A stretch of DNA of 64,000 nt from Thalassomonas haliotis (GTDB lineage Bacteria > Pseudomonadota > Gammaproteobacteria > Enterobacterales > Alteromonadaceae), in the NCBI RefSeq assembly GCF_028657945.1, contig NZ_CP059693.1, positions 992,001-1,056,000 of the forward strand, read 5' to 3'. Position 1 is the first letter of the stretch. Each line of letters opens with the position of its first letter. A program made the translations under genes and the position numbers. Below, in pieces: positions 1 to 64,000 of this stretch. The notes beneath the pieces are model-generated. The model made no database searches, was not told where the DNA came from, and was given only the letters and a program-made list of their open reading frames with translations.

Positions 1-1
1 G

Positions 2-943
2 GAAACCTTTCAGTCGACCATAACCAACCAGTTAAATACCGGGGTGCTGATCCTGGATTTAGACTTAAATATAGTTTTTTGGAACCGCTTTCTGGAAGTG
101 CATGCCAACCAAAGATCCAGTGAGGTTATCGGGCGCTCTGTTTTTGAAGTCTTTAAAGAATTACCGCGCCGCTGGTTTGAGCGTAAAGTGACCGGCGTAG
201 TGCAGTTAAATACCCCGTCCTTTTGCTCGTGGGAGCAAAGGCATCATTTATTTGAATTGCCCCATACCCGGCCTATTACCACAGACAGCCACTTTATGGC
301 GCAAAACTGTACTTTTTTACCCCTGGCTCCCGACGGGGCGATTCAATATATCTGTATCCTGGTTGAGGACGCCACCGATGTTTGTCATTACCAGAGCATG
401 TTGAAAAAGACCCTGGCAGATCTGGAGCTGGCCAATCGCATTGACGGCCTGACCCAAGTGTACAACCGCAAATATTGGGAAGAATGTTTGTCTAAGGAGT
501 TTGATCGTGCACGCCGCTATCAGCATGATTTATCCCTGATCATGTTTGATTTGGATCATTTTAAGAAATTAAATGACATACATGGACACCTTTGCGGCGA
601 TATGGTTTTAGTTGAAGTGGCGAAAACTATCAGGCCTTTATTGCGTAGCTGTGACTTTTTCGGCCGCTATGGCGGTGAAGAGTTTGCCATTATCCTGCCG
701 GAAACCAATATCATGGGGGCAGCAGATGTTGCCGAAAGAATTCGGCAGGCAATAGGGTTTAATGTAATGAAATATCATGGGGTTGAAGTTAAAGCTTCGG
801 TAAGTGTCGGCGTTGGCGAATTCGAGCAAAGGACACGCCGTTATGAAGATTTGATCGGCAATGCCGATGCTGCTTTGTATGAGGCAAAATCGGGCGGGCG
901 CAACCGTACCTGCCTGTTTAAAGACTCGGTTGTTTGCTTGTAA
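2..943 (+). CDS. PAS-GGDEF diguanylate cyclase (5' partial)
   Basis: Would make cyclic di-GMP from two GTP in the cytoplasm. The frame is open to the first bases of the window with no stop, so the gene starts upstream; the GTG at 44 lies inside a PAS-like segment (about 110 residues) and is probably not the real start. The C-terminal half is a GGDEF domain with the active-site loop RYGGEEF, and an RxxD inhibitory site (RSCD) lies exactly five residues before the GGEEF, so it looks catalytically competent and product-inhibited. A pairing-rich linker joins PAS and GGDEF. The PAS ligand cannot be read from the sequence. It ends 76 bases before the threonine leader and is probably a separate transcription unit. 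Confidence 0.9.
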   Translation, partial: ETFQSTITNQLNTGVLILDLDLNIVFWNRFLEVHANQRSSEVIGRSVFEVFKELPRRWFERKVTGVVQLNTPSFCSWEQRHHLFELPHTRPITTDSHFMAQNCTFLPLAPDGAIQYICILVEDATDVCHYQSMLKKTLADLELANRIDGLTQVYNRKYWEECLSKEFDRARRYQHDLSLIMFDLDHFKKLNDIHGHLCGDMVLVEVAKTIRPLLRSCDFFGRYGGEEFAIILPETNIMGAADVAERIRQAIGFNVMKYHGVEVKASVSVGVGEFEQRTRRYEDLIGNADAALYEAKSGGRNRTCLFKDSVVCL

Positions 944-983
944 TTTTAATTCAAAATGTGTAGTTTTTTTTCAAAATAAACGG

Positions 984-1014
984 TTGACAGCTAAATATTA
1001 ATCAGGCATGTTAT
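984..1014 (+). promoter_or_regulatory. Possible thr operon promoter
   Basis: A perfect TTGACA lies at 984-989. Downstream -10 candidates are weak: CATGTT at 1007-1012 (17-base spacer) or TGTTAT at 1009-1014 (19-base spacer). Either would start transcription at or next to the leader ATG at 1020. Confidence 0.4.
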
Positions 1015-1019
1015 TGAGT

Positions 1020-1094
1020 ATGAAAATTCAACACAGCCAAATTACCACTATTATTACCACTACCACCCTCACCGGGATGGTGGTCATTGGCTGA
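1020..1094 (+). CDS. thrL: thr operon leader peptide
   Basis: A 24-codon reading frame ahead of thrA, of which 7 codons are threonine and 5 isoleucine, including a run of four consecutive threonines (codons 13-16). This is the hallmark of thrL: ribosome stalling at Thr/Ile codons when charged tRNA is scarce lets the downstream RNA avoid the attenuator. It ends 24 bases before the terminator stem. The E. coli leader is 21 residues and has a similar Thr/Ile block. The start ATG has no strong Shine-Dalgarno; an in-frame TTG at 1014 is an alternative. Confidence 0.88.
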   Translation: MKIQHSQITTIITTTTLTGMVVIG

Positions 1095-1117
1095 CGTGTA
1101 AAATAAACGATTTTATC

Positions 1118-1157
1118 AAAGCCCGTGACCGACAAGGTTCCGGGCTTTTTTGTTTTT
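1118..1157 (+). terminator. Threonine attenuator
   Basis: Stem AAAGCCCG pairs with CGGGCTTT around an approximately 16-base loop, followed by a T-rich run (1146-1157). It sits between thrL and thrA, as expected for a transcription attenuator controlled by leader-peptide translation. Confidence 0.85.
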
Positions 1158-1171
1158 AAGGGGATGTAAAA

Positions 1172-3628
1172 ATGCGTGTACTCAAATTTGGTGGTTCGTC
1201 GCTCGCCACTGCTGAACGATTTAAGCAAGTGGCTCAAATCATCAAGGATAAAAGCCAGTCATCAAAGGTGGCGGTGGTGGTTTCGGCGCCGCAGGGGGTA
1301 ACCAACCACTTGGTGGCCATGGCGGAAAATATCAGCGATGAAGACAAACTCAGTACCGATTTACAACTTTTTAAAAGCGCAATAGACAGCATTATCGATG
1401 ACTTAAGCGCCAGCCTTGATGGTTTTAACCGCCAGCATGCCGAGCAGGCACTGGCAAACTGCGAGCACCAGCTGAGCCGTTATATGCAGGGGGCGACTAT
1501 GCTGTCGTTTTGCCCGGAGCATATCCGGGCACGCATTATCAGCACGGGTGAAAGGCTCAGTGTTGCCATACTGGAGTCGGTATTTGCGGCGCTGGCTTGT
1601 GAGGTTTCTATCCTGGAGCCGGAAAAATTCCTGTTTACCAGCGACGAATCCCTCAATGCCGTGGCAGATCTGGTATTGAGCAAGAAAAAGTTTGCCGAGC
1701 TTTACCGTGAGCGCAAACAAATCGCTATTATGCCGGGCTTTTTTGGCGTTAACAGCAAGGGAGAAGTAACCACTTTAGGCCGTAACGGCTCGGATTATTC
1801 GGCGGCTGTGCTGGCGGTATGCGCCGAAGCAGAATGTTGCGAGATCTGGACCGATGTTGACGGCGTGTTTAATGCCGATCCCCGTTTGATCAAAGATGCC
1901 AAATTGCTTGATTATCTCTCTTACCAGGAGGCGATGGAATTATCCTATTTTGGCGCCAGCGTATTACATCCGAAAACCATAGGCCCGATCGCCCAGTATC
2001 ATATTCCCTGTTTGATCAAAAATACCGGCAACCCGCAGGCGCCGGGCACCTTGATTGGTAATGAAAATGACCAGCAAAAGCGGGTCAAGGCAATTTCCAA
2101 CCTCAATGACCTGACTATGGTTAATGTTTCCGGTCCCGGGATGAAAGGCATGGTCGGTATGGCCAGCCGGGTATTTGCTACCATGAGCCGGGAAAATATT
2201 TCCCTGGTGCTGATCAGCCAGTCTTCGAGCGAGTATTGTATCAGTTTTTGTATCTACTCCAGTGATGCCCTGCGCGCCCAGCAAAGCCTGGCGGAAGAGT
2301 TTGAACTGGAATTGCTGAACGGCTTGCTTGAGCCTATTTCATTAACCGGCGACTTGTCCATTGTTTCCCTGGTCGGGGACGGCATGCACCACCAGCGCGG
2401 TGTGGCGGCAAAGTTTTTCAGCTCGCTGGCACAGGCCCGGGTGAATGTGGTCGCCATTGCCCAGGACTCTTCCGAGCGCAGTATTTCCGTGGTTATCGAG
2501 CAAAGAAAATGTACCGATGCCTTAAAGGTCAGCCATCAGAATTTCTTCTCGTTTAAACCCACTATCGATGTCTTTATGATAGGTTGCGGTGTCGTCGGCA
2601 GCGAATTGATCGCCCAGATCGCCCGGCAGCAGCCGAGCCTTAAGGCGCAGAATATCGATTTAAAAGTGTATGGCCTGGCCAACAGCCAGGGCATGGTCTT
2701 TGATGAAAACGGTATCGACCTGGATAACTGGCAAGAGGGCATGGGCAAAGACGCGCTGCCGGTTACGGTGGAGAATATCAAGGCCTTTGTCCGTGACAAC
2801 CATTTGATCAACCCGGTACTGGTGGACTCCACCTCAAATGAAGAGCTGGCCATGAGTTATGTCGGTTTCCTTGAAGAAGGTTTCCACGTAGTGACTCCGA
2901 ATAAAAAATCCAATACCGACTCCTGGCAGTACTATCAGGAGCTGCGCGTGGCGGCGCAAAAAACCAACCGCCGTTTCCTTTATGAAACTACGGTCGGTGC
3001 CGGATTACCGGTTATCGATACCCTGCAGAACCTGATCAAGGCGGGTGATCAGCTGGTGAAATTTGAAGGTGTGCTTTCGGGATCTTTATCTTATATCTTC
3101 GGCAAGCTCGAAGAAGGTATGCCGTTATCTCAGGCGACGGCGATTGCCAAGGAAAACGGCTTTACCGAACCGGATCCCAGAGACGACCTCAGCGGTATGG
3201 ATGTTGCCCGTAAGCTGTTGATCATGGCGCGTGAATCCGGGATGCAGCTGGAACTCTCTGATATCGAAATTGAGTCGGTACTACCGGAAAGTTTTGACGC
3301 CGGTGGCGATGTCAGCCGCTTTATGGCCAACCTGGAAAAACTCGACGGCGAATTCAGCCTTAAAGTACAGGCGGCTAAAAATGAAGGCAAGGTATTAAGG
3401 TATATCGGCAATATCAATGAAGGAAAATGTAAGGTCACCATAGAAGCGGTGGACGGTAAACATCCCTTATACAACATTAAAGACGGCGAAAATGCCCTGG
3501 CTATCCACAGCCGTTATTACCAGCCGCTGCCCTTTGTTTTACGCGGTTATGGCGCAGGCGCCGCGGTCACCGCCGCCGGTGTTTTCGGTGACCTGCTCAG
3601 AACCCTGGCATGGGAGCAGGAGCACTAA
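1172..3628 (+). CDS. thrA: Bifunctional aspartokinase I / homoserine dehydrogenase I
   Basis: Catalyses the first step (aspartate phosphorylation) and third step (aspartate semialdehyde to homoserine) of threonine/methionine synthesis. At 818 residues it matches the roughly 820 of E. coli ThrA. The N-terminal amino-acid kinase domain opens with KFGGSSLA; paired ACT domains follow at about residues 310-460 (threonine feedback site in this family); the dehydrogenase begins with a Rossmann loop GCGVVG near residue 471. An AAGGGG Shine-Dalgarno lies 8 bases before the ATG. First gene of thrABC, under the attenuator; its TAA shares a base with the thrB ATG, implying translational coupling. Confidence 0.97.
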
Positions 3629-4578
3629 TGGCAGTATCAGTATTTGCGCCGGCGTCGCTGGCAAATTTCAGTGTCGGTTTTGATGCTTTGGGCCTGGCGG
3701 TAAAACCCGTCGACAATACTTTGCTTGGCGACCTGGTTAGCGTAGAGCAGGCTCAAGGTGAAAACAGCTTAAAGGTGGTCGGGGAGTTTGCCGATAAACT
3801 GCCTTCGGCCCCGGAAGATAATATTGTCTGGTCCTGTCTGCATTTGTTTAATGAGGCGATGGCGGATGCGGGGCTGGCCACGGAAAAAGTGACCATCACC
3901 TTAGAGAAAAAAATGCCGGTGGGCAGCGGCTTAGGCTCAAGTGCCTGCTCTGTGGTTGCCGCTTTGGCAGGGTTAAATGCCTATTACCGGGATTGCTTTG
4001 ACGAAAAAGCCATGCTGAAAATGATGGGCCAGATGGAGGCGAAAATCAGCGGCAGTTTGCACTATGACAATGTCGCCCCCTGCTACCTCGGCGGCTTGCA
4101 GTTGATGGTGGCTGATGAGCACATCATCAGCCGCAGCTTACCGGATTTTAAAGACTGCTTTTATGTTATGGCTTATCCCGGCATCGAAGTCTCGACTAAG
4201 GCGGCGCGGGAGGTGTTGCCGGAAAATTACTGCCGCAAAGATCTGCTCAGCTATGGCCAGAACCTGGCGTCTTTTGTCGATGCCTGTCATCGCCAGGATA
4301 AAACACAGGCGTTTGCGGTATTGCAGGATGTGGTGGCCGAACCTTACCGGCAGCAGTTGTTGCCGGGGTACGAGCAGGCGCGCAATTATTTGCTGGCCCA
4401 GGGCAGCCTGGCGGTAGGTATTTCCGGCTCGGGTCCGACGCTGTTTTGCGTGTGTGATCAGCAAGAGCGGGCACAGGAGCTGGCCAGATGGCTGCAAGAT
4501 AATTATTTACAAACTGAGTTGGGCTTTGTTCATGTTTGCCGGGTTGATGACCTTGGTGCCCGTACGCTAAAAGACTAA
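3628..4578 (+). CDS. thrB: Homoserine kinase
   Basis: Phosphorylates homoserine to O-phosphohomoserine. This GHMP-family kinase is 316 residues from the chosen start; its ATP-binding loop is PVGSGLGSSACS near residues 90-105. I chose the ATG at 3628 because it overlaps the thrA stop (TAATG), follows a GGAGCAGG ribosome site and gives the family N-terminus (VFAPASLANFSVGFDALG). An in-frame ATG at 3610 lies inside thrA and would add six unconserved residues. The thrC start follows after 11 bases. Confidence 0.96.
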   Translation: MAVSVFAPASLANFSVGFDALGLAVKPVDNTLLGDLVSVEQAQGENSLKVVGEFADKLPSAPEDNIVWSCLHLFNEAMADAGLATEKVTITLEKKMPVGSGLGSSACSVVAALAGLNAYYRDCFDEKAMLKMMGQMEAKISGSLHYDNVAPCYLGGLQLMVADEHIISRSLPDFKDCFYVMAYPGIEVSTKAAREVLPENYCRKDLLSYGQNLASFVDACHRQDKTQAFAVLQDVVAEPYRQQLLPGYEQARNYLLAQGSLAVGISGSGPTLFCVCDQQERAQELARWLQDNYLQTELGFVHVCRVDDLGARTLKD

Positions 4579-4589
4579 GGAATTAACAA

Positions 4590-5882
4590 GTGAAGTTTTA
4601 TAATCTAAAAGAAAATGATGAAAAAGTAAGTTTTGCCGGTGCCGTCAGACAGGGCTTGGGTAAAAATCAGGGGCTGTTTTTTCCCGAAGAGATCCCCGCT
4701 TTTGATAATATTCAGGAGCTGCTGGCTTTGCCTTTGGTGGAGCGCAGCGTCAAGGTGTTACACCCTTTTGTTAAAGATGATCTGAGCGAGAGTGAATTAA
4801 CAGAAATCGTTACCGCCGCCTTTAATTTCCCGGCATTGTTGCAACCTATTACCGAAGACCGCGCTATCCTGGAACTCTTCCACGGGCCGACACTGGCCTT
4901 TAAAGATTTCGGCGCCCGTTTTATGGCGCAGTGCCTGCAAAAATTCAGCAAAGAAAAGAAAATTACTATTTTAACCGCCACCTCCGGCGATACCGGCGCA
5001 GCCGTTGCCCATGCCTTCCACGGCCTGGATAATATCCGCGTGGTGATCATGTATCCTAAGGGCAAGATCAGCCTGCTGCAGGAAAAGATGTTTACCACCC
5101 TGGGCGGCAATATCGAAACCCTGGCGATAGACGGTGATTTCGATGATTGCCAGGCGCTGGTTAAACAGGCCTTTGACGATAAAGTCTTGGCGGCAGAGAT
5201 TGGCCTTAACTCGGCCAACTCCATCAATATCAGCCGCTTGCTGGCGCAGATCTGTTACTATTTTGAAGCCGTGGCCCAGCTGTCGCGCCAAAAAAGTAAG
5301 AGCCGGCTTGGCGATGTGGTGTTTTCTATTCCCAGCGGTAATTTCGGCAACCTGACCGCAGGTTTATTTGCCAAGGCGCTTGGTCTGCCGATCAAACGTT
5401 TTATCGCCGCCACCAATGAAAACGATACTGTGCCCCGCTACCTGGAAACCGGCTTGTGGTCACCCCATGATACGGTCGCGACCATGTCCAATGCCATGGA
5501 TGTCAGTAACCCCAATAACTGGCCGCGGGTAGAGCATATGCTTAAGGCCGGTATTGTCGATAAAGAGGCGGTCAGCTCGGTTTCCGTGGGAGAAGAGCAA
5601 ACCCAGTCAACCATGTTGCAGCTAAACAAATTAGGTTATATCTGTGAGCCTCATGCCGCCGTGGCCTATAAGGCAATGCAATATGGAGTGACAGAGGAAG
5701 AGTTCGGGGTGTTTTTAGGCACCGCCCACCCGGCGAAATTTAAAGAAGTGGTAGAAAGCATCTTAGGTCAGCCGCTGGGCTTGCCGAAAGAGCTGGCGGA
5801 CTGTGCCGGTGAGAAAATCCTTTCCAGCGATATGACGCCTGATTTTGCCTTGCTGCGCGAGTACCTGTTAAAGGGAAATTAG
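4590..5882 (+). CDS. thrC: Threonine synthase
   Basis: PLP enzyme converting O-phosphohomoserine to threonine, the last step of the pathway. 430 residues, family-typical length. The N-terminus (MKFYNLKENDEKVSFAGAV) matches ThrC. The PLP-lysine context is GPTLAFKDFGARF near residue 105, and the phosphate-binding region is TATSGDTGAA. It starts with GTG after a TAAGG site 10 bases upstream. Last gene of the operon; a strong terminator follows 30 bases later. Confidence 0.97.
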   Translation: MKFYNLKENDEKVSFAGAVRQGLGKNQGLFFPEEIPAFDNIQELLALPLVERSVKVLHPFVKDDLSESELTEIVTAAFNFPALLQPITEDRAILELFHGPTLAFKDFGARFMAQCLQKFSKEKKITILTATSGDTGAAVAHAFHGLDNIRVVIMYPKGKISLLQEKMFTTLGGNIETLAIDGDFDDCQALVKQAFDDKVLAAEIGLNSANSINISRLLAQICYYFEAVAQLSRQKSKSRLGDVVFSIPSGNFGNLTAGLFAKALGLPIKRFIAATNENDTVPRYLETGLWSPHDTVATMSNAMDVSNPNNWPRVEHMLKAGIVDKEAVSSVSVGEEQTQSTMLQLNKLGYICEPHAAVAYKAMQYGVTEEEFGVFLGTAHPAKFKEVVESILGQPLGLPKELADCAGEKILSSDMTPDFALLREYLLKGN

Positions 5883-5912
5883 TCATATATCCGTTAACCC
5901 GTTAAGGATTGC

Positions 5913-5952
5913 GCCCCTTGCTTTTAGTGAAAAGGCAAGGGGCATTTTTTAT
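5913..5952 (+). terminator. thrABC terminator
   Basis: GCCCCTTGC (5913-5921) pairs with GCAAGGGGC (5935-5943), extended by TTTT/AAAA across a bulged G, then a run of six Ts. A classic rho-independent terminator. Confidence 0.92.
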
Positions 5953-6038
5953 GGCTTGCAGGTCTTGGCTGCTGGCGGTAGCGGGCGCTTCCGGGTAAAC
6001 TAGCCGCCTTAATTTTATTCATTATTATATATCTCTTC

Positions 6039-6725
6039 ATGAAGACATCTGACAGCATCAGCCAGCTGGCATGGCAGCACATTATCAAGCAACAACAACA
6101 GCAGCCGTATTTTAAAAACCTGGCAGCAGAAATCGACCGGCAAAGGCAGTCGGGAGAAGTGATTTACCCGCAGGAAAGTGATGTTTTCAGTGCCTTTAAT
6201 TATGTCGATTTAACTCAGGTAAAAGTGGTGATCCTCGGCCAGGATCCCTACCATGGTGCGGGACAGGCTCATGGCCTGGCATTTTCGGTGTTACCCGGGG
6301 TGAAAGTGCCGCCGTCGCTGGTGAATATATACAAAGAACTGGCCACAGATATTGAAGGTTTTACCACGCCGGAGCATGGTTATTTAACGCCCTGGGCAAA
6401 GCAGGGGGTATTGTTGCTTAATACCGTACTTACGGTACAGCAGGCCAAGGCCCATTCCCATGCAAAACTTGGTTGGGAGCAGTTTACCGATGTTATTATT
6501 GATAAGATCAACCAAAATAACCCGGGTTGTGTTTTTATTCTCTGGGGCAGTCATGCCCAGAAAAAGGGTAAAAAAATCGACGGCGAAAAACATCATGTTT
6601 TAGCCGGGCCGCATCCGTCGCCGTTATCGGCTTATCGCGGTTTTTTTGGCTGCAGGCATTTCTCAAAAACCAATGCCTGGCTGGAGCAACAGGGCCAGAC
6701 ACCGATTAACTGGTGCCTGGATTGA
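6039..6725 (+). CDS. ung: Uracil-DNA glycosylase
   Basis: Removes uracil from DNA to start base-excision repair. 228 residues, the same size as E. coli Ung. The water-activating loop GQDPYHG contains the catalytic Asp69, and the DNA-intercalation loop is seen as [11 protein letters not shown] near residue 190. A poly-glutamine stretch (QQQQQ) near residue 18 is a small lineage quirk. It stands alone, between the thr terminator and a convergent acetyltransferase gene whose stop is 12 bases away. Confidence 0.97.
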
Positions 6726-6736
6726 CAGGTTAAAGC

Positions 6737-7303
6737 TTAGTCGAAATAGATGATCATTTCCGCGGCTTCGCAGTGACAATCATAACCGCACAAGATGCAG
6801 TTATAGCCGTTTTTACTGTCTTCATACCATTTGTCCGGGTGTGTTTCCACCAGCTGACCGCCACACTTGGTAAAATATTTTACCGCGCTGTTGCCGGGGC
6901 TTTGTTTCCATAAATGGCTGACTCCTGCCAGGGAGCCCTGCTCTTTGGCGGCGGCAATGGAAAGTTTCAGCAGCTGGCCGCCGATGCCGTGACCGCGGTA
7001 GTTTTCATCGACGGTATTGCATTTGAAATAACAGCTTTTATCTACCGGAACCTGCCATAACTGGGGGCTGCACCATTTATCGACATGCCACTGCCCGGCG
7101 GAAAAAGTGATGCGAAAACCGACGAGTTTGTCCTGATCGTAAACCACGTAACCGGCATTGATGCCGTTTTTTATTCCTTTTTCATACCAGGTTCTGATGT
7201 TTTCATGGTTGAGATAGCCGTCGCCGTGGACAAAGTTCCCCAGGGCGATAATGCTGTCAAAATCATCCGGGGTTAAATTTTTATAAATGAACTGCTTGGT
7301 CAT
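6737..7303 (-). CDS. GNAT-family N-acetyltransferase
   Basis: 188 residues. The acetyl-CoA-binding motif A is visible as ENYRGHGIGGQLL near residue 100 (R/QxxGxG/A form), followed by a helix and a second segment consistent with the GNAT fold. The substrate cannot be told. The C-terminal 30 residues are unusually cysteine-rich, with CxxC then CxC (NCILCGYDCHC), which is not part of the core fold and could bind metal. Monocistronic; converges on ung. Confidence 0.85.
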   Translation of the reverse strand: MTKQFIYKNLTPDDFDSIIALGNFVHGDGYLNHENIRTWYEKGIKNGINAGYVVYDQDKLVGFRITFSAGQWHVDKWCSPQLWQVPVDKSCYFKCNTVDENYRGHGIGGQLLKLSIAAAKEQGSLAGVSHLWKQSPGNSAVKYFTKCGGQLVETHPDKWYEDSKNGYNCILCGYDCHCEAAEMIIYFD

Positions 7304-7491
7304 ATAAGTGAACTGTAAATACTTGAGTTTGATGAGTGCAACTATAGGGAAATGATGGCATAGTTGGCGCGATAAAAAAATAGTTAAAGTGGCGAAAGTT
7401 ATCGGTGTTATTGTTAACTCTTGTTGCCGCCGTATTTATAACAATATGCTTATATTGATGTTTCCAATGAGTTCGTAGTTTGGAGTGAATG

Positions 7492-8829
7492 ATGTACGAC
7501 CCCTTGCATGATCTGTCCCCGGGGATAGGTGAAGATTATCCCGACAGTTACTGGGCAGATGTGTCCAAAGATGCCCCCGAAGATGATGGCACCTTGAAGC
7601 AGGATCTTGATGTCGATGTTGCCATTATCGGCGCCGGTTATACCGGGTTATCCTGTGCCCTACATTTGGCGCGCGAACATGGCATTAAAGCAACTGTGCT
7701 TGAAGCCAATAAAACCGCCTGGGGCTGCAGCGGCCGTAATGCCGGTTTTATTTTAAAATCTTCCGGACGCAAGGGCTATTCCACCATGGAAAAACAGTGG
7801 GGAGAGGAAGTGATGCGCGGCATTTACGGGGAAATGTGCGCCGGGGTCGATACGGTAAACAGCTTGATTGCCGAGGGCATAGATTGCGACCAGCAGGATG
7901 CGGGTTATATTAAGGTTGCCCATAAGCCGAATAAACTTGATGAACTGATTTCGCTGGCGAAATTGCAACAGAAAATGTTTGGTTATGATGTTCAGATATT
8001 GTCTCAGGATGAAGTGCGCAGCCAATACATGGATGATCGCAATGCTTACGGCGCTATCCGCTATCAGGATGGTTTTGGCCTAAACCCGCTGAAACTTGCC
8101 TGGGGTTACCAAAAGCTGGCGCGAAAAGCGGGGGCGAAAATATATTCATCATCTCCGGTGACCGACTGGCAGCAGAGTAATAACCGCCAGCAACTTGTCA
8201 CCCCTCAGGGCATAGTAACCGCTAAAAAAGTGGTCATAGCCACCAACGGCTATACCCCGAAAAACCTTCATGGCCTGGTAAAAAACCGCACCTTACCGGT
8301 ACTTTCCCAGATCATAGTGACCCAGCCGCTAACACCGGCTCAGCTTGAAGCCTGTAATTTTCTCACCAGCAATGTGGTGATGGATACCCGGGCGCTAAAA
8401 TATTACTACCGCAAACTACCGGATAACCGCATTTTATTTGGCGGACGTGGGGCGATCACCGGCAAGGGCGCCGAAGATCCCTATTATGCCAACCGTTTAT
8501 TGGCAGTATTAAAAACCAGCTTCCCATCATTAGCGCAAATTAAATATGATTATGCCTGGTCCGGCTGGATTTGTATGGCGCTGGATGACTTGCCCCATAT
8601 TTACCAAAGTGACAATAACGATGTGTTTTACAGCATGGGTTATTGCGGCAGTGGGGTTTCTTTTACCGTGCAGGCGGGTAAACGGCTGGCGCAAAAAGTG
8701 GCCGGTGAGCAGGTGCCGGATCTACCGCTTTATCAAAAAGCTTTGCCGAAATTTCCTTTTGCACCGCTGCGTCGGGTTGGTCAATGGGGATACTTCCACT
8801 ACGGTAAAATCAAAGACACCTGGTTCTAA
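7492..8829 (+). CDS. FAD-dependent oxidoreductase, PuuB-like
   Basis: 445 residues of the DAO family. The dinucleotide-binding motif VAIIGAGYTGLSCALHLA lies near residue 45, followed by a GCSGRNAGF segment typical of gamma-glutamylputrescine oxidase and related amine/amino-acid oxidases. A substrate-side C-terminal domain ends in the motif GYCGSGVSFT near residue 385. The most likely reaction is oxidative deamination of an amine or N-alkylated amino acid; the exact substrate is not readable. I chose the second of two adjacent ATGs because it sits best behind the TTTGGAG site (7479-7485); 7489 is equally possible. No other polyamine-catabolism genes lie nearby. Confidence 0.85.
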   Translation: MYDPLHDLSPGIGEDYPDSYWADVSKDAPEDDGTLKQDLDVDVAIIGAGYTGLSCALHLAREHGIKATVLEANKTAWGCSGRNAGFILKSSGRKGYSTMEKQWGEEVMRGIYGEMCAGVDTVNSLIAEGIDCDQQDAGYIKVAHKPNKLDELISLAKLQQKMFGYDVQILSQDEVRSQYMDDRNAYGAIRYQDGFGLNPLKLAWGYQKLARKAGAKIYSSSPVTDWQQSNNRQQLVTPQGIVTAKKVVIATNGYTPKNLHGLVKNRTLPVLSQIIVTQPLTPAQLEACNFLTSNVVMDTRALKYYYRKLPDNRILFGGRGAITGKGAEDPYYANRLLAVLKTSFPSLAQIKYDYAWSGWICMALDDLPHIYQSDNNDVFYSMGYCGSGVSFTVQAGKRLAQKVAGEQVPDLPLYQKALPKFPFAPLRRVGQWGYFHYGKIKDTWF

Positions 8830-8855
8830 TCAGGGTTAGCGAATGTAAAAACATT

Positions 8856-8901
8856 GACCAATCAAACCTCTTCTTGGCATGAGGTGTGATTGGTCTTTTT
8901 T
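8856..8901 (+). terminator. Terminator after the amine oxidase gene
   Basis: GACCAATCA-ACCTC (8856-8870) pairs with GAGGT-TGATTGGTC (8881-8895) around a 10-base loop, then six Ts. Confidence 0.9.
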
Positions 8902-9040
8902 GAGTTTAAACGGTTAACTTAAAATAAATATATTTAATGTGTTCGTTAAACACTTTTTGTTCATTTTTAACTTATTTATTACAATACGAGTTGTGAATAT
9001 TTAACCGTTTTAGTAGAATCCTCCCCCCTCTCGACATGGT

Positions 9041-9150
9041 TTGATAATTAGCCCTAAGTAACTGAAAGCCAGCTTTCATGACCGCGGGTTTTTAAACGGA
9101 TCTCTAGATACTTGCAATGGAATGGCACATCTCGATTATCAACTCGCGGT
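9041..9150 (+). other. Possible structured leader of the LRR lipoprotein gene
   Basis: Within the 340 bases between the terminator and the next gene, TTGATAAT (9041-9048) can pair with ATTATCAA (9135-9142), enclosing a 16-base palindrome (TGAAAGCCAGCTTTCA, 9063-9078). No known riboswitch class was recognised. The rest of 8902-9243 shows nothing I can name. Confidence 0.3.
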
Positions 9151-9243
9151 ATGATAACTAATGCACTGAGAAAGCTGTGTATTAAGGTTTCTGTGCCGTA
9201 AAGAGAGTGAATATTATTCCCTTTTTTTTAGGACTTTTTGCAA

Positions 9244-11931
9244 GTGAAAATTAAATCAACTGTTAAGTATTCTTTGGTTAGTGCAACATCACTTCTGTTG
9301 CTTGCCTGCGGCGGTGGCGGCGGAAGTAGCTCCGATAACGATTCTCCAACCTATATTGCCCCTGTTATTTCTGCTATGACCTCAGAGCCTGTGCTTGAAC
9401 GTGGCAGTTATAGTTATACCGCCAGTGCCAGTGCCAGCGACGGCTCTATTGTTTCTTATCAATGGCAGCAGGTTTCAGGCACGCAAGTCTCTGACTTGGT
9501 TGCCGACTCCGCAACGCTTTCCTTTACCGCCCCTAATGTGGCCAGCGATGAAGTGTTAACTTTTACCCTGACGGTAACGGATAATAACAATCAGAGTAAA
9601 AGTGAAAATATTGATATCACCATCAGTGCCTATGAGTCGTTAGCCTCTTTGGTCATCAGCGATAGCGGTCTGTTGGCCTGTTTAAGTCAAGATGAAAATA
9701 ATGATGCCGGGATCACAAGCTTGAGCTGTGATCAGGTAAGCATGGCATCTATTGCCGAATTAACGGCCTTTACCCAACTTGAACAGTTAACGATTACCAA
9801 TGCCGGATTGACGGATGTTTCTGCTTTGGCTGCGTTAACTCAGCTTAAATCGCTGGATTTATCGAATAACGAAATTGCGGATGTCAGCAGTCTTGAAAAC
9901 CTGACTTCATTGGCTTCCCTGGACTTAAGTTATAACAACTTTCGTGATAATAGCTTTGCCGAAACCTTAAACAAGTTAACGGCCCTGACAGAGCTTAATT
10001 TAGAAAAAGCGAATAAAAATTACAGTGGGTATTTTAATTTAGATGTAGAAAATCTTTCCGCATTAACGCAATTGACCCGTTTAAATTTAAGTTATGTAAG
10101 CCTGGGCACAAGTTATTCAGCGATTGACCTGTTTAGCGAATTAAAAAGCCTTAAATTAGCCTCTTTGGGAAGCCGATTTAATTCATTAAGTTTCTTGTCC
10201 GGTTTGACGGCGTTGGAGTCGCTGGATATCAGTGAGAATCACTATGTCAGTGACTTAACTGCGGTAGGTTTATTGACCAATTTAACAACTCTGGACCTGT
10301 CTGATACCGGAGTTAACGATCTTTCGCCGTTATCTTCTCTGGTGAATTTGCAGGATTTAGCTCTTAGCGACGTGAGCGTTTATGAGATTTCGACAATCAC
10401 TGATTTAGTCAACCTGCAGGTTTTGGATCTCAGCAAAGAATACGGTTCTCTGAATTTTGATCTTGATGGCATAGACAAGCTAACGTCATTGACAACGCTG
10501 AATCTTACTAACAGAAGTATAACTCATTACACAGGCATTAGTGGTTTAGATAAGCTGGAGCACTTTTTTGCCAGTAACGCTAACCTTAAAGAGTTGAGTT
10601 TTTTACCTGACTTAACGGCTTTGAAAACTCTGGATATCAGCAATAACTCAAGTATTTCTGATGTTAGCGCCTTAGCTGACTTAGTAAACCTTACCGAGTT
10701 AAATCTTGCCAAAACAGCTGTCGTTGGATTATCGCCTTTAGCAGGTATGACAGAATTAACAGTACTGGATATCAGTGATATCTATTACAGTACCGTGCTC
10801 GACCTGACACCTTTGGCCGGTTTAGTGAAGCTGGAAGAGCTGACTGCAAATTTCAACACTTATACTAATATTGATGTCCTGGCGGGCTTAACGGCGCTGA
10901 AAACCTTGGATCTGATTTATGCACAGCTTGAAACCTTGTTTGACTTTAGCAAGTTAACTCAGTTGCAAAGCCTGAATTTAACCTCTAATAAGCTGACTGA
11001 AATTTCTGAATTGTCCGATGTCAGCACTTTAACCAGTTTGCTGTTAGAGTCAAATAGCGATCTTAGCGATATCAGTGTCTTGCAGGAGTTAACCTCGTTA
11101 ACCGAACTGTCACTTAGAAGCGTAAGTGCCCTGGAAAATGTCGATGCATTGTTTTCCTTAACTAATTTGAAAACATTAAATTTATATTATAATTCGCGGA
11201 TTTTATGCACTGATTTGGATCAGCTGGAAGAAACCCTGGTGGATACTGATATTACCCGTTACTCCAATTGTATGGAGCAGCCGGTGGATGTTAGTTTGAT
11301 TGAAGATGCTGATTTACTCTCTTGTATTAATAGCCGCTCAGCCTATGATATCGCCGATGTGAATGAGCTATATTGTTATAGCGGCAATATTGAAAGCCTC
11401 GCCGGAATTGAGCAGTTTACCAATTTAACTTCTTTAAGATTAGATAGCCATTCTGTCAGCGACCTGTCGCCTTTGAAAGAATTAACTTCCCTATATAGCT
11501 TAAGATTGAATAATAATGCTGCTGCCGATATATCACCCTTATCGGCCTTGACTGAACTGCGGGAATTACAATTAAATGGTAATGGTATCAGTGACATATC
11601 AGCCTTGAGTGGTTTATCGAAACTGACAAGTATCTCTTTTGATAACAATAATATTAGCAATATCAGTGCTTTATCTTCATTTTTAGAGCTGCAGTATTTA
11701 TATCTGAATGACAATAATATTAGTGATTTAGCACCATTATCAAGTTTGCCTGCTTTGGAGAATCTAAAATTAGAAAATAATAATGTCAGTGATTTATCGC
11801 CGCTTATGGGGATAACCTCCTTACATTGGCTGTACTTGCAGGGCAACGACAATATCGATTGTGACCAGTTAACGACCCTTAAAGAAACATTGAATTTATA
11901 TCACAGTTCTACGCCTAGCCAGTGTAACTAA
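9244..11931 (+). CDS. Two-module leucine-rich-repeat lipoprotein
   Basis: A probable exported lipoprotein of 895 residues. The signal peptide ends in LLLLAC (Cys22), followed by a Gly/Ser linker. Residues about 35-125 form a PKD/REJ-like beta-sandwich. Two leucine-rich-repeat blocks follow, with 22-residue internalin/SDS22-type repeats (LxxLxxLxLxxNxIxDISxL). Each block has a cysteine pair before and after it: C146/C162 and C655/C676 for the first, C694/C711 and C873/C894 for the second. The near-identical spacing (16/21 and 17/21) shows a duplicated, disulfide-capped module. Binding of protein or glycan at the cell surface is likely but the ligand is unknown. I chose GTG 9244 over TTG 9238 because of AGGA spacing. 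Confidence 0.85.
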   Translation: MKIKSTVKYSLVSATSLLLLACGGGGGSSSDNDSPTYIAPVISAMTSEPVLERGSYSYTASASASDGSIVSYQWQQVSGTQVSDLVADSATLSFTAPNVASDEVLTFTLTVTDNNNQSKSENIDITISAYESLASLVISDSGLLACLSQDENNDAGITSLSCDQVSMASIAELTAFTQLEQLTITNAGLTDVSALAALTQLKSLDLSNNEIADVSSLENLTSLASLDLSYNNFRDNSFAETLNKLTALTELNLEKANKNYSGYFNLDVENLSALTQLTRLNLSYVSLGTSYSAIDLFSELKSLKLASLGSRFNSLSFLSGLTALESLDISENHYVSDLTAVGLLTNLTTLDLSDTGVNDLSPLSSLVNLQDLALSDVSVYEISTITDLVNLQVLDLSKEYGSLNFDLDGIDKLTSLTTLNLTNRSITHYTGISGLDKLEHFFASNANLKELSFLPDLTALKTLDISNNSSISDVSALADLVNLTELNLAKTAVVGLSPLAGMTELTVLDISDIYYSTVLDLTPLAGLVKLEELTANFNTYTNIDVLAGLTALKTLDLIYAQLETLFDFSKLTQLQSLNLTSNKLTEISELSDVSTLTSLLLESNSDLSDISVLQELTSLTELSLRSVSALENVDALFSLTNLKTLNLYYNSRILCTDLDQLEETLVDTDITRYSNCMEQPVDVSLIEDADLLSCINSRSAYDIADVNELYCYSGNIESLAGIEQFTNLTSLRLDSHSVSDLSPLKELTSLYSLRLNNNAAADISPLSALTELRELQLNGNGISDISALSGLSKLTSISFDNNNISNISALSSFLELQYLYLNDNNISDLAPLSSLPALENLKLENNNVSDLSPLMGITSLHWLYLQGNDNIDCDQLTTLKETLNLYHSSTPSQCN

Positions 11932-11954
11932 TTTGCTGTAATTTCATTTTGTCG

Positions 11955-11990
11955 AAGCCCGGTAGCCTTGTGATGCTATCGGGCTTTTTT
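11955..11990 (+). terminator. Terminator after the LRR lipoprotein gene
   Basis: AAGCCCGGTAGC pairs with GCTATCGGGCTT (one G-U pair) around a 7-base loop, then a T run. Confidence 0.9.
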
Positions 11991-12555
11991 ATTTGCAAAA
12001 TATTGTCTATATCATGGATAGACAGGGATGTTGATTTTCATCAGAACAGAAAGAGACGCCGGGCAATAGAAACAGCATAAAACGCGAATTCAAAAGAGAA
12101 TGGAACACCGCTACATTTTATATAAGTAAGAGCCTCGTTTCTTAACGGGGCTTTTTCTGTCTCATATGTAAATGCAATACCCATGGCACGGTGAGTCGTC
12201 AGAAAGGCGGGCCAGGGCAGGAGTCGGTGCAAGTGCTGTTGTGCACATATGTCATTACCGCTGTATGCCGGATAACTCTATGTTTATAACCGTATCTCTT
12301 TACCATGCTTTTCAAGGTGTTGAATTTCGTGTACAGTCTTCTATACAGTGTTTGAAAACACGCAAAATATTTAATGCCAACACCGCCGGATTTATGCCGT
12401 GTTTTGTACTATTAATTAAGGAGTCCGCAACAACCCGCCACACCCGAGGAGGCCACTTACCAGCTAAGATCTCAAGCAGATAAACCAAGCGCTATCCCCG
12501 AGTGCTAGGAACACCCGGAGACAGCTAACCAAAACGAACTTAAAAGGAGTCCGTC
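11991..12555. other. Long intergenic region ahead of the SymE-like gene
   Basis: About 560 bases without a convincing gene. It holds one small terminator-like hairpin (12131-12156) and a long leader to the toxin gene. AGGAGTCCG occurs twice, at 12420-12428 and as the true ribosome site at 12545-12553. An open frame at 12172-12483 lacks recognisable features. This is where a SymR-like antisense RNA could lie, but I see no direct evidence for one. Confidence 0.4.
12131..12156 (+). terminator. Small terminator-like hairpin
   Basis: AGCCTCG (12131-12137) pairs with CGGGGCT (12146-12152) and is followed by Ts. No gene directly upstream explains it; it could end readthrough from the LRR gene or a short RNA. 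Confidence 0.55.
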
Positions 12556-12819
12556 ATGGCTGAATATCATCATACGCCAGAGCTTTGTCCGGCAAAAGTA
12601 AAATATCCTCGCTACCGCCAGTTCACCGTACTGGAAACCACCTGCGAGTCGGCAGCGAAAACCCGCGGCCTGGGCATTAACTATGTCCCGGTAAACCTTG
12701 AACCTTGTATTGTACTGCGGGGAAAATGGCTCCGCCAGGCCGGTTTCCCTATCGGGCAAAAGGTGAGTATTGTGATAAATCCGGGAGAAATTCTTATTAC
12801 GCTTAAACAGGTTTGCTAA
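12556..12819 (+). CDS. SymE-like type I toxin family protein
   Basis: 87 residues. The C-terminal half, from about residue 48 (CIVLRGKWLRQAGFPIGQ) onward, matches the SymE toxin domain: a hydrophobic strand, GKWLxxAGFxIG, then a strand pattern ending in ILITL. In E. coli SymE is an AbrB-fold-related protein made under SOS control, repressed by the antisense RNA SymR. A strong AAAAGGAG site precedes the ATG by 7 bases. It stands alone, with no transposon or restriction genes beside it. Family membership is clear; toxicity here is an inference. Confidence 0.8.
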   Translation: MAEYHHTPELCPAKVKYPRYRQFTVLETTCESAAKTRGLGINYVPVNLEPCIVLRGKWLRQAGFPIGQKVSIVINPGEILITLKQVC

Positions 12820-12997
12820 AGGCGGTCGAATGTTGCCGCTTGCTGGCAATTGGCTGAAAAGGGAGGTCAGTGCTGATTTGTTGTTTTACAGCCGTCTGTT
12901 GTGAACCACTTGATGCTTGTGGAATTCATTTGGCCGGGTTGGGGTTAACATCAAGGGCTCAGGGCAGTCGTTAACCTCAACCAGGCCAGGTTACTGG

Positions 12998-13696
12998 TTA
13001 CTTTTTCATTAACCGGCGGCTAAAACCACCACCTATCAAACCTAAGGCTAATAGCGCAATACTGGTGGGCTCAGGCACGGCGGCCGATGCTGCACGGCTA
13101 ATTGCCAGGTGATCAAAGGTGAAACCGTCGGCATTGGCTCTGCTGCTTAAAATTGTTACCGAATGGATCAGTTCATTGCCTTCGGCGTTGATTTTTAAGT
13201 AGCCGTTGCGGCCGTTGCTGCTGGCGAAGTTAGCATGATCTTCGAGGTAACCGTAATCCTGACCGTTGATTTGCAGGGAGTGAAGGCCGCCATAGCCGGT
13301 TTCTACTTGAGCCATGCCGGTACCGAAACCGGTAATGCCGCCTTCAAAGAAAAAAGTGATGCCCTGCACCCAAGTACCACTCCAGCGGTTATTGCCGCCG
13401 TTGCCGTTTGACAATACATAACCGTCATCCCAGCTTAGACCGGGGTAATTTAATACGTTGACCAGTTCGGTGCTTTGCTCTGTATCGGGGTTGATAAAGG
13501 AGTAGCTGAGGCCGTCAATCAGCTGAGTATCATCAAAGCTTTCTATTTCATAACCTGTGATCCCTAATGCGGCATCCATGGCAGAAATATCTGAAGAGTA
13601 AACCCCGGGGGCATAAAAGTTGATCAAGCTTGCCTGGCTGGCTGCACTGGCAAGTAAGAAAGAGCTGGTTAAGAGAAGTTGAGAGATTTTTTTCAT
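12998..13696 (-). CDS. PEP-CTERM sorting-domain protein
   Basis: A secreted protein of 232 residues. It begins with a signal peptide (MKKISQLLLTSSFLLASAASQA) and ends with a PEP-CTERM tail: VPEPTS, a hydrophobic helix, then an Arg/Lys cluster (RRLMKK). Such tails are recognised by exosortase, which attaches proteins to, or exports them with, exopolysaccharide. The body is Gly/Asn-rich with beta-strand pattern and no enzyme motif I recognise. No exosortase gene lies in this window. Confidence 0.85.
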   Translation of the reverse strand: MKKISQLLLTSSFLLASAASQASLINFYAPGVYSSDISAMDAALGITGYEIESFDDTQLIDGLSYSFINPDTEQSTELVNVLNYPGLSWDDGYVLSNGNGGNNRWSGTWVQGITFFFEGGITGFGTGMAQVETGYGGLHSLQINGQDYGYLEDHANFASSNGRNGYLKINAEGNELIHSVTILSSRANADGFTFDHLAISRAASAAVPEPTSIALLALGLIGGGFSRRLMKK

Positions 13697-14087
13697 AGAA
13701 GATACAACCTAATTATGTGGAATTATTATTTTGTTGCTTACCTTTTGTCATCCTGTTGATTTGGGTAAGTCCTGCCTGTTGCGCACTTGTTTGATAGGCA
13801 TATATGGTGCCAAATGTAACCGAACTGTAATCAAGATATAGGTTTTTGTTGTAACTGTCTGATTATCACAATCTTGTTTGTTTTTTACTGTGTCTGTTTT
13901 TCAGATGAAGTGTTAGCGAGCTAAGATTGAGGCGGCAAGAGTTGCCGCCCGGGCGGCTTATTGTTGCCATAACTTGATGAAATTGTGAACAATTTGTATG
14001 TGCTGTTCATCAGCAATAGAAAGCGAGAGGGGATACAGAGCCGGAGCCGCCTACTGAGCAGGCGGCCCCTTTTAACACTTTTGACAA
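13697..14087. other. Intergenic region with hairpins and an operator-like palindrome
   Basis: Between two minus-strand genes. It holds a tight hairpin, GGCGGCAA/TTGCCGCC with a 3-base loop (13931-13949), and a second, GCCGCCT/AGGCGGC, near 14048-14068 just past the end of the Ig-like lipoprotein gene. Neither has a T run on the relevant strand. Confidence 0.5.
13980..13995. promoter_or_regulatory. Operator-like palindrome
   Basis: AAATTGTGAACAATTT is a perfect 7-2-7 inverted repeat. It lies 285 bases upstream of the PEP-CTERM start, so its target is unclear. Confidence 0.3.
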
Positions 14088-16175
14088 CTACAGCAAATTA
14101 AATGATTGCACAAAACTGGTAACTTTATTGTTTGGTGTGGTCACGGTAATGGTTAATACCCCGGTTTCGCTATCGCCACCTGAGGCATTAACAATGACAA
14201 AATCCAGGCTGCGGGGGATAGTGGTATTGGGCATGGTCAGGGAGGTTGTGCCTTCTATTTCCCCGGCGCTGCTGCTGACGCTAACGCTAGTGTTCATCGG
14301 CATGGCCTGTCCGGCAGAGTCGGTAAAGCTGAAGCGGAAACTCTGGCTGCTGCCGTCGCTAATGTCCGGCAGGCCGTCACCGGCGCCTGATTGATCGGCG
14401 AATAAGGTATCTGCGCCGTCGGTGAGGTCATAGTCGGCATCTGAGCCCGACATAATGAGGATCATCGCTTTTCTCAGCCTGATCGACCTTTGCTCGGAGC
14501 AAGAGCTGCCTTCGCAGCGGGGACCGTTATACAGGCTGTCGGCAGCGCTGAAGGCGTCACTGTTATCATCGTCATAATAGATTTCCCCGTCATTATATAC
14601 ACTGTCTTCATTATCGTCGCGCCAGGCTTCCGACATATCGATAAAACCTAAGGCTTCGCTGCCATGGCTGCCAAAACCTGAATCGACTCCGGTATCTGTG
14701 ATGGCGTTGCCGTCATTGTCGTCGAAGGTATTGTTGCCATTGGTTTCATAAAAAGTTTCATGTCCCAGCGCGGTGGCCAAAATGGTGACCCTGTGATCGT
14801 CTACCCTGTCATTGGCGCTGATCCAGGTAACAAAACAGCTGCCGTTGCTGGTGTTGCAGCTGCCCGGGATATGGCCGCCCTCGGCGGTAAAGGTGACTGT
14901 GGTGCCGTCGGGCACCGGGTTGTTGAAGTTGTCTGCCAGCCAGACTGAAATCGTTGAAGTTACGCCGTTGGTGGTATCGGCCTCTGGGTTAAGCACACTG
15001 GCTGCTATGGTAAAAGAGCTTTGCTCCGGCAGATCGGAAACTATGGATAATAAATCGGACTGGCTTTGTACCGGCGTGGCTTGCCCCTCAAAGTCCATGG
15101 TGGCTTTGGCGGTGACCCTGACCGAAGTTGGCACGGTACCGGCGTTTACCTGGGTACTGATCTCTCCCTGGCTGTTGGTAAAGCCGCTTGTCGGGGTTAA
15201 GCTGATGTCGCCGACATCGGTATTGAGGCTAAAATCGACTTCTTGCTGTGCCAGGGGGTTGCCCAGGTCACTGTTGACTCTGAAGGTCAGGGTGGAAAAC
15301 TCCTGCTTGTCGACCCCGCCGGAGCCCTTGAGGGCGATAGAGCTTGGCTCGGCAGAAATAAAGGCGATAGAGCCCAGCTGTTCGCCGCTGATATGTATGC
15401 TTTGGGAAGCGGTATTGGTGGTGCCGTTGCTGGTGATTGAGGCAATAAGCAAGTCGTCTGTGCCGGTGAGTCCGGCGCAGCTGACATCTTCGAAGGTAGC
15501 ATTGGCCCGGCCATTGCTGCTGACGACTTGGCTTTCTATGGTTGCCTTGGCATTTTCCACACAGCTGGAGGTGAAGAGCACTGGTGTCGGTTCAGTGATC
15601 AAAACATCATTTTCATCAACCAGGTCGACAGTTAATCCCAGGGTGCCGCCGGCACTGACGCTATTGTCTGCAAGCGTTAATTTGATCTCACCTTCGATAA
15701 AGGTGTTGCTGTCATCGAAATAGCCGATGCGAACGGCGCCGTCGGAAATCACGCTGTCGGCGGCAATGATCTCATAGTTGAGGCTGTTGCTTTGGCTGCC
15801 CGTGTCGGTGTCGGTATAAGTGGCCGTGAGTACGCCGGCGCCGAGCACTGCATTGCCTGTTAAACTCACCGTGGCAATACCCTTGTCGTCGGTCAGCGCT
15901 GAAACGGCCGCCAGGGTACCGACTTCCGCGCTATAGCTGATGATTTTTCGCACCAGCGGCTGGTTATTGCCGTCAAGCAGCACGCTTGTGACTTGTACCG
16001 TTTCATCGGCTTTAAATTGGCTGACGGCAATACCGTTTAATAACAGCTCACTGCTCAGGGAAGGGGAGGAAGTGTTTGTGCCGCTGCCATTATCGTCATT
16101 GTCACCTGAGCTGCCGTTACAGCCGGTTAAAAAAATTAACCAGGAAAGCATCAGGGCGAGCGATATTTTTTTCAT
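14088..16175 (-). CDS. Ig-like (invasin-type) surface lipoprotein
   Basis: 695 residues with a lipoprotein signal ending in FLTGC (Cys19) and an acidic Asn/Asp/Gly linker. The body contains several bacterial Ig-like segments of Big_1/invasin type, recognisable by repeated VTSVLLDxxNQPL...VxFxxxxG...T(D/N)xxGxA patterns at about residues 55-135, 165-265, 275-375 and 395-475. An Asp-rich stretch at about 480-550 (for example YYDDDNSDAFSAAD) resembles calcium-binding loops. Probably an outer-membrane-anchored adhesion or structural protein. No catalytic motif seen. Confidence 0.82.
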   Translation of the reverse strand: MKKISLALMLSWLIFLTGCNGSSGDNDDNGSGTNTSSPSLSSELLLNGIAVSQFKADETVQVTSVLLDGNNQPLVRKIISYSAEVGTLAAVSALTDDKGIATVSLTGNAVLGAGVLTATYTDTDTGSQSNSLNYEIIAADSVISDGAVRIGYFDDSNTFIEGEIKLTLADNSVSAGGTLGLTVDLVDENDVLITEPTPVLFTSSCVENAKATIESQVVSSNGRANATFEDVSCAGLTGTDDLLIASITSNGTTNTASQSIHISGEQLGSIAFISAEPSSIALKGSGGVDKQEFSTLTFRVNSDLGNPLAQQEVDFSLNTDVGDISLTPTSGFTNSQGEISTQVNAGTVPTSVRVTAKATMDFEGQATPVQSQSDLLSIVSDLPEQSSFTIAASVLNPEADTTNGVTSTISVWLADNFNNPVPDGTTVTFTAEGGHIPGSCNTSNGSCFVTWISANDRVDDHRVTILATALGHETFYETNGNNTFDDNDGNAITDTGVDSGFGSHGSEALGFIDMSEAWRDDNEDSVYNDGEIYYDDDNSDAFSAADSLYNGPRCEGSSCSEQRSIRLRKAMILIMSGSDADYDLTDGADTLFADQSGAGDGLPDISDGSSQSFRFSFTDSAGQAMPMNTSVSVSSSAGEIEGTTSLTMPNTTIPRSLDFVIVNASGGDSETGVLTITVTTPNNKVTSFVQSFNLL

Positions 16176-16343
16176 GCCTTTTTTATCCTTAAAAATCTGA
16201 GAATTTAACAGCTAGAGAATAAAAGCCAGCCACTTAAAAGTCCATTTTAATTCAATAAATTATCATGATCTGCTGCAAGGTTTCCCTGTATTGTGCAAAT
16301 GCCGTTGGCTGGGAAGTTACGGCCTGGTTTATTGCTTTATCTG

Positions 16344-17339
16344 TTAATCCAGGCGGTTAAGGGATTTTTGCTGGTTATAGGCATAAATATTCGCCGCGAT
16401 ACCATCAAGCAGTCTTTGCTGGGCCTGCTCGCTGGCCCAGGCAATATGACCGGTAATTTTTAACTTGCCCGGGGCACTGTCTAGCTCGTTGTCTAGCTTG
16501 CTTATCAGTAATGGGTGGTCGGCTGGTGGCGGCTCCTGATCCAGTACATCAAGTACCGCACAGGCGAGTTCCCGGTTTTGCAGGGCGGTTAGCAGCGCCT
16601 GGTTGTCTATCAAGTCGCCGCGGGCGGTGTTGATCAATAAAGCGCTGTTTTTCATGAGCTTAAAGCTTTGCTCATTCATCAGGTGCCTGGTGCCGGCCGT
16701 TAACGGGCAATGCAGGCTGACAATATCCGAGTGCTGCAATAAAAAGTCAAATTCGCACCGGCCCGGCCTTAAGCTTTTGATACCGGGGCGCTCGCCAATC
16801 AATACCTTGATATCAAAGGCGGCGGCAATTTTAGCAACCGCCTGGCCGAGATTGCCGTAACCGACAATGCCCAGAGTTTTACCGGCAAGCTCGGTAATGG
16901 CATTGCCGTGCAGGCAAAAGGTCGGGTTTTGTTGCCACAGGCCGCGCTCGGTATTGCGGTTATGGTGGCTGGTCTGGTTAAAGTACTCCAGGATTTGGGC
17001 GAAGACGTATTGGGCTACCGACGCGCCGGCATAACCGGTGACATTGGTTACCGCAATACCCTGTTCCCGGGCGCTTTCAAGGTCAATATTGTTGCTGCCG
17101 GTGGCGGCAATACAAATCAGTTTTAAGCGCGGCAATTGCTTTAATATCGTTTTATCAAGCACCACCTTGTTGCTGATCACTATATCGGCCTCCCGGCAGC
17201 GCTCGACAACTTGTTCGGGTGTGGTGGTGTTATAACAAGTTAATTGCGTTACTTGTCCCCTGATGTGTTTAAGGGCGGCAGCCGGGCCGTCGGCACTGGC
17301 TATGCTGAAGGTTTGCAGATCGAGAAAAACCGCGTGCAT
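16344..17339 (-). CDS. D-2-hydroxyacid dehydrogenase (hydroxypyruvate reductase-like)
   Basis: 331 residues of the NAD(P)-dependent D-isomer 2-hydroxyacid dehydrogenase family. The Rossmann loop is GIVGYGNLG near residue 160. The catalytic triad is present: Arg in NTARGDLID, Glu in LDQEPP, and His in GHIAWAS. The overall pattern is closest to glycerate dehydrogenase/hydroxypyruvate reductase, but the substrate cannot be fixed from sequence. It lies downstream of nnrS on the same strand with a 15-bp hairpin between them, so it is probably separately expressed. Confidence 0.88.
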   Translation of the reverse strand: MHAVFLDLQTFSIASADGPAAALKHIRGQVTQLTCYNTTTPEQVVERCREADIVISNKVVLDKTILKQLPRLKLICIAATGSNNIDLESAREQGIAVTNVTGYAGASVAQYVFAQILEYFNQTSHHNRNTERGLWQQNPTFCLHGNAITELAGKTLGIVGYGNLGQAVAKIAAAFDIKVLIGERPGIKSLRPGRCEFDFLLQHSDIVSLHCPLTAGTRHLMNEQSFKLMKNSALLINTARGDLIDNQALLTALQNRELACAVLDVLDQEPPPADHPLLISKLDNELDSAPGKLKITGHIAWASEQAQQRLLDGIAANIYAYNQQKSLNRLD

Positions 17340-17466
17340 CTGTCAGGTCTCTGTTGCTAAAAAAGCCGGATAAGCGAAAGGGCTCAGCTTACGGATTTAT
17401 CCCGGGCAGGACAAGGGCATTTTTGTAAAAATAAAGGGAAAGGGGAGCAGTAAAAAGCGCGCCTTT

Positions 17467-17503
17467 ACGGCTGCAAATATCACGGTAAGATATTTGCAGC
17501 CGT
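17467..17503 (-). repeat. Perfect 15-bp hairpin between nnrS and the dehydrogenase gene
   Basis: ACGGCTGCAAATATC and its exact complement are separated by 7 bases. No T run follows on either strand. It may end nnrS transcription or protect its mRNA end. Confidence 0.6.
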
Positions 17504-17548
17504 AGGGGCTCAGGTTGGGCATGAGAAAAGTGCGGGATGCTCTGGCTG

Positions 17549-18754
17549 TTAACCCGGGCGGCCATCGGCGCGGGGGGCGGTCAGCATAGGACCGTATTTG
17601 AAAATAAAGGCACCATAGCCAATAAACCAGCATACGGCGCTTAACTCAACAAAATAAGAGGTAAAGAGCGGCGCTCCCCAGGGGCCAAACACCCGCAGCA
17701 GGGCGGAAATGCCGATCAGGGCAAAGCCATAGGATAACAGCTTAGGCGGCATTAACGGCCGGCCGGTATGGCCCAGGCTTACCCGGGCGATCATCGCCAA
17801 AATCAAACCGCCCATGCCGCCTATTGTCAGCAGGTGCCAGACATGGTTGCTGGGCACTTCCGGGATAATATAGCTCACGCCTAACAGGATTAAACCAAAC
17901 CAGATAAATTTCAGCGAGGCATGTAATGACCACAATAGCGGCACGGCCAAGGTGATCCACGGACGCCAGCGCATCCAGCGGATCCCCTGGAAGAAACCGG
18001 AGAACACTAACAAGGTGCCGAAAAATACCGGATTAAAGCCGAGCAGGGGTTGTAACAGCAAGGATAAGGTGGCGATAGCCAGGGTGGCGGTGCAGGCTTT
18101 TTCCAACCAGGGGATAGGATTGGCTTTTGTCGTGCCGGTGCCGTTGGCGGTAAACATAGGGGTTACCCGTCCGGCCATTACCGACATCAACAGGGTCACC
18201 AGCAAGACCGCGCTATAACCGGTATAGTTAATCACAAAGGTTTGCGGATATACCGTAGCCAGGTACATTTCCAGGTTGACCAGGGTCAGTACCACCAGCA
18301 GGGGCACAAAGAATAAGTTGCGGTACTGTTTAATTGCCAGGATAGGCCGGGCAAGCACTATTGCCACCGCAGGTAAAAAGCTGAGATCGATAATGGCGCT
18401 TAAGGTATAACCGAGTACATCGGGAAACAACAAGACCAGACGGCCGGCGAGCCAGAGGGAAAACAATCCGCCAAGCAACTTGCCCTGTACCCCGCGGATG
18501 CCGGTCCAGTTTTGCACTGCGGTTAACAGGAAGCCGGCGATGATGGCGGCGGCAAAGCCAAAGATCATTTCGTGGATATGCCACCAATAGCCGCTGGAGA
18601 AAGGATTAAAGGCGGTGACCCCCCGGTAGATCAGCACCCAGATAATGATACTGATCACGCTGAACAGTGCGCCAAACAGGAAAAACGGCCGAAAACCAAG
18701 ACGAAAAAGCGGCTGGATTTGCTGCTCTTTTTGCATGTCGGTAATTTGCATCAT
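17549..18754 (-). CDS. nnrS: NnrS family membrane protein
   Basis: 401 residues, nearly all hydrophobic, with about twelve predicted membrane helices. The N-terminus FRLGFRPFFLFGALFS and the motif HIHEMIFGFAAAIIAGFLLTA are signatures of NnrS, a heme/copper membrane protein linked to nitric oxide and nitrosative stress resistance. No nitrite or NO reductase genes lie in this window. Two adjacent start codons (18754 or 18751) are possible. Upstream are 14-bp repeats and a weak FNR-like site. Confidence 0.92.
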   Translation of the reverse strand: MMQITDMQKEQQIQPLFRLGFRPFFLFGALFSVISIIIWVLIYRGVTAFNPFSSGYWWHIHEMIFGFAAAIIAGFLLTAVQNWTGIRGVQGKLLGGLFSLWLAGRLVLLFPDVLGYTLSAIIDLSFLPAVAIVLARPILAIKQYRNLFFVPLLVVLTLVNLEMYLATVYPQTFVINYTGYSAVLLVTLLMSVMAGRVTPMFTANGTGTTKANPIPWLEKACTATLAIATLSLLLQPLLGFNPVFFGTLLVFSGFFQGIRWMRWRPWITLAVPLLWSLHASLKFIWFGLILLGVSYIIPEVPSNHVWHLLTIGGMGGLILAMIARVSLGHTGRPLMPPKLLSYGFALIGISALLRVFGPWGAPLFTSYFVELSAVCWFIGYGAFIFKYGPMLTAPRADGRPG

Positions 18755-19063
18755 AGATAAACCTTGTTAGTAAGCTTTTGTTAAAAAGCTCTTGTTAAAA
18801 AGCCTTTGCTAATACATAAGTACGGGCAAGCTAAATAGTGGTCTTATTATACGCTTTCGTGCGCTAGAAAAACTGATGTGAGATCAAGTTATTTTCATCT
18901 TAAAATGAAAAATTTTCATTAAAAAAGAGCTGAGGAAATGCTCGGATAAATGACCGGCATCGCTGGCAAAGTAATTGACACCCGTGACGGATTATACTGG
19001 ACATCTTCGCCAAGTGCTTTTATTCTGGCCAGCTTGATAACAGCATAATAAAGCGGACTACGA
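18755..19063. other. Divergent control region nnrS / EEP gene
   Basis: 309 bases between divergent genes. It contains the 14-bp repeats described separately and CTGATGTGAGATCAA at 18873-18887, which resembles an FNR/NNR box but has a 5-base rather than 4-base spacer. An FNR-type regulator would suit nnrS, but the match is imperfect. Confidence 0.35.
18763..18816. repeat. 14-bp tandem repeats upstream of nnrS
   Basis: About 3.8 units of the pattern YTTGTTAAAAAGCY (units start at 18763, 18777, 18791 and 18805), lying in what should be the nnrS 5' untranslated leader. Confidence 0.7.
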
Positions 19064-19969
19064 GTGAAAAAAGCAGTATTATCTCTGGGGATGGCCATCT
19101 CCACTTTATTTCAAGCCGGTATGACCCAGGCAGAAGAACTGAAATTTGCTTCATGGAATATCGCCTGGTTAGGCTCCCATGAATACAATGAACGTAAAGA
19201 CAGCGACTACCAGCAGCTGGCGCATTATGCGAAAAAACTTAATGCCGATGTTATTGCCCTGCAGGAAGTCGAAGATGAAAGCTGGGCGCGCAAGGTGTTT
19301 GGCGACGACTACGACTATTATTTTTCCACCAAAGACTGGGTGCAAAGGGTTGGCGTTGCGGTAAAAAAATCCACCGGTTATGCGGTTAAAGCACAAGAAT
19401 ATAAGGCCCTGGATGTCGGCCGGGTACGTAACGGTATGGATGTTACCCTGTCTAAAGGCGATAAAAAAATACAGCTGCTGGCGGTACATTTAAAGTCCGG
19501 CTGTTTCGACTCACCGCTGGATCAAAAAAGTGTCAGCGCTATGCCGAGCACTTCGAAAAAAGAAGCCAAACGCAAAGAAGCTTGTGAAAAACTGAGCAAA
19601 CAGATTTCGCCGCTGGAAAACTGGATTGATGAAAGAGCGTCAGAGCAGGTGCCTTTTATCGTTTTAGGTGACTTTAACCGTCGTTTTTCCCGCGATATCG
19701 CCCTTGATTACCCGGAAAATAAAGGCCTGTGGCAGGCACTGGATGATGAAGGCGCAGAAGATTTATGGACTCCGACCGCCACCGCCGATTCGGCTTGCTG
19801 GGGCGGTTACTATAAAGATTATATCGACCACATTATTTTTAATCCCGAGGCGAAAAAGCATTATGTAAAAGGTTCTTTCGACCAGCTGGTATTTGATGAG
19901 AAATATAGCCGGGAAATATCGCAAACCTTAAGTGATCACTGCCCGGTTTCTGTAAAGATTAATTTATAG
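19064..19969 (+). CDS. Secreted endonuclease/exonuclease/phosphatase family protein
   Basis: 301 residues: a signal peptide (cleavage near QAEE, residue 23) followed by a complete EEP fold. Family motifs are in order: FASWNIAWLG (metal-binding Asn), ALQEVED (catalytic Glu), VLGDFNRRF (Asp/Asn pair) and the terminal SDHCPV (Asp-His). The family includes DNases, phosphodiesterases and sphingomyelinases; an extracellular nuclease or phosphodiesterase is likely, but the substrate is not determinable. It starts at GTG. A strong terminator follows 30 bases after the stop. Confidence 0.88.
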   Translation: MKKAVLSLGMAISTLFQAGMTQAEELKFASWNIAWLGSHEYNERKDSDYQQLAHYAKKLNADVIALQEVEDESWARKVFGDDYDYYFSTKDWVQRVGVAVKKSTGYAVKAQEYKALDVGRVRNGMDVTLSKGDKKIQLLAVHLKSGCFDSPLDQKSVSAMPSTSKKEAKRKEACEKLSKQISPLENWIDERASEQVPFIVLGDFNRRFSRDIALDYPENKGLWQALDDEGAEDLWTPTATADSACWGGYYKDYIDHIIFNPEAKKHYVKGSFDQLVFDEKYSREISQTLSDHCPVSVKINL

Positions 19970-20000
19970 TTTGTTTTAGGGTAAAGCCGTTAATCTGAAC

Positions 20001-20038
20001 AAAGGGGGAATTAACCAAGTGTTAATTCCCCCTTTTTT
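20001..20038 (+). terminator. Terminator after the EEP gene
   Basis: AAAGGGGGAATTAA pairs with TTAATTCCCCCTTT around a 7-base loop and runs into Ts. Confidence 0.93.
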
Positions 20039-20040
20039 AT

Positions 20041-20236
20041 ATACAGGATGTATGGTATTTCGCGCTCACATGGAGGTGAAAGAGCGAAGATATACAGGAT
20101 GTATGGTATTTCGCGCTCACATGGAGGTGAAAGAGCGAAGATATACAGGAGGTATGGTATTTCGCGCTCACATGGAGGTGAAAGAGCGAAGATATACAGG
20201 AGGTATGGTCTTTCGCGCTCATATGGAGGCGGATAA
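20041..20236. repeat. 51-bp tandem repeat array
   Basis: Units start at 20041, 20092, 20143 and 20194; the first three are complete (51 bp each, one or two substitutions) and the fourth breaks off near 20236. Each unit can fold through CGCTC...GAGCG arms. Because 51 is a multiple of three, both strands stay open across the array, so the reading frames here are an artefact of periodicity. Confidence 0.95.
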
Positions 20237-20264
20237 GTGCTGGTGAGCAGTTCTGCTCTGCTCG

Positions 20265-20531
20265 TTATTTGCTTAAATCCGTGGGTTTTTCAATTTCATC
20301 TAAAGCTTCTTCCATTTCCAGCGCCAGATCCGCCAGTTTTCCGGTGAGCACGTTTTGTGCGTCGTTCAGGCCGCGGTTATAAAAATAGACACCGATTTTT
20401 TCGGCGAAAAAATCCAGTAAAAACTCGGCATCAAATTGACCGAGCTCCTGATCAAGTTCCTTTTGAAAATACTTTTGTATCTGGCTGACGACAGTGTTTT
20501 TCTCTTCTTCGGAGAAGGTGATAATGGCCAT
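20265..20531 (-). CDS. DUF2164 family protein
   Basis: 88 residues. It matches the small DUF2164 family: a start like ITFSEEEK, IQKYFQKELDxELGQFDAEFLLDFFAEKIGVYFYNRGLNDAQ, then an acidic helical tail. Soluble, mostly helical, function unknown. It lies 105 bases downstream of the BNR gene on the same strand, separated by a repeat, so co-transcription is possible. Confidence 0.85.
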   Translation of the reverse strand: MAIITFSEEEKNTVVSQIQKYFQKELDQELGQFDAEFLLDFFAEKIGVYFYNRGLNDAQNVLTGKLADLALEMEEALDEIEKPTDLSK

Positions 20532-20591
20532 TAAAATTTCCTGTTATTTACCTGATTAGTTATTGTGCTTGGCGGCTATGTTGCTCGCCTC

Positions 20592-20651
20592 GTTATCTGC
20601 TTAGTTATCTGCTTAGTTATCTGCTTAGTTATCTGCTTAGTTATCTGCCTC
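20592..20651. repeat. 12-bp tandem repeat over a gene end
   Basis: Five units of GTTATCTGCTTA (the last imperfect). Read on the minus strand each is GCA GAT AAC TAA, the last three codons and stop of the BNR gene, in frame. Confidence 0.95.
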
Positions 20652-21695
20652 GAAATGGCTGAAATTTTCCGGGGTAAATACCGCCACTTTCCCCTCTGCT
20701 CCGGCGGCCAGAATACTCTGGCTGGTGCCGGCCAGGGTATAAAAACCTTGTTTGGCAAAAAGCTGCCAGCTGTGGCCGTGATCATAGGAAATATCTGTGC
20801 TGAGCTTGCCTGTTGCCAGGCAGATGTTTTTTATGCAGCGCATGGCGGTACGTAAACCGTTTTGACCTGAATTCAGGCTCTGCCATTCTCCCTGCTTTAA
20901 AGCGGCGATATTTTGATAAACTCCGTCGCGTTGCAGATAATCCCCTCCCAGGGCAAACAGGCGGTTTTGGCTGTTAAAGGCCAGGGCGTAAGGTCCGGCG
21001 GTTTTGGTTTTTTGATACAGGGGCAGCGGCTGCTTTTGCCAGCTGGCTCCTAAATCTTTCGAGTGGTAAACAAAAGCGGATAAACCGCCGGTGGTAAACC
21101 AGATCTCTTTGTTTTTATCGGCGAGCAGGGTATTGCCGCTGGCGGCGAAAGCGATTTCGTTTTCCTGTATTGCCGGTAAGTGCTCCGGATTAACTCTCTG
21201 CCAGCTTTTCCCCTGATCCCGGGTATGTTCGATAACAAAGTGGCCGTCGACCGGATCCCCGAGCAGGAAACCTGTCTGTTCATTGATAAAAGCAATGGAG
21301 TCATAAAAGCCTTGTTTATGGTGATTTTCCCTGAGCAGCTGCCAGCTTTTACCCTGATCCCGGGTGATAAATAACTTGGACTGGCTGCCTTCTCCGGCGG
21401 ACATAATAATGGCGGTGTTTTCATTGAGCACCGCGATATCCCTAAAATCATGCTCTGTGGTCAATGGCGGGGAAATATCTGACCAGGTTTTGCCGTTATT
21501 TTTACTGATATAGACCCGGTTTTTCGACCCTGCCACCCATAAGCTTTGTGCTGTGGCTGCGCTGCTTCTTAGTGAAGCTTTTACCGGCAATTCCCTGATT
21601 TGCCAGCCGGAGGCTTGCTTGGCGGATAAAGGCAAAATAAAGCTGTTTAACAGCAGCAACAAAGCGGTGCAGCGGAGGGGGACAGAGAGTTTCAT
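20637..21695 (-). CDS. Exported BNR/Ycf48-like beta-propeller protein
   Basis: 352 residues with an N-terminal signal peptide. At least five BNR/sortilin-type Asp-box repeats are visible (ISKNNGKTWSD, ITRDQGKSWQLL, HTRDQGKSWQRV, HSKDLGASWQKQ, ISYDHGHSWQLF), spaced about 45-60 residues apart, as in a six- or seven-bladed propeller. The pattern resembles Ycf48/Hcf136-like and sialidase-like propellers, but sialidase catalytic residues are not evident. Probably a periplasmic or secreted scaffold or binding protein. The stop codon lies inside a 12-bp tandem repeat. Confidence 0.8.
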   Translation of the reverse strand: MKLSVPLRCTALLLLLNSFILPLSAKQASGWQIRELPVKASLRSSAATAQSLWVAGSKNRVYISKNNGKTWSDISPPLTTEHDFRDIAVLNENTAIIMSAGEGSQSKLFITRDQGKSWQLLRENHHKQGFYDSIAFINEQTGFLLGDPVDGHFVIEHTRDQGKSWQRVNPEHLPAIQENEIAFAASGNTLLADKNKEIWFTTGGLSAFVYHSKDLGASWQKQPLPLYQKTKTAGPYALAFNSQNRLFALGGDYLQRDGVYQNIAALKQGEWQSLNSGQNGLRTAMRCIKNICLATGKLSTDISYDHGHSWQLFAKQGFYTLAGTSQSILAAGAEGKVAVFTPENFSHFEADN

Positions 21696-22029
21696 ATTAG
21701 CGGGCTTTCCTTAAGCTCAAGGTTCAGAGTCATCAGCTGTGCCACTATTCATAATAATTAAATAATAAACAAGTACTTTATATGAGTTAGCTTTAATAAA
21801 AACAGGGCAGGAGGCGTAACAGTCAAACAAGAGGGGGCCGGGCAGGTAGAGTTTTTGGTATGGGAAAACGGCCTTGCTCAACAGATAATCAATTATAGTT
21901 ATAACCAGGTCATCTTTATCGCTTAAAAGTTTTAAATATAAATTAGAATATTTTGTTATAAGTGGGTAGAATGGCCTGATATGCGCAAATTTTAATTGTT
22001 TTCTCATTTAATCAATAAAAGTATTTCTT
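21696..22029. other. Divergent intergenic region
   Basis: 334 AT-rich bases between the divergent BNR gene and the desulfurase fusion. Promoters for both are expected, but I see no clear -35/-10 pair, repeat or RNA structure. Confidence 0.5.
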
Positions 22030-24339
22030 ATGCTGACGCTCACTGATATCCAACCGCAAAAAGATGAGATTTATCTCGACAATAATGCCACCACTCCGGT
22101 ATTACCCCAGGCTGCGGCAGCGGCATCTCATGCCATGCAGCTTTGCTACGGTAACCCCAGCAGTAGTCATATTACCGGCATTAAGGCTAAATATATTTTA
22201 GAAACCACGCGTAATTTAGTGCGTAAGGTGATTGGTGCCCCCAACGGTGAAATTACCTTTACCAGCGGTGCTACCGAAGGCATACAAACGGCAATCATCT
22301 CGGCGCTTAATGCTCGCCGTGAACTGGCAGCCAAACTTGAGAAACCTGTACTTTTATATGGTGCTACCGAGCATAAGGCGGTGCCGGAAACGTTAAAGCA
22401 CTGGAATCAAATGCTCAATATCGGCGCCGAGGTATTGGCGATCCCCGTTGATGAGCGCGGTATTTTAGACCTTGGCTTTATTGAGCAGCATGTAGCAAAT
22501 GCCCTGATTGTCTGTACTATGGCCGCTAATAATGAAACCGGAGTTTTTCAGGATCTTAAGGCGCTTGAGTCGGTGATCCGCCGCGGCAACGACAATGTCT
22601 TGTGGATGGTGGATTGCGTGCAGGCCCTGGGGAAATTTTCCCTGGATATCGCCAATACCAGCATAGACTATGCGCCTTTTAGCGGTCATAAGTTATATGC
22701 CCCCAAGGGCATAGGCATTTTATATGTGCGAGAAGGCGCCCCTTATACCCCTTTTATTGCCGGCGGCGGCCAGGAAAGCGGTTTGCGCTCCGGTACCGAA
22801 AACTTACCCGGCATTGCTGCCATCCAGGCCATTTTATCCCTGTTGGATGATGATGAAGACGATACCTTTAAAAGCCATGAGGTTTTGCTCGGTTACCGCG
22901 AGCAGTTAACGCAGACCTTACGGCAAGCTTTTCCGGAAATCGTCTTTAACCATGACTTTAGCTGTTCGTTGCCGACTACGTTAAACTTCTCCGTCAAAGG
23001 CCTGTCCAGCAAAGATATTATGGATTTATTCGATGCCGCCCATATCCGGGTGAGCTCGGGTTCTGCCTGCTCATCAAAGGTCAGCGGCAGTTTTGTACTC
23101 GAAGCCATGGGCAAGCCCAAGTGGCAAAGCGACTCGGCTATCCGTATGTCTTTTGGCCCCGCCACTAACCAGCAGGAAATTGATGATGCCTGCCAGGGCA
23201 TTAAAAAAGCGGTTAAGGCCTTACATCACAGCTGTTTGATCCTCTCGGATACCCAGGATAACAGTGAATTTGCCGTCGATGGCCTGCAGCAATGGGTGTA
23301 CGACCAGCAATGTACCTGGTGTTATGTCGATAAAGCGGCGGGTGAGTGTATTGTTCTGGATATGATCCCCGAGCTGGTGAATAAATTTGAAACCCTGGTG
23401 AAGTGCCAGAACTATCAGGTTAACGGCGTGCTGGAAACTCATCGCCATGACGGCCAGTTGCTCAGCAGCGAAATTGTCCGCGAGTTGATCAGCGAGCAAA
23501 TGCTGTCCAGCGATTATGATCACCTTGGCTGGAATAAACACAGCAGTATGCTGACCCTGGATAACGGTCAGCAGGTAAGTGCCATTGAAGTCGGCGCTAA
23601 GGTACTGGCAAAACTGCCTTTACCCGGCCATACCGACAACAGTGTTTGTTACCTGCTGGGCAAAGCCAAAGCTAGCCACCTGCAGGCGCAGGATATCGAA
23701 TTTGTTTTTGTCGGCGATACCCTGCAAATCGGCGGCCTTGGCCGGGTGGATTTGCCGGAAAGCTCCGCTGAAAAAATGTATGAATCTTTGCGTAATTTAG
23801 CCGCCGTGATTGCCGATGATACCCTGATCTGTCCCAGCCACGATTACCAGCAGCTGTTCAGTACCTGTCTGGCCATGGAAAAGCGCAGCAACAAGTTGCT
23901 CAGCGATGTCCTGGACGATAAAGTGAGCGCAGAGGAGTTTACCCGGCAAAAAGCACAAATTGACAGCAAATTGCCGCCGGCGGATAACCATAGTTATTGC
24001 GGCAGTATCAGCACCAGTAGCGCACAAATCGGCGATATTACCCCGGATAAACTGAAACAATTTATAGCGGACAATCCCGGAGCAACCATAGTGGATGTGC
24101 GCGAGCCCCATGAGTTTGATGTATATCCGCAAGAGTGTATCTCAGGCAAACAACTGGTGAATATTCCCCTGTCGCAACTGACCAACTTTGTTAACCGCCA
24201 CAGGAAAGAAAAAAACAGCACCACTTTTGTTTGTATCTGCCGCAGCGGCAACCGCAGTGATGCTGCCGCCAGAACCCTGAGCCGTTATGGTTTTAACAAT
24301 GTTTATCATGTGCCCGGAGGTTTTGCCTTATTGTCTTAA
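22030..24339 (+). CDS. Cysteine desulfurase / MBL-fold / rhodanese triple fusion
   Basis: 769 residues in three parts. Residues 1-400 are a class V aminotransferase of NifS/IscS type: YLDNNATTP, PLP-lysine K221 in SGHK, and active-site Cys347 in SSGSACSS. Residues about 420-620 form a metallo-beta-lactamase fold resembling persulfide dioxygenase (ETHE1): H473 in THRHDG, H534 in GHT, D563 in GDTLQIGGLGRVDL, and H604 in CPSHDY. The usual HxHxDH motif is altered to HRHDGQ, but the likely iron ligands remain. Residues about 680-769 are a rhodanese with active-site Cys737 in CRSGNRS. It probably generates, transfers and oxidises sulfane sulfur within one chain. iscX lies 470 bases downstream. Confidence 0.85.
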   Translation: MLTLTDIQPQKDEIYLDNNATTPVLPQAAAAASHAMQLCYGNPSSSHITGIKAKYILETTRNLVRKVIGAPNGEITFTSGATEGIQTAIISALNARRELAAKLEKPVLLYGATEHKAVPETLKHWNQMLNIGAEVLAIPVDERGILDLGFIEQHVANALIVCTMAANNETGVFQDLKALESVIRRGNDNVLWMVDCVQALGKFSLDIANTSIDYAPFSGHKLYAPKGIGILYVREGAPYTPFIAGGGQESGLRSGTENLPGIAAIQAILSLLDDDEDDTFKSHEVLLGYREQLTQTLRQAFPEIVFNHDFSCSLPTTLNFSVKGLSSKDIMDLFDAAHIRVSSGSACSSKVSGSFVLEAMGKPKWQSDSAIRMSFGPATNQQEIDDACQGIKKAVKALHHSCLILSDTQDNSEFAVDGLQQWVYDQQCTWCYVDKAAGECIVLDMIPELVNKFETLVKCQNYQVNGVLETHRHDGQLLSSEIVRELISEQMLSSDYDHLGWNKHSSMLTLDNGQQVSAIEVGAKVLAKLPLPGHTDNSVCYLLGKAKASHLQAQDIEFVFVGDTLQIGGLGRVDLPESSAEKMYESLRNLAAVIADDTLICPSHDYQQLFSTCLAMEKRSNKLLSDVLDDKVSAEEFTRQKAQIDSKLPPADNHSYCGSISTSSAQIGDITPDKLKQFIADNPGATIVDVREPHEFDVYPQECISGKQLVNIPLSQLTNFVNRHRKEKNSTTFVCICRSGNRSDAAARTLSRYGFNNVYHVPGGFALLS

Positions 24340-24409
24340 GTCCTCACCCGAAAACAGCTGAGTTTTGCCGGTGCCGGTAAAGACTTCACCGGTAACACTT
24401 TATTGGGTA

Positions 24410-24653
24410 TATACTAGTAAACAGAAGTGACATAGCCACTCGACTTCAGGATGCAGGTTCAGAGTTCAGCAAGGCAATCAGAGCAAGGGGCAGCACTGAT
24501 TTTCTCGCTGAATTCCCGTAGGGTAAGGTGATAAGCGACCATCTGCGGCGTTATTAAATACTCAAATGGAACGACTATTCTTCATATTTAATGGCTTGCA
24601 CTTAGCCGCTTATCGACTTACTGAAATCTGTATCTTGAGGTAGACTGGGTATA
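24410..24653. mobile_element. MITE-like imperfect palindrome
   Basis: A roughly 244-bp element with end repeats TATACTAGT (24410-24418) and ACTGGGTATA (24644-24653). The inner arms pair at GTAAGGTGATAAGCG (24524-24538) with CGCTTATCGACTTAC (24607-24621), and at ATTAAATA with TATTTAAT. It has no coding capacity. TGGGTATAT occurs at both edges (24404-24412 and 24646-24654). Confidence 0.6.
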
Positions 24654-24677
24654 TTTGGGCAAGGGTTACCGGGAAAG

Positions 24678-24809
24678 GTGAAAAAATCAAATAAGTCATG
24701 GTGGCATACCGACTGTAAGTTATGCCGCAAAACCCGGGTTATTTTGGTGTGGTTAATATTAATGCTGCTTGCCGATTTTTTATGGTTTCATCTGGTATTT
24801 AGGGGCTGA
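24678..24809 (+). CDS. Small CxxC membrane peptide upstream of iscX
   Basis: A 43-codon frame starting at GTG with an AAGGG site 12 bases upstream. The N-terminus is basic and carries a CKLC (CxxC) motif at residues 13-16; residues about 21-37 are strongly hydrophobic (VILVWLILMLLADFLWF), giving one transmembrane helix with the CxxC on the cytoplasmic side. Its TGA is one base before the iscX ATG, so translation is probably coupled. I do not recognise a family. A small membrane-anchored thiol or iron-sulfur protein working with IscX is an inference. Confidence 0.6.
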   Translation: MKKSNKSWWHTDCKLCRKTRVILVWLILMLLADFLWFHLVFRG

Positions 24810-24810
24810 T

Positions 24811-25011
24811 ATGGCATTGTACTGGTCGGATTCACAAGAAATTGCCTTGGCGTTGATGGAGCGGCATCCGCACGTGGATCCGCTGACAATACATTTTACC
24901 GACTTAAGGGACTGGGTGCTGGCACTGGAAGATTTTGCCGATGATCCCAAGCATTGCGGCGAACGGGTCTTAGAAGGGATCCAAATGGCCTGGTTGAGTG
25001 AGGTGGACTGA
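24811..25011 (+). CDS. iscX: Fe-S cluster assembly protein IscX
   Basis: 66 residues, the same size as E. coli IscX. The conserved acidic surface is intact: YWSDSQEIALAL, HPHVDPLTIHFTDLRDWV, LEDFADDP and the end WLSEVD. IscX binds iron and the desulfurase IscS and modulates cluster assembly. I chose the ATG at 24811 behind AGGGGC; an earlier in-frame ATG at 24769 would add residues that overlap the small membrane gene in another frame. It is not in an isc operon here: no iscSUA, hscBA or fdx is in the window. Confidence 0.92.
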   Translation: MALYWSDSQEIALALMERHPHVDPLTIHFTDLRDWVLALEDFADDPKHCGERVLEGIQMAWLSEVD

Positions 25012-25243
25012 CCAGTTCCGAGGGTTTTACCATAAATCAAGGCCTGCAAGGCATTTTTTCGCCGGATGTCTTTCTTGACCAACTGGTTGGCTTTTTTGTC
25101 GGCAAAACTTCCTTTATACTGTGGCAGCTTCATTTTGCGTCCGGGTAAAATCCCAAAAGACATAAGAAAACGCATAAGAAAATGAACAATTTACAACGGC
25201 ATCCGCTACAATTATCACTCTAATCTAAGTTATATCATCACCT

Positions 25244-26944
25244 ATGAATCAAAGCAGCAAAAGCAAAAAACGTCCGCTATATATTCCCTACGCCGGTCCC
25301 GCCTTATTGGAAACCCCTTTGTTAAATAAAGGCAGCGCCTTTAGTGAACAGGAGCGGGCAAGCTTTAACTTAACCGGCTTATTGCCGCCAAGTTATGAAA
25401 CCATAGAAGAGCAGGTCGAGCGGGCGTATATGCAATACAGCAGCTTTAGCAATAATATCAATAAGCATATTTATTTGCGGGCGATTCAGGATAACAATGA
25501 AACCTTGTTTCATCGCTTGATCCAGGCGCACCTGGCGGAAATGATGCCGATCATCTATACCCCCACCGTTGGTGATGCCTGTGAGCAGTTCTCCGATATT
25601 TACCGCAGCTCACGCGGTTTGTTTATCTCTTATGCCGAGCGCGATCATATTGATGATATCTTACGTAATGCCACCAAAAACAAGGTTAAAGTGATAGTGG
25701 TTACCGATGGCGAGCGTATCCTGGGCCTTGGCGATCAGGGCATAGGCGGCATGGGTATTCCTATTGGTAAGCTTTCTTTATATACCGCCTGTGGTGGTAT
25801 CAGCCCGGCTTATACTTTACCGGTAATGCTCGATGTCGGTACCAATAATGAAAAACTGCTTAACGATCCTATGTATATGGGCTGGCGTCATAAACGTATC
25901 GGCCAGAAAGAATATGATGAATTTGTCGATACCTTTATCCAGGCGGTAAAACGCCGCTGGCCTCATGTGATGCTGCAATTTGAAGATTTTGCCCAGCCTA
26001 ATGCCATGCCGTTATTAAACCGTTACCGCGATGAAATTTGCTGCTTCAACGATGATATCCAGGGCACGGCCTCAGTCACTGTCGGCTCTTTGCTGGCGGC
26101 TTGTCGCACTAAAGGGGTGGCTTTGTCATCGCAAAAAGTCGCTTTTGTTGGTGCTGGCTCTGCCGGTTGCGGTATTGCCGAGCAGATCATCAGCCAGATG
26201 GTCAGTGAAGGAGCCTCGCCGGAGCAGGCCCGTAGCCAGGTTTATATGATTGACCGTTATGGTCTGTTAACCCAGGGCATGGGCGAGTTAAGAGATTTCC
26301 AGGAGAAACTGGTACAGGGCAAAGATGCCATTGCCGACTGGGATATTGCAGGAGAATTCGCCTCATTGCTGGAAGTGATGAATAATGCCAAGCCGGATAT
26401 CTTAATCGGTGTTTCCGGACAGGCGGGTTTATTTACCGAAGAAATTATCCGTGCGATGAAATCCCATTGCCAGATGCCGATCATCTTCCCGTTAAGCAAT
26501 CCATCGCGTCAGGTGGAAGCAACGCCTGAGCAAGTGATCCACTGGACCGAAGGGGATGTGATCATTGCCACCGGCAGTCCGTTTGAACCGGTAGATTATA
26601 AAGGTAAAACCTACCCGGTTGCCCAGTGCAACAACAGTTATATTTTCCCCGGTATCGGCCTGGGCATAGTATCGGCTAATGTTAACCGCATTACCGATGA
26701 GATGCTGATGGTGGCCAGTGAAACTCTGGCGCAAACCTCGCCGCTGGCCAATACCGGCGAAGGTGAGTTGCTGCCGCCGCTGACGGCAATTGCCGATCTA
26801 AGTAAGGCCATCGCCTTTAATATCGGTAAACTGGCGATGAAACAGGGGCTGGCGCTGGAATTATCCGATGAAATGTTAATGGCTAAAATCGAACGTAATT
26901 TCTGGAAGCCGGAATATCGGGAGTACCGCAGAATTAGTATGTAA
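25244..26944 (+). CDS. maeA: NAD-dependent malic enzyme
   Basis: 566 residues (E. coli MaeA 565). Oxidatively decarboxylates malate to pyruvate with NAD. Malic-enzyme signatures are present: [18 protein letters not shown] near residue 105, [17 protein letters not shown] with the metal/substrate region, [12 protein letters not shown] near 265, and the dinucleotide loop [15 protein letters not shown] near 300. Monocistronic; a 12-bp inverted repeat separates it from the convergent MATE gene. Confidence 0.95.
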
Positions 26945-26962
26945 CCTGCGCGCATTCCGTGC

Positions 26963-26993
26963 GGCGTAACTTAGGGCGAAGCTAAGTTACGCC
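26963..26993. terminator. Hairpin between convergent maeA and MATE genes
   Basis: GGCGTAACTTAG and its exact complement surround a 7-base loop. There is no T run on either side, but the position between two converging genes suggests a shared terminator. Confidence 0.55.
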
Positions 26994-27008
26994 GCCGCTT
27001 AAACGGGA

Positions 27009-28439
27009 TTAACTGCCTTTAGCCGGTATTTCTTCACCGGCACCCTGTTCACTGTCTTCTTTTACTTCATCTCCACTTTCACCGGCAGATTCATCGTTAT
27101 CCTCCGGCTTAAGTTTTTTGGCAAATTCCAGCTTAAGTAAATACAGGCTGAAAAACATTTGTATCACCAGGGCGGTGATCGAGATATACCAGATGTATTC
27201 CAGCGGGTAGCTGGCTTTTTGGCTGAGCCAGAATACCGGCAGCGCGAAAATTACCAGGCGCAGCGACATGCTGAGCAATGAAGGCCAGGTATTGCCCATA
27301 CCCTGAAACATGCCCGAGCAGGTAAAGATAAGGCCAGCCGGAACAAAGTTAAAAGAAATAACCTGTAAAAAACCGCTGGCGACCTTGATCACCTCTGCAT
27401 CCCGGGTAAAAGGTTTTAACAGCAGCTCGGGCACCAGCAGGCAAAATAAAGAAAAAGAAGCCATCATTACGCTGATCACTAAAGCGGCAACCTGAAAAGT
27501 CGATCTGACCCTGGGGTAGTGCTTTGCCCCGTAGTTTTGTCCCGCCAATGCCGGTAAGGCAAAGGCAATGGCCATTGCCGGCATAAAAACCGCCTGCATC
27601 AAACGGGAGCCTAGACCAAACCCTGCCTGGGCGGCAGAGCCGAAATCCTTGATGGCCCAGTAAATAATCGCCATATAAAAAAACAGCATAAAAAATTCAC
27701 CGCCGGAGGGAAAACCTAATGCCAGGATGCGTTTTATCGGCTTACTGGCGGGCATTATCAGGTCTTTTTTAAAGGAGAAATATTGCCCGACTTTAAGAAA
27801 ATAAACAAACATCAGCACTACCGCCGCTGCCATGGCAATAGAGCTGGCCAGGCCGGCTCCGGCAACGCCCATGGCGTGACCGGTAAACCAGCCGGCAACT
27901 AATATCGGGGTAAGGATAATATTGATGAAGACACTGATAAACTGGATCACCATAGCGGGTTTGACGATACCTGCCCCCCTTAAAGCGGATGACATCACCA
28001 CCAGCATGAACTGTAGTGCCAGGTTCGGCAGGTAGTAATGCAGGTATTGCTTGCCATCGCTAACGACCAGGGGATCTGATGACATCAGCTTCAAATAATG
28101 TTCGGCAAAATAGTAACCGGATAACAATACCAATACTGTTAGCACCCCGGCAATAAACAGTGCCTGGTTGAAAATAATATCGACATCGGCTTTATCCTTT
28201 TTGCCTATGGCCTGGGCAATCAGGGAAACGGTACCCACGGCGATAATCTGGGTCATACCGACGATCAATAAGGTCAGGTTGCCTGCGGCACTGACCCCGG
28301 CAAGTGCCACCGGGCCGAGCTGACTGACAAAATAGAGGTCGATCAGAAAATACAGGTTTTGGATCAAAATACTGATGCCGATGGGCAGGGAGAGGTTGAG
28401 CAAATGTTTTAAAATGGAACCTTGAGTTAAATCTTTCAT
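27009..28439 (-). CDS. MATE family efflux transporter
   Basis: 476 residues with about twelve membrane helices in two homologous halves. The N-terminus LLNLSLPIGISILIQNLYFLIDLYFVSQLGP-like pattern and the mid-protein PSGGEFFMLFFYMA and QNYGAKHYPRVRSTF segments are characteristic of MATE (NorM/DinF-type) cation-coupled exporters. Substrate unknown. The C-terminal 30 residues are highly acidic and cytoplasmic. Its leader carries a 9-bp inverted repeat. Confidence 0.9.
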   Translation of the reverse strand: MKDLTQGSILKHLLNLSLPIGISILIQNLYFLIDLYFVSQLGPVALAGVSAAGNLTLLIVGMTQIIAVGTVSLIAQAIGKKDKADVDIIFNQALFIAGVLTVLVLLSGYYFAEHYLKLMSSDPLVVSDGKQYLHYYLPNLALQFMLVVMSSALRGAGIVKPAMVIQFISVFINIILTPILVAGWFTGHAMGVAGAGLASSIAMAAAVVLMFVYFLKVGQYFSFKKDLIMPASKPIKRILALGFPSGGEFFMLFFYMAIIYWAIKDFGSAAQAGFGLGSRLMQAVFMPAMAIAFALPALAGQNYGAKHYPRVRSTFQVAALVISVMMASFSLFCLLVPELLLKPFTRDAEVIKVASGFLQVISFNFVPAGLIFTCSGMFQGMGNTWPSLLSMSLRLVIFALPVFWLSQKASYPLEYIWYISITALVIQMFFSLYLLKLEFAKKLKPEDNDESAGESGDEVKEDSEQGAGEEIPAKGS

Positions 28440-28483
28440 AGGGCTGCAGTTTATTTTTCTTGTTGGTCAATGTTATGGCTTAT

Positions 28484-28510
28484 GTCCGCCTTTTAGCTGT
28501 TAAGGCGGAC
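28484..28510 (-). repeat. Inverted repeat in the MATE gene leader
   Basis: GTCCGCCTT pairs exactly with AAGGCGGAC around a 9-base loop, about 45 bases upstream of the MATE start. It could be an operator or leader hairpin. The remaining bases from 28511 to 28692 show only a diverged piece of the downstream repeat. Confidence 0.5.
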
Positions 28511-28692
28511 AAAAAGAAGATTTTATTTTTTATAAAGGAAAACTTAATAAGATTAGGCTTTTAGCCAGTTAACGTCCACTTATTTTCCGGACGGTGAACT
28601 TTGAAGATGTAACCAACACCATTCTTGTCTGCTCAAGCCAGGCCTTAATCTGCGCCAATAACCGATAGTAGACAGTACTGGCGAGCCGGTTG

Positions 28693-28972
28693 AAAAGCTG
28701 TAACTGTTTTGACATTTTTTAACCCTTGGTTGATGGGACTGAGATCTGGCCGGCTATAAATGCTTTGGCTGACCGGTGATAATAACCGACATTGTTCAAG
28801 GCGCTAAAAGCTGTAACTGTTTTGATATTTTTAACCTTTGGTTGATGGGACTGAGATCTGGCCGGCTATAAATGCTTTGGCTGACCGGTGATAATAACCG
28901 ACATTGTTCAAGGCGCTAAAAGCTGTAACTGTTTTGACATTTTTTAACCCTTGGTTAATGGGACTAATTGGT
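28693..28972. repeat. 113-bp tandem repeat upstream of ndk
   Basis: Copies start at 28693 (113 bp), 28806 (112 bp) and 28918 (partial, about 55 bp). The first two differ at three positions near the start. The last copy supplies the -35 region of the ndk promoter; the first two lack a properly spaced -10. Confidence 0.93.
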
Positions 28973-28979
28973 CTATAAT
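28951..28979 (+). promoter_or_regulatory. ndk promoter
   Basis: TTGGTT, a 17-base spacer, then a perfect TATAAT at 28974-28979, 52 bases before the start codon. Confidence 0.8.
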
Positions 28980-29030
28980 CGCGCCAAAATTTTTACCAAG
29001 TTATTTAATTTATCTTTAAGAGGGCTGACA

Positions 29031-29462
29031 ATGGCTATCGAACGTACTTTTTCTATCGTAAAACCTGACGCAGTAGCAAAAAATGTTATTGGTCAAATCT
29101 ACAACCGTTTTGAAACTGCCGGTTTAAAAATCGTTGCTTCTAAAATGGTTCACCTGAGCAAAGAAAAAGCTGAAGGTTTCTACGCTGAGCACAGCGAGCG
29201 TCCTTTCTTCGGTGCTTTAGTTGAATTCATGACTTCTGGCCCGGTAATGGTTCAAGTGCTTGAAGGCGAAAACGCGGTACTGAAAAACCGTGAAATCATG
29301 GGTGCTACTAACCCGGCTGAAGCTTTAGCCGGTACTTTACGTGCTGACTACGCCGACTCAATCGACGAAAACGCTTGTCACGGTTCTGATGCTTTAGAAT
29401 CAGCTGCCCGTGAAATTGCTTACTTCTTCTCTGATGACGAAATTTGCCCACGCACTCGTTAA
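29031..29462 (+). CDS. ndk: Nucleoside diphosphate kinase
   Basis: Transfers the gamma phosphate of ATP to other nucleoside diphosphates through a phosphohistidine. 143 residues, family length; begins [20 protein letters not shown] and contains the active-site histidine in [13 protein letters not shown] chose the ATG at 29031 behind AAGAGGG; a longer in-frame extension to 28968 would overlap the promoter. Its codons are strongly biased (GCT, CGT, GGT), as in highly expressed genes. It heads the conserved ndk-to-der region but has its own terminator. Confidence 0.97.
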
Positions 29463-29515
29463 TCAGCGTTTAAAAGCAGAATAAGCTGATGCCCCGGCAT
29501 CGGCTTAATAAGCCT

Positions 29516-29558
29516 TAAAAAGGATTTTATCGATTCGTTGGTAAAATCCTTTTGCTTT
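29516..29558 (+). terminator. ndk terminator
   Basis: AAAAGGATTTTA (29518-29529) pairs with TAAAATCCTTTT (29542-29553), followed by a T-rich tract. Confidence 0.85.
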
Positions 29559-29688
29559 CTTCTGAGTGGGCTGATTTTTGCCTTTAACCGTTAACGATAA
29601 ATAATATTTTTATCAGCGTACTGCTTGTCAAACTGACTTGTTGAGATGGGGAAAGTGCGTTAATAAAAGTGTTATCCGTTGATTAAAA

Positions 29689-29717
29689 TTGTCACTGTCG
29701 TATGAAAAGTGTACAAT
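29689..29717 (+). promoter_or_regulatory. rlmN promoter
   Basis: TTGTCA, a 17-base spacer, then TACAAT, 38 bases ahead of the rlmN start. Confidence 0.75.
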
Positions 29718-29754
29718 CTTGCCCCTTTTAAATTTGCTGTTTTGAGAACCCGAT

Positions 29755-30891
29755 ATGAATGAAAATATAACCGAATCGACTGCCAAGGTTAATTTACTTA
29801 ATTTTGACCATCAAATGATGCGTGAATATTTTGCTTCTATCGGCGAAAAACCTTTCCGTGCTGACCAGCTGATGAAATGGATTTATCATTTTGGTTATGA
29901 CGATTTTGAGCAGATGACCAACCTTAATAAAAAGCTCAGGGAAAAACTGCAAAGAAATTGCGAGATCAAGGCGCCGGAAATTTCCCAAAAGCAGGTATCA
30001 AACGACGGCACCATCAAATATGCCCTTATGCTTGAAGGCGGTCAGGAAGTGGAAACCGTATGGATCCCGGAAAATAACCGGGCAACCTTATGTGTGTCTT
30101 CCCAGGTGGGCTGTGCCCTTGAATGTACTTTCTGCTCTACTGCCCAGCAGGGGTTCAACCGTAACCTGTCGATGTCGGAGATCATCGGTCAGGTATGGCG
30201 TGTCGCCAACGATATCGGCGCTACCCGTATTGCCGGTACCCGCCCTATTACCAATATCGTGATGATGGGCATGGGCGAGCCTTTGCTGAACATGAAAAAC
30301 CTGATCCCGGCGCTTGACACTATGTTAAACGACTTGGGTTACGGCTTGTCAAAACGCCGTGTGACCGTCAGTACCTCAGGTGTGGTGCCGGCGCTGGATA
30401 TGTTAAAAGAGAAAATCGACTGTGCCCTGGCAATTTCCGTGCATGCGCCGAACAATGCCTTGCGCGACGAGCTGGTACCGATCAATAAAAAATATCCGCT
30501 GGAAGATTTCCTGGCGGCATCGGCCCGTTATATCGATGGCTCTAAAGCCAATAAACAGGTGACAGTGGAATATGTGATGTTAGATCATGTCAATGACAGC
30601 ACAGATCAGGCCCATGAACTGGCCATTGCCCTCAAAGATACCCCGAGTAAGATCAACCTTATTCCATTTAATCCCTACCCGGGGTCGCCTTATAAGCGCT
30701 CAAGTAATTCCCGTATCGACCGCTTCGACAAAGTGTTGCAATCCTACGGGCTGACGGTGATCACCCGACGTACCCGGGGTGATGATATCGACGCCGCCTG
30801 TGGCCAGTTAGCCGGTGATGTTCTCGACAGAACCAAAAGAACTGGAAAAAAACAGGTGAAAGCTGATGAAATTTCAGTAAAAATGGTGTGA
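29755..30891 (+). CDS. rlmN: 23S rRNA/tRNA adenine-C2 methyltransferase
   Basis: Radical-SAM enzyme methylating A2503 of 23S rRNA and A37 of some tRNAs. 378 residues, usual length. The cluster-binding motif CALECTFC (Cx3Cx2C) lies near residue 121, and the downstream GMGEPLLN is typical of RlmN. The second catalytic cysteine is expected in the C-terminal AACGQL segment, which is present. Likely first gene of the rlmN-pilW-rodZ unit; pilW begins 31 bases after its stop. Confidence 0.97.
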
Positions 30892-30922
30892 TAACATATT
30901 CGGCCAATGGCATCAGCTCGTT

Positions 30923-32086
30923 ATGGATAAATTTAAACCGGTTATTTTTACCCTTACTGCATTAAGTTTGCTGTCCGGCTGCGTGACCCAGGAGTATGCC
31001 GGCGACAATACTCCTGTGGTACAAAATGACTCCAGTAACGATGATATTGCCTTAACCCGGATTTCCCTGGCACTGGGCTACTTAAAAATGGGTAATACCA
31101 CCCAGGCAAAATCCAACCTGGAAAAAGCCAAACGTTTTGCCCCTAAGCTGGTGCAGGTACATACCGCTTTTGCCCACTATTATGAAACCGTGGGGGAAAA
31201 CGAATTGGCGGTTGAGGCCTATGAACAGGCGTTGTCCCTGGAGTCCGATGATGCCGATACCCTGAATAACTACGGGGTATTTTTATGCCGGCAAAACCGC
31301 CTCGACCAGGCAGAAAAACAGTTTCTTAAAGCCATTGCCGTACCCAGCTACCTGCAGGTGGCGCAAAGTTATGAAAACCTGGCGTTATGCCATTTAAAGG
31401 CTGATAACTTCAACCAGGCCGAGCAGTTTCTTGACAAAGCCATTCAGCACAATCCCAGTCGGGCAGCTGTGGTGTTGCAAATGGTCACCCTGCAATATGC
31501 CAAAGGAGATTACCGCCAGGCTCAGCTTTACCTGAAAAAATTTGAAAAATCGGTGCGCCGTTTCAGCGCCGAAGCCCTGGCACTGGCCTATAAGCTCTAT
31601 AAAAAGCAGGGGAAAACCAGTGTTGCCAATAATTATGGCGTGATGTTGGTGAAAATGTTTCCAGCCTCCTGGCAGGCGAAACAATATTTAGTTAATGAGC
31701 TGGCACAAATTCCCGCCGATGAATTGGCACTGCGTTATCAAAAAAGCGAACAGGGTCTGGCCAGTGCGAAAAAGCGTATAGTGGTGCTGTCTCCGGGTAA
31801 AAAACAGGCCGTGGCTAAAGCCGAAAATACTCGTCAGAGCATAGCTAAGGCCGAGGATAAGCCAAAACAGGGGCAAAAGCGCTCAAATGCCGCTTCACAG
31901 CCACAAACAACCATTACTATTCCGGTACATGTTGTAGAATACGGGGATAGTTTATTTTCCATTTCCAAGAAGTATAATATTTTTATGAGAAGCATTCAGC
32001 GCTGGAACAACCTTAAAGAATCCAGTATTTTACGTGTAGGCGATGTTGTTTATTTATCCAACCCGAACAAGGCGGCAAAATCCTGA
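30923..32086 (+). CDS. pilW: Type IV pilus assembly lipoprotein PilW/PilF with LysM tail
   Basis: 387 residues. A lipoprotein signal ends in LLSGC (Cys20). Residues about 40-250 are tetratricopeptide repeats (LALGYLKMGNTTQAKSNLEKA and similar), as in PilW/PilF, the pilotin that inserts the PilQ secretin. After a Lys/Gln-rich linker, residues about 335-380 form a LysM domain (YGDSLFSISKKYNI...LRVGDVVYL), which would bind peptidoglycan. The best-known PilF proteins are about 250 residues and lack this tail. Overlaps rodZ by one base (TGATG). Confidence 0.92.
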   Translation: MDKFKPVIFTLTALSLLSGCVTQEYAGDNTPVVQNDSSNDDIALTRISLALGYLKMGNTTQAKSNLEKAKRFAPKLVQVHTAFAHYYETVGENELAVEAYEQALSLESDDADTLNNYGVFLCRQNRLDQAEKQFLKAIAVPSYLQVAQSYENLALCHLKADNFNQAEQFLDKAIQHNPSRAAVVLQMVTLQYAKGDYRQAQLYLKKFEKSVRRFSAEALALAYKLYKKQGKTSVANNYGVMLVKMFPASWQAKQYLVNELAQIPADELALRYQKSEQGLASAKKRIVVLSPGKKQAVAKAENTRQSIAKAEDKPKQGQKRSNAASQPQTTITIPVHVVEYGDSLFSISKKYNIFMRSIQRWNNLKESSILRVGDVVYLSNPNKAAKS

Positions 32087-33129
32087 TGAGTGATGAAAAC
32101 ACCGCACCCGAATTATCTGAAGACATGGAAGTGATCGGCCCGGGACAGATGCTGGCGGAAGCCCGGATCCAAATGGGGCTTTCACAGGAACAGGTTGCCG
32201 ATAAACTTAATTTCCGTCCCGGTCTGGTGCGGGATATCGAAGCGGAAATTTTTGATAAATCTTTGCCGACCACCTTTAACCGCGGCTATTTGCGTAACTA
32301 TGCCAAACTGGTGAATATTTCCGTAGAACAGGTGCTGGCCAGCTATGAAATGCTCGGGGTGGCCGAAGCTCAGGGGGCTGAGCTGCAAAGCTTTTCTAAA
32401 ATCACCAAGAAGCAGGCGGAAACTAACCTGGTGATGTGGATCAGTTATCTTGTCCTGGCCTTGCTTATTGGCTCAACCGTGATGTGGTGGCTGCAGGATG
32501 TGAAAGAAGAAGATAGCAGTCTGAGTTTGCCGGAGCAAACGCCGGTCGAAGCAGTAGCACCTCAGACTCGCGGGCAAAGTGCCGCCAGTGTCAGCCAGGG
32601 CCGTGACCTTGAAACAGCACAGCCCCAATCCGCCACTTCAGCCGAACAGGCGCAGCCGTCTGGCATTGTACAGGAAATCGGACAGGAAAATACCGGGCAG
32701 GAAACATTATCAGCCCAAGTCGAGCCGGTTGTTGAAGAGGCTCAGCTAGCCTCACAGCAGCAAGAAAATACCGGCAACGGCGTTGCCCTGCTTGATATTG
32801 AGGGCAGCGCGGCAGCAGAGGTGGATGAAAGCCAGGATTTAACGGCGCAGCAAACACAAGAGCCGGTAAATCCCGTCTCTACTGCGGTATTTACTTTCTC
32901 CGGCGATTGTTATGTTAATATCTTTGACGCTACCGGCGAGCGTATTGCCTACGGTTTGAAAAAATCCGGTTATGTGATGACCATCTCGGGTATTGCCCCG
33001 TTAAATATCACTATCGGGCGTCCGGATCTGGTGGCCATTAATTTTGACGGCCAGGAAGTGGACATGTCTAACTATCCCGGCAGTAATATTGCTAAATTTA
33101 ATTTACCCATGAACCCGCCGGGTCCGTAA
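32086..33129 (+). CDS. rodZ: Cytoskeletal cell-shape protein RodZ
   Basis: 347 residues in family order: an N-terminal helix-turn-helix of HTH_25 type (GLSQEQVADKLNFRPGLVRDIE) that binds MreB, one transmembrane helix near residues 110-135, a long Gln/Glu/Pro-rich periplasmic linker, and a C-terminal DUF4115 beta domain (FTFSGDCYVNIFDATGERIAYGL). RodZ links MreB filaments to the elongation machinery. Translationally coupled to pilW. Confidence 0.95.
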   Translation: MSDENTAPELSEDMEVIGPGQMLAEARIQMGLSQEQVADKLNFRPGLVRDIEAEIFDKSLPTTFNRGYLRNYAKLVNISVEQVLASYEMLGVAEAQGAELQSFSKITKKQAETNLVMWISYLVLALLIGSTVMWWLQDVKEEDSSLSLPEQTPVEAVAPQTRGQSAASVSQGRDLETAQPQSATSAEQAQPSGIVQEIGQENTGQETLSAQVEPVVEEAQLASQQQENTGNGVALLDIEGSAAAEVDESQDLTAQQTQEPVNPVSTAVFTFSGDCYVNIFDATGERIAYGLKKSGYVMTISGIAPLNITIGRPDLVAINFDGQEVDMSNYPGSNIAKFNLPMNPPGP

Positions 33130-33242
33130 AGGTCGTTCTTGCCTGTAAAAAATTGCAGTAAAGCATGCCGGTAAGTTGAGTTAATTTATTTTGCACTGGG
33201 TCGGGTTTTCCCGGCTCTTGCCCTAAAGAATGTTGAATTGTT

Positions 33243-34361
33243 ATGTTTAAAGAATCTCCGATCATCCGCCGCAAGTCCCGTCAAATCATGGTGGGCAATG
33301 TCCCCGTAGGCGGTGATGCGCCGATCACGGTACAGTCCATGACCAATACCCTGACCACAGATGTCGCGGCCACGGTTGCCCAGATCAAATCGCTGGAAGC
33401 CGTAGGGGCGGATATCGTCAGGGTCAGCATACCGACCATGGATGCGGCGGAAGCCTTTAAAGAGATCAAAAAGCAGGTCAGGGTACCGCTGGTGACCGAT
33501 ATTCATTTTGATTATCGTATTGCCTTAAAAGTAGCCGAGTATGGCGCCGACTGTTTGCGCATTAACCCGGGTAATATCGGCAATGTCGATCGCATCCGTG
33601 CGGTAGTAGATTCGGCCCGGGACAAGAATATTCCCATTCGCATCGGGGTAAACGGCGGCTCGCTGGAAAAAGATATCCAGGCAAAATATACCGAGCCGAC
33701 AGCACAAGCCCTGCTGGAATCGGCAATGCGCCATGTCGACATTTTAGACAAACTTAACTTTCATGAATTTAAAGTCAGTGTCAAAGCTTCCGATGTCTTT
33801 TTAGCGGTCGGCGCCTATCGTTTATTGGCTAAACAAATCGATAACCCGCTGCATTTAGGCATCACCGAAGCTGGCGGCCTGCGTTCGGGCTCGGTGAAGT
33901 CTTCGGTTGGTTTAGGCCTGTTATTATCCGAAGGCATAGGTGATACCCTGCGGGTCTCGCTGGCGGCGGACCCGGTGGAAGAAATTAAGGTCGGTTTTGA
34001 TATCTTAAAATCGCTGAAATTACGCAGCCGCGGCATTAACTTTATTGCCTGTCCGAGCTGTTCCCGCCAGGAGTTTGATGTGATTTCCACCGTCAATGCC
34101 CTGGAAGAAAGGCTGGAAGATATCGTTACTCCTATGGATGTCTCCATTATCGGCTGTATCGTCAACGGTCCGGGGGAAGCCACGGTATCTGACCTGGGAC
34201 TGACCGGCAGCAGCAAAAAAAGCGGTTTTTATCTTGACGGCGTGCGCCAGAAAGAGCGCTTTGACAATAACCAGCTGGTGGAACAATTAGAAGATCGCAT
34301 CCGTGCCAAGGCGGCGCTGCTTGATGAAAGCAATAAAATCTCGGTTAAAGAAATCGATTAA
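33243..34361 (+). CDS. ispG: 4-hydroxy-3-methylbut-2-enyl diphosphate synthase
   Basis: Iron-sulfur enzyme of the non-mevalonate isoprenoid pathway, converting MEcPP to HMBPP. 372 residues, as in E. coli. The start [21 protein letters not shown] is characteristic. The [4Fe-4S] ligands are seen in CPSCSRQ and GCIVNGPGE. It lies in its usual place between rodZ and hisS. Confidence 0.97.
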
Positions 34362-34411
34362 TCACAGTCAAGTGTGCATTTTTAGGGGATAAGTTAATTC
34401 CTCCGGCATTA

Positions 34412-34440
34412 TTTACGTTTTGCCTCAATCTGCCTATAAT
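34412..34440 (+). promoter_or_regulatory. hisS promoter
   Basis: TTTACG, a 17-base spacer, then a perfect TATAAT, 41 bases before the hisS GTG. Confidence 0.7.
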
Positions 34441-34480
34441 GCGCGCAGTTATTTAATTCCAGTTAAAGAGTACCTTATAC

Positions 34481-35755
34481 GTGAGTAAAACTATTCAGGC
34501 AATTCGCGGCATGAACGATTGTTTGCCTAACGAAACAAATATTTGGCAAATGGTAGAAGCCGTATTGAGACGTGTTGCCAGTAATTATGGTTTTGCCGAA
34601 ATACGTATGCCGATTGTTGAGTCTACCGCCCTGTTTAAACGTTCTATCGGTGAAGTGACTGATATCGTTGAAAAAGAAATGTATAGCTTTGATGACCGCA
34701 ACGGCGACAGTTTAACTTTACGTCCCGAAGGCACTGCAAGTTGTGTGCGCGCCGGTAACCAGCACGGTTTGCTGTACAACCAGGAACAGCGTTTATGGTA
34801 TATGGGGCCTATGTTTCGCCACGAGCGTCCGCAAAAAGGCCGTTATCGCCAGTTCCACCAATTTGGTATTGAAGCCTTTGGTATTGCCACGCCGGATATC
34901 GATGCGGAAATTATTTTACTCTCTGCCCGTTTATGGAAGGAACTTGGCATCAATGAATTTGTCACACTAGAGATTAATTCATTAGGCTCTAATGAAGAAA
35001 GGGCGAATTACCGGGATGCCCTGGTAGCATACCTCAAGGAAAAAGAGTCGTTATTGGACGAAGACAGCAAACGCCGCATGCTGACCAATCCGCTTAGGGT
35101 ACTTGATAGCAAAAATCCGGAGGTGCAGGCCGCCTTAGTTGACGCGCCCAAACTTTCCGATTATTTTGGTGAAGAAACCAAGCAGCATTTTGCGCAGTTA
35201 TGCCAGCGCTTAGAAGCGGCGGGCATTAACTATGTATTAAATGAACGCCTGGTGCGGGGGTTAGACTACTACAACCGCACCGTGTTCGAATGGGTGACCG
35301 ATAGTTTAGGGGCCCAGGGTACTATTTGTGCCGGCGGACGTTACGATGGTCTGGTGCAACAGCTCGGCGGTAAAGGTACCCCGGGATTCGGATTTGCGTT
35401 GGGGATTGAACGCTTAGTATTAATGTTAACCAGTTTGGATAAAGTTAATAATGTTCGCCCGCAAGTTGATGCCTATTTGATCACTTTAGGGGAAGGGGTT
35501 GATATCCGCGGCGCAGAACTCGCTGAATTATGGCGGGATCAGGTACCGGATATTCGCCTGCAGTGCCACTGTGGTGGCGGCAATATGAAAAAACAAATGA
35601 AACGCGCGGACAAATCCGGCGCCCGGCTTGCCCTGATTCTAGGGGAAGACGAACTGGCGCAGCAAAAAGTCACGGTGAAATACCTGCGCGGGCAAAATGA
35701 GCAGCAAAGCTTGCCGTTGGATGAAGTAGCAAGCTTATTAACGAATTTAATTTAA
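34481..35755 (+). CDS. hisS: Histidyl-tRNA synthetase
   Basis: Charges tRNA-His. 424 residues, as in E. coli. Class II motifs are visible: [11 protein letters not shown] (motif 2 region), [18 protein letters not shown], the histidine-binding [13 protein letters not shown], and the motif 3 arginine in [11 protein letters not shown]. Starts with GTG. yfgM follows 9 bases after the stop. Confidence 0.97.
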
Positions 35756-35764
35756 GGGTTAGTT

Positions 35765-36451
35765 GTGGAAATTTATCAAACAGAAGAACAACAAGTTGAT
35801 GCCATCAAAAAATTCTGGAGCGATAATGGTAACAGTGTTATCGCCGGTATCGTTTTAGGTTTAGGCGGTTTTGTCGGTTTTAATTTGTACAAGGACAGCG
35901 TTTTAGAGCAGGAGCTGGCGACCTCAGACGCCTATCAGACCCTGATCGAATCGGCGGAAAAGGAGCCGGATGCCTTCTCTGCCAAGGGCGATAAGTTTAT
36001 CCAGGAAAATGCTTCAACCAGTTATGCCTCTTTAACGGCGCTGGCCCTGGCCAAAGAAATGGTCGAGAAAAAAGACTGGCCGCAGGCGGAAAAATATCTG
36101 CAAACGGCGGTGGATAAAGCGCCGAGTGACGGCATCAAAGCCATTGCCACCGTGCGTTTGGCCCGCATCCAGATTCAGCAGGAAAAGCTGGGGGAAGCAT
36201 TAGCAACCTTATCCGGCAAACTGCCTGAGTCTTTTACCGCTTCGGTACAAGAAATCAAGGGTGATGTTTACCTGCAGCAGGAGAAGAAAGATCTGGCCCG
36301 TAATGCCTACCAGGCAGCCATAGATGCCGACGGTTTAGCGTCAAGCCCGGGTCTGCAAATGAAACTGGATGACTTGGCCCAGGTGATTGATCTGGGGGCA
36401 GTAGCACTTAACGACTCTCACAGCGCTGCAGACAGCTCTTCAAATAAATAA
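35765..36451 (+). CDS. yfgM: YfgM family tetratricopeptide membrane protein
   Basis: 228 residues: a short cytoplasmic start (EIYQTEEQQVDAIKKFWSDNG), one transmembrane helix at about residues 22-40, then a periplasmic TPR-like domain. YfgM is an ancillary partner of the SecYEG translocon and PpiD in E. coli. Starts with GTG and overlaps bamB by one base (TAATG). Confidence 0.92.
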   Translation: MEIYQTEEQQVDAIKKFWSDNGNSVIAGIVLGLGGFVGFNLYKDSVLEQELATSDAYQTLIESAEKEPDAFSAKGDKFIQENASTSYASLTALALAKEMVEKKDWPQAEKYLQTAVDKAPSDGIKAIATVRLARIQIQQEKLGEALATLSGKLPESFTASVQEIKGDVYLQQEKKDLARNAYQAAIDADGLASSPGLQMKLDDLAQVIDLGAVALNDSHSAADSSSNK

Positions 36452-37671
36452 TGGGGCTTAATGTGGTATTAAAAACAACAGCCTTTAATAAAAAACTGTT
36501 GGCGGCATTACTGCTGTCAACGGGCCTGATGGCATGTTCTTCCACCGATGAAGAAGATGAAAGTGAAAAAGTTGCCGAACTTGTTGAAATTCAGGAACAG
36601 TTCGAGCCGGAAGTGCTTTGGGATAGCAGCGTCGGCAGTGGCGTAGAAGATTACTTTTCCCGCATCAAACCGGTTTCTGCCTATGGTAAAATATTCAGTG
36701 CCAGCCGTGAAGGCGAAGTGGTAGCGCTGGACAGTGCAAGCGGTGACCAGGCCTGGGAAATTGATCTGCGTGACGTCGCCCAGGACCGCGGCTTTTTTGA
36801 AAGCAGCCGTTCGGCGCTGCTTGCCGGCGGACCTGCCGCAGGCATGAATAAAGTTTTTATCGGCAGTGAAAACGGCGAAGTTTTCGCCCTTGATGCCGAA
36901 ACCGGAGAGCTTGCCTGGCAAGGGGATATTAAAGGCGAAGTTATCGTCGCGCCGGCCTTTGACAGCAACACTTTAGTGGTGAACAGTGCTTCGGGTGTCA
37001 TGAAGGCCTTTAATGCCACCACAGGTGAAGACCTTTGGCAGATTGAGCAGGAAGTACCGCCGCTGAGCCTGCGTGGCATCAGCGCACCTGCGGTAGCCTC
37101 AGGCGGGGTTGTGGTCGGCTCTGCCAGCGGCGAAGTCGGGGTTTTCCTGCTTGAACAAGGCCAGCAAGGTTGGGTGGCTGAAATCGGCGAGTCCAGCGGT
37201 TCTACCGAACTGGAACGCGTGGTGGATGTCGATTCAACGCCGTTGATCTTCGGCGATAAAATTTATTCGGTTTCCTCTAACGGTAACCTGGCGGCGATTG
37301 ACCTGCGCAGCGGCCGTATTTTATGGAAAAGGCAGTATTCTTCTTATCGCCAGCTGGCGATCAGCGGCAATACCTTGTTCCTGACCAATATCCGCGGCCA
37401 TGTTTATGCCATCGACCGCATCAACGGCCTGGAGCGCTGGAGTAACCTTAGCCTGAATAACCGCGGGGTTACCGGCCCTGCCACCGTCGGCAATTATGTC
37501 GTGGTCGGGGATTTTGAAGGTTACCTGCACTGGTTGGATCAGGATACCGGGGAAATTGTCGCCCGTCACCATGTTGACGGCAGCGGCATTCATGCCACGC
37601 CAACCGTTGTCGAAGACATTTTGTTTAGCCAGGCTCGCGACGGTGAGCTGCAGGCAATAAAAACCCCTTAG
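36451..37671 (+). CDS. bamB: Outer-membrane assembly lipoprotein BamB
   Basis: 406 residues. A lipoprotein signal ends in GLMAC (Cys29). The rest is an eight-bladed PQQ-type propeller, with repeats such as ALDAETGELAWQGDI and AFNATTGEDLWQIEQ. BamB supports BamA in inserting beta-barrel proteins. An acidic Glu/Asp linker follows the lipid anchor. Translationally coupled to yfgM; a hairpin follows. Confidence 0.96.
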   Translation: MGLNVVLKTTAFNKKLLAALLLSTGLMACSSTDEEDESEKVAELVEIQEQFEPEVLWDSSVGSGVEDYFSRIKPVSAYGKIFSASREGEVVALDSASGDQAWEIDLRDVAQDRGFFESSRSALLAGGPAAGMNKVFIGSENGEVFALDAETGELAWQGDIKGEVIVAPAFDSNTLVVNSASGVMKAFNATTGEDLWQIEQEVPPLSLRGISAPAVASGGVVVGSASGEVGVFLLEQGQQGWVAEIGESSGSTELERVVDVDSTPLIFGDKIYSVSSNGNLAAIDLRSGRILWKRQYSSYRQLAISGNTLFLTNIRGHVYAIDRINGLERWSNLSLNNRGVTGPATVGNYVVVGDFEGYLHWLDQDTGEIVARHHVDGSGIHATPTVVEDILFSQARDGELQAIKTP

Positions 37672-37694
37672 GGCGTTTTGAACTAAAATTATAG

Positions 37695-37730
37695 ACGGCT
37701 CCGGAGTATTTGGCTCCGGGGCCGTTATTC
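37695..37730 (+). terminator. Hairpin between bamB and der
   Basis: ACGGCTCCGGAG (37695-37706) pairs with CTCCGGGGCCGT (37714-37725) with one G-U pair. The following T tract is weak (TATTCGTTATT). Confidence 0.6.
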
Positions 37731-37783
37731 GTTATTAACGTAAAGTTTTTAACCTACTGTTTATTAGAAATATTGAGGTGATC

Positions 37784-39232
37784 ATGCTTCCTGTAGTAGC
37801 TCTTGTTGGGCGTCCCAATGTTGGCAAGTCAACGTTATTTAACCGGCTGACCCGCAGCCGGGATGCGTTAGTGGCCGATTACCCCGGCTTAACCCGTGAT
37901 CGCCAGTACGGCCAGGCGGAAGTGGAAGAACATCCCTTTATTGTTATCGATACCGGCGGTATCCACGGCGATGAAGAAGGCATTGATGCCCTGATGGCGG
38001 AGCAATCTCTGATGGCGATTGAAGAAGCCGATGCCGTGCTGTTTTTAGTGGATGCCCGCGCCGGATTAACCTCTGCCGATGAAGGCATTGCCTCCTATTT
38101 ACGCAAGCAAAATAAAACCGTATTCCTGGTGGCCAATAAAGTTGACGGTATCGACGCCGACTCGGCGGTAGCGGAGTTTTATTCGCTGTCGTTAGGGGAA
38201 ACCGTGCACCAAATTGCCGCTGCCCATGGCCGCGGTGTCACTCAGCTGCTTACCCTGGCCCTGACCCCGCATATCGAAGCCCTGGGGCAGGAGAAAGCCG
38301 AAGAAGAGCAAGTTGAGGTTGCAGAAGGTGAAGAGGCAGATCTTGAAGGGCAACCGGATGAAAATGACGGGATTAAGCTGGCCATTATCGGTAAACCCAA
38401 TGTCGGTAAGTCAACACTGACCAACCGCATCTTAGGTGAAGATCGGGTGGTGGTTTATGATATGCCGGGCACGACCCGGGACAGTGTTTATATCCCGATG
38501 GAGCGTAACGGCCGGGATTACACCCTGATCGATACCGCGGGTATTCGCCGCCGTAAAAACGTCACCGATGTCGTTGAGAAATATTCAGTGATCAAAACCT
38601 TACGGGCGATAGAAGATGCCAATGTCTGTTTATTGGTGGTAGACGCCCGGGAAGGGTTGAGCGATCAGGACTTAAGCCTGCTGGGCTTTATCCTTGAAGC
38701 CGGGCGTTCGCTGGTACTGGCGGTAAACAAATGGGACGGCCTGGATGAAAGCGTCAAAGACCGCATTAAGTCGGAATTAGACCGCCGTCTTGGTTTTATC
38801 GACTTTGCCCGCATCCATTTTATTTCCGCCCTGCACGGTACCGGTGTCGGTCACTTGTTTGAGTCGGTTGAAGAAGCCTTTGTTTCTGCCACCAAGCGGA
38901 TTTCCACGTCTATGGTTACCAAGATCCTGGATATGGCGGTTTTTGATCATCAGCCGCCGATGCATAACGGCCGCCGTATCAAGCTCAAATACGCCCACGC
39001 CGGTGGTTATAACCCGCCGATTATCGTTATCCACGGGAACCAGGCGAAAAAGCTGCCGCCGTCCTATAAACGCTACCTGATGAATTATTATCGCAAGTCA
39101 TTGAAGATCATGGGCACGCCGATCAAAATAGAGTTCAGGGAAACCTCGAACCCCTTTGCCGGTAAGAAAAAACTGACCTATACCGAGCAGAAGAAAATGG
39201 CCCGGGCGACTCAGGGTTATAAAAAGGATTAG
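37784..39232 (+). CDS. der: Ribosome-assembly GTPase Der
   Basis: 482 residues with two tandem GTPase domains and a C-terminal KH-like domain. Each GTPase domain has its P-loop ([11 protein letters not shown] near residue 8; [11 protein letters not shown] near 210), DTGG/DTAG switch, and NKVD/NKWD specificity motif. An acidic linker (residues about 165-195) joins them. Der is needed for 50S subunit maturation. I chose the ATG at 37784 behind TTGAGG; a GTG two codons earlier is also in frame. Confidence 0.96.
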
Positions 39233-39298
39233 TATCAAGATGGGTTAAGGCGGTTTCTATGGAAATTGACTTTAATCCCTTGTTTACTTGTCTGAAAA

Positions 39299-39331
39299 TG
39301 CCCGCCTGGTCAATTAACGCGAAGGCGGGCA
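39299..39331 (+). terminator. Possible der terminator
   Basis: TGCCCGCC pairs exactly with GGCGGGCA around a 17-base loop, 67 bases after the der stop. No good T tract. Confidence 0.4.
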
Positions 39332-39434
39332 AATAAGGTTGCTTTTAAGCACTAATTTTACTACTGTAAAAAATTATTCAGCGTAAGTGCTTTCGCGAAG
39401 CCTTTTGTTATTTTCACCGTCTGTAAAGGAAGTT

Positions 39435-40121
39435 ATGGTTAATAAGCCCACCCAGGTTGATATGGTAAGCCGGTTGAACCGTAATCTGGGCTTACTGCAG
39501 GCCGGGGCTGTGGTTACCATAGATGTCACTACCCCCGCCGGTCAAAAAAGCAAATTCAGAACCTGCTTTATCGGTTACCTGCCCAAGCAGTATGTGTTAA
39601 TCCAGATCCCCGACGCCAATAAACTGGGCAATTTCGGTAAGTACATCTACCAGGGCGCTAAGGTTACGGTGCGCGGTTTACTCGAAGGCCGCGAAGGGGC
39701 TGTGGTAGCTTTTGTCAGTGAAATACGCCAGACCCTGCAAATTCCTTCACGCTTGATGGTGCTTGATTTTCCCAAGCAGGTCACCTTACAGAAATTACGC
39801 ACTACTATCCGTATTGACACCGAAATTATTGCCAAGGTCAAAGTAAAGCAGGAATACTGGACCGGTATAATCACCGATTTATCCATCAGCGGTTGCCAGC
39901 TGCAAATCGTCAATGGCGAAGAGTTGATGCTGCTCAATGAAGATGAACTTGAAATTACCATAGAAGATGAGCAGGCCGGTGCGAATGTTAAACTTGAGGC
40001 CAAGGTGTGCAACAGCAAACAGCTGAGTAACGGCATTTCCTTTGGGGTTGAGTTCAGTGACAGCAGCCGGGATTCGGTCACCAACCTGCTCCACGATACC
40101 CTGGATCCTAAAGAAGAATAA
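39435..40121 (+). CDS. YcgR-like PilZ domain c-di-GMP receptor
   Basis: 228 residues. The N-terminal half resembles the YcgR_N/PilZN domain, and the C-terminal half is a PilZ domain. Both c-di-GMP contact motifs are present: RTTIR (RxxxR) and DLSISG (DxSxxG), so binding is likely. Such proteins translate c-di-GMP levels into motility or surface behaviour. I chose the ATG at 39435 because AAAGGA lies directly upstream; a longer in-frame start at 39387 has no ribosome site. Fits with three other c-di-GMP genes in this window. Confidence 0.85.
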   Translation: MVNKPTQVDMVSRLNRNLGLLQAGAVVTIDVTTPAGQKSKFRTCFIGYLPKQYVLIQIPDANKLGNFGKYIYQGAKVTVRGLLEGREGAVVAFVSEIRQTLQIPSRLMVLDFPKQVTLQKLRTTIRIDTEIIAKVKVKQEYWTGIITDLSISGCQLQIVNGEELMLLNEDELEITIEDEQAGANVKLEAKVCNSKQLSNGISFGVEFSDSSRDSVTNLLHDTLDPKEE

Positions 40122-40348
40122 ATTTTATAGCCTCTTCCCTGCGGGAGATTCCGCTTTATATCTTTACCTTGTTATTACTGTCTTCCGGTAGGGAGCAATT
40201 GATAATTATACAATAACTTTTCCTTATTTTACGCCTGCCTGTTATTTAACCGTTATACTGAAAATGCAGCGGAAAATCCTGCACTCAATCAATTGCATTA
40301 ACAGCATTTTGTTAACAGTAACTAACTTAGGTATCGAAAGAGATCAAG

Positions 40349-40555
40349 ATGAATAAAGGAACAGTGAAGTGGTTTAATACCGAAAAAGGCTTTGGTTTTA
40401 TTACCCCTGAGGGTGGCGGCAAAGATATTTTTGTCCATCACTCACAAATACAAAGTGGCGGTGGTTATGCCAGTCTGGATGACGGACAGGAAGTGAAGTA
40501 TGAAGTTGGCGAAGGGTTAAAAGGCCCTTGCGCCAATAATGTGATGCCTGCTTGA
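40349..40555 (+). CDS. Cold-shock domain protein (CspA family)
   Basis: 68 residues forming a single OB-fold cold-shock domain, with RNA-binding motifs KGFGFI (RNP1) and IFVHH (RNP2). Binds single-stranded nucleic acids as an RNA chaperone. The preceding 227 bases contain a possible TATACT -10 at 40254-40259, which would give an approximately 85-base leader, shorter than that of E. coli cspA. Which csp paralogue it is cannot be decided. Confidence 0.93.
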
Positions 40556-40591
40556 GTTGTTAAGTTCTGAGCTCAGCCAAGCAGAGTACCG

Positions 40592-40626
40592 GGTTACGGA
40601 TCATCAGGTGTCGGCAGTCCGTAACC
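40592..40626. terminator. Hairpin between convergent csp gene and xseA
   Basis: GGTTACGGA pairs exactly with TCCGTAACC around a 17-base loop. No T run on either side; position suggests a shared terminator. Confidence 0.5.
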
Positions 40627-40651
40627 TCACTTAAATATTGAGATAAAGCTT

Positions 40652-41986
40652 TTACTCTTTATGGGTTAAAACCCGGGCCTTGATTTGCCCTTTTGATAGC
40701 TGGACAGCGATTTCATCGCCGCCCTTGACTTGCTGGCTGTCCCTGAGAATATTCCCCTTTTCATCCCGCACTATGCTGTAACCCCGCGCCAGGGTCGCCA
40801 GCGGACTGACGATATGCAGCTGTTCAATGATGGAAGCAAACTGCTCGCCTTTTTGCCGGTAAATACGCTTGATGGCATAGCTCAGGCGCTGTTCGTTTTG
40901 CTCCCTGGCCTGTGACATATCGGCGATGCGTTTTTGCGGCGATAAATGCAATAAGCGGGCATTAAGCTGCTGCGGGGCCAATGAAAAACCTTGCTGTGCC
41001 CGCAAGATCGCCTGTTTAAGGCGTAGCGCCAGCTCATCTGATTTTTGCTGCTGGCTTTGCAGCTGCTGCTGCGGATGTACCTGGTTTAACCTGTGGTGCA
41101 GATTGAAGCTGACTTTTTGCCGATCGCTCAGTTCCCGCCGGGCGGCAATGGTTAACCTGTGCTTCAAGGCGTCGAGTTTGTCCAGCAACTCGCTTTTATC
41201 CTGGGAGACCAGCTCGGCGGCGGCGGAAGGAGTCGGGGCGCGAAAGTCGGCAACGTAATCGGATAAGGTGGTATCGATTTCATGGCCTACGGCGCTGATG
41301 GTGGGGATTTTACTCTGAAAGACAGCCCTGACCACGGCTTCCTCGTTAAAACTCCATAAATCTTCCAGCGAGCCGCCGCCCCGGCCGACAATCAGTACAT
41401 CACATTCATTTCTGCTATTGGCCTGGCTGATGGCATGGCAGATATCGTTAACCGCGTATTCTCCCTGCACCAGGGCCGGATAAATCACGGCGCCGATGGC
41501 CGGGTTGCGGCGTTTAAGCACAGTTAAGATATCTTTGACCGCCGCTCCCGTCGGGGAGGTGACAATACCTACGGTTTTTATGTTATCCGGCAATAGCTGT
41601 TTCGTTTGCTGGGCAAATAAGCCTTCGGCATTTAAGCGGTTTTTTAACTGTTCAAATTGCTGACGTAATAAGCCATCGCCGGCGTCTTCCATTTGTTCGA
41701 GTATCAGCTGGAAGTCACCCCTGGGTTCATATAACGAAACCCTGGCTTTAACCAGTACCTGCTGGCCGTTTTTCGGCTGCAGCCGCACCCGCTGGTTATT
41801 GCCTTTGAACATGGCACAGCGCACCTGGGATCTGGCGTCTTTAAGGGACAAATACCAATGCCCTGAGCCGGCAGCAACAAAATTGGAGATTTCCCCCGTT
41901 AACCATACGGTATTAAGTTCGCTCTCCAGGATAAAGCGGACTTTTTTGGTGAGTTCGCTTACCTGTAGGATATTCTGCCTGCTCAT
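40652..41986 (-). CDS. xseA: Exodeoxyribonuclease VII large subunit
   Basis: 444 residues (E. coli XseA 456). It has an N-terminal OB-fold (VWLTGEISNFVAAGSGHWYLSLKD), the catalytic domain with GIVTSPTGAAVKDIL and VGRGGGSLEDLWSFN, and a long coiled-coil C-terminus rich in Gln/Leu. Together with XseB it degrades single-stranded DNA. xseA lies near der in E. coli too, but guaB is not beside it here. Confidence 0.96.
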   Translation of the reverse strand: MSRQNILQVSELTKKVRFILESELNTVWLTGEISNFVAAGSGHWYLSLKDARSQVRCAMFKGNNQRVRLQPKNGQQVLVKARVSLYEPRGDFQLILEQMEDAGDGLLRQQFEQLKNRLNAEGLFAQQTKQLLPDNIKTVGIVTSPTGAAVKDILTVLKRRNPAIGAVIYPALVQGEYAVNDICHAISQANSRNECDVLIVGRGGGSLEDLWSFNEEAVVRAVFQSKIPTISAVGHEIDTTLSDYVADFRAPTPSAAAELVSQDKSELLDKLDALKHRLTIAARRELSDRQKVSFNLHHRLNQVHPQQQLQSQQQKSDELALRLKQAILRAQQGFSLAPQQLNARLLHLSPQKRIADMSQAREQNEQRLSYAIKRIYRQKGEQFASIIEQLHIVSPLATLARGYSIVRDEKGNILRDSQQVKGGDEIAVQLSKGQIKARVLTHKE

Positions 41987-42350
41987 AGATTCAAGTGCTT
42001 TTATGTGTTTCCATTATTGTGCCGGGAGTATATCAAAGGAAGTAATGATGTACAGAATTAGCCGGTTTTGCGCCAGTAAAAAAGCCGGAGTCAAACCGGA
42101 AAAACGGTATTTTTTGCCGGGGAAGCTTGTACCGGCGGATATTGTCCCGTCAAGAGGTCGGCCAGTGCCAGCCCCTGTTTTTACTTGCCTTTTAAAGAAT
42201 CAGTCAGGATATTTTAAAAAAGCATCAGGGTTTTTTTAACATTCCGTAGGCTTTTATCAGACTGCCTTAATATAGTGGTGGCGACCAAGAGAAAATAATA
42301 AATACAAAAAAATAAAGACAACAGGCGATGGAACGCTCAGGGAGATAGAT
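41987..42350. other. Intergenic region xseA / TonB receptor
   Basis: 364 bases between divergent genes. An open frame at 42048-42239 has no good ribosome site or homologous pattern. I see no convincing promoter, repeat or RNA here beyond the GGGAG ribosome site of the receptor gene. Confidence 0.5.
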
Positions 42351-44966
42351 ATGCCATTGAGATCACATATGGGGTTTGCGGATCCGAAACAGAAAAAGCA
42401 CCTGGTTGCCCGGGCCGTCATCGCGGCTTTAACGCTGGCAACATTACCGGCAAATACGGCACTGGCCCAGGACGGGGAAAGTGAAAAAGATCTGGAAGTG
42501 ATCACGGTAACCGCGCAAAAGCGGGTGCAAAATATTTTAAAAGTGCCGGTTACCGTAGGCACTATCAGTGAAGACTTATTGGAAGAAACCGGCGCTATCA
42601 ACCTGGACGAAGTCGACAAATTTATTCCCGGTTTTGACTTTGACGATAAAAGCATGACCCAGGCGGGGGTTACCATGCGCGGCATTGAAAGTATCAATAT
42701 CAGTGTCGGCGGCGATCCTTCCACCGCTACCTTTTATGATGATGTCTATATGCCCAGGGCGGCGCAAAACGTGATGTTTTCCGATATGGCGCGCATCGAA
42801 GTTTTAAAGGGGCCACAGGGCACCTTGTTTGGCCGCAACGCCGCCATGGGGGTAGTGAACATGGTGCCGAAATCGCCGTTTGCCGACTTTGACAGTTTTG
42901 TCAAAACCACGGTCGGTACGGATAACCTGCGCCGTTTCGAAGGCATGGTTAATATTCCCTTAAGTGAAAACGTCTATATGCGCGCCAATGCCTTAAGCAA
43001 TTCCCAGGACGGTTTTATCGATAACATTGCCCGCCCCGACTGGAACCAGGGCAGTAAAGTCTGGGATCTGGGGGCGCGCAACCATGATGCCGCCCGTGTC
43101 GCTTTTTTATGGCAAATCTCCGAAGTTACCGACTTCCAGCTGTCTTATGACTGGGATGATCTCAAACAGGCGCCGCCTATGGCGGTAGGCACCAGCGAAC
43201 ATGCCTATAATAGCGGTGAAACGCCTTTTGCCTCCAAGGCGGAAAATGACATCAGGGACGGGGTAGAGTCGCGGGACATGTACGGCATTACCGCCAAATT
43301 CAACCACGAATTTAATGATCAGCTGTCGATGAAATATGTGCTCAGTTACCGCGACTGGGAAACCGAGAACCGGGAGGACGAAGACGGCACCGCAGATATC
43401 ACCCGCTACTTTGATACCTCCAATGAAGAAGACTCGGATATCCTTTATACCGAGCTGCAGTTTAATTATATCGACGATAACATCAATGCCGTGGCAGGTT
43501 TCTCTTATTCGAAAGAAAAAGTTAACCAAACCACAGAGCTTAACATGACCGGCGATACCGCGGCACGCCTGGTGACCGGCAATTTAAATGATTTTATCCG
43601 CCAGGGATTTGCCGAGCAGATCGCCGGTGAAATCGGCGGCAATAGCGATGCCCATGCCGAAGCGGCGTTTGGTCCCGGGGTAACCTTTGACGGGGCGGTA
43701 AATGCCTTCTACCGTGCCAGCGACTTCCCCATGGATCATATGTGGCAGGCGGATGAATGGGCCAATGCCTTAAATGCCCTGGGTTATGCCGATGCCATTA
43801 TGGCGGGGGCGGGCATGCCGGGACAGGCACTGACCGCAGATGTGGTTACCGCAACCGGCGATCTGACCTATGATATTGTTGGCCAGCAACTGGGCATTGC
43901 GGAAATCTTCGGCCCCAGCTATTCCGGCACCTTCTGGCAGGAAAACATCCACAATAGCGGTGACTTTACCAACTGGGGCATTTTCGCCGATGTCGACTAC
44001 AGCGTAACCGACAACTGGAATGTGATTGCCGGGCTGAGGTACTCCAAAGACAAGAAAGACTTTAGCTGGCTGATCCCGCAAAACTCCTATGCCGCAGATT
44101 CACTGCGCCCGGGAGTGAATAACCTGATCTTTATGCCGGTGGATATGTCTGCAGAAGACGAGTGGGACAAGATCACCGGCCGTTTGGTGACCAGTTACCA
44201 GCTTAGCGATGATCATATGGTGTTTGCTTCCTATTCTACCGGTTACAAATCCGGGGGTTTTGACTCCCTGACCCCGAACGAAATCTCTTTTGAACCGGAA
44301 GATACCACCAACTATGAACTTGGTTACAAAGGCATTTTATTCAATGCCCTGGTGGCCAATGTCAGCGTTTATTACCTGGAACTGGATAATCTGCAAAATA
44401 CCGTAGACTCGAAACAGCCGGGCAGCCCGCAGGCAGTGCCGACCATTATCAATGAAGACAGGGAAATTACCGGCCTGGAACTGGATGTCCGCTGGAGTGT
44501 CAGCGACAGCCTGATTTTGGGGTTAATGTCCGAAATTCGCAGCACGGAAAATATCACCCCGGAGTTTTATAACGGCGAAGGTGAATTGATCGCGGCGCAA
44601 AAACGCTCCCATGACGCCAGCGCCAACTATACCCTGACCCTGGACTGGATGCCGGACTTTGGTGTCGGCACTACCAACTTGCATGTTGATTATATTTACC
44701 TGGAAAATATCAATGATCAGCAGGTGGGCCTGGAAGATTATAAAAAGGCGGTTTCCGAGTACTTTAAAGATACCAAGAACTTAAATGCCCGCTTATCCTG
44801 GAGCAATGAAAATGATAATTTTGAATTGGGCCTGTGGGGGAAAAACCTGCTGGATGAGCAGGTTATTACCGAAATCGGCGGCCTGACCGCGGATGTGATC
44901 GGTACCCCCCATGGTCGCATCAACCGGGGCTTTGAAGCAGGTATTGATATGAAATACACTTTTTAG
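42351..44966 (+). CDS. TonB-dependent outer-membrane receptor
   Basis: 871 residues. An unusually long signal peptide (basic start, hydrophobic core at about 22-38, cleavage near ALAQ) is followed by a TonB box (LEVITVTAQKR), a plug domain (VPVTVGTISEDLLEETGA...VTMRGI...VEVLKGPQGTLFGRN-type motif) and a 22-strand barrel ending in a terminal aromatic (KYTF). Similar receptors import siderophores, glycans or other large ligands; the substrate is unknown. The AraC-type gene downstream may regulate it. Confidence 0.93.
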   Translation: MPLRSHMGFADPKQKKHLVARAVIAALTLATLPANTALAQDGESEKDLEVITVTAQKRVQNILKVPVTVGTISEDLLEETGAINLDEVDKFIPGFDFDDKSMTQAGVTMRGIESINISVGGDPSTATFYDDVYMPRAAQNVMFSDMARIEVLKGPQGTLFGRNAAMGVVNMVPKSPFADFDSFVKTTVGTDNLRRFEGMVNIPLSENVYMRANALSNSQDGFIDNIARPDWNQGSKVWDLGARNHDAARVAFLWQISEVTDFQLSYDWDDLKQAPPMAVGTSEHAYNSGETPFASKAENDIRDGVESRDMYGITAKFNHEFNDQLSMKYVLSYRDWETENREDEDGTADITRYFDTSNEEDSDILYTELQFNYIDDNINAVAGFSYSKEKVNQTTELNMTGDTAARLVTGNLNDFIRQGFAEQIAGEIGGNSDAHAEAAFGPGVTFDGAVNAFYRASDFPMDHMWQADEWANALNALGYADAIMAGAGMPGQALTADVVTATGDLTYDIVGQQLGIAEIFGPSYSGTFWQENIHNSGDFTNWGIFADVDYSVTDNWNVIAGLRYSKDKKDFSWLIPQNSYAADSLRPGVNNLIFMPVDMSAEDEWDKITGRLVTSYQLSDDHMVFASYSTGYKSGGFDSLTPNEISFEPEDTTNYELGYKGILFNALVANVSVYYLELDNLQNTVDSKQPGSPQAVPTIINEDREITGLELDVRWSVSDSLILGLMSEIRSTENITPEFYNGEGELIAAQKRSHDASANYTLTLDWMPDFGVGTTNLHVDYIYLENINDQQVGLEDYKKAVSEYFKDTKNLNARLSWSNENDNFELGLWGKNLLDEQVITEIGGLTADVIGTPHGRINRGFEAGIDMKYTF

Positions 44967-45016
44967 CCCGGGGAGCGTCAGTAGCTGCTATGGCTGATGT
45001 ATCTTACCTGGCGTTA

Positions 45017-45046
45017 ACGGTCGACATTTTGTCGGCCGTTTTTTTA
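45017..45046 (+). terminator. TonB receptor terminator
   Basis: ACGGTCGAC pairs with GTCGGCCGT (one T-G pair) around a 5-base loop, then seven Ts. Confidence 0.9.
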
Positions 45047-45231
45047 AGTTTCCTTTCTTGAAATTAGTGTTTAGTATGTTGGAGGAAAAATATTCACCGA
45101 AAGCGCCCCGGCGGGAGAAGGCGGATATTTTTAATCTGGAAGTGCCTGCCTGTTAAGTCTTGTTTTTCTTGAACAAGTTTGAAAATGCAGCCGTGATTTA
45201 TAATAAAAACTAATCAGCAGAATGGAATTAA

Positions 45232-46293
45232 ATGACTGTTTTTGGAATATTTTTTGCCAGTATCGCCTTTGCACAACTTATGATGGGCAGCTTGTTACTG
45301 ACGCCCTTGTGGAAAACCAATCAGTCTATCCGCCTTTATATGCTGCTGATGGTGTGCTGCTGCTGTTATCTCACTAAAGTCATTTTTGCCCCGGTCGCCT
45401 TTGGCTCTTTTTTCTGGTGGCTGGAACTTATCGGCGGTAATGCCTTGCCCGGGGTATTCTGGCTGGTGAGTTTGAGTGTTTTTGGTGATCATGTCATTTT
45501 AAAACGGGGCCAATATGCTTTTGCTTCCCTGACCTTGTTGATCCCTTTTGTCACGACGACCTCGCAAATGCTGTTTTCCTATGATATCAACAACTTTGCT
45601 ATGCTTGCCGCGACCATTAAATATGGCGCTACCTTGCTGGAGCTGCTGTTTATCAGTCATGCCCTGGTGATAGCCGTCAGCCACTGGCGCGGCGATTTGG
45701 TACAGGAGCGCCGTTATATCCGCGGAGGGGTGATCAGCGTTTCCGCCCTGTATATTATCCTGGTGATCATCAACGATGAACTTTTTAAGTTCCAGTGGCC
45801 GGGGATAGAGCTGGTTAAAAGCGGCGTGATGGCGCTGCTGGTCACGGCGATTAATTTCTTTTTATTTACCCTTAAAGGCTCTAGTTTGTTTGAAACCGTC
45901 AAGCAGACGCAGCCTGAGACCTGTCCCCCCGATGCCACGGCGCGGGAGTTACCCCGTATTATCGACGCCATGGAGCAGGATAAGCTTTACCGTCAGGAAG
46001 GCATGACCATTGCCGGGCTGGCCAAAGCGCTTTCCATTCATGAATACAAGTTGAGAAATTTGATCAACGGTGAAATGAATTACCGTAACTTTAATGATTT
46101 TCTCAATCACTACCGCATCCGGGAAGTCACCGAAAAGCTGGCGCAGCCGGCCTTTAGCCAGACGCCGGTCTTAACCCTGGCGTTAGAAAGCGGCTTTCGC
46201 AGTTTAAGCTCTTTTAATAAGGCTTTTAAAAATACCCATCAGCTGACCCCGACCGAATACCGAAAAAAAGTTCTGGCATCCCCCCCGGTTTAA
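45232..46293 (+). CDS. Membrane-anchored AraC-family regulator
   Basis: 353 residues. The N-terminal 220 contain about seven transmembrane helices, so the sensor is embedded in the inner membrane. The C-terminal 100 form an AraC-type double helix-turn-helix: TIAGLAKALSIHEYKLRNLIN and VLTLALESGFRSLSSFNKAFK, ending in LTPTEYRKK. The usual family tail is GxTPSEYR. The gene's 3' end (from 46206) is repeated five times downstream as copies encoding a variant tail. It may control the upstream TonB receptor or the downstream cytochrome genes. Confidence 0.9.
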   Translation: MTVFGIFFASIAFAQLMMGSLLLTPLWKTNQSIRLYMLLMVCCCCYLTKVIFAPVAFGSFFWWLELIGGNALPGVFWLVSLSVFGDHVILKRGQYAFASLTLLIPFVTTTSQMLFSYDINNFAMLAATIKYGATLLELLFISHALVIAVSHWRGDLVQERRYIRGGVISVSALYIILVIINDELFKFQWPGIELVKSGVMALLVTAINFFLFTLKGSSLFETVKQTQPETCPPDATARELPRIIDAMEQDKLYRQEGMTIAGLAKALSIHEYKLRNLINGEMNYRNFNDFLNHYRIREVTEKLAQPAFSQTPVLTLALESGFRSLSSFNKAFKNTHQLTPTEYRKKVLASPPV

Positions 46294-46721
46294 GCTTTTT
46301 TTATCAGGCCTTTAAAAATCCCCGCCTGCTGATGACCCCGAGCGAATACCGAAAAAAAGTCCTGGCATCCCCCCCGGTTTAAGCTTTTTTAATCAGACCT
46401 TTAAAAATCCCCGCCTGCTGATGACCCCGAGCGAATACCGAAAAAAAGTCCTGGCATCCCCCCCGGTTTAAGCTTTTTTAATCAGGCCTTTAAAAATCCC
46501 CGCCTGCTGATGACCCCGAGCGAATACCGAAAAAAAGTCCTGGCATCCCCCCCGGTTTAAGCTTTTTTAATCAGGCCTTTAAAAATCCCCGCCTGCTGAT
46601 GACCCCGAGCGAATACCAAAAAAAAGTCCTGGCATCCCCCCCGGTTTAAGCTTTTTTAATCAGGCCTTTAAAAATCCCCGCCTGCTGATGACCCCGAGCG
46701 GATACCGAAAAAAAGTCCTGA
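46206..46721 (+). repeat. Tandem array of AraC 3'-end cassettes
   Basis: The first unit (46206-46291, 86 bp) is the 3' end of the AraC gene. Downstream copies start at 46292, 46381, 46470, 46559 and 46648 (89-bp period; the last stops at 46721). In register with the gene, each full copy reads S-F-F-(N/Y)-Q, then FKNPRLLMTPSEYRKKV, then LASPPV and a stop. Copies are nearly identical to each other but differ from the gene by about a quarter of these residues. Confidence 0.93.
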
Positions 46722-46759
46722 TCTGAGGCGCAGCCTGAGTTTTTTGCCCTGCGCCGGGC

Positions 46760-46843
46760 GAATTCGTCGGTTTTAAGGGAATTCGTCAGTGAAACTGGCA
46801 GTCATTGCAGGAATACGTCAGCTTTTTTTGGATAATACGTAGG
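46760..46843 (+). promoter_or_regulatory. Four direct repeats upstream of the cytochrome genes
   Basis: GAATTCGTCGG (46760), GAATTCGTCAG (46779), GAATACGTCAG (46811) and TAATACGTAGG (46833) fit the pattern KAATWCGTMRG, spaced 19, 32 and 22 bases apart. They may be binding sites for a regulator of the AraC type. Confidence 0.4.
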
Positions 46844-46911
46844 TTTTCCAGGCACAGGCATCCTATATTTTTAGCTCTTGAGTTTCTTTGATAACAACAA
46901 GAGCAGCTAAC

Positions 46912-47574
46912 ATGATGCCGATAAAAATACGCCGGAATAACCTGATTTTGTTTTGTACACTGTTTGTGTTTTCTCTGTTGCTGCCCGGCACTGTTTTTGC
47001 CCAAAGCGCATTAACTCCCGGTGAGCGCAGCGCCGCCAAAGCCTTATATCAAACCTGCCGGGCCTGCCACGGAGAACAGGGGCAGGGAAATCCGTTATTG
47101 AAAAGTCCGGCATTGGCGGGTCAGTACGCCTGGTATACCAAGCGGCAACTTAACTCTTTCCGCTCGGGCCTCAGGGGTAAAGCCGGCGACAGGACGGGGC
47201 AACAAATGGCGGCGGTCAGCCGCCAGCTGACAAGCGAAAAAGACATCGAGCTGCTGGCCGCCTATATTGAAACCTTGCCCGGCCATACCCGGGCCAAGGC
47301 CGCCCCGGGCGCAAGAAATAAAAATGGCTACCGTTATTACCAGGGAAAGTGCGGCGCCTGTCACGGCGGTGAAGGGCGGGGCAATGCCGCCTTTAATGCC
47401 CCGAAACTTTCCGGACAACAAGCTGAGTATTTACTGGCCCAGATGAAACATTTTAGCGAGGGAAAACGCGGCGCCGATAAACAGGATAAGTTTGGCCGGC
47501 AAATGGCGATGATGGCAAAAACCGTCTCGCAGCAACAACTCAGCGATATTGTTCATTACCTGGCTGCCCTCTAG
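46912..47574 (+). CDS. Diheme cytochrome c (c4-like)
   Basis: 220 residues with a signal peptide (cleavage near VFAQ) and two class I cytochrome c domains, each with a CxxCH heme site: CRACH at residues 49-53 and CGACH at 147-151. Methionine axial ligands are plausible in the conserved GxQM and GRQM segments. Periplasmic electron carrier. I chose the first ATG of an ATGATG pair behind GAGCAG. First of three exported cytochrome genes. Confidence 0.9.
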   Translation: MMPIKIRRNNLILFCTLFVFSLLLPGTVFAQSALTPGERSAAKALYQTCRACHGEQGQGNPLLKSPALAGQYAWYTKRQLNSFRSGLRGKAGDRTGQQMAAVSRQLTSEKDIELLAAYIETLPGHTRAKAAPGARNKNGYRYYQGKCGACHGGEGRGNAAFNAPKLSGQQAEYLLAQMKHFSEGKRGADKQDKFGRQMAMMAKTVSQQQLSDIVHYLAAL

Positions 47575-47599
47575 GCAAGTCCCGGAAGGTGCCCAGGCC

Positions 47600-49000
47600 A
47601 TGAAAAAATTATCAAAGTTCAGTTCGCTTGCTTATCTTGTGTTGGCTGCAATAACGATTTCCAGCGGATTGTTTGCGGGAGTTGCATATGCAGGTATTTT
47701 TGTCTGGGCTGATCTGCCGGGCGCGGCCCCTGACGTTGAGGCGGTAACATTCGAAGGCACAGAAACGGCTGTGAATAAGATAAGTGCCGATATTACTCGG
47801 CAAATAGCCGGGCGCAGCGGTTTTATTTTATCTTCAATTTGTCCGGCCAGTTTTGAACTGACCGCCGCGGGAGAGTGCAATCTGGTGACCCGCTACCAGT
47901 TTTACGATTCGGTGCAGCAAAGGGGGGTTGGCGGCACCCAAACCGCTTTGCCAAAACACAGGTCGGGTTTTACCCCGCAGCAAATTGATTTGGGCCGTTA
48001 CCTGTTTTTTGATCCTTTGCTGTCAAAAGACGGCACTGTCTCCTGCGCCAGTTGTCATCATCCCGAGCTGGGCTTTAGCGACGGTCGTGGCCGCAGCATA
48101 GGGATCGGCAAAGAGCCGACGGCCAGGGGCGCGCCGAGTTTATGGAATATGACCTTTTTAACCAGCTTTTTCTGGGATGCCAGGGCAAATTCGCTTGAGC
48201 AGCAGGCACAAGGGCCTTTGTTTGACGAAAAGGAAATGGCCAATAGCCCGGAAAAGTTACTCGCCAGTATCCGCAGCAATGCCTACTATCCCGCCATGTT
48301 TGCCCAGGCATTTCCGGACATTGAAAAACCGACCCTGGAGCAGCTTTATACTGCGCTGGCAGCCTTTCAAAGTTCGCTGATTTCCCTGAACAGCCGTTAC
48401 GACCAGTATGCCCACGGTTTTCACCAGGCATTAACCGCCGATGAAATTGCCGGTTTAAATGTCTTTCGCTCTTTTGTCGCCCGCTGCGCCGAGTGTCATC
48501 AGCCGCCTTTGTTTACCAATAACCAGGTGGCGGTAATAGGCACGCCTGAGCCCGATGGCCTGCCCTTTGACAGCGGTGCAGAAAAAACCTTTAACAGCAC
48601 TAAACTCAGGGGCGGCTTTAAAGTGCCCAGCCTGAGGAATATCGGCAAAACCGCGCCCTACATGCATTCCGGCAGGTTTGAGCAGTTAGGTGATGCGGTG
48701 GCGTTTTATAACAAGGGCCGCGGCCATGCGCTGCCTGAAAACGAGCAATTGCAGCTGCACTGGCATATCTGGGAGCCAAATTTGACGGACGAAGAAATTG
48801 CTCGCCTGGTGGATTTTCTCGGGACATTAACGGATGAAAGCCTGCTGCCAGAGGTACCCCAGGTATTGCCATCGGGTTTAATGCCGGTGCAATCACTGCC
48901 TTTATCCGAGATAACAAAAGAGCAAAAGGATAAGGCAAATGCAACAGACACAGTTGCCGCTATAACGACAAACAATGCAATAAAAAATCAGGGAAACTGA
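47600..49000 (+). CDS. Diheme peroxidase / MauG-like cytochrome
   Basis: 466 residues from the chosen start (signal peptide MKKLSKFSSLAYLVLAAI...). It has two heme sites, CASCH at 149-153 and CAECH at 296-300, in the order and context of bacterial cytochrome c peroxidase/MauG proteins (LGRYLFFDPLLSKDGTVSCASCHHPELGFSDGR-type block; VPSLRNIGKTAPYMHSGRF). The N-terminal 90 residues before the peroxidase core are extra. Reduction of peroxide, or oxidation of a partner protein, is likely. The upstream cytochrome gene ends 25 bases before it. Confidence 0.88.
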   Translation: MKKLSKFSSLAYLVLAAITISSGLFAGVAYAGIFVWADLPGAAPDVEAVTFEGTETAVNKISADITRQIAGRSGFILSSICPASFELTAAGECNLVTRYQFYDSVQQRGVGGTQTALPKHRSGFTPQQIDLGRYLFFDPLLSKDGTVSCASCHHPELGFSDGRGRSIGIGKEPTARGAPSLWNMTFLTSFFWDARANSLEQQAQGPLFDEKEMANSPEKLLASIRSNAYYPAMFAQAFPDIEKPTLEQLYTALAAFQSSLISLNSRYDQYAHGFHQALTADEIAGLNVFRSFVARCAECHQPPLFTNNQVAVIGTPEPDGLPFDSGAEKTFNSTKLRGGFKVPSLRNIGKTAPYMHSGRFEQLGDAVAFYNKGRGHALPENEQLQLHWHIWEPNLTDEEIARLVDFLGTLTDESLLPEVPQVLPSGLMPVQSLPLSEITKEQKDKANATDTVAAITTNNAIKNQGN

Positions 49001-49013
49001 TAACGGAGGGGAT

Positions 49014-50549
49014 ATGAAAATAAGGCGGACTTTTACCATGCTTTTGATCTCCCTGGCGTTTACCGCCGGGATCGTTTGTGCCAAATACCTGGACAGCAAG
49101 GGGCAAAGTTTTCATCCGGCAACGAGCGGCAGTGAAGGGGCGAGTTATCTCGGTTACCGGCATGCGGATGCCGAACCGGGTAAGGCAAAAAGCCGTAAGG
49201 CAAGTGCGGTTTCCCGCCGCGATCGCCAGGGAAAAGTCCATGTGGTGAAAGACGGCGATTCGATAATGGCGGCGGTGAAGGCGGCGAGTCCCGGGGATAA
49301 CATAGCCATTTTTCCCGGCAATTATCATGAAACCGTCTACATAGATAAAGACGATATCCGTCTGATTGGCGTGATAGAGGAAGGCGAGCGGGCAACCCTG
49401 GACGGCAGGGAGCTGCTGAATGATGCCATTCTTTATTCAGGCAATAATATCGTGGTGGAGAACTTAAAGATCACCCGCTATAAAGGCAACGGTATTATGG
49501 GGCAGGCAGGCAATAATTTTGAGATCCGCAACAATATTATTATCGATACCGGGGTATACGGCATTTTCCCCCAGCTGGGTAAAAACGGCATCGTAGAGTT
49601 TAATGTTATTTCAGGTATCGAAGATGCCGCCATCTATGTCGGTATGAGTGACAATATCCATGTCGCCCATAACGATGTTTTCGACAGCGTCGCCGGTATC
49701 GAAATCGAGAACTCCCGCCATGCGATCGTGGAAAACAATTATGTCCACAACAATACCGGCGGTATTCTGGCCTTTATTACCCCGGGATTGCCGATCAAAA
49801 CCACTTATGATGTCATCATCCGCAATAATTTTGTGGTCGGCAATAACCATAAAAATTTCGGCGCCCCCGGCTCTACCGTTTCCGGCATACCCGCAGGCAC
49901 CGGCATTTTGATCATGGCGGCGGATGAGGTCATCGTCGAAGGCAATATTATCTCCGACAATAAAACCGCAGGCATCATCATCACAGATCACGACAATGCC
50001 GCCAATATCACCTTAGATCCCGAGTCGGATCCCAGCCCGGATAAGGTGATCTTGCTGGACAATACCATGATCAACAACGGCTATGATACCTTAGATGAAG
50101 TTAAAATCCTGATGCTGACCGAGTTTAAAAGCGGGCACCCGGATATCGTCAGGGTAGGCCAGAGCCGAGATAGCTGTATCCTCAATCCCGAGCGTTATTT
50201 TACTTTGGGGGTGAGCAAGTGGAAAAAATGTGACGTTAGCCATACCGCGGCAATCGAAAGCTATCTTCTGGATGAACCGGTACCGGCGCGGGAGATAGAC
50301 CCGTCCGAGCGGGGCAAGGTGGTTTACCTGGGCATTTGCACCGGCTGCCATACCTACACCGGGCGTATGATAGGGCCGCCGGTGGAGATAATCCAGGCGC
50401 TGTATATGGATAATCCGCAGGGGCTGGCGGACTGGATTGAACAGCCCACCAAAAAACGTCAAGATTATCCGCCGATGCCGCCGCAAAACTACCTGGACAG
50501 GGAAACCCGGCTGGCGGTGGCCAAATATATGTTAAGCGCAACAAATTAG
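49014..50549 (+). CDS. Exported parallel beta-helix protein with C-terminal cytochrome c
   Basis: 511 residues with a signal peptide. Residues about 75-370 are a right-handed parallel beta-helix (repeated pattern such as NNFEIRNNIIIDTGVYGIF, IHVAHNDVFDSVAGIEIEN), a fold found in polysaccharide lyases and epimerases. Residues about 425-511 are a cytochrome c domain with one heme site, CTGCH at 442-446. From memory, marine proteobacterial beta-helix proteins of this kind often pair with diheme cytochromes. GGAGGGG lies before the ATG, 13 bases after the peroxidase stop, so the three genes form an operon. Confidence 0.85.
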   Translation: MKIRRTFTMLLISLAFTAGIVCAKYLDSKGQSFHPATSGSEGASYLGYRHADAEPGKAKSRKASAVSRRDRQGKVHVVKDGDSIMAAVKAASPGDNIAIFPGNYHETVYIDKDDIRLIGVIEEGERATLDGRELLNDAILYSGNNIVVENLKITRYKGNGIMGQAGNNFEIRNNIIIDTGVYGIFPQLGKNGIVEFNVISGIEDAAIYVGMSDNIHVAHNDVFDSVAGIEIENSRHAIVENNYVHNNTGGILAFITPGLPIKTTYDVIIRNNFVVGNNHKNFGAPGSTVSGIPAGTGILIMAADEVIVEGNIISDNKTAGIIITDHDNAANITLDPESDPSPDKVILLDNTMINNGYDTLDEVKILMLTEFKSGHPDIVRVGQSRDSCILNPERYFTLGVSKWKKCDVSHTAAIESYLLDEPVPAREIDPSERGKVVYLGICTGCHTYTGRMIGPPVEIIQALYMDNPQGLADWIEQPTKKRQDYPPMPPQNYLDRETRLAVAKYMLSATN

Positions 50550-50614
50550 CCTGACGGAATTTCCCCTGAACAAGCCGGTTCAGGGGGATCGCCCCCGATT
50601 TTGGCTGCTCCCAT

Positions 50615-50787
50615 AGCCACCAGGTATTCGCGGATTGCCTGGTTTTTAGCACTCTTTCTGGCTGTTTTTATACCTGTCTGCGTTAGAAAATGTCATCTAG
50701 AATAACAACATGTTCATTTTTCTATCTTGATGCGTGCAAAAACCGCCCAAAAACCTCATTCCTTTCCAGGGATAAACAGGCCCTAGT
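50615..50787. mobile_element. MITE-like palindromic element (copy A)
   Basis: An imperfect palindrome of about 170 bp centred near 50700 and related over its length to 53616-53781. Shared blocks include GCGTTAGAAAA, ATTTTTCTATCTTGAT-like and GATAAACAGG. Non-coding. It fills most of the 470-base gap between the cytochrome and kinase genes; nothing else was seen in that gap. Confidence 0.65.
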
Positions 50788-51020
50788 GTTATAGATAAGG
50801 TCGCCGTTGACGGGGATAAAGTTTGAAAATTTCTTTTTATGCACTTTGATTGCTTTGGCCGGTGGAGCGGGCGATAAAAGTCATGGCAAAAAGCAGCAAA
50901 TCCTTGATTGTGTATAATTAACGCTAATTGGTATTGACTTTCTGTTGTTACCTGCCTTAAATGGAACAAGATTAGGCAGATACCACGGCTTATTTTATTG
51001 AGGTCTATTGAGCTATTTTG

Positions 51021-52598
51021 ATGAGTAAAGCACTGTTTTCCAATAACAAATTAAGTCAGCGGGTATTGGTTTATATTTTGCTTTGCAGCTCTGTGTTATC
51101 TTTATGCACCACTTCGGTACAACTCTATGCCGATTATAATGATGATTTGTCCGCGCTAAAACAACGCTTTGTTAATATTGAAATCAGTTATATTCCGTCA
51201 ATTGCCACCAGTCTCTGGGACTTCAACGAACCTTTAGTGCAGCAGCAGATTCAGGGCATAGTACAGCTGCCGGATATACGTTATGCAAAAATCGTCACCG
51301 GGTTAGGCAATGTCTATGAGTTCGGGGATCCGGATGTGGTGGCCGAAGACGACATGGAATACCCGGTTTTCTATGGTGATAATGATATCGGCACCCTGAA
51401 AGTGTTCGCCGATTACCAGGATATCTACCAGCGGCTGTGGCAAAGGGCCGGCTTTATTATTACCTCGGAATTTATTAAAATTTTTATTGTTGCCCTGTGT
51501 ATTGTCTTTATCGTTCACCTGCTGATCACCCGTCACCTTTATCGTATCACCCATTACTCGCAAGAGTTGGGCAGTGATAACTTAAATACCGCATTAAGCC
51601 TGTCGAACCGGCCCGGTAAAAAAGATGAATTGGACCTGCTGGTGGATGCCATCAATGATATGCGCCTGACTTTAAAAACGGATATTCAAAAACGGGAAGT
51701 GGCAGAAAACGCCCTGATCCAGCTTAACGGTGAGCTGGAAGTGAAAGTGTACGATCGCACCGCCAAATTAGAGCAAAGCAATAAACAATTGCAGCAATCC
51801 CTGGATGACCTGACCCTGGCGAAAGACCAGCTGGTGCAGTCGGAAAAAATGGCTTCTCTGGGACAACTGGTGGCCGGGGTTGCCCACGAAGTGAACACGC
51901 CTTTGGGGATTTGCGTCACCTCCATCACTGCGCTTAAAGAAAAAGTCGATTCGTTAAAGCGGGCAGTCGACTCGCAGGAGTTAACCAAGTCGCATTTGTC
52001 CAATACCTTAAATGTGCTGACCGAATACCAATTGATCATAGAGCGTAGCCTGAATAAATCGGTGGAGTTGATCCGGGGGTTTAAATCGGTGGCGGTTGAA
52101 CAGCACACAGATCCCGAATTGAAGATTAATTTATCCCGCCAGGTGCATGATGTGGTGAACACGGTCAAAACCATGTTTAAGCATAAAAAGTATCAGATCC
52201 ACCTGGATATAGACCCGGAACTTTCCCTGGTGACCTACCCCAGTGCCTGGAACCAGATCTTAACCAACTTTTTAATGAATTCTCATGTCCACGGCTTTGA
52301 GGGGCGGGATACCGGCAATATTTCCATCTCTTTCACCGAAGAGGAGGGTTACCTGACTTTGCTATATAAAGACGACGGTGTCGGCATAAGTCAAAGCATT
52401 AAAAAACGGGTCTTCGATCCTTTTGTTACCACCAAGCGCGGCCAGGGCGGCTCCGGGCTGGGGCTTAATATTGTTTTTAACCTGGTCGATGCCAAACTCG
52501 GCGGTGTTATCAAATGCCTGGATGTCGACCAAGGCTGCTGCTTCCAGGTCCGGGTGCCGATAGTACATGCCGACTCTAAAAAACTTGCCGACGCTTAA
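51021..52598 (+). CDS. Sensor histidine kinase
   Basis: 525 residues. Two transmembrane helices (about 14-34 and 150-172) flank a periplasmic sensor of about 115 residues; a HAMP-like linker and coiled coil follow. The phosphorylated histidine is H289 in AGVAHEVNTPLG, with ATP-binding motifs NQILTNFLMNSHVHG (N box), DDGVGI and GGSGLGLNI. No receiver domain and no adjacent response regulator, so it is an orphan kinase. I chose ATG 51021 over TTG 51018. Confidence 0.9.
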   Translation: MSKALFSNNKLSQRVLVYILLCSSVLSLCTTSVQLYADYNDDLSALKQRFVNIEISYIPSIATSLWDFNEPLVQQQIQGIVQLPDIRYAKIVTGLGNVYEFGDPDVVAEDDMEYPVFYGDNDIGTLKVFADYQDIYQRLWQRAGFIITSEFIKIFIVALCIVFIVHLLITRHLYRITHYSQELGSDNLNTALSLSNRPGKKDELDLLVDAINDMRLTLKTDIQKREVAENALIQLNGELEVKVYDRTAKLEQSNKQLQQSLDDLTLAKDQLVQSEKMASLGQLVAGVAHEVNTPLGICVTSITALKEKVDSLKRAVDSQELTKSHLSNTLNVLTEYQLIIERSLNKSVELIRGFKSVAVEQHTDPELKINLSRQVHDVVNTVKTMFKHKKYQIHLDIDPELSLVTYPSAWNQILTNFLMNSHVHGFEGRDTGNISISFTEEEGYLTLLYKDDGVGISQSIKKRVFDPFVTTKRGQGGSGLGLNIVFNLVDAKLGGVIKCLDVDQGCCFQVRVPIVHADSKKLADA

Positions 52599-52805
52599 AT
52601 TCCATTTGTCGTTCTAACCCCGGGTTTTCATTTCTTGCTTTAGGCGCATTGTTTTATTGATAAAGCTGCCGCTGTTTTTTAATCTGATTGTTTTATTTTT
52701 CTATGGCTTACTAACATTTTTATTCTGTTAAATAAAAATGTGACAGGTTGTCACTTTTTAGCTACCCTTAGGCTAGTTGCATAAAAAGTAATCAGGTGAG
52801 CGGAC

Positions 52806-53531
52806 GTGTCAGCAAGAATAATAAGAATTAATCCAAAGCAGCAGCGCAGCCAAAGCCGGGTCAGCAAAATACTGGAAATCGCCGGTGAGCTGCTTGAATG
52901 CCGTGGTCTGGATGCGGTGACGTTATCGGATATTGCCACTCAAGCGGAAATTACCCGCAGCTCTTTATATCGTTATTTCCCCGATAAAAATGCGGTGATT
53001 AAAGCGCTGGCCCAGCAGCATATGGACAGGCTCAAACAGGAATTTGATTGTCTTTTTTTGCCGGAAAAGTACGGACAAGAGGAGCAGGAAACAAGCCGGC
53101 CTCAGCCGGGCGAGACGGGAACAACCGGCACAGGCATAGCTGCCGGCGATAATGGTGAGCAGCTGCTGGGGCGGCAGCAGTTATTGACAAGCGTTGATAA
53201 GATCATAGATGTTTATGCAAACTTTTATTGTCATCAGCCCGGATTCAGTGCGGTATGGGGGGCCATGGCCAGCATTCCGGAATTGCAGCTGCTTGATGAT
53301 CAGGAGCTGCATTATCACGGCCTGGTCTTCTACCGGCAAACCCGGCAATTATTTCCTCATGTCAGCGAAGCTCAGTTAAAGATCATTAGCACTATGCTGC
53401 CCAGGGCGGTGGGGGCGGTATTACGTCTGGCAATGTCGGCAACAGCGGAAGAAGCAAAGTCCTATATTGAGCAAGCCAAGCAAATGGCAAAAGCGTATTT
53501 ACTGAGCATTTTTGAGCAACAGGGGCGATAA
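52806..53531 (+). CDS. TetR-family transcriptional regulator
   Basis: 241 residues. The N-terminal helix-turn-helix (SKILEIAGELLECRGLDAVTLSDIATQAEITRSSLYRYFPDK pattern) is a clear TetR domain. The ligand domain carries a low-complexity Gly/Thr/Glu insert at about residues 85-125 absent from most relatives. Starts at GTG. It lies upstream of, and on the same strand as, the ceramidase gene and may sense a lipid, but its target is not shown by the sequence. Confidence 0.88.
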   Translation: MSARIIRINPKQQRSQSRVSKILEIAGELLECRGLDAVTLSDIATQAEITRSSLYRYFPDKNAVIKALAQQHMDRLKQEFDCLFLPEKYGQEEQETSRPQPGETGTTGTGIAAGDNGEQLLGRQQLLTSVDKIIDVYANFYCHQPGFSAVWGAMASIPELQLLDDQELHYHGLVFYRQTRQLFPHVSEAQLKIISTMLPRAVGAVLRLAMSATAEEAKSYIEQAKQMAKAYLLSIFEQQGR

Positions 53532-53615
53532 GAAATACAGGCGGATAAACCAGATAACAATAACAGGGAACAGCGGTAATAAGCGAAGTCGGTAGTACTT
53601 ATTTTTTCTCTGAAA

Positions 53616-53781
53616 GCCTGGGCCAGCTTACCTTTGAACGAGCATTATCTTTTTGGCCGTTTTTACCTTGATCGGCGTTAGAAAAATGTTATGTAGTATC
53701 ACTACATCTCCATTTTCCTGCCTTGATAAAGTTAAAAGCCGCTCAAAACCTTAATCCCTTCAAAGATAAACAGGCTCAGGC
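53616..53781. mobile_element. MITE-like palindromic element (copy B)
   Basis: A 166-bp imperfect palindrome running from GCCTGGGCC to GGCTCAGGC, with centre ATGTAGTATCACTACAT. The two arms match over most of their length. Related to copy A at 50615. Non-coding, in the 339-base gap between the TetR and ceramidase genes. Confidence 0.7.
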
Positions 53782-53870
53782 AAAGTCTTTCGGGCCGGGA
53801 GTCCAAATATAAGACATGCACCCGACTCCCGTTAGCGGCCGGGAACATGACAAGCTAACAGGAAGAAAAA

Positions 53871-55880
53871 ATGAGAAAAATAAGGACGAGGATCAGGAAA
53901 ATAATACCTGCGTTTTTACTTGCCTTTGCAGGTGCCGCCCAGGCGGGAGATTTTCAAATAGGCCGGGGTATACATGATATTACCGGGCCGGCGGCGGAAG
54001 TCGGCATGTTGGGATATGCCGACTTGGAGCAGATCAGCTCAGGTATTCATACCCGGTTGCACGCCCGTGCATTTATCATTGCCGAAAATGACAATGCTAA
54101 CCAGCGGGTGGTGATGGTCAGTGCCGATCTCGGTATGCTGACCCAGTCGGTGAAACAGGGGGTGATGGCCAAGCTCAAGCAAAAATACGGCGGGCTCTAT
54201 CTCGATGCCAATGTTATGTTATCTCCCACCCATACCCATTCGGGTCCCGGCGGCCTGTCCCACTACGCTCTCACCAACCTGACTTCTCTGGGTTATATCG
54301 AGCAGAATTATCATACGGTTGTTAACGGCATAGTGGCGGCGATAGACCAGGCGCACCAGGAGCTGAGCCTTGGGGAAATAAAAATCAACCAGGGTGAGCT
54401 GTATAATGTCAGCGTTAACCGCAGTGACGAAGCCTACCAGGCAAATCCGGCACAAGAAAAAAACCGGTATGACGATAATGTCGAACATACCATGACCTTG
54501 CTGAAATTCAGCAAAAATAACCGGGATTACGCCCAGTGGAACTGGTTCCCTGTGCACCCTGTGTCCATGAGCAGCAGCAATACCCTGATTTCCGCCGATA
54601 ACAAGGGATATGCCTCCTATCTTTTTGAGCGGGACATGGGGCTGGATTACCTGACTAAACAAGGTTTTGTCGCCGCCTTTGCCCAGGCTAATGCCGGGGA
54701 TGTCAGCCCCAACCTGAACCTCGACGGTACAGGCCCCGGCAGTACAGAGCTGGAAAGCACACAAATTATCGGTCAGCGCCAATATGATAAAGCGAAAGAG
54801 CTTTATTTAAGCGCCAGCCAAAGCCTGAGCGGCGATATCAGCTATCGCCATACCTTTGTTGACTTCTCCAAACTGGCGGTGGCTGCCGAATATTCCGGGG
54901 AAAGCGCCAGTACCACCTGCGATGCCGCCTTAGGTTATGCCTTTGCCGCCGGTACCGAAGACGGCAAGGGGCCGGACTGGTTTCACGAAGGAGAAAACAG
55001 TGAAAACCCGCTGTTTACTATGGTAACTTCCCTGATTGCCGTAGCCCCGGATACGCTTAGGGAATGCCATGCGGAAAAAGAAATCCTGCTGGCAACCGGT
55101 TTGGTAGAGCCTGTACCCTGGACCCCGGATGTCCTGCCGCTGCAGTTGCTGAAAATAGGCCGTTTGGCTGTCATTGCCCTGCCGTCTGAGATCACTACCA
55201 TGGCGGGACGCAGGTTAATGGCTACGGTAAAAGCCGAGCTGGCGGGTGAGGTCGATCATGTGGTTTTATCCGGCCTGGCCAATACCTATGCCGGTTATGT
55301 CGCCACCCGGGAAGAATATGCCGCCCAGAATTATGAAGGCGGCCATACCATTTTTGGTCCCCATACCTTGGCGGGTTACCAGCAGGAATTTACTAAGCTG
55401 GCGCGGGCGATCAAGCAAAATACCCAAGTGGAAGCCGGACCGGCTTTAAGGGAGTTGGCGGATCAGCAACTGACCTTCCAAACCGGCGTGGTACTGGATA
55501 ATACCCCGATCTTTACCTCTTTTGGCGATGTCCACCAGCAGGTGAATGCCAGTTACCAGAAAGGACAGACTGCTTTTGTCAGTTTCTGGACCGGGCACCC
55601 GAAAAATGACTTGAAAACCCAGGGCACTTATCTGGAAGTACAAAGGAAAGTGGCAGGCAACTGGCAAAAGGTCGCCGATGATAACGACTGGCAGACCTTT
55701 TACCGCTGGAAGCGTATCGACCCCGTGTGGGGCAGCTCACGCGCGGAAATCTCCTGGAATATTCCATCAGATGCCGCCGGCGGGGAGTACCGCATCCTGC
55801 ATTACGGCGCCTATAAAAACGGCTGGACCGGCAATATCCATAGTTTTACCGGAAAATCCAAATCCTTTACCGTAAATTGA
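53871..55880 (+). CDS. Secreted neutral ceramidase
   Basis: 669 residues with a signal peptide (cleavage near AQAG, residue 25). It matches the neutral/alkaline ceramidase family, which hydrolyses ceramide to sphingosine and fatty acid. Motifs: FQIGRGIHDITGPAAEVGMLGY at the start, zinc ligands in SPTHTHSGPGG (H121, H123), the nucleophile region NTLISADNKGYAS (Ser241), and the C-terminal Ig-like domain from about residue 540. Pseudomonas aeruginosa ceramidase is of similar length. The AGGAAG site is well placed. Confidence 0.92.
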   Translation: MRKIRTRIRKIIPAFLLAFAGAAQAGDFQIGRGIHDITGPAAEVGMLGYADLEQISSGIHTRLHARAFIIAENDNANQRVVMVSADLGMLTQSVKQGVMAKLKQKYGGLYLDANVMLSPTHTHSGPGGLSHYALTNLTSLGYIEQNYHTVVNGIVAAIDQAHQELSLGEIKINQGELYNVSVNRSDEAYQANPAQEKNRYDDNVEHTMTLLKFSKNNRDYAQWNWFPVHPVSMSSSNTLISADNKGYASYLFERDMGLDYLTKQGFVAAFAQANAGDVSPNLNLDGTGPGSTELESTQIIGQRQYDKAKELYLSASQSLSGDISYRHTFVDFSKLAVAAEYSGESASTTCDAALGYAFAAGTEDGKGPDWFHEGENSENPLFTMVTSLIAVAPDTLRECHAEKEILLATGLVEPVPWTPDVLPLQLLKIGRLAVIALPSEITTMAGRRLMATVKAELAGEVDHVVLSGLANTYAGYVATREEYAAQNYEGGHTIFGPHTLAGYQQEFTKLARAIKQNTQVEAGPALRELADQQLTFQTGVVLDNTPIFTSFGDVHQQVNASYQKGQTAFVSFWTGHPKNDLKTQGTYLEVQRKVAGNWQKVADDNDWQTFYRWKRIDPVWGSSRAEISWNIPSDAAGGEYRILHYGAYKNGWTGNIHSFTGKSKSFTVN

Positions 55881-55899
55881 TTCTGGAGTCAGTTGTTTG

Positions 55900-55975
55900 A
55901 GGCGCTTAAATGAAGCGCCTGTTTCGAATACTTGGCCAGGGAGGCAGGGGCTTAGCCCCTGCCTCCCTGGCCAAG
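55900..55975. terminator. Stacked hairpins after the ceramidase gene
   Basis: First hairpin AGGCGCTT/AAGCGCCT (55900-55920). Then a perfect 21-bp GC-rich stem with a 3-base loop: left arm 55931-55951, right arm 55955-55975 (core AGGGAGGCAGGGGC). No T run follows. Confidence 0.65.
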
Positions 55976-56169
55976 GCGCTTGCTGTCGCTAACAGGCGCG
56001 CCATGATAATCATGTCTGTATTCCATTTACTGGTGCTAATGCTGCCGGCTGGCCGGAATAGCTTTTTTATACGGATTGGCCATATTTAGCTTAATTTTTA
56101 TCCGCTTAAACTGGTTCTTTGGCGGGGGAGTGACTAAATTTGTAGTAAAGGACTCTAAGATCATGGAAT

Positions 56170-58272
56170 ATGGAAAGCCAAACCGCTTGCTCGCCTATCA
56201 ATATCTTATTTGCCGATGATGATACCTTAATGCATGAAATGGTCATGCATGCCCTGGATGACGGTGTTTTTAAGGTCACTGTGGTAGAAAATGGCCGACA
56301 AGCAGTGGATTATTTCACCGCTGCGAAATGGGATCTGGTATTGCTTGATGTTGATATGCCTGAGATGAATGGCTTTGCGGCCTGTCTGCGGATCCGCCAG
56401 CTGGATCCCGACGTCAGTGTGCCTATTGTGATGATCACCGGCCTGGATGATTTTGTCTCTATTGAAGCCGCTTATCTTAGCGGCGCCGATGATTTTATTA
56501 CTAAACCTATCACCTGGCCCACCTTAGGTCAAAGGCTGACCTACCTGCACCGGGGAAATCAGGCTCGATTGCAGTTACAGGCACAAATGCGCAGTGAACA
56601 GGCATTGTATGAAGCCATACCGGACAGCATAGTGACTTTTGACAGTGAGCTGCAGGTGAGGAAATTGCATAAAGGGATGCAGGAATATCTGTTTGCGGAT
56701 CTGGACGAAAAGGGCATACAGCACTGTACTGTGGTCGCTATGTTAACGGATGTCCTGGCGTTAGCCAGTACCGAGCAAATCACCGCCAGTGATTTTACCA
56801 AACAAATTACCCTGGACGGGCAGAGTTATTTTCTTGAGTGCCGCCTGGCGCAGCGGGAGCACTATGAAAGCATTCTTGTGATCCGGGATATTTCCCAGCG
56901 TAAGCAAGATGAAGAAAAGATCATGACGCTGATCTTTTTTGACCCCTTGACCGGGCTTCCCAACAGAACGTTTCTCAAAGAGCAGTTAACCCGGGATATT
57001 GCCAATTGTGAACGCTGGAACCGTGTGTTGGCCCTGTTGTTTTTAAATGTACGTGCTTTTTCAAAAATTAACGAGACTTTTGGCATCGCGGTCGGCGATG
57101 AGTTGATCCTGGAGATCAGTAAACGCCTTGCCGCTTTGTTAAGAAATTATGATACCCAGGCCCGGGTCACCGTCGAAGAGAAAACCGGTTTATCCAGGTT
57201 TGCCGGCGATGAGTTTGCCATTATTTTACGGGACGTCAGCGATAATAAGGACATCAACCGTATTGTCGAACGCTTAATCGGCGAAATGGCTAAGCCCTTT
57301 ACTATTCAGGGGCATAGCCTGGTAGTGGATCTCTATATTGGCTGCAGTCTTTATCCCGCCGATGCAAAGGATGTCGGTACCCTGATTGCGGCCGCCGATT
57401 CGGCGAAAAAATTGAGCCGGCAAGAGCCCTTGATCCCCTTCTCTTTCTATGATTTGTCCGCGAACAAATTGGCCAAACGCCAGCATATTCTTGAAAGCAA
57501 ATTAAGGCATGCCCTTGAAAATAAAGAATTCAGCCTGCTGATTCAGCCCAAGTTTCATTTAAGTCAGCCTGCGGTGCTGTCGGGAGAGTTGTTGCTGCGC
57601 TGGCAAAACAGCGAATTAGGCGCAGTATCACCCGCCGAATTCATACCTATTGCCGAGCAATCCGGCTTGATTATCGAGATCAGTGAATGGGTGCTGGAGC
57701 AGGGGTGCCGCATTGCCCGGCAGTTACAACAAGAGTATGGCTTAAGGGTCCGGCTGGCCATTAATGTTTCTCCCCAGATGTTTTTGGCGAAAGAAAACTT
57801 TCTCGGATACCTCACCCGGTTATTGCTGCGTTATCAAATACCCGCTGCGCAACTTGAACTTGAAATCACCGAATATGTGCTGATGCAAGATGAAAGTGAA
57901 ACCGTCAATACCTTGTTGGCCCTGCAAGAGCAGGGAGTCGGGATTGCCCTCGATGACTTTGGTACCGGGTACTCTTCGCTGAGTTACTTAACCCGGCTCG
58001 ATTTGAACACCCTAAAAATTGACCGGGTCTTTATTTCAACCTTAGACAGTGAACGCAGCCAGAAGCTGGTGAAAAGTATTATCGCCCTGGCAAAACAATT
58101 AGGCATGGAAGTGGTTGCAGAAGGGGTGGAAACCCAGGCACAACTGCAATTTTTACAGGAGATGGAATGTGACTATGCTCAGGGCTTCTTGCTGGCCAAA
58201 CCTATGGTCATTTCTCAATATGTTGATTTTATCGGGCAAAATTTTCCGGATAAGCTGCCTGCCTTTACCTGA
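56170..58272 (+). CDS. Response regulator with GGDEF and EAL domains
   Basis: 700 residues: receiver domain (phosphorylated Asp60 in LLDVDMP; acidic pocket DDD at 16-18), a PAS-like segment at about 140-245, GGDEF domain at about 255-420, and EAL domain at about 440-690. The GGDEF active site is degenerate (AGDEF at 345-349), while EAL residues are kept: E473 in GELLLRW, INVSP, EITE, DDFG at 595-598, LKID and AEGVET. Therefore it is probably a c-di-GMP phosphodiesterase switched by phosphorylation. First gene of a four-gene operon; its TGA is one base before the next ATG. Confidence 0.92.
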   Translation: MESQTACSPINILFADDDTLMHEMVMHALDDGVFKVTVVENGRQAVDYFTAAKWDLVLLDVDMPEMNGFAACLRIRQLDPDVSVPIVMITGLDDFVSIEAAYLSGADDFITKPITWPTLGQRLTYLHRGNQARLQLQAQMRSEQALYEAIPDSIVTFDSELQVRKLHKGMQEYLFADLDEKGIQHCTVVAMLTDVLALASTEQITASDFTKQITLDGQSYFLECRLAQREHYESILVIRDISQRKQDEEKIMTLIFFDPLTGLPNRTFLKEQLTRDIANCERWNRVLALLFLNVRAFSKINETFGIAVGDELILEISKRLAALLRNYDTQARVTVEEKTGLSRFAGDEFAIILRDVSDNKDINRIVERLIGEMAKPFTIQGHSLVVDLYIGCSLYPADAKDVGTLIAAADSAKKLSRQEPLIPFSFYDLSANKLAKRQHILESKLRHALENKEFSLLIQPKFHLSQPAVLSGELLLRWQNSELGAVSPAEFIPIAEQSGLIIEISEWVLEQGCRIARQLQQEYGLRVRLAINVSPQMFLAKENFLGYLTRLLLRYQIPAAQLELEITEYVLMQDESETVNTLLALQEQGVGIALDDFGTGYSSLSYLTRLDLNTLKIDRVFISTLDSERSQKLVKSIIALAKQLGMEVVAEGVETQAQLQFLQEMECDYAQGFLLAKPMVISQYVDFIGQNFPDKLPAFT

Positions 58273-58273
58273 T

Positions 58274-60328
58274 ATGGCCAGGTTCGGCCGCTTGCTTGCC
58301 CTGACTGGTTTGTTGTTGCCGGCGACGGCCGTTGGCCAGGCGCAGGACGAACTTTCGTTAGAAGACCTGATGCAGGTGGAAGTAACCTCTGGCAGCAAGT
58401 TCAGCCAGGAGCTCAGCGATATTCCCGCCGCCGCCTATATTCTTTCCAAACAGGACATTAGGTTAACCGGCGCCACCAACCTGCCCGAGCTGCTGGAAAA
58501 TATCCCGGGTGTTTTTGTTGCCGGCGCCAGTGCCAATACCTGGGCAATTGGCTCCAGGGGGTTTGCCGGGGTATTTGCCAACAAATTGCTGGTAATGGTG
58601 GATGGCCGGAGCCTGTTCAGCCCGCTCTTTTCCGGGGTATTCTGGGACTTACTCGATATTTATATTAATGATATTAAGCGCATTGAAGTTATCCGGGGTG
58701 CAGGCTCAAGCATCTGGGGAGCCAATGCCATTAACGGCATTATCAATATTATCACCGAAGCCAGTGTCGATACCCAGGGGCTTGATTTATACAGTTATTT
58801 TGGCGATCAGACGAGCCATGACCTGGGGATGCGCTATGGTACCTCGCTGGCGGACGGATTGTTTGCCAAAGCCTATATCAAGCAAAAGCAGATTGAGGAT
58901 TTTGCCACGGCATCAGAGGCGATCAGCGATGCCTGGCAATCCACCATGACCGGGGTGAGAGTGGACGGTTTTGTCAACCGGGACAGCTGGTATGTGTCGG
59001 CGGATTATATTGAACAGGATACCTCAGACATCAGTATCATCCTGGCGTCAGACGAGCAGGCGAGCAATCAGTTGGACAATAGCAGCTGGAACCTGACCGG
59101 CTTCTGGCAGCGGCTGATCACCCCGGATAACCGCCTGTCTTTTGCCATGCATATTCAGGAGCAGCAGCGCAGCGGAACCAGTAACCGGTTAACAGATAAG
59201 CTTTTCAACAGCGAGTTAGATCATGCCTACCGCATTACCCCGGCTTTGCTGCTCAGCTACGGACTGGGTTACCGTGTTAACCGTTTCACCCTGGAATCTG
59301 AGCATGCCTTTAACTTTATCGGTGACAATGACCATGCCAGGGCCGAGATCTATAGCGGTTATGGCCAGCTGCAGCTTCAGTTTAATCAACAACAGTCGCT
59401 ACAGCTGGGCAGCAAGGTCGAACGCCATATACATAGCTATGGCGAAACGGCAGAAGGGAAACAGACAGAGCACAGGAAAACTTACTGGTTTCCCGATATT
59501 AAATACCTGCATAAAGTGAATGAACAGTCGAGTTTCTGGCTGAGCCTCAATAAAAGCGAGCGGGTGCCTTCTATGGCGGAGCATGGCATAGATGTCGCCC
59601 TGCTTAATGTTCCGGCGATGTCGGAGCAAAATCCGGCCCCCTGGGATATAGAGACCAGCTTTAAATCTAACCAGGATTTTGCCGCAGAAAAAATCAAAAG
59701 CCTGGAAGCGGGTTACCGAAGCCTGCTTAGTCCGACGATGTCTTTAGATATGGCGGTCTTTTACAGTGACTTTGGGCAGTTGCGCAGCACCCGCCAAGGA
59801 GCTGTTGTTTGCCGGCAGAGCCAGCAGGCGCCTCCGGACTGTAACCTGCCCGACACCATAGAAAGTGAAGTGATCCTGGAAAATGACGCCTCGGCCACCA
59901 GCTTAGGGGTTGAAGCCTACTCCAACTGGTTGCTGAACCAGAATATCCGTTTGCAGTTTAATTATGCTTACCTGGATCTGGATTATCAGGCGGGATCCGA
60001 TTTGGTTTTAGAGGATGCCGTCAGCACCACCTTTTATCGCCACAGTTTCGGCATCAAAGGAGACTGGCTGCAGGGAGACAGGTTTAAAGTGCGGCTTGCC
60101 TACAGCGCTAAACGCCGCCTGCACTCACCGGATAAAACCTTGCTCAAAGCCGATACCGAGCAGCTCAACCTCTCGGCATATTATCAGCTATTGCCCGGGG
60201 TTATGTTGTCGGCCCAGGTGAAAAACCTGCTAAACGATAAGGAATACCAGTGGTTTCCCGAGTTTCCCAAAGGCCATGCCAGCGGGGAAAAACAACAATT
60301 TTTACTAGGGATGCGCATCACCTTCTGA
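58274..60328 (+). CDS. TonB-dependent receptor of the signalling operon
   Basis: 684 residues. A signal peptide (cleavage near VGQA) is followed by LSLEDLMQVEVTSGSK, the start typical of receptors that cluster with YfiR and signalling proteins. The plug contains NLPELLENIPGV and VEVIRGAGSSIWGANAINGIINI-type motifs, and the barrel ends in GMRITF. I chose the ATG at 58274, directly after the stop of the upstream gene; a longer frame to 58115 runs inside the EAL domain and lacks a signal peptide. The yfiR gene follows after one base. Confidence 0.92.
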   Translation: MARFGRLLALTGLLLPATAVGQAQDELSLEDLMQVEVTSGSKFSQELSDIPAAAYILSKQDIRLTGATNLPELLENIPGVFVAGASANTWAIGSRGFAGVFANKLLVMVDGRSLFSPLFSGVFWDLLDIYINDIKRIEVIRGAGSSIWGANAINGIINIITEASVDTQGLDLYSYFGDQTSHDLGMRYGTSLADGLFAKAYIKQKQIEDFATASEAISDAWQSTMTGVRVDGFVNRDSWYVSADYIEQDTSDISIILASDEQASNQLDNSSWNLTGFWQRLITPDNRLSFAMHIQEQQRSGTSNRLTDKLFNSELDHAYRITPALLLSYGLGYRVNRFTLESEHAFNFIGDNDHARAEIYSGYGQLQLQFNQQQSLQLGSKVERHIHSYGETAEGKQTEHRKTYWFPDIKYLHKVNEQSSFWLSLNKSERVPSMAEHGIDVALLNVPAMSEQNPAPWDIETSFKSNQDFAAEKIKSLEAGYRSLLSPTMSLDMAVFYSDFGQLRSTRQGAVVCRQSQQAPPDCNLPDTIESEVILENDASATSLGVEAYSNWLLNQNIRLQFNYAYLDLDYQAGSDLVLEDAVSTTFYRHSFGIKGDWLQGDRFKVRLAYSAKRRLHSPDKTLLKADTEQLNLSAYYQLLPGVMLSAQVKNLLNDKEYQWFPEFPKGHASGEKQQFLLGMRITF

Positions 60329-60329
60329 C

Positions 60330-60857
60330 ATGAGAGCTAGCGGTTATCTGATTCTTGCAATGATATTGTTTTTGTCGCCGCTCCGGTCAGCCGGTTCGGC
60401 GATGGACAGTTACGACCTGCAATGGCGTTATATGGAAAACTTTGTCAAATATATTCACTGGGCAAAGGAGCAAAGCCTGGCAGATTACCGGGTGTGTATT
60501 GTCGGCAAATCGCCGTTTGCACGTCCGTCCGGTGTGCTGCAACTGAAGCAAGCCCGCTTGATGCTGGTGGCTTATGAGAATAAGTTGCCCGATGAAAGCG
60601 AAATTTCCCTGTGCCACCTGGCCTACCTGAGTAAGGGGCTGGAGCACGATCTTTATTTTTTTATCTTAAACGAGCTGAAAAAATGGCCGGTATTAACCGT
60701 CAGTGACAGGGAGCAATTTATCCAGCAGGGAGGCCTGATGCAATTTATTACAGTAGACAATAAATTACGCTTTATTATCAACGGCCATGAAGCGAAAAGG
60801 AAAGGTATTATCATTTCGCCGGCTTTACTGCGTTTGTCTGAAAAGGGGGCGGGTTAG
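60330..60857 (+). CDS. YfiR family periplasmic protein (DUF4154)
   Basis: 175 residues with a signal peptide (cleavage near GSAM, residue 24). Family pattern: [32 protein letters not shown], a GGLMQFIT block, [24 protein letters not shown]. Two cysteines, C56 and C95, are 39 residues apart, the same spacing as the C71-C110 pair of Pseudomonas aeruginosa YfiR. There YfiR holds the diguanylate cyclase YfiN inactive from the periplasm. Here the next gene is a hybrid kinase with a YfiN-like sensor. Coupled to both neighbours (1-base gap on each side). Confidence 0.88.
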
Positions 60858-60858
60858 C

Positions 60859-63684
60859 GTGTTAGGCTTATTTACGCATCATTCTATCCGGCGGCGCACC
60901 TGGGGCTTTATCATGTTCGCCTGTATTCTGGCGCTGAGTTTTTCGCTGGTTTTGGGTTTTTTTAATAACCTGCGTTCCATCAATAAGATCGAAGCCAGGT
61001 TTCAGCAGAGCATGGCCAGGACCATGGAACAAAATGTCAAAGCCTCCCTGTTATTTAACCATAAAGAGTCTGCGCAAAGCTTAATCGACGGTTTTCGCGA
61101 TGACCCTTATCTGGCATTTGTCGCCGTACTCGGCGCCGACAAGCAGCTATTTGCTGCCACTTCCCCGGTTAATGCCGCCGCCAGGGTAAAGCGCTTGTTT
61201 GCACAATACCGAGACGCCAGCAGCGCTTCTTTTGCCCTGCCGGGGGAAAGCCGCCAGGCCCATATCAGCCCGATACGCTCCGATGAAAACGCCCTGCTAG
61301 GTTATATGGTATTAATCTCCAGCGGCGAGTTGTACCGGGAGTTATGGCAAGAGTATTTGATCACTATGTTATGGGAGTTTTTACTCGTGGTGGTGATTGC
61401 CGGGTTATTGTCGCGACAATTTTCCCACACCCTTAGCCGGCCGATAGTTAATACTTCAGCTTTTATTAATAGGGTGACCCGGGAAAAAAACTATGCGTTA
61501 CAGATACAGGACATAGAAAAAAATGAAATAGGTCAGTTGCAAAAGGGCTTAAATGAGCTGATCCGCATGGGGAAAACCTGGAATAATGAGCTGCAAAACT
61601 TCAGCAATAAACTCAAACAAGAAGTATCGGCGAGAACCCGGAGCCTCAGGGAAGCCAAACAAAACCTGGAAGTTACGGTGAAGGAGCTGCAAAAAGCCAA
61701 GGAAGCAGCCGATGCCGCCAATCTTGCCAAATCCCAGTTTCTTGCCAATATGAGCCATGAAATCAGGACTCCGATGCAGGGGGTGCTGGGGATGGCGGAA
61801 TTGCTGTCTGCAACTGAGCTCAGTAGCGAGCAGTTTCAGCACCTGCAAACCATCAAGAAATCGGGGCAGAATTTACTGTATATCATTAATGATGTGCTTG
61901 ATTTTTCGAAAATAGAACAAGGGCATTTAACCTTGAGCACAGGCTGGTATTCGCTGCGGGATGTGCTCGAGGAGTCGGTGACCTTGCTCTACGGCAAAGC
62001 CGCTGAAAAAGGCATCGAACTTGTCGCGAACCTGCCGCTGCTTGAGTGCGAAGCTTTTTATTTTGACCGGGGCCGACTGAACCAGGTCTTTGTCAACCTG
62101 CTCAGCAATGCCATCAAATTTACCGAGTACGGCCAGGTGAAAGTGTCGTGGCAGATCAGCTTGCAGGAAAAGCAGGCGGAAGTGGCGATTGCCATCACAG
62201 ATACCGGCATTGGCATCCACAAGCATAAACAACAGCAGATCTTCGAGGCTTTTCAACAGGCGGACTCCACTACCACCCGCATTTACGGCGGTACGGGCCT
62301 GGGATTGTCCATTTCCAAACTGCTGATCGATAAAATGGCCGGGAACATCACCGCGGCCAGCGAATATGGCCGGGGGTCCTGTTTTACCGTTGCCTTAAGG
62401 CTGGGACGGGATCTGACGGCGGCTCCCGCCCCTTATTTTCGCGAGCATATCTTTCCCGGGCTGAAAATTGCGCTGATCAGTCCCCAGGCCAATGAAGCCG
62501 AGGTGATATGCCAGCATTGCCAGTTTTGGGGCGCCGAGTGCTTCTGGTTTCAGGATATCGCCTGTTTTGAAACCCGTGTGATACGCCGCCGGACGATAAC
62601 CGGACTCAAGGCCATCTTGTGGGATAAACAGGGGGCAGGCGGCGACAGCCATCCGTTAGAGCAAATCATAGATAATTTCGCCGGGGATAAGATCCCGGTT
62701 ATTCTCCTTGACCGCCATGTCCATTCGGCGTCGGGATCGAGAAAAAAATATCAACACTTAAACAAACCCCTTACCACCAAACGTTTATTCCAGCTGGCTG
62801 AATTATTGTTTGCAAACCGCCCGGTGACCGAGCTGAATAAGAAAAGTGAAGCGCAGCTCGACTTTGTTGTCCGTTGCCCGCCTCATGTATTGCTTGCCGA
62901 TGACAACCTGGTTAATCAGGAGTACGGCCAGGCGGTTTTGTCAAAGCTGATGTGTGAATTTGATATTGTCGATAGCGGCAAAAAAGCATTGCAGAGCTAT
63001 ATAAACAAGCGCTACGACCTGGTGCTGATGGATTGCCAAATGCCGGAGATGGACGGTTATAGCGCCACCCTTGCCATCCGGGAGTATGAAGACAAACATG
63101 GCCGAACCAGGGTGCCGATAATTGCCTTGACCGCACATGCCTTGAGCAGCGAAAAGCAAAAATGTTTCGATGTGCAGATGGATGATTATTTATGCAAGCC
63201 TTATGGCATACGGGAACTGGTTGAGGTGATGAACCCGTACTTAGCCGAAGAAAAGCAGTTTGTAATCAAGCGTGATGCCAGTGCTGCCCTAAAAAGAACT
63301 CGCGGGGAAAAACCACAGGAAGCCGTGATCGATAAACAAAAGCTGGATAATATCAGGGCGCTACAAAAGCCGGATCAGGAGAATCTGCTGGTGAAGATAA
63401 TCCATCGTTTTTTTACCGATGGCGAGCAAATGATCAATCAGCTTAACGACAACCGCGAACAGGAAAATTTTGAAGCGCTCAGGGCCTGTGTGCATAAGTT
63501 TAAAACCGCGGCCCGTAATCTCGGAGGCACAGGTTTAGGTGATTTATGCGAACGTTTAGAGCATCACGAGGCCGGTGATTGGCAAGGCATAGATGAGTTA
63601 CTGGCACAGATTCATCAAGATTACCAGGGCTTGTTGAAAGCCCTTGGCGATATTCGTGAAAGCGAAGCCGCGGCACAGGAATAG
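60859..63684 (+). CDS. CHASE8-like hybrid histidine kinase
   Basis: 941 residues: transmembrane helix (about 16-36), periplasmic sensor with [20 protein letters not shown], resembling the CHASE8 domain of YfiN, second helix (about 165-190), HAMP, HisKA with H300 in MSHEIRTP, HATPase ([23 protein letters not shown]), a degenerate receiver at about 530-660, an intact receiver with D725 in LMDCQMP, and an HPt domain with H879 in [13 protein letters not shown] full phosphorelay is therefore present. I chose the GTG at 60859 behind AAAAGGGGG, one base after the yfiR stop. The HPt domain could pass phosphate to the REC-GGDEF-EAL protein. Confidence 0.9.
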
Positions 63685-63773
63685 ATAACCCGAGTTTCAG
63701 GTTAGATAATATCTTAGCCGGTGCGGGCTGTCGGGGGAATAGGGCGTTATCGCCCGATTGTGTCTCCTGCAAG

Positions 63774-64000
63774 CTAAGGCAGGTTTATCTCCCCCGACAT
63801 ATAATCGACGGCATTGCCGGTTAACAGCACCCGGTCGCCTTTTAGCTCACAGGTCATAAAACCGCTGCGCCGGGAGAGTTGTTTGGCGGTCAGCAGCCTG
63901 CGTGTTAATTGTGTCTGCCAATAAGGGGCCAGCTGGCAGTGGGCGGAGCCGGTCACCGGATCTTCATTCACCCGGTATTTAGGGTAAAAGCAACGGCTGA
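63774..64000 (-). CDS. PhzF family isomerase (5' partial)
   Basis: Only the last 75 residues lie in the window; the frame runs past base 64000 with no start. The visible region SRCFYPKYRVNEDPVTGSAH is the signature of PhzF-type epimerase/isomerases (the EDPVTGSAH loop), and the end matches their C-terminal strands. Reaction unknown. It converges on the kinase gene; a weak GGGCG/CGCCC hairpin lies between (63742-63755). Confidence 0.85.
   Translation of the reverse strand, partial: SRCFYPKYRVNEDPVTGSAHCQLAPYWQTQLTRRLLTAKQLSRRSGFMTCELKGDRVLLTGNAVDYMSGEINLP

Follow-up and report, generated by a model that had tools for sequence, protein, structure and literature searches.

A candidate signalling pathway linking an outer-membrane receptor to c-di-GMP by way of YfiR in Thalassomonas haliotis

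Four adjacent genes of Thalassomonas haliotis, found in a stretch of 64,000 nucleotides (hereafter the window), encode a TonB-type receptor, a periplasmic YfiR protein, a hybrid histidine kinase and an enzyme of the messenger c-di-GMP, which acts in biofilm formation. Here we ask whether this single operon could encode every step between the outer membrane and a c-di-GMP phosphodiesterase. We consider this probable, at roughly two chances in three, from the genes, domains and spacing, the intact catalytic and phospho-acceptor residues, the recurrence of the set and the existence of natural fusions.

In the proposed line, the receptor would sense an outside ligand and alter the state of YfiR, probably via binding or release, and YfiR would bind the CHASE8 sensor of the kinase and set its activity. 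Phosphate would then pass from His300 to Asp725, to His879 of the HPt domain and to Asp60 of the REC-GGDEF-EAL protein, where phosphorylation would change phosphodiesterase activity. Receptor occupancy might in this way control biofilm or motility.

The operon and its proteins

The open reading frames were called on the window and searched against Pfam and NCBIfam (Table 1). The earlier note had described four genes with single-base gaps and their domains, and this was confirmed: exactly 1 base lies between each neighbouring pair, and Response_reg, GGDEF and EAL (enzyme), Plug and TonB barrel (receptor), DUF4154 (YfiR) and HisKA, HATPase, Response_reg and Hpt (kinase) all score above the Pfam cut-offs. 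The order given there is corrected, since the enzyme gene comes first on the DNA, before receptor, YfiR and kinase. The spacing suggests that the four genes are co-transcribed. For the kinase, alignment with two relatives favours the GTG start over an ATG at 60787, which would overlap YfiR.

Table 1. Genes and domains of the operon, in window coordinates.
Feature	Position	Strand	Basis
Predicted c-di-GMP phosphodiesterase, REC-(PAS-like)-GGDEF-EAL, 700 aa	56170..58272	+	Pfam, catalytic residues
REC domain of the enzyme; Asp60 as phospho-acceptor, also Asp17 and Lys112	56203..56535	+	Pfam, alignment
GGDEF domain, degenerate (first metal Asp replaced by Asn293; motif AGDEF)	56935..57408	+	Pfam, alignment
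EAL domain	57499..58203	+	Pfam, catalytic-residue check
Outer-membrane receptor of TonB type (684 aa; Plug, barrel)	58274..60328	+	Pfam, NCBIfam
YfiR/HmsC-like periplasmic protein, 175 aa	60330..60857	+	Pfam, NCBIfam, alignment
Hybrid histidine kinase of CHASE8 type (HisKA-HATPase-REC-HPt; 941 aa; GTG start)	60859..63684	+	Pfam, alignment
Periplasmic CHASE8 sensor of Cache/PAS-like fold; residues 62-66 form the A-S-L-L-F motif	61003..61293	+	profile, alignment
HisKA, phospho-acceptor His300	61726..61923	+	Pfam, alignment
Kinase REC, Asp725	62887..63228	+	Pfam, alignment
HPt domain, His879	63400..63627	+	Pfam, alignment

Promoter-like sites occur at chance level (10 vs a mean of 8.9) and terminator-like sites above it (18 vs 9.9). 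Two of the latter lie directly 3' of the kinase, but most are intragenic and they occur on either strand, and the scan was set aside. The gene upstream of the operon encodes a neutral ceramidase. Since genes for a di-haem peroxidase and for a short-chain dehydrogenase occupy that position in L034, a relative with the exact gene order, the ceramidase was dropped as a guide to the ligand, and none is proposed from the neighbours.

In the receptor, Pfam finds only the Plug, beginning at residue 47, and barrel families; a separate N-terminal signalling (STN) domain, the mark of FecA-type signalling receptors, was not found. The motif L..[ED][ED]L[LM] near the receptor N-terminus was rejected as a mark of YfiR linkage, its frequencies in linked and unlinked receptors being 2/8 vs 2/8 in the family set, 4/36 vs 1/8 in the order set and 21/59 vs 11/36 in the genome_contigs set, which was partly collected with a similar pattern. 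No N-terminal motif separated YfiR-linked receptors in these three sets, and no contact site on the receptor is therefore proposed; what points to a possible receptor-YfiR contact is the gene order.

The best NCBIfam matches of receptor and YfiR are the TOL_0244 receptor family (NF053590; 345.7 bits, cut-off 645) and the TOL_0243 YfiR-like family (NF053591; 61.1 bits, cut-off 125), which stem from neighbouring TOL loci; both proteins score well below the curated cut-offs. In Thalassolituus, TOL_0244 is raised sevenfold on n-C28 alkane vs Tween 80, and OmpS of Alcanivorax, whose link to the window receptor is its published 40.3% similarity to TOL_0244 (PMC6304351 for both findings), has like TOL_0244 been proposed to take up lipid- or alkane-like nutrients. 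The receptor might thus be mainly an uptake channel for such a nutrient, with the signalling genes adjusting behaviour around uptake instead of reading receptor state. We regard this as unlikely, given the low family score, the several different outputs of the sensor proteins that, with a periplasmic protein, adjoin related receptors, and the persistence of the receptor where the periplasmic partner can belong to another family.

YfiR scores 96.4 bits against DUF4154 (PF13689; cut-off 24.9), and a profile of three YfiRs matches P. aeruginosa YfiR in the PDB at E 1.9e-9. It retains F148 and one Cys pair, C56 and C95, which aligns with the redox-labile Cys71-Cys110 of the P. aeruginosa protein (PMC4655355); these positions are C in 113/125 and 118/125 YfiRs, respectively. 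HmsC of Yersinia also responds to redox (PMC8846402), and a receptor adjoins YfiR in only 7/33 of the set found by YfiR alone, so that YfiR could itself sense periplasmic redox through the pair, the receptor being incidental. This too seems improbable: the window receptor gene lies one base from YfiR, and in the receptor-found sets 37/39 and 57/59 YfiR ORFs adjoin a receptor, although these fractions partly reflect the search route.

The kinase is the sole CHASE8 match of the genome and lies directly 3' of its sole stand-alone YfiR. The CHASE8-like sensor reported earlier is present but borderline: against a Pfam cut-off of 27 (PF17152), it scores 23.9 bits (E 5e-5) in the long-form kinase, 26.9 bits, marginally too low, for the sensor alone and 27.7 bits, above the cut-off, in the genome search. 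The profile places the domain at kinase residues 49-145, not 36-165 as first suggested. CHASE8 is matched by 43/43 scanned members of the sensor alignment at E<=0.01, an alignment that left out 7/49 sensors of L106-L185 (L113, L127, L128, L148, L176 and two of L183). A sensor profile matched 108/116 kinase or GGDEF proteins near YfiR and 22/101 of those farther than 1,500 bases from it, many of the 22 within receptor loci. This profile was built on its own hits and also takes in the kinase of L215, whose sensor is sCache_4 in Pfam, so that "CHASE8-like" counts are broader than CHASE8. The retained binding motifs suggest that YfiR may bind the kinase.

All nine catalytic residues checked in the EAL domain are present, as expected of a phosphodiesterase, and Asp60, Asp17 and Lys112 of the REC domain are kept in 42/42 aligned rows. 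The GGDEF domain lacks the metal-binding Asp and GG(D/E)EF motif of diguanylate cyclases. With the GGDEF degenerate and the EAL residues and REC Asp kept, the predicted output should therefore be c-di-GMP breakdown. By inspection, some 120 residues between REC and GGDEF look PAS-like; a Pfam search up to E 1 gave no PAS match there.

Recurrence of the set and natural fusions

Receptor, YfiR, CHASE8-like HPt kinase and a separate REC-GGDEF-EAL protein stand in one run in 14 of 126 distinct YfiR loci (window included), and in 12 others kinase, HPt, REC, GGDEF and EAL are fused in a single protein. The surveys were seeded with window proteins, and these fractions are not unbiased frequencies; in L038 YfiR, and in L192 the hit gene, was not recovered by the ORF caller, and L192 was counted as unresolved. 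As to conservation of the four genes, the set does recur: one other genus has them in the exact order, and elsewhere the order is permuted. It is not conserved, however, within the organism's own genus. Of the three congeners sampled, two gave no match to YfiR at E<=1e-5; the remaining one has a 28% YfiR match and a CHASE8-like kinase, but its run contains neither receptor nor enzyme. No YfiR ORF was found in 23/80 receptor-found loci, several of them short contigs, nor was YfiR found in 15/20 fetched class-level receptor loci.

A REC-GGDEF-EAL protein is missing from the run in seventeen cases where YfiR stands with an HPt kinase, 14 of which include a receptor, and the kinase can therefore have other targets; conversely, L067 has receptor, YfiR and enzyme without a kinase. 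In the window, the kinase might likewise signal to another regulator, with the phosphodiesterase gene controlled separately or by other kinases. Against this stand twelve distinct fusions and the fact that RECs of the enzyme type repeatedly lie next to HK-REC-HPt, and we hold it to be very unlikely. The fusions are good evidence for phosphate transfer from HPt to the phosphodiesterase REC, and adjacency and the conserved residues suggest that in the window it would reach Asp60. Together, the recurring gene set and the fusions lend the relay reading strong comparative support at the level of sequence. The REC tree is a quick tree; five RECs of REC-GGDEF-EAL proteins from YfiR loci are outside the 35-row set, among them those of L097 and L131, where the enzyme is in the run and HPt was not found.

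Relation to known systems

Like YfiBNR of Pseudomonas aeruginosa and HmsCD, the operon pairs a periplasmic YfiR with an inner-membrane sensor of CHASE8/PAS-like type and a c-di-GMP output, and it keeps motifs reported for YfiR-YfiN binding. Unlike YfiBNR, it has a TonB-type receptor in place of the OmpA-like lipoprotein YfiB, a CHASE8 hybrid kinase with HPt instead of the CHASE8-HAMP-GGDEF cyclase YfiN, and a separate REC-GGDEF-EAL output with a degenerate GGDEF.

The earlier statement that no complete relay of this kind could be named was too strong. In silico work by Malone et al. (2012; PMC3375315) had already described YfiR operons with sensor kinases replacing the GGDEF of YfiN, the divergent Yfi operons having histidine-kinase, HPt or GGDEF-EAL outputs and, in Thauera, a hybrid kinase as here; the arrangement is widespread. 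The main text of that paper has 0 occurrences of TonB, and its section 12 mentions no REC-GGDEF-EAL partner or fusion. Neither a TonB receptor as input nor a relay ending on a phosphodiesterase was found in the searchable papers.

HmrABCX of Caulobacter resembles the operon in its inner-membrane hybrid kinase, which has a LapD-like periplasmic domain, its HPt proteins and its motile-sessile switch (PMC11481889). An identity with this system was rejected: HmrC is a five-helix membrane protein, and neither YfiR nor DUF4154 appears in the main text.

A wider class and its significance

The window may be one case of a general, apparently unnamed class made up of an outer-membrane receptor, a periplasmic adaptor of substrate-binding-protein fold, an inner-membrane sensor and an exchangeable output, a view we put forward tentatively, at slightly less than even odds. 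The place of YfiR, flanked by receptor and sensor protein, is taken by an ABC_sub_bind protein in nine class-level loci; the inner-membrane sensors of the class are Cache-type where checked. For one of these nine proteins a PDB search gave matches to 3LKV and 3LFT, the two entries cited as structural relatives of YfiR in its crystal paper.

If the class is real, YfiR would have arisen from a substrate-binding protein that was slimmed down and became a signal adaptor, and c-di-GMP would have a broad input in TonB-type receptors. The swap of YfiR and ABC_sub_bind between like receptors and sensors would suggest an origin of the YfiR fold. The natural fusions offer single proteins for assaying HPt-to-REC transfer and phosphodiesterase control. 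The operon presents a testable route by which an outside molecule, encountered at the outer membrane and never taken into the cytoplasm, could set c-di-GMP and hence swimming or attachment.

The operon and its probable output enzyme

Between one gene of the operon and the next there is a single base. The earlier note's list of four parts is borne out by the open reading frames (ORFs) and Pfam domains, but the enzyme gene, which it had put last, stands first. The best placement of the kinase start, from an alignment with two relatives, is the GTG at 60859. From gene order alone, we infer that the receptor would contact YfiR.

Features of the operon, its surroundings and other loci (window coordinates unless a genome contig or fetched locus, L number, is named)
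Feature	Position	Strand	Basis or remark
Di-haem cytochrome c peroxidase, then NosD-like beta-helix protein	47549-50549		NosD-like protein has weak cytochrome c match
Histidine kinase with CHASE5 sensor	51018-52598		
TetR regulator	52806-53531		precedes neutral ceramidase
Neutral ceramidase	53871-55880		both Pfam domains
Enzyme (REC, GGDEF, EAL)	56170-58272	+	ORF; Pfam, all over cut-offs
Receptor (Plug, TonB barrel)	58274-60328	+	ORF; Pfam, over cut-offs
YfiR/HmsC (DUF4154)	60330-60857	+	ORF; Pfam, over cut-off
Kinase (HisKA, HATPase, REC, HPt)	60859-63684	+	ORF; Pfam, all over cut-offs
PhzF-type protein, C-terminal end only	63774-63998	-	rest beyond window edge
Second YfiR of the genome (L001)	G000:C1:6246413-6246829	-	fused straight to histidine kinase (638 aa), without CHASE8; adjoins REC-GGDEF-like protein
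HDOD-domain genes	L110:17942-18823; L122:17480-18346		directly 3' of fused kinase-phosphodiesterase
Gene directly after receptor and YfiR	L154:12636-13328		alphaproteobacterial MAG; matches FeeM, GNAT and autoinducer-synthase profiles

Enzyme residues were checked in 42 rows, the window enzyme plus 41 REC-GGDEF-EAL rows that include a window copy and some duplicates. Every one of the 42 retains both REC aspartates and the lysine, and the EAL catalytic residues show zero substitutions, with 4 rows gapped over part of the list. At the position of the first metal-binding Asp of GGDEF, the window and loci L034, L106 and L107 carry Asn (motifs AGDEF or SENEF) and L097 carries Gln (GGDQF); the remaining rows have Asp, some with the motif variants SGDEF, GGDEL or DGDAF. 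With EAL intact and GGDEF degenerate, we predict that the enzyme of the window lineage acts purely as a phosphodiesterase; most relatives' enzymes may be bifunctional.

Conservation of the gene set

The expectation that relatives keep the four-gene order holds in part: the exact order recurs in a single further genus, represented by L034/L107 (uncultured Alteromonadaceae MAG), and is permuted elsewhere, and two of the three congeners lack a match to the window YfiR at E<=1e-5. The exact order is most likely also present in a second genome of the L034/L107 genus, on two short contigs that we infer to belong together: YfiR and kinase lie on L033, enzyme and receptor on L106 (Algicola MAG). The YfiR query matched in 30 of 147 genomes of the family (own genome counted), the best non-own match having only 32% identity. 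The receptor matched at E<=1e-45 in 34 of 394 genomes of the order, own counted; YfiR is present in 38 of the 39 stretches fetched, which cover 40 listed non-own places, and several carry the permuted set receptor-YfiR-kinase-enzyme.

Gene runs were classified for the 126 of 131 YfiR ORFs left after identical YfiR domains were dropped (153 loci, L033-L185). Since the sets were seeded by window proteins, the counts are not unbiased frequencies: a CHASE8-like kinase with HPt plus a separate REC-GGDEF-EAL protein in 14 (window counted, receptor in all), a CHASE8-like kinase with REC-GGDEF-EAL and no HPt found in 2, a single fused kinase-HPt-REC-GGDEF-EAL protein in 12 (receptor in the run for 10), a kinase with HPt but no enzyme in 17, other kinases in 29, CHASE8-like GGDEF-EAL in 22, CHASE8-like GGDEF in 12, YfiR-kinase fusions in 2, and other or cut runs in 16. 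L194, outside this census, is an additional full-set example.

Individual loci vary further. L071 has two tandem receptor-YfiR pairs beside one kinase; in L067, from another genome of that genus, receptor, YfiR and enzyme are present and the kinase is absent. No sensor was found in the gene after receptor and YfiR in L120 (a homocysteine methyltransferase/MTHFR-type protein) and L141; L108 has a gene of similar size at the position equivalent to that tabulated for L154.

The proposed relay and its adaptor

Each of the twelve distinct kinase-phosphodiesterase fusions is one ORF, 1634-1705 aa long; they occur in Nitrosomonas, Sedimenticola, tubeworm symbionts, Thiorhodococcus and gammaproteobacterial MAGs. 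Pfam domains of the one scanned (L110) are CHASE8, HisKA, HATPase, REC (three stretches), HPt, GGDEF and EAL; the window has the fusion's domain order, divided between two genes. In a quick REC tree (147 rows, 120 columns), the window enzyme REC belongs to a set of 35 rows with support 99. Its other members are 14 RECs from fusions, 15 of the 20 REC-GGDEF-EAL rows from YfiR loci (a copy of the window enzyme among them), 3 enzyme RECs whose loci have no YfiR, and 2 further rows. Five enzyme RECs of YfiR loci lie outside this set (L087, L097, L117_0, L123_3, L131), and the 55 kinase RECs marked as standing before an HPt all fall in a separate one (59 rows, support 96). The window REC with its linker matched in 30 of 197 genomes of the order at E<=1e-15, own counted. 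Among the first 13 non-self matches, 10 directly adjoin a kinase with REC and HPt (5 of them in receptor-YfiR operons), 2 are not beside such a kinase and 1 was left unclassified; this REC-enzyme type therefore habitually accompanies HPt kinases, whether or not YfiR is present.

YfiR Cys56, Cys95 and Phe148 (kept in 113, 118 and 98 of 125 sequences) align with Cys71, Cys110 and F162 of Pseudomonas aeruginosa YfiR, numbered along a PDB alignment; the latter has a second Cys pair, which the window YfiR lacks. At least 90% of 43 sensors retain Phe66, part of the sensor motif A-S-L-L-F, and this motif matches AAVVF of YfiN, the predicted YfiR-binding site (PMC3375315). Kept residues and matching motif together provide good but indirect evidence that YfiR binds the window kinase.

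Parallel and known systems

NCBIfam includes the families TOL_0244 and TOL_0243, which we read from their locus numbers as a pair; OmpS and TOL_0244 are covered in PMC6304351, PMC5174103 and PMC9788540. At E<=0.001, 108 of the 143 genomes searched at class level matched the TOL_0244 receptor profile, only 4 of them over its cut-off; 3 of 14 controls matched as well, which means that ordinary TonB receptors are among the weak matches. From the top 23 places, omitting one and that of the window itself, 20 stretches were obtained, one of which covers two places. Of these stretches, 5 have YfiR and 6 have neither YfiR nor a protein of about 330 aa; in 9 (L210-L215, L217, L219, L220) the receptor is followed by such a protein and then by a sensor kinase or a GGDEF-EAL protein, and our profile matches the sensor of the latter in 7 of the 9. 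All nine proteins match ABC_sub_bind (8 over the cut-off, 1 weakly), and the one compared with the PDB (L215) matches 3LKV and 3LFT, described as structural relatives of YfiR (PMC4655355). ABC_sub_bind in YfiR's place and the L215 matches suggest that YfiR and ABC_sub_bind proteins are alternative adaptors of one design.

In most distant Yfi operons YfiB is missing, and what stands where YfiN has its GGDEF is often GGDEF-EAL, HPt or a histidine kinase (Malone et al. 2012; PMC3375315). Kinase output is a feature shared with the window; the main text of that paper does not mention TonB. In the mostly non-subscription literature covered, nothing was found joining YfiR, CHASE8 and a TonB receptor or DUF4154, kinase and TonB, and no title found on YfiR, DUF4154, CHASE8 or TonB concerned a receptor-YfiR-kinase-phosphodiesterase line. 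Given the operons described in 2012 and the NCBIfam families, we regard the window system as a variation on an arrangement already known.
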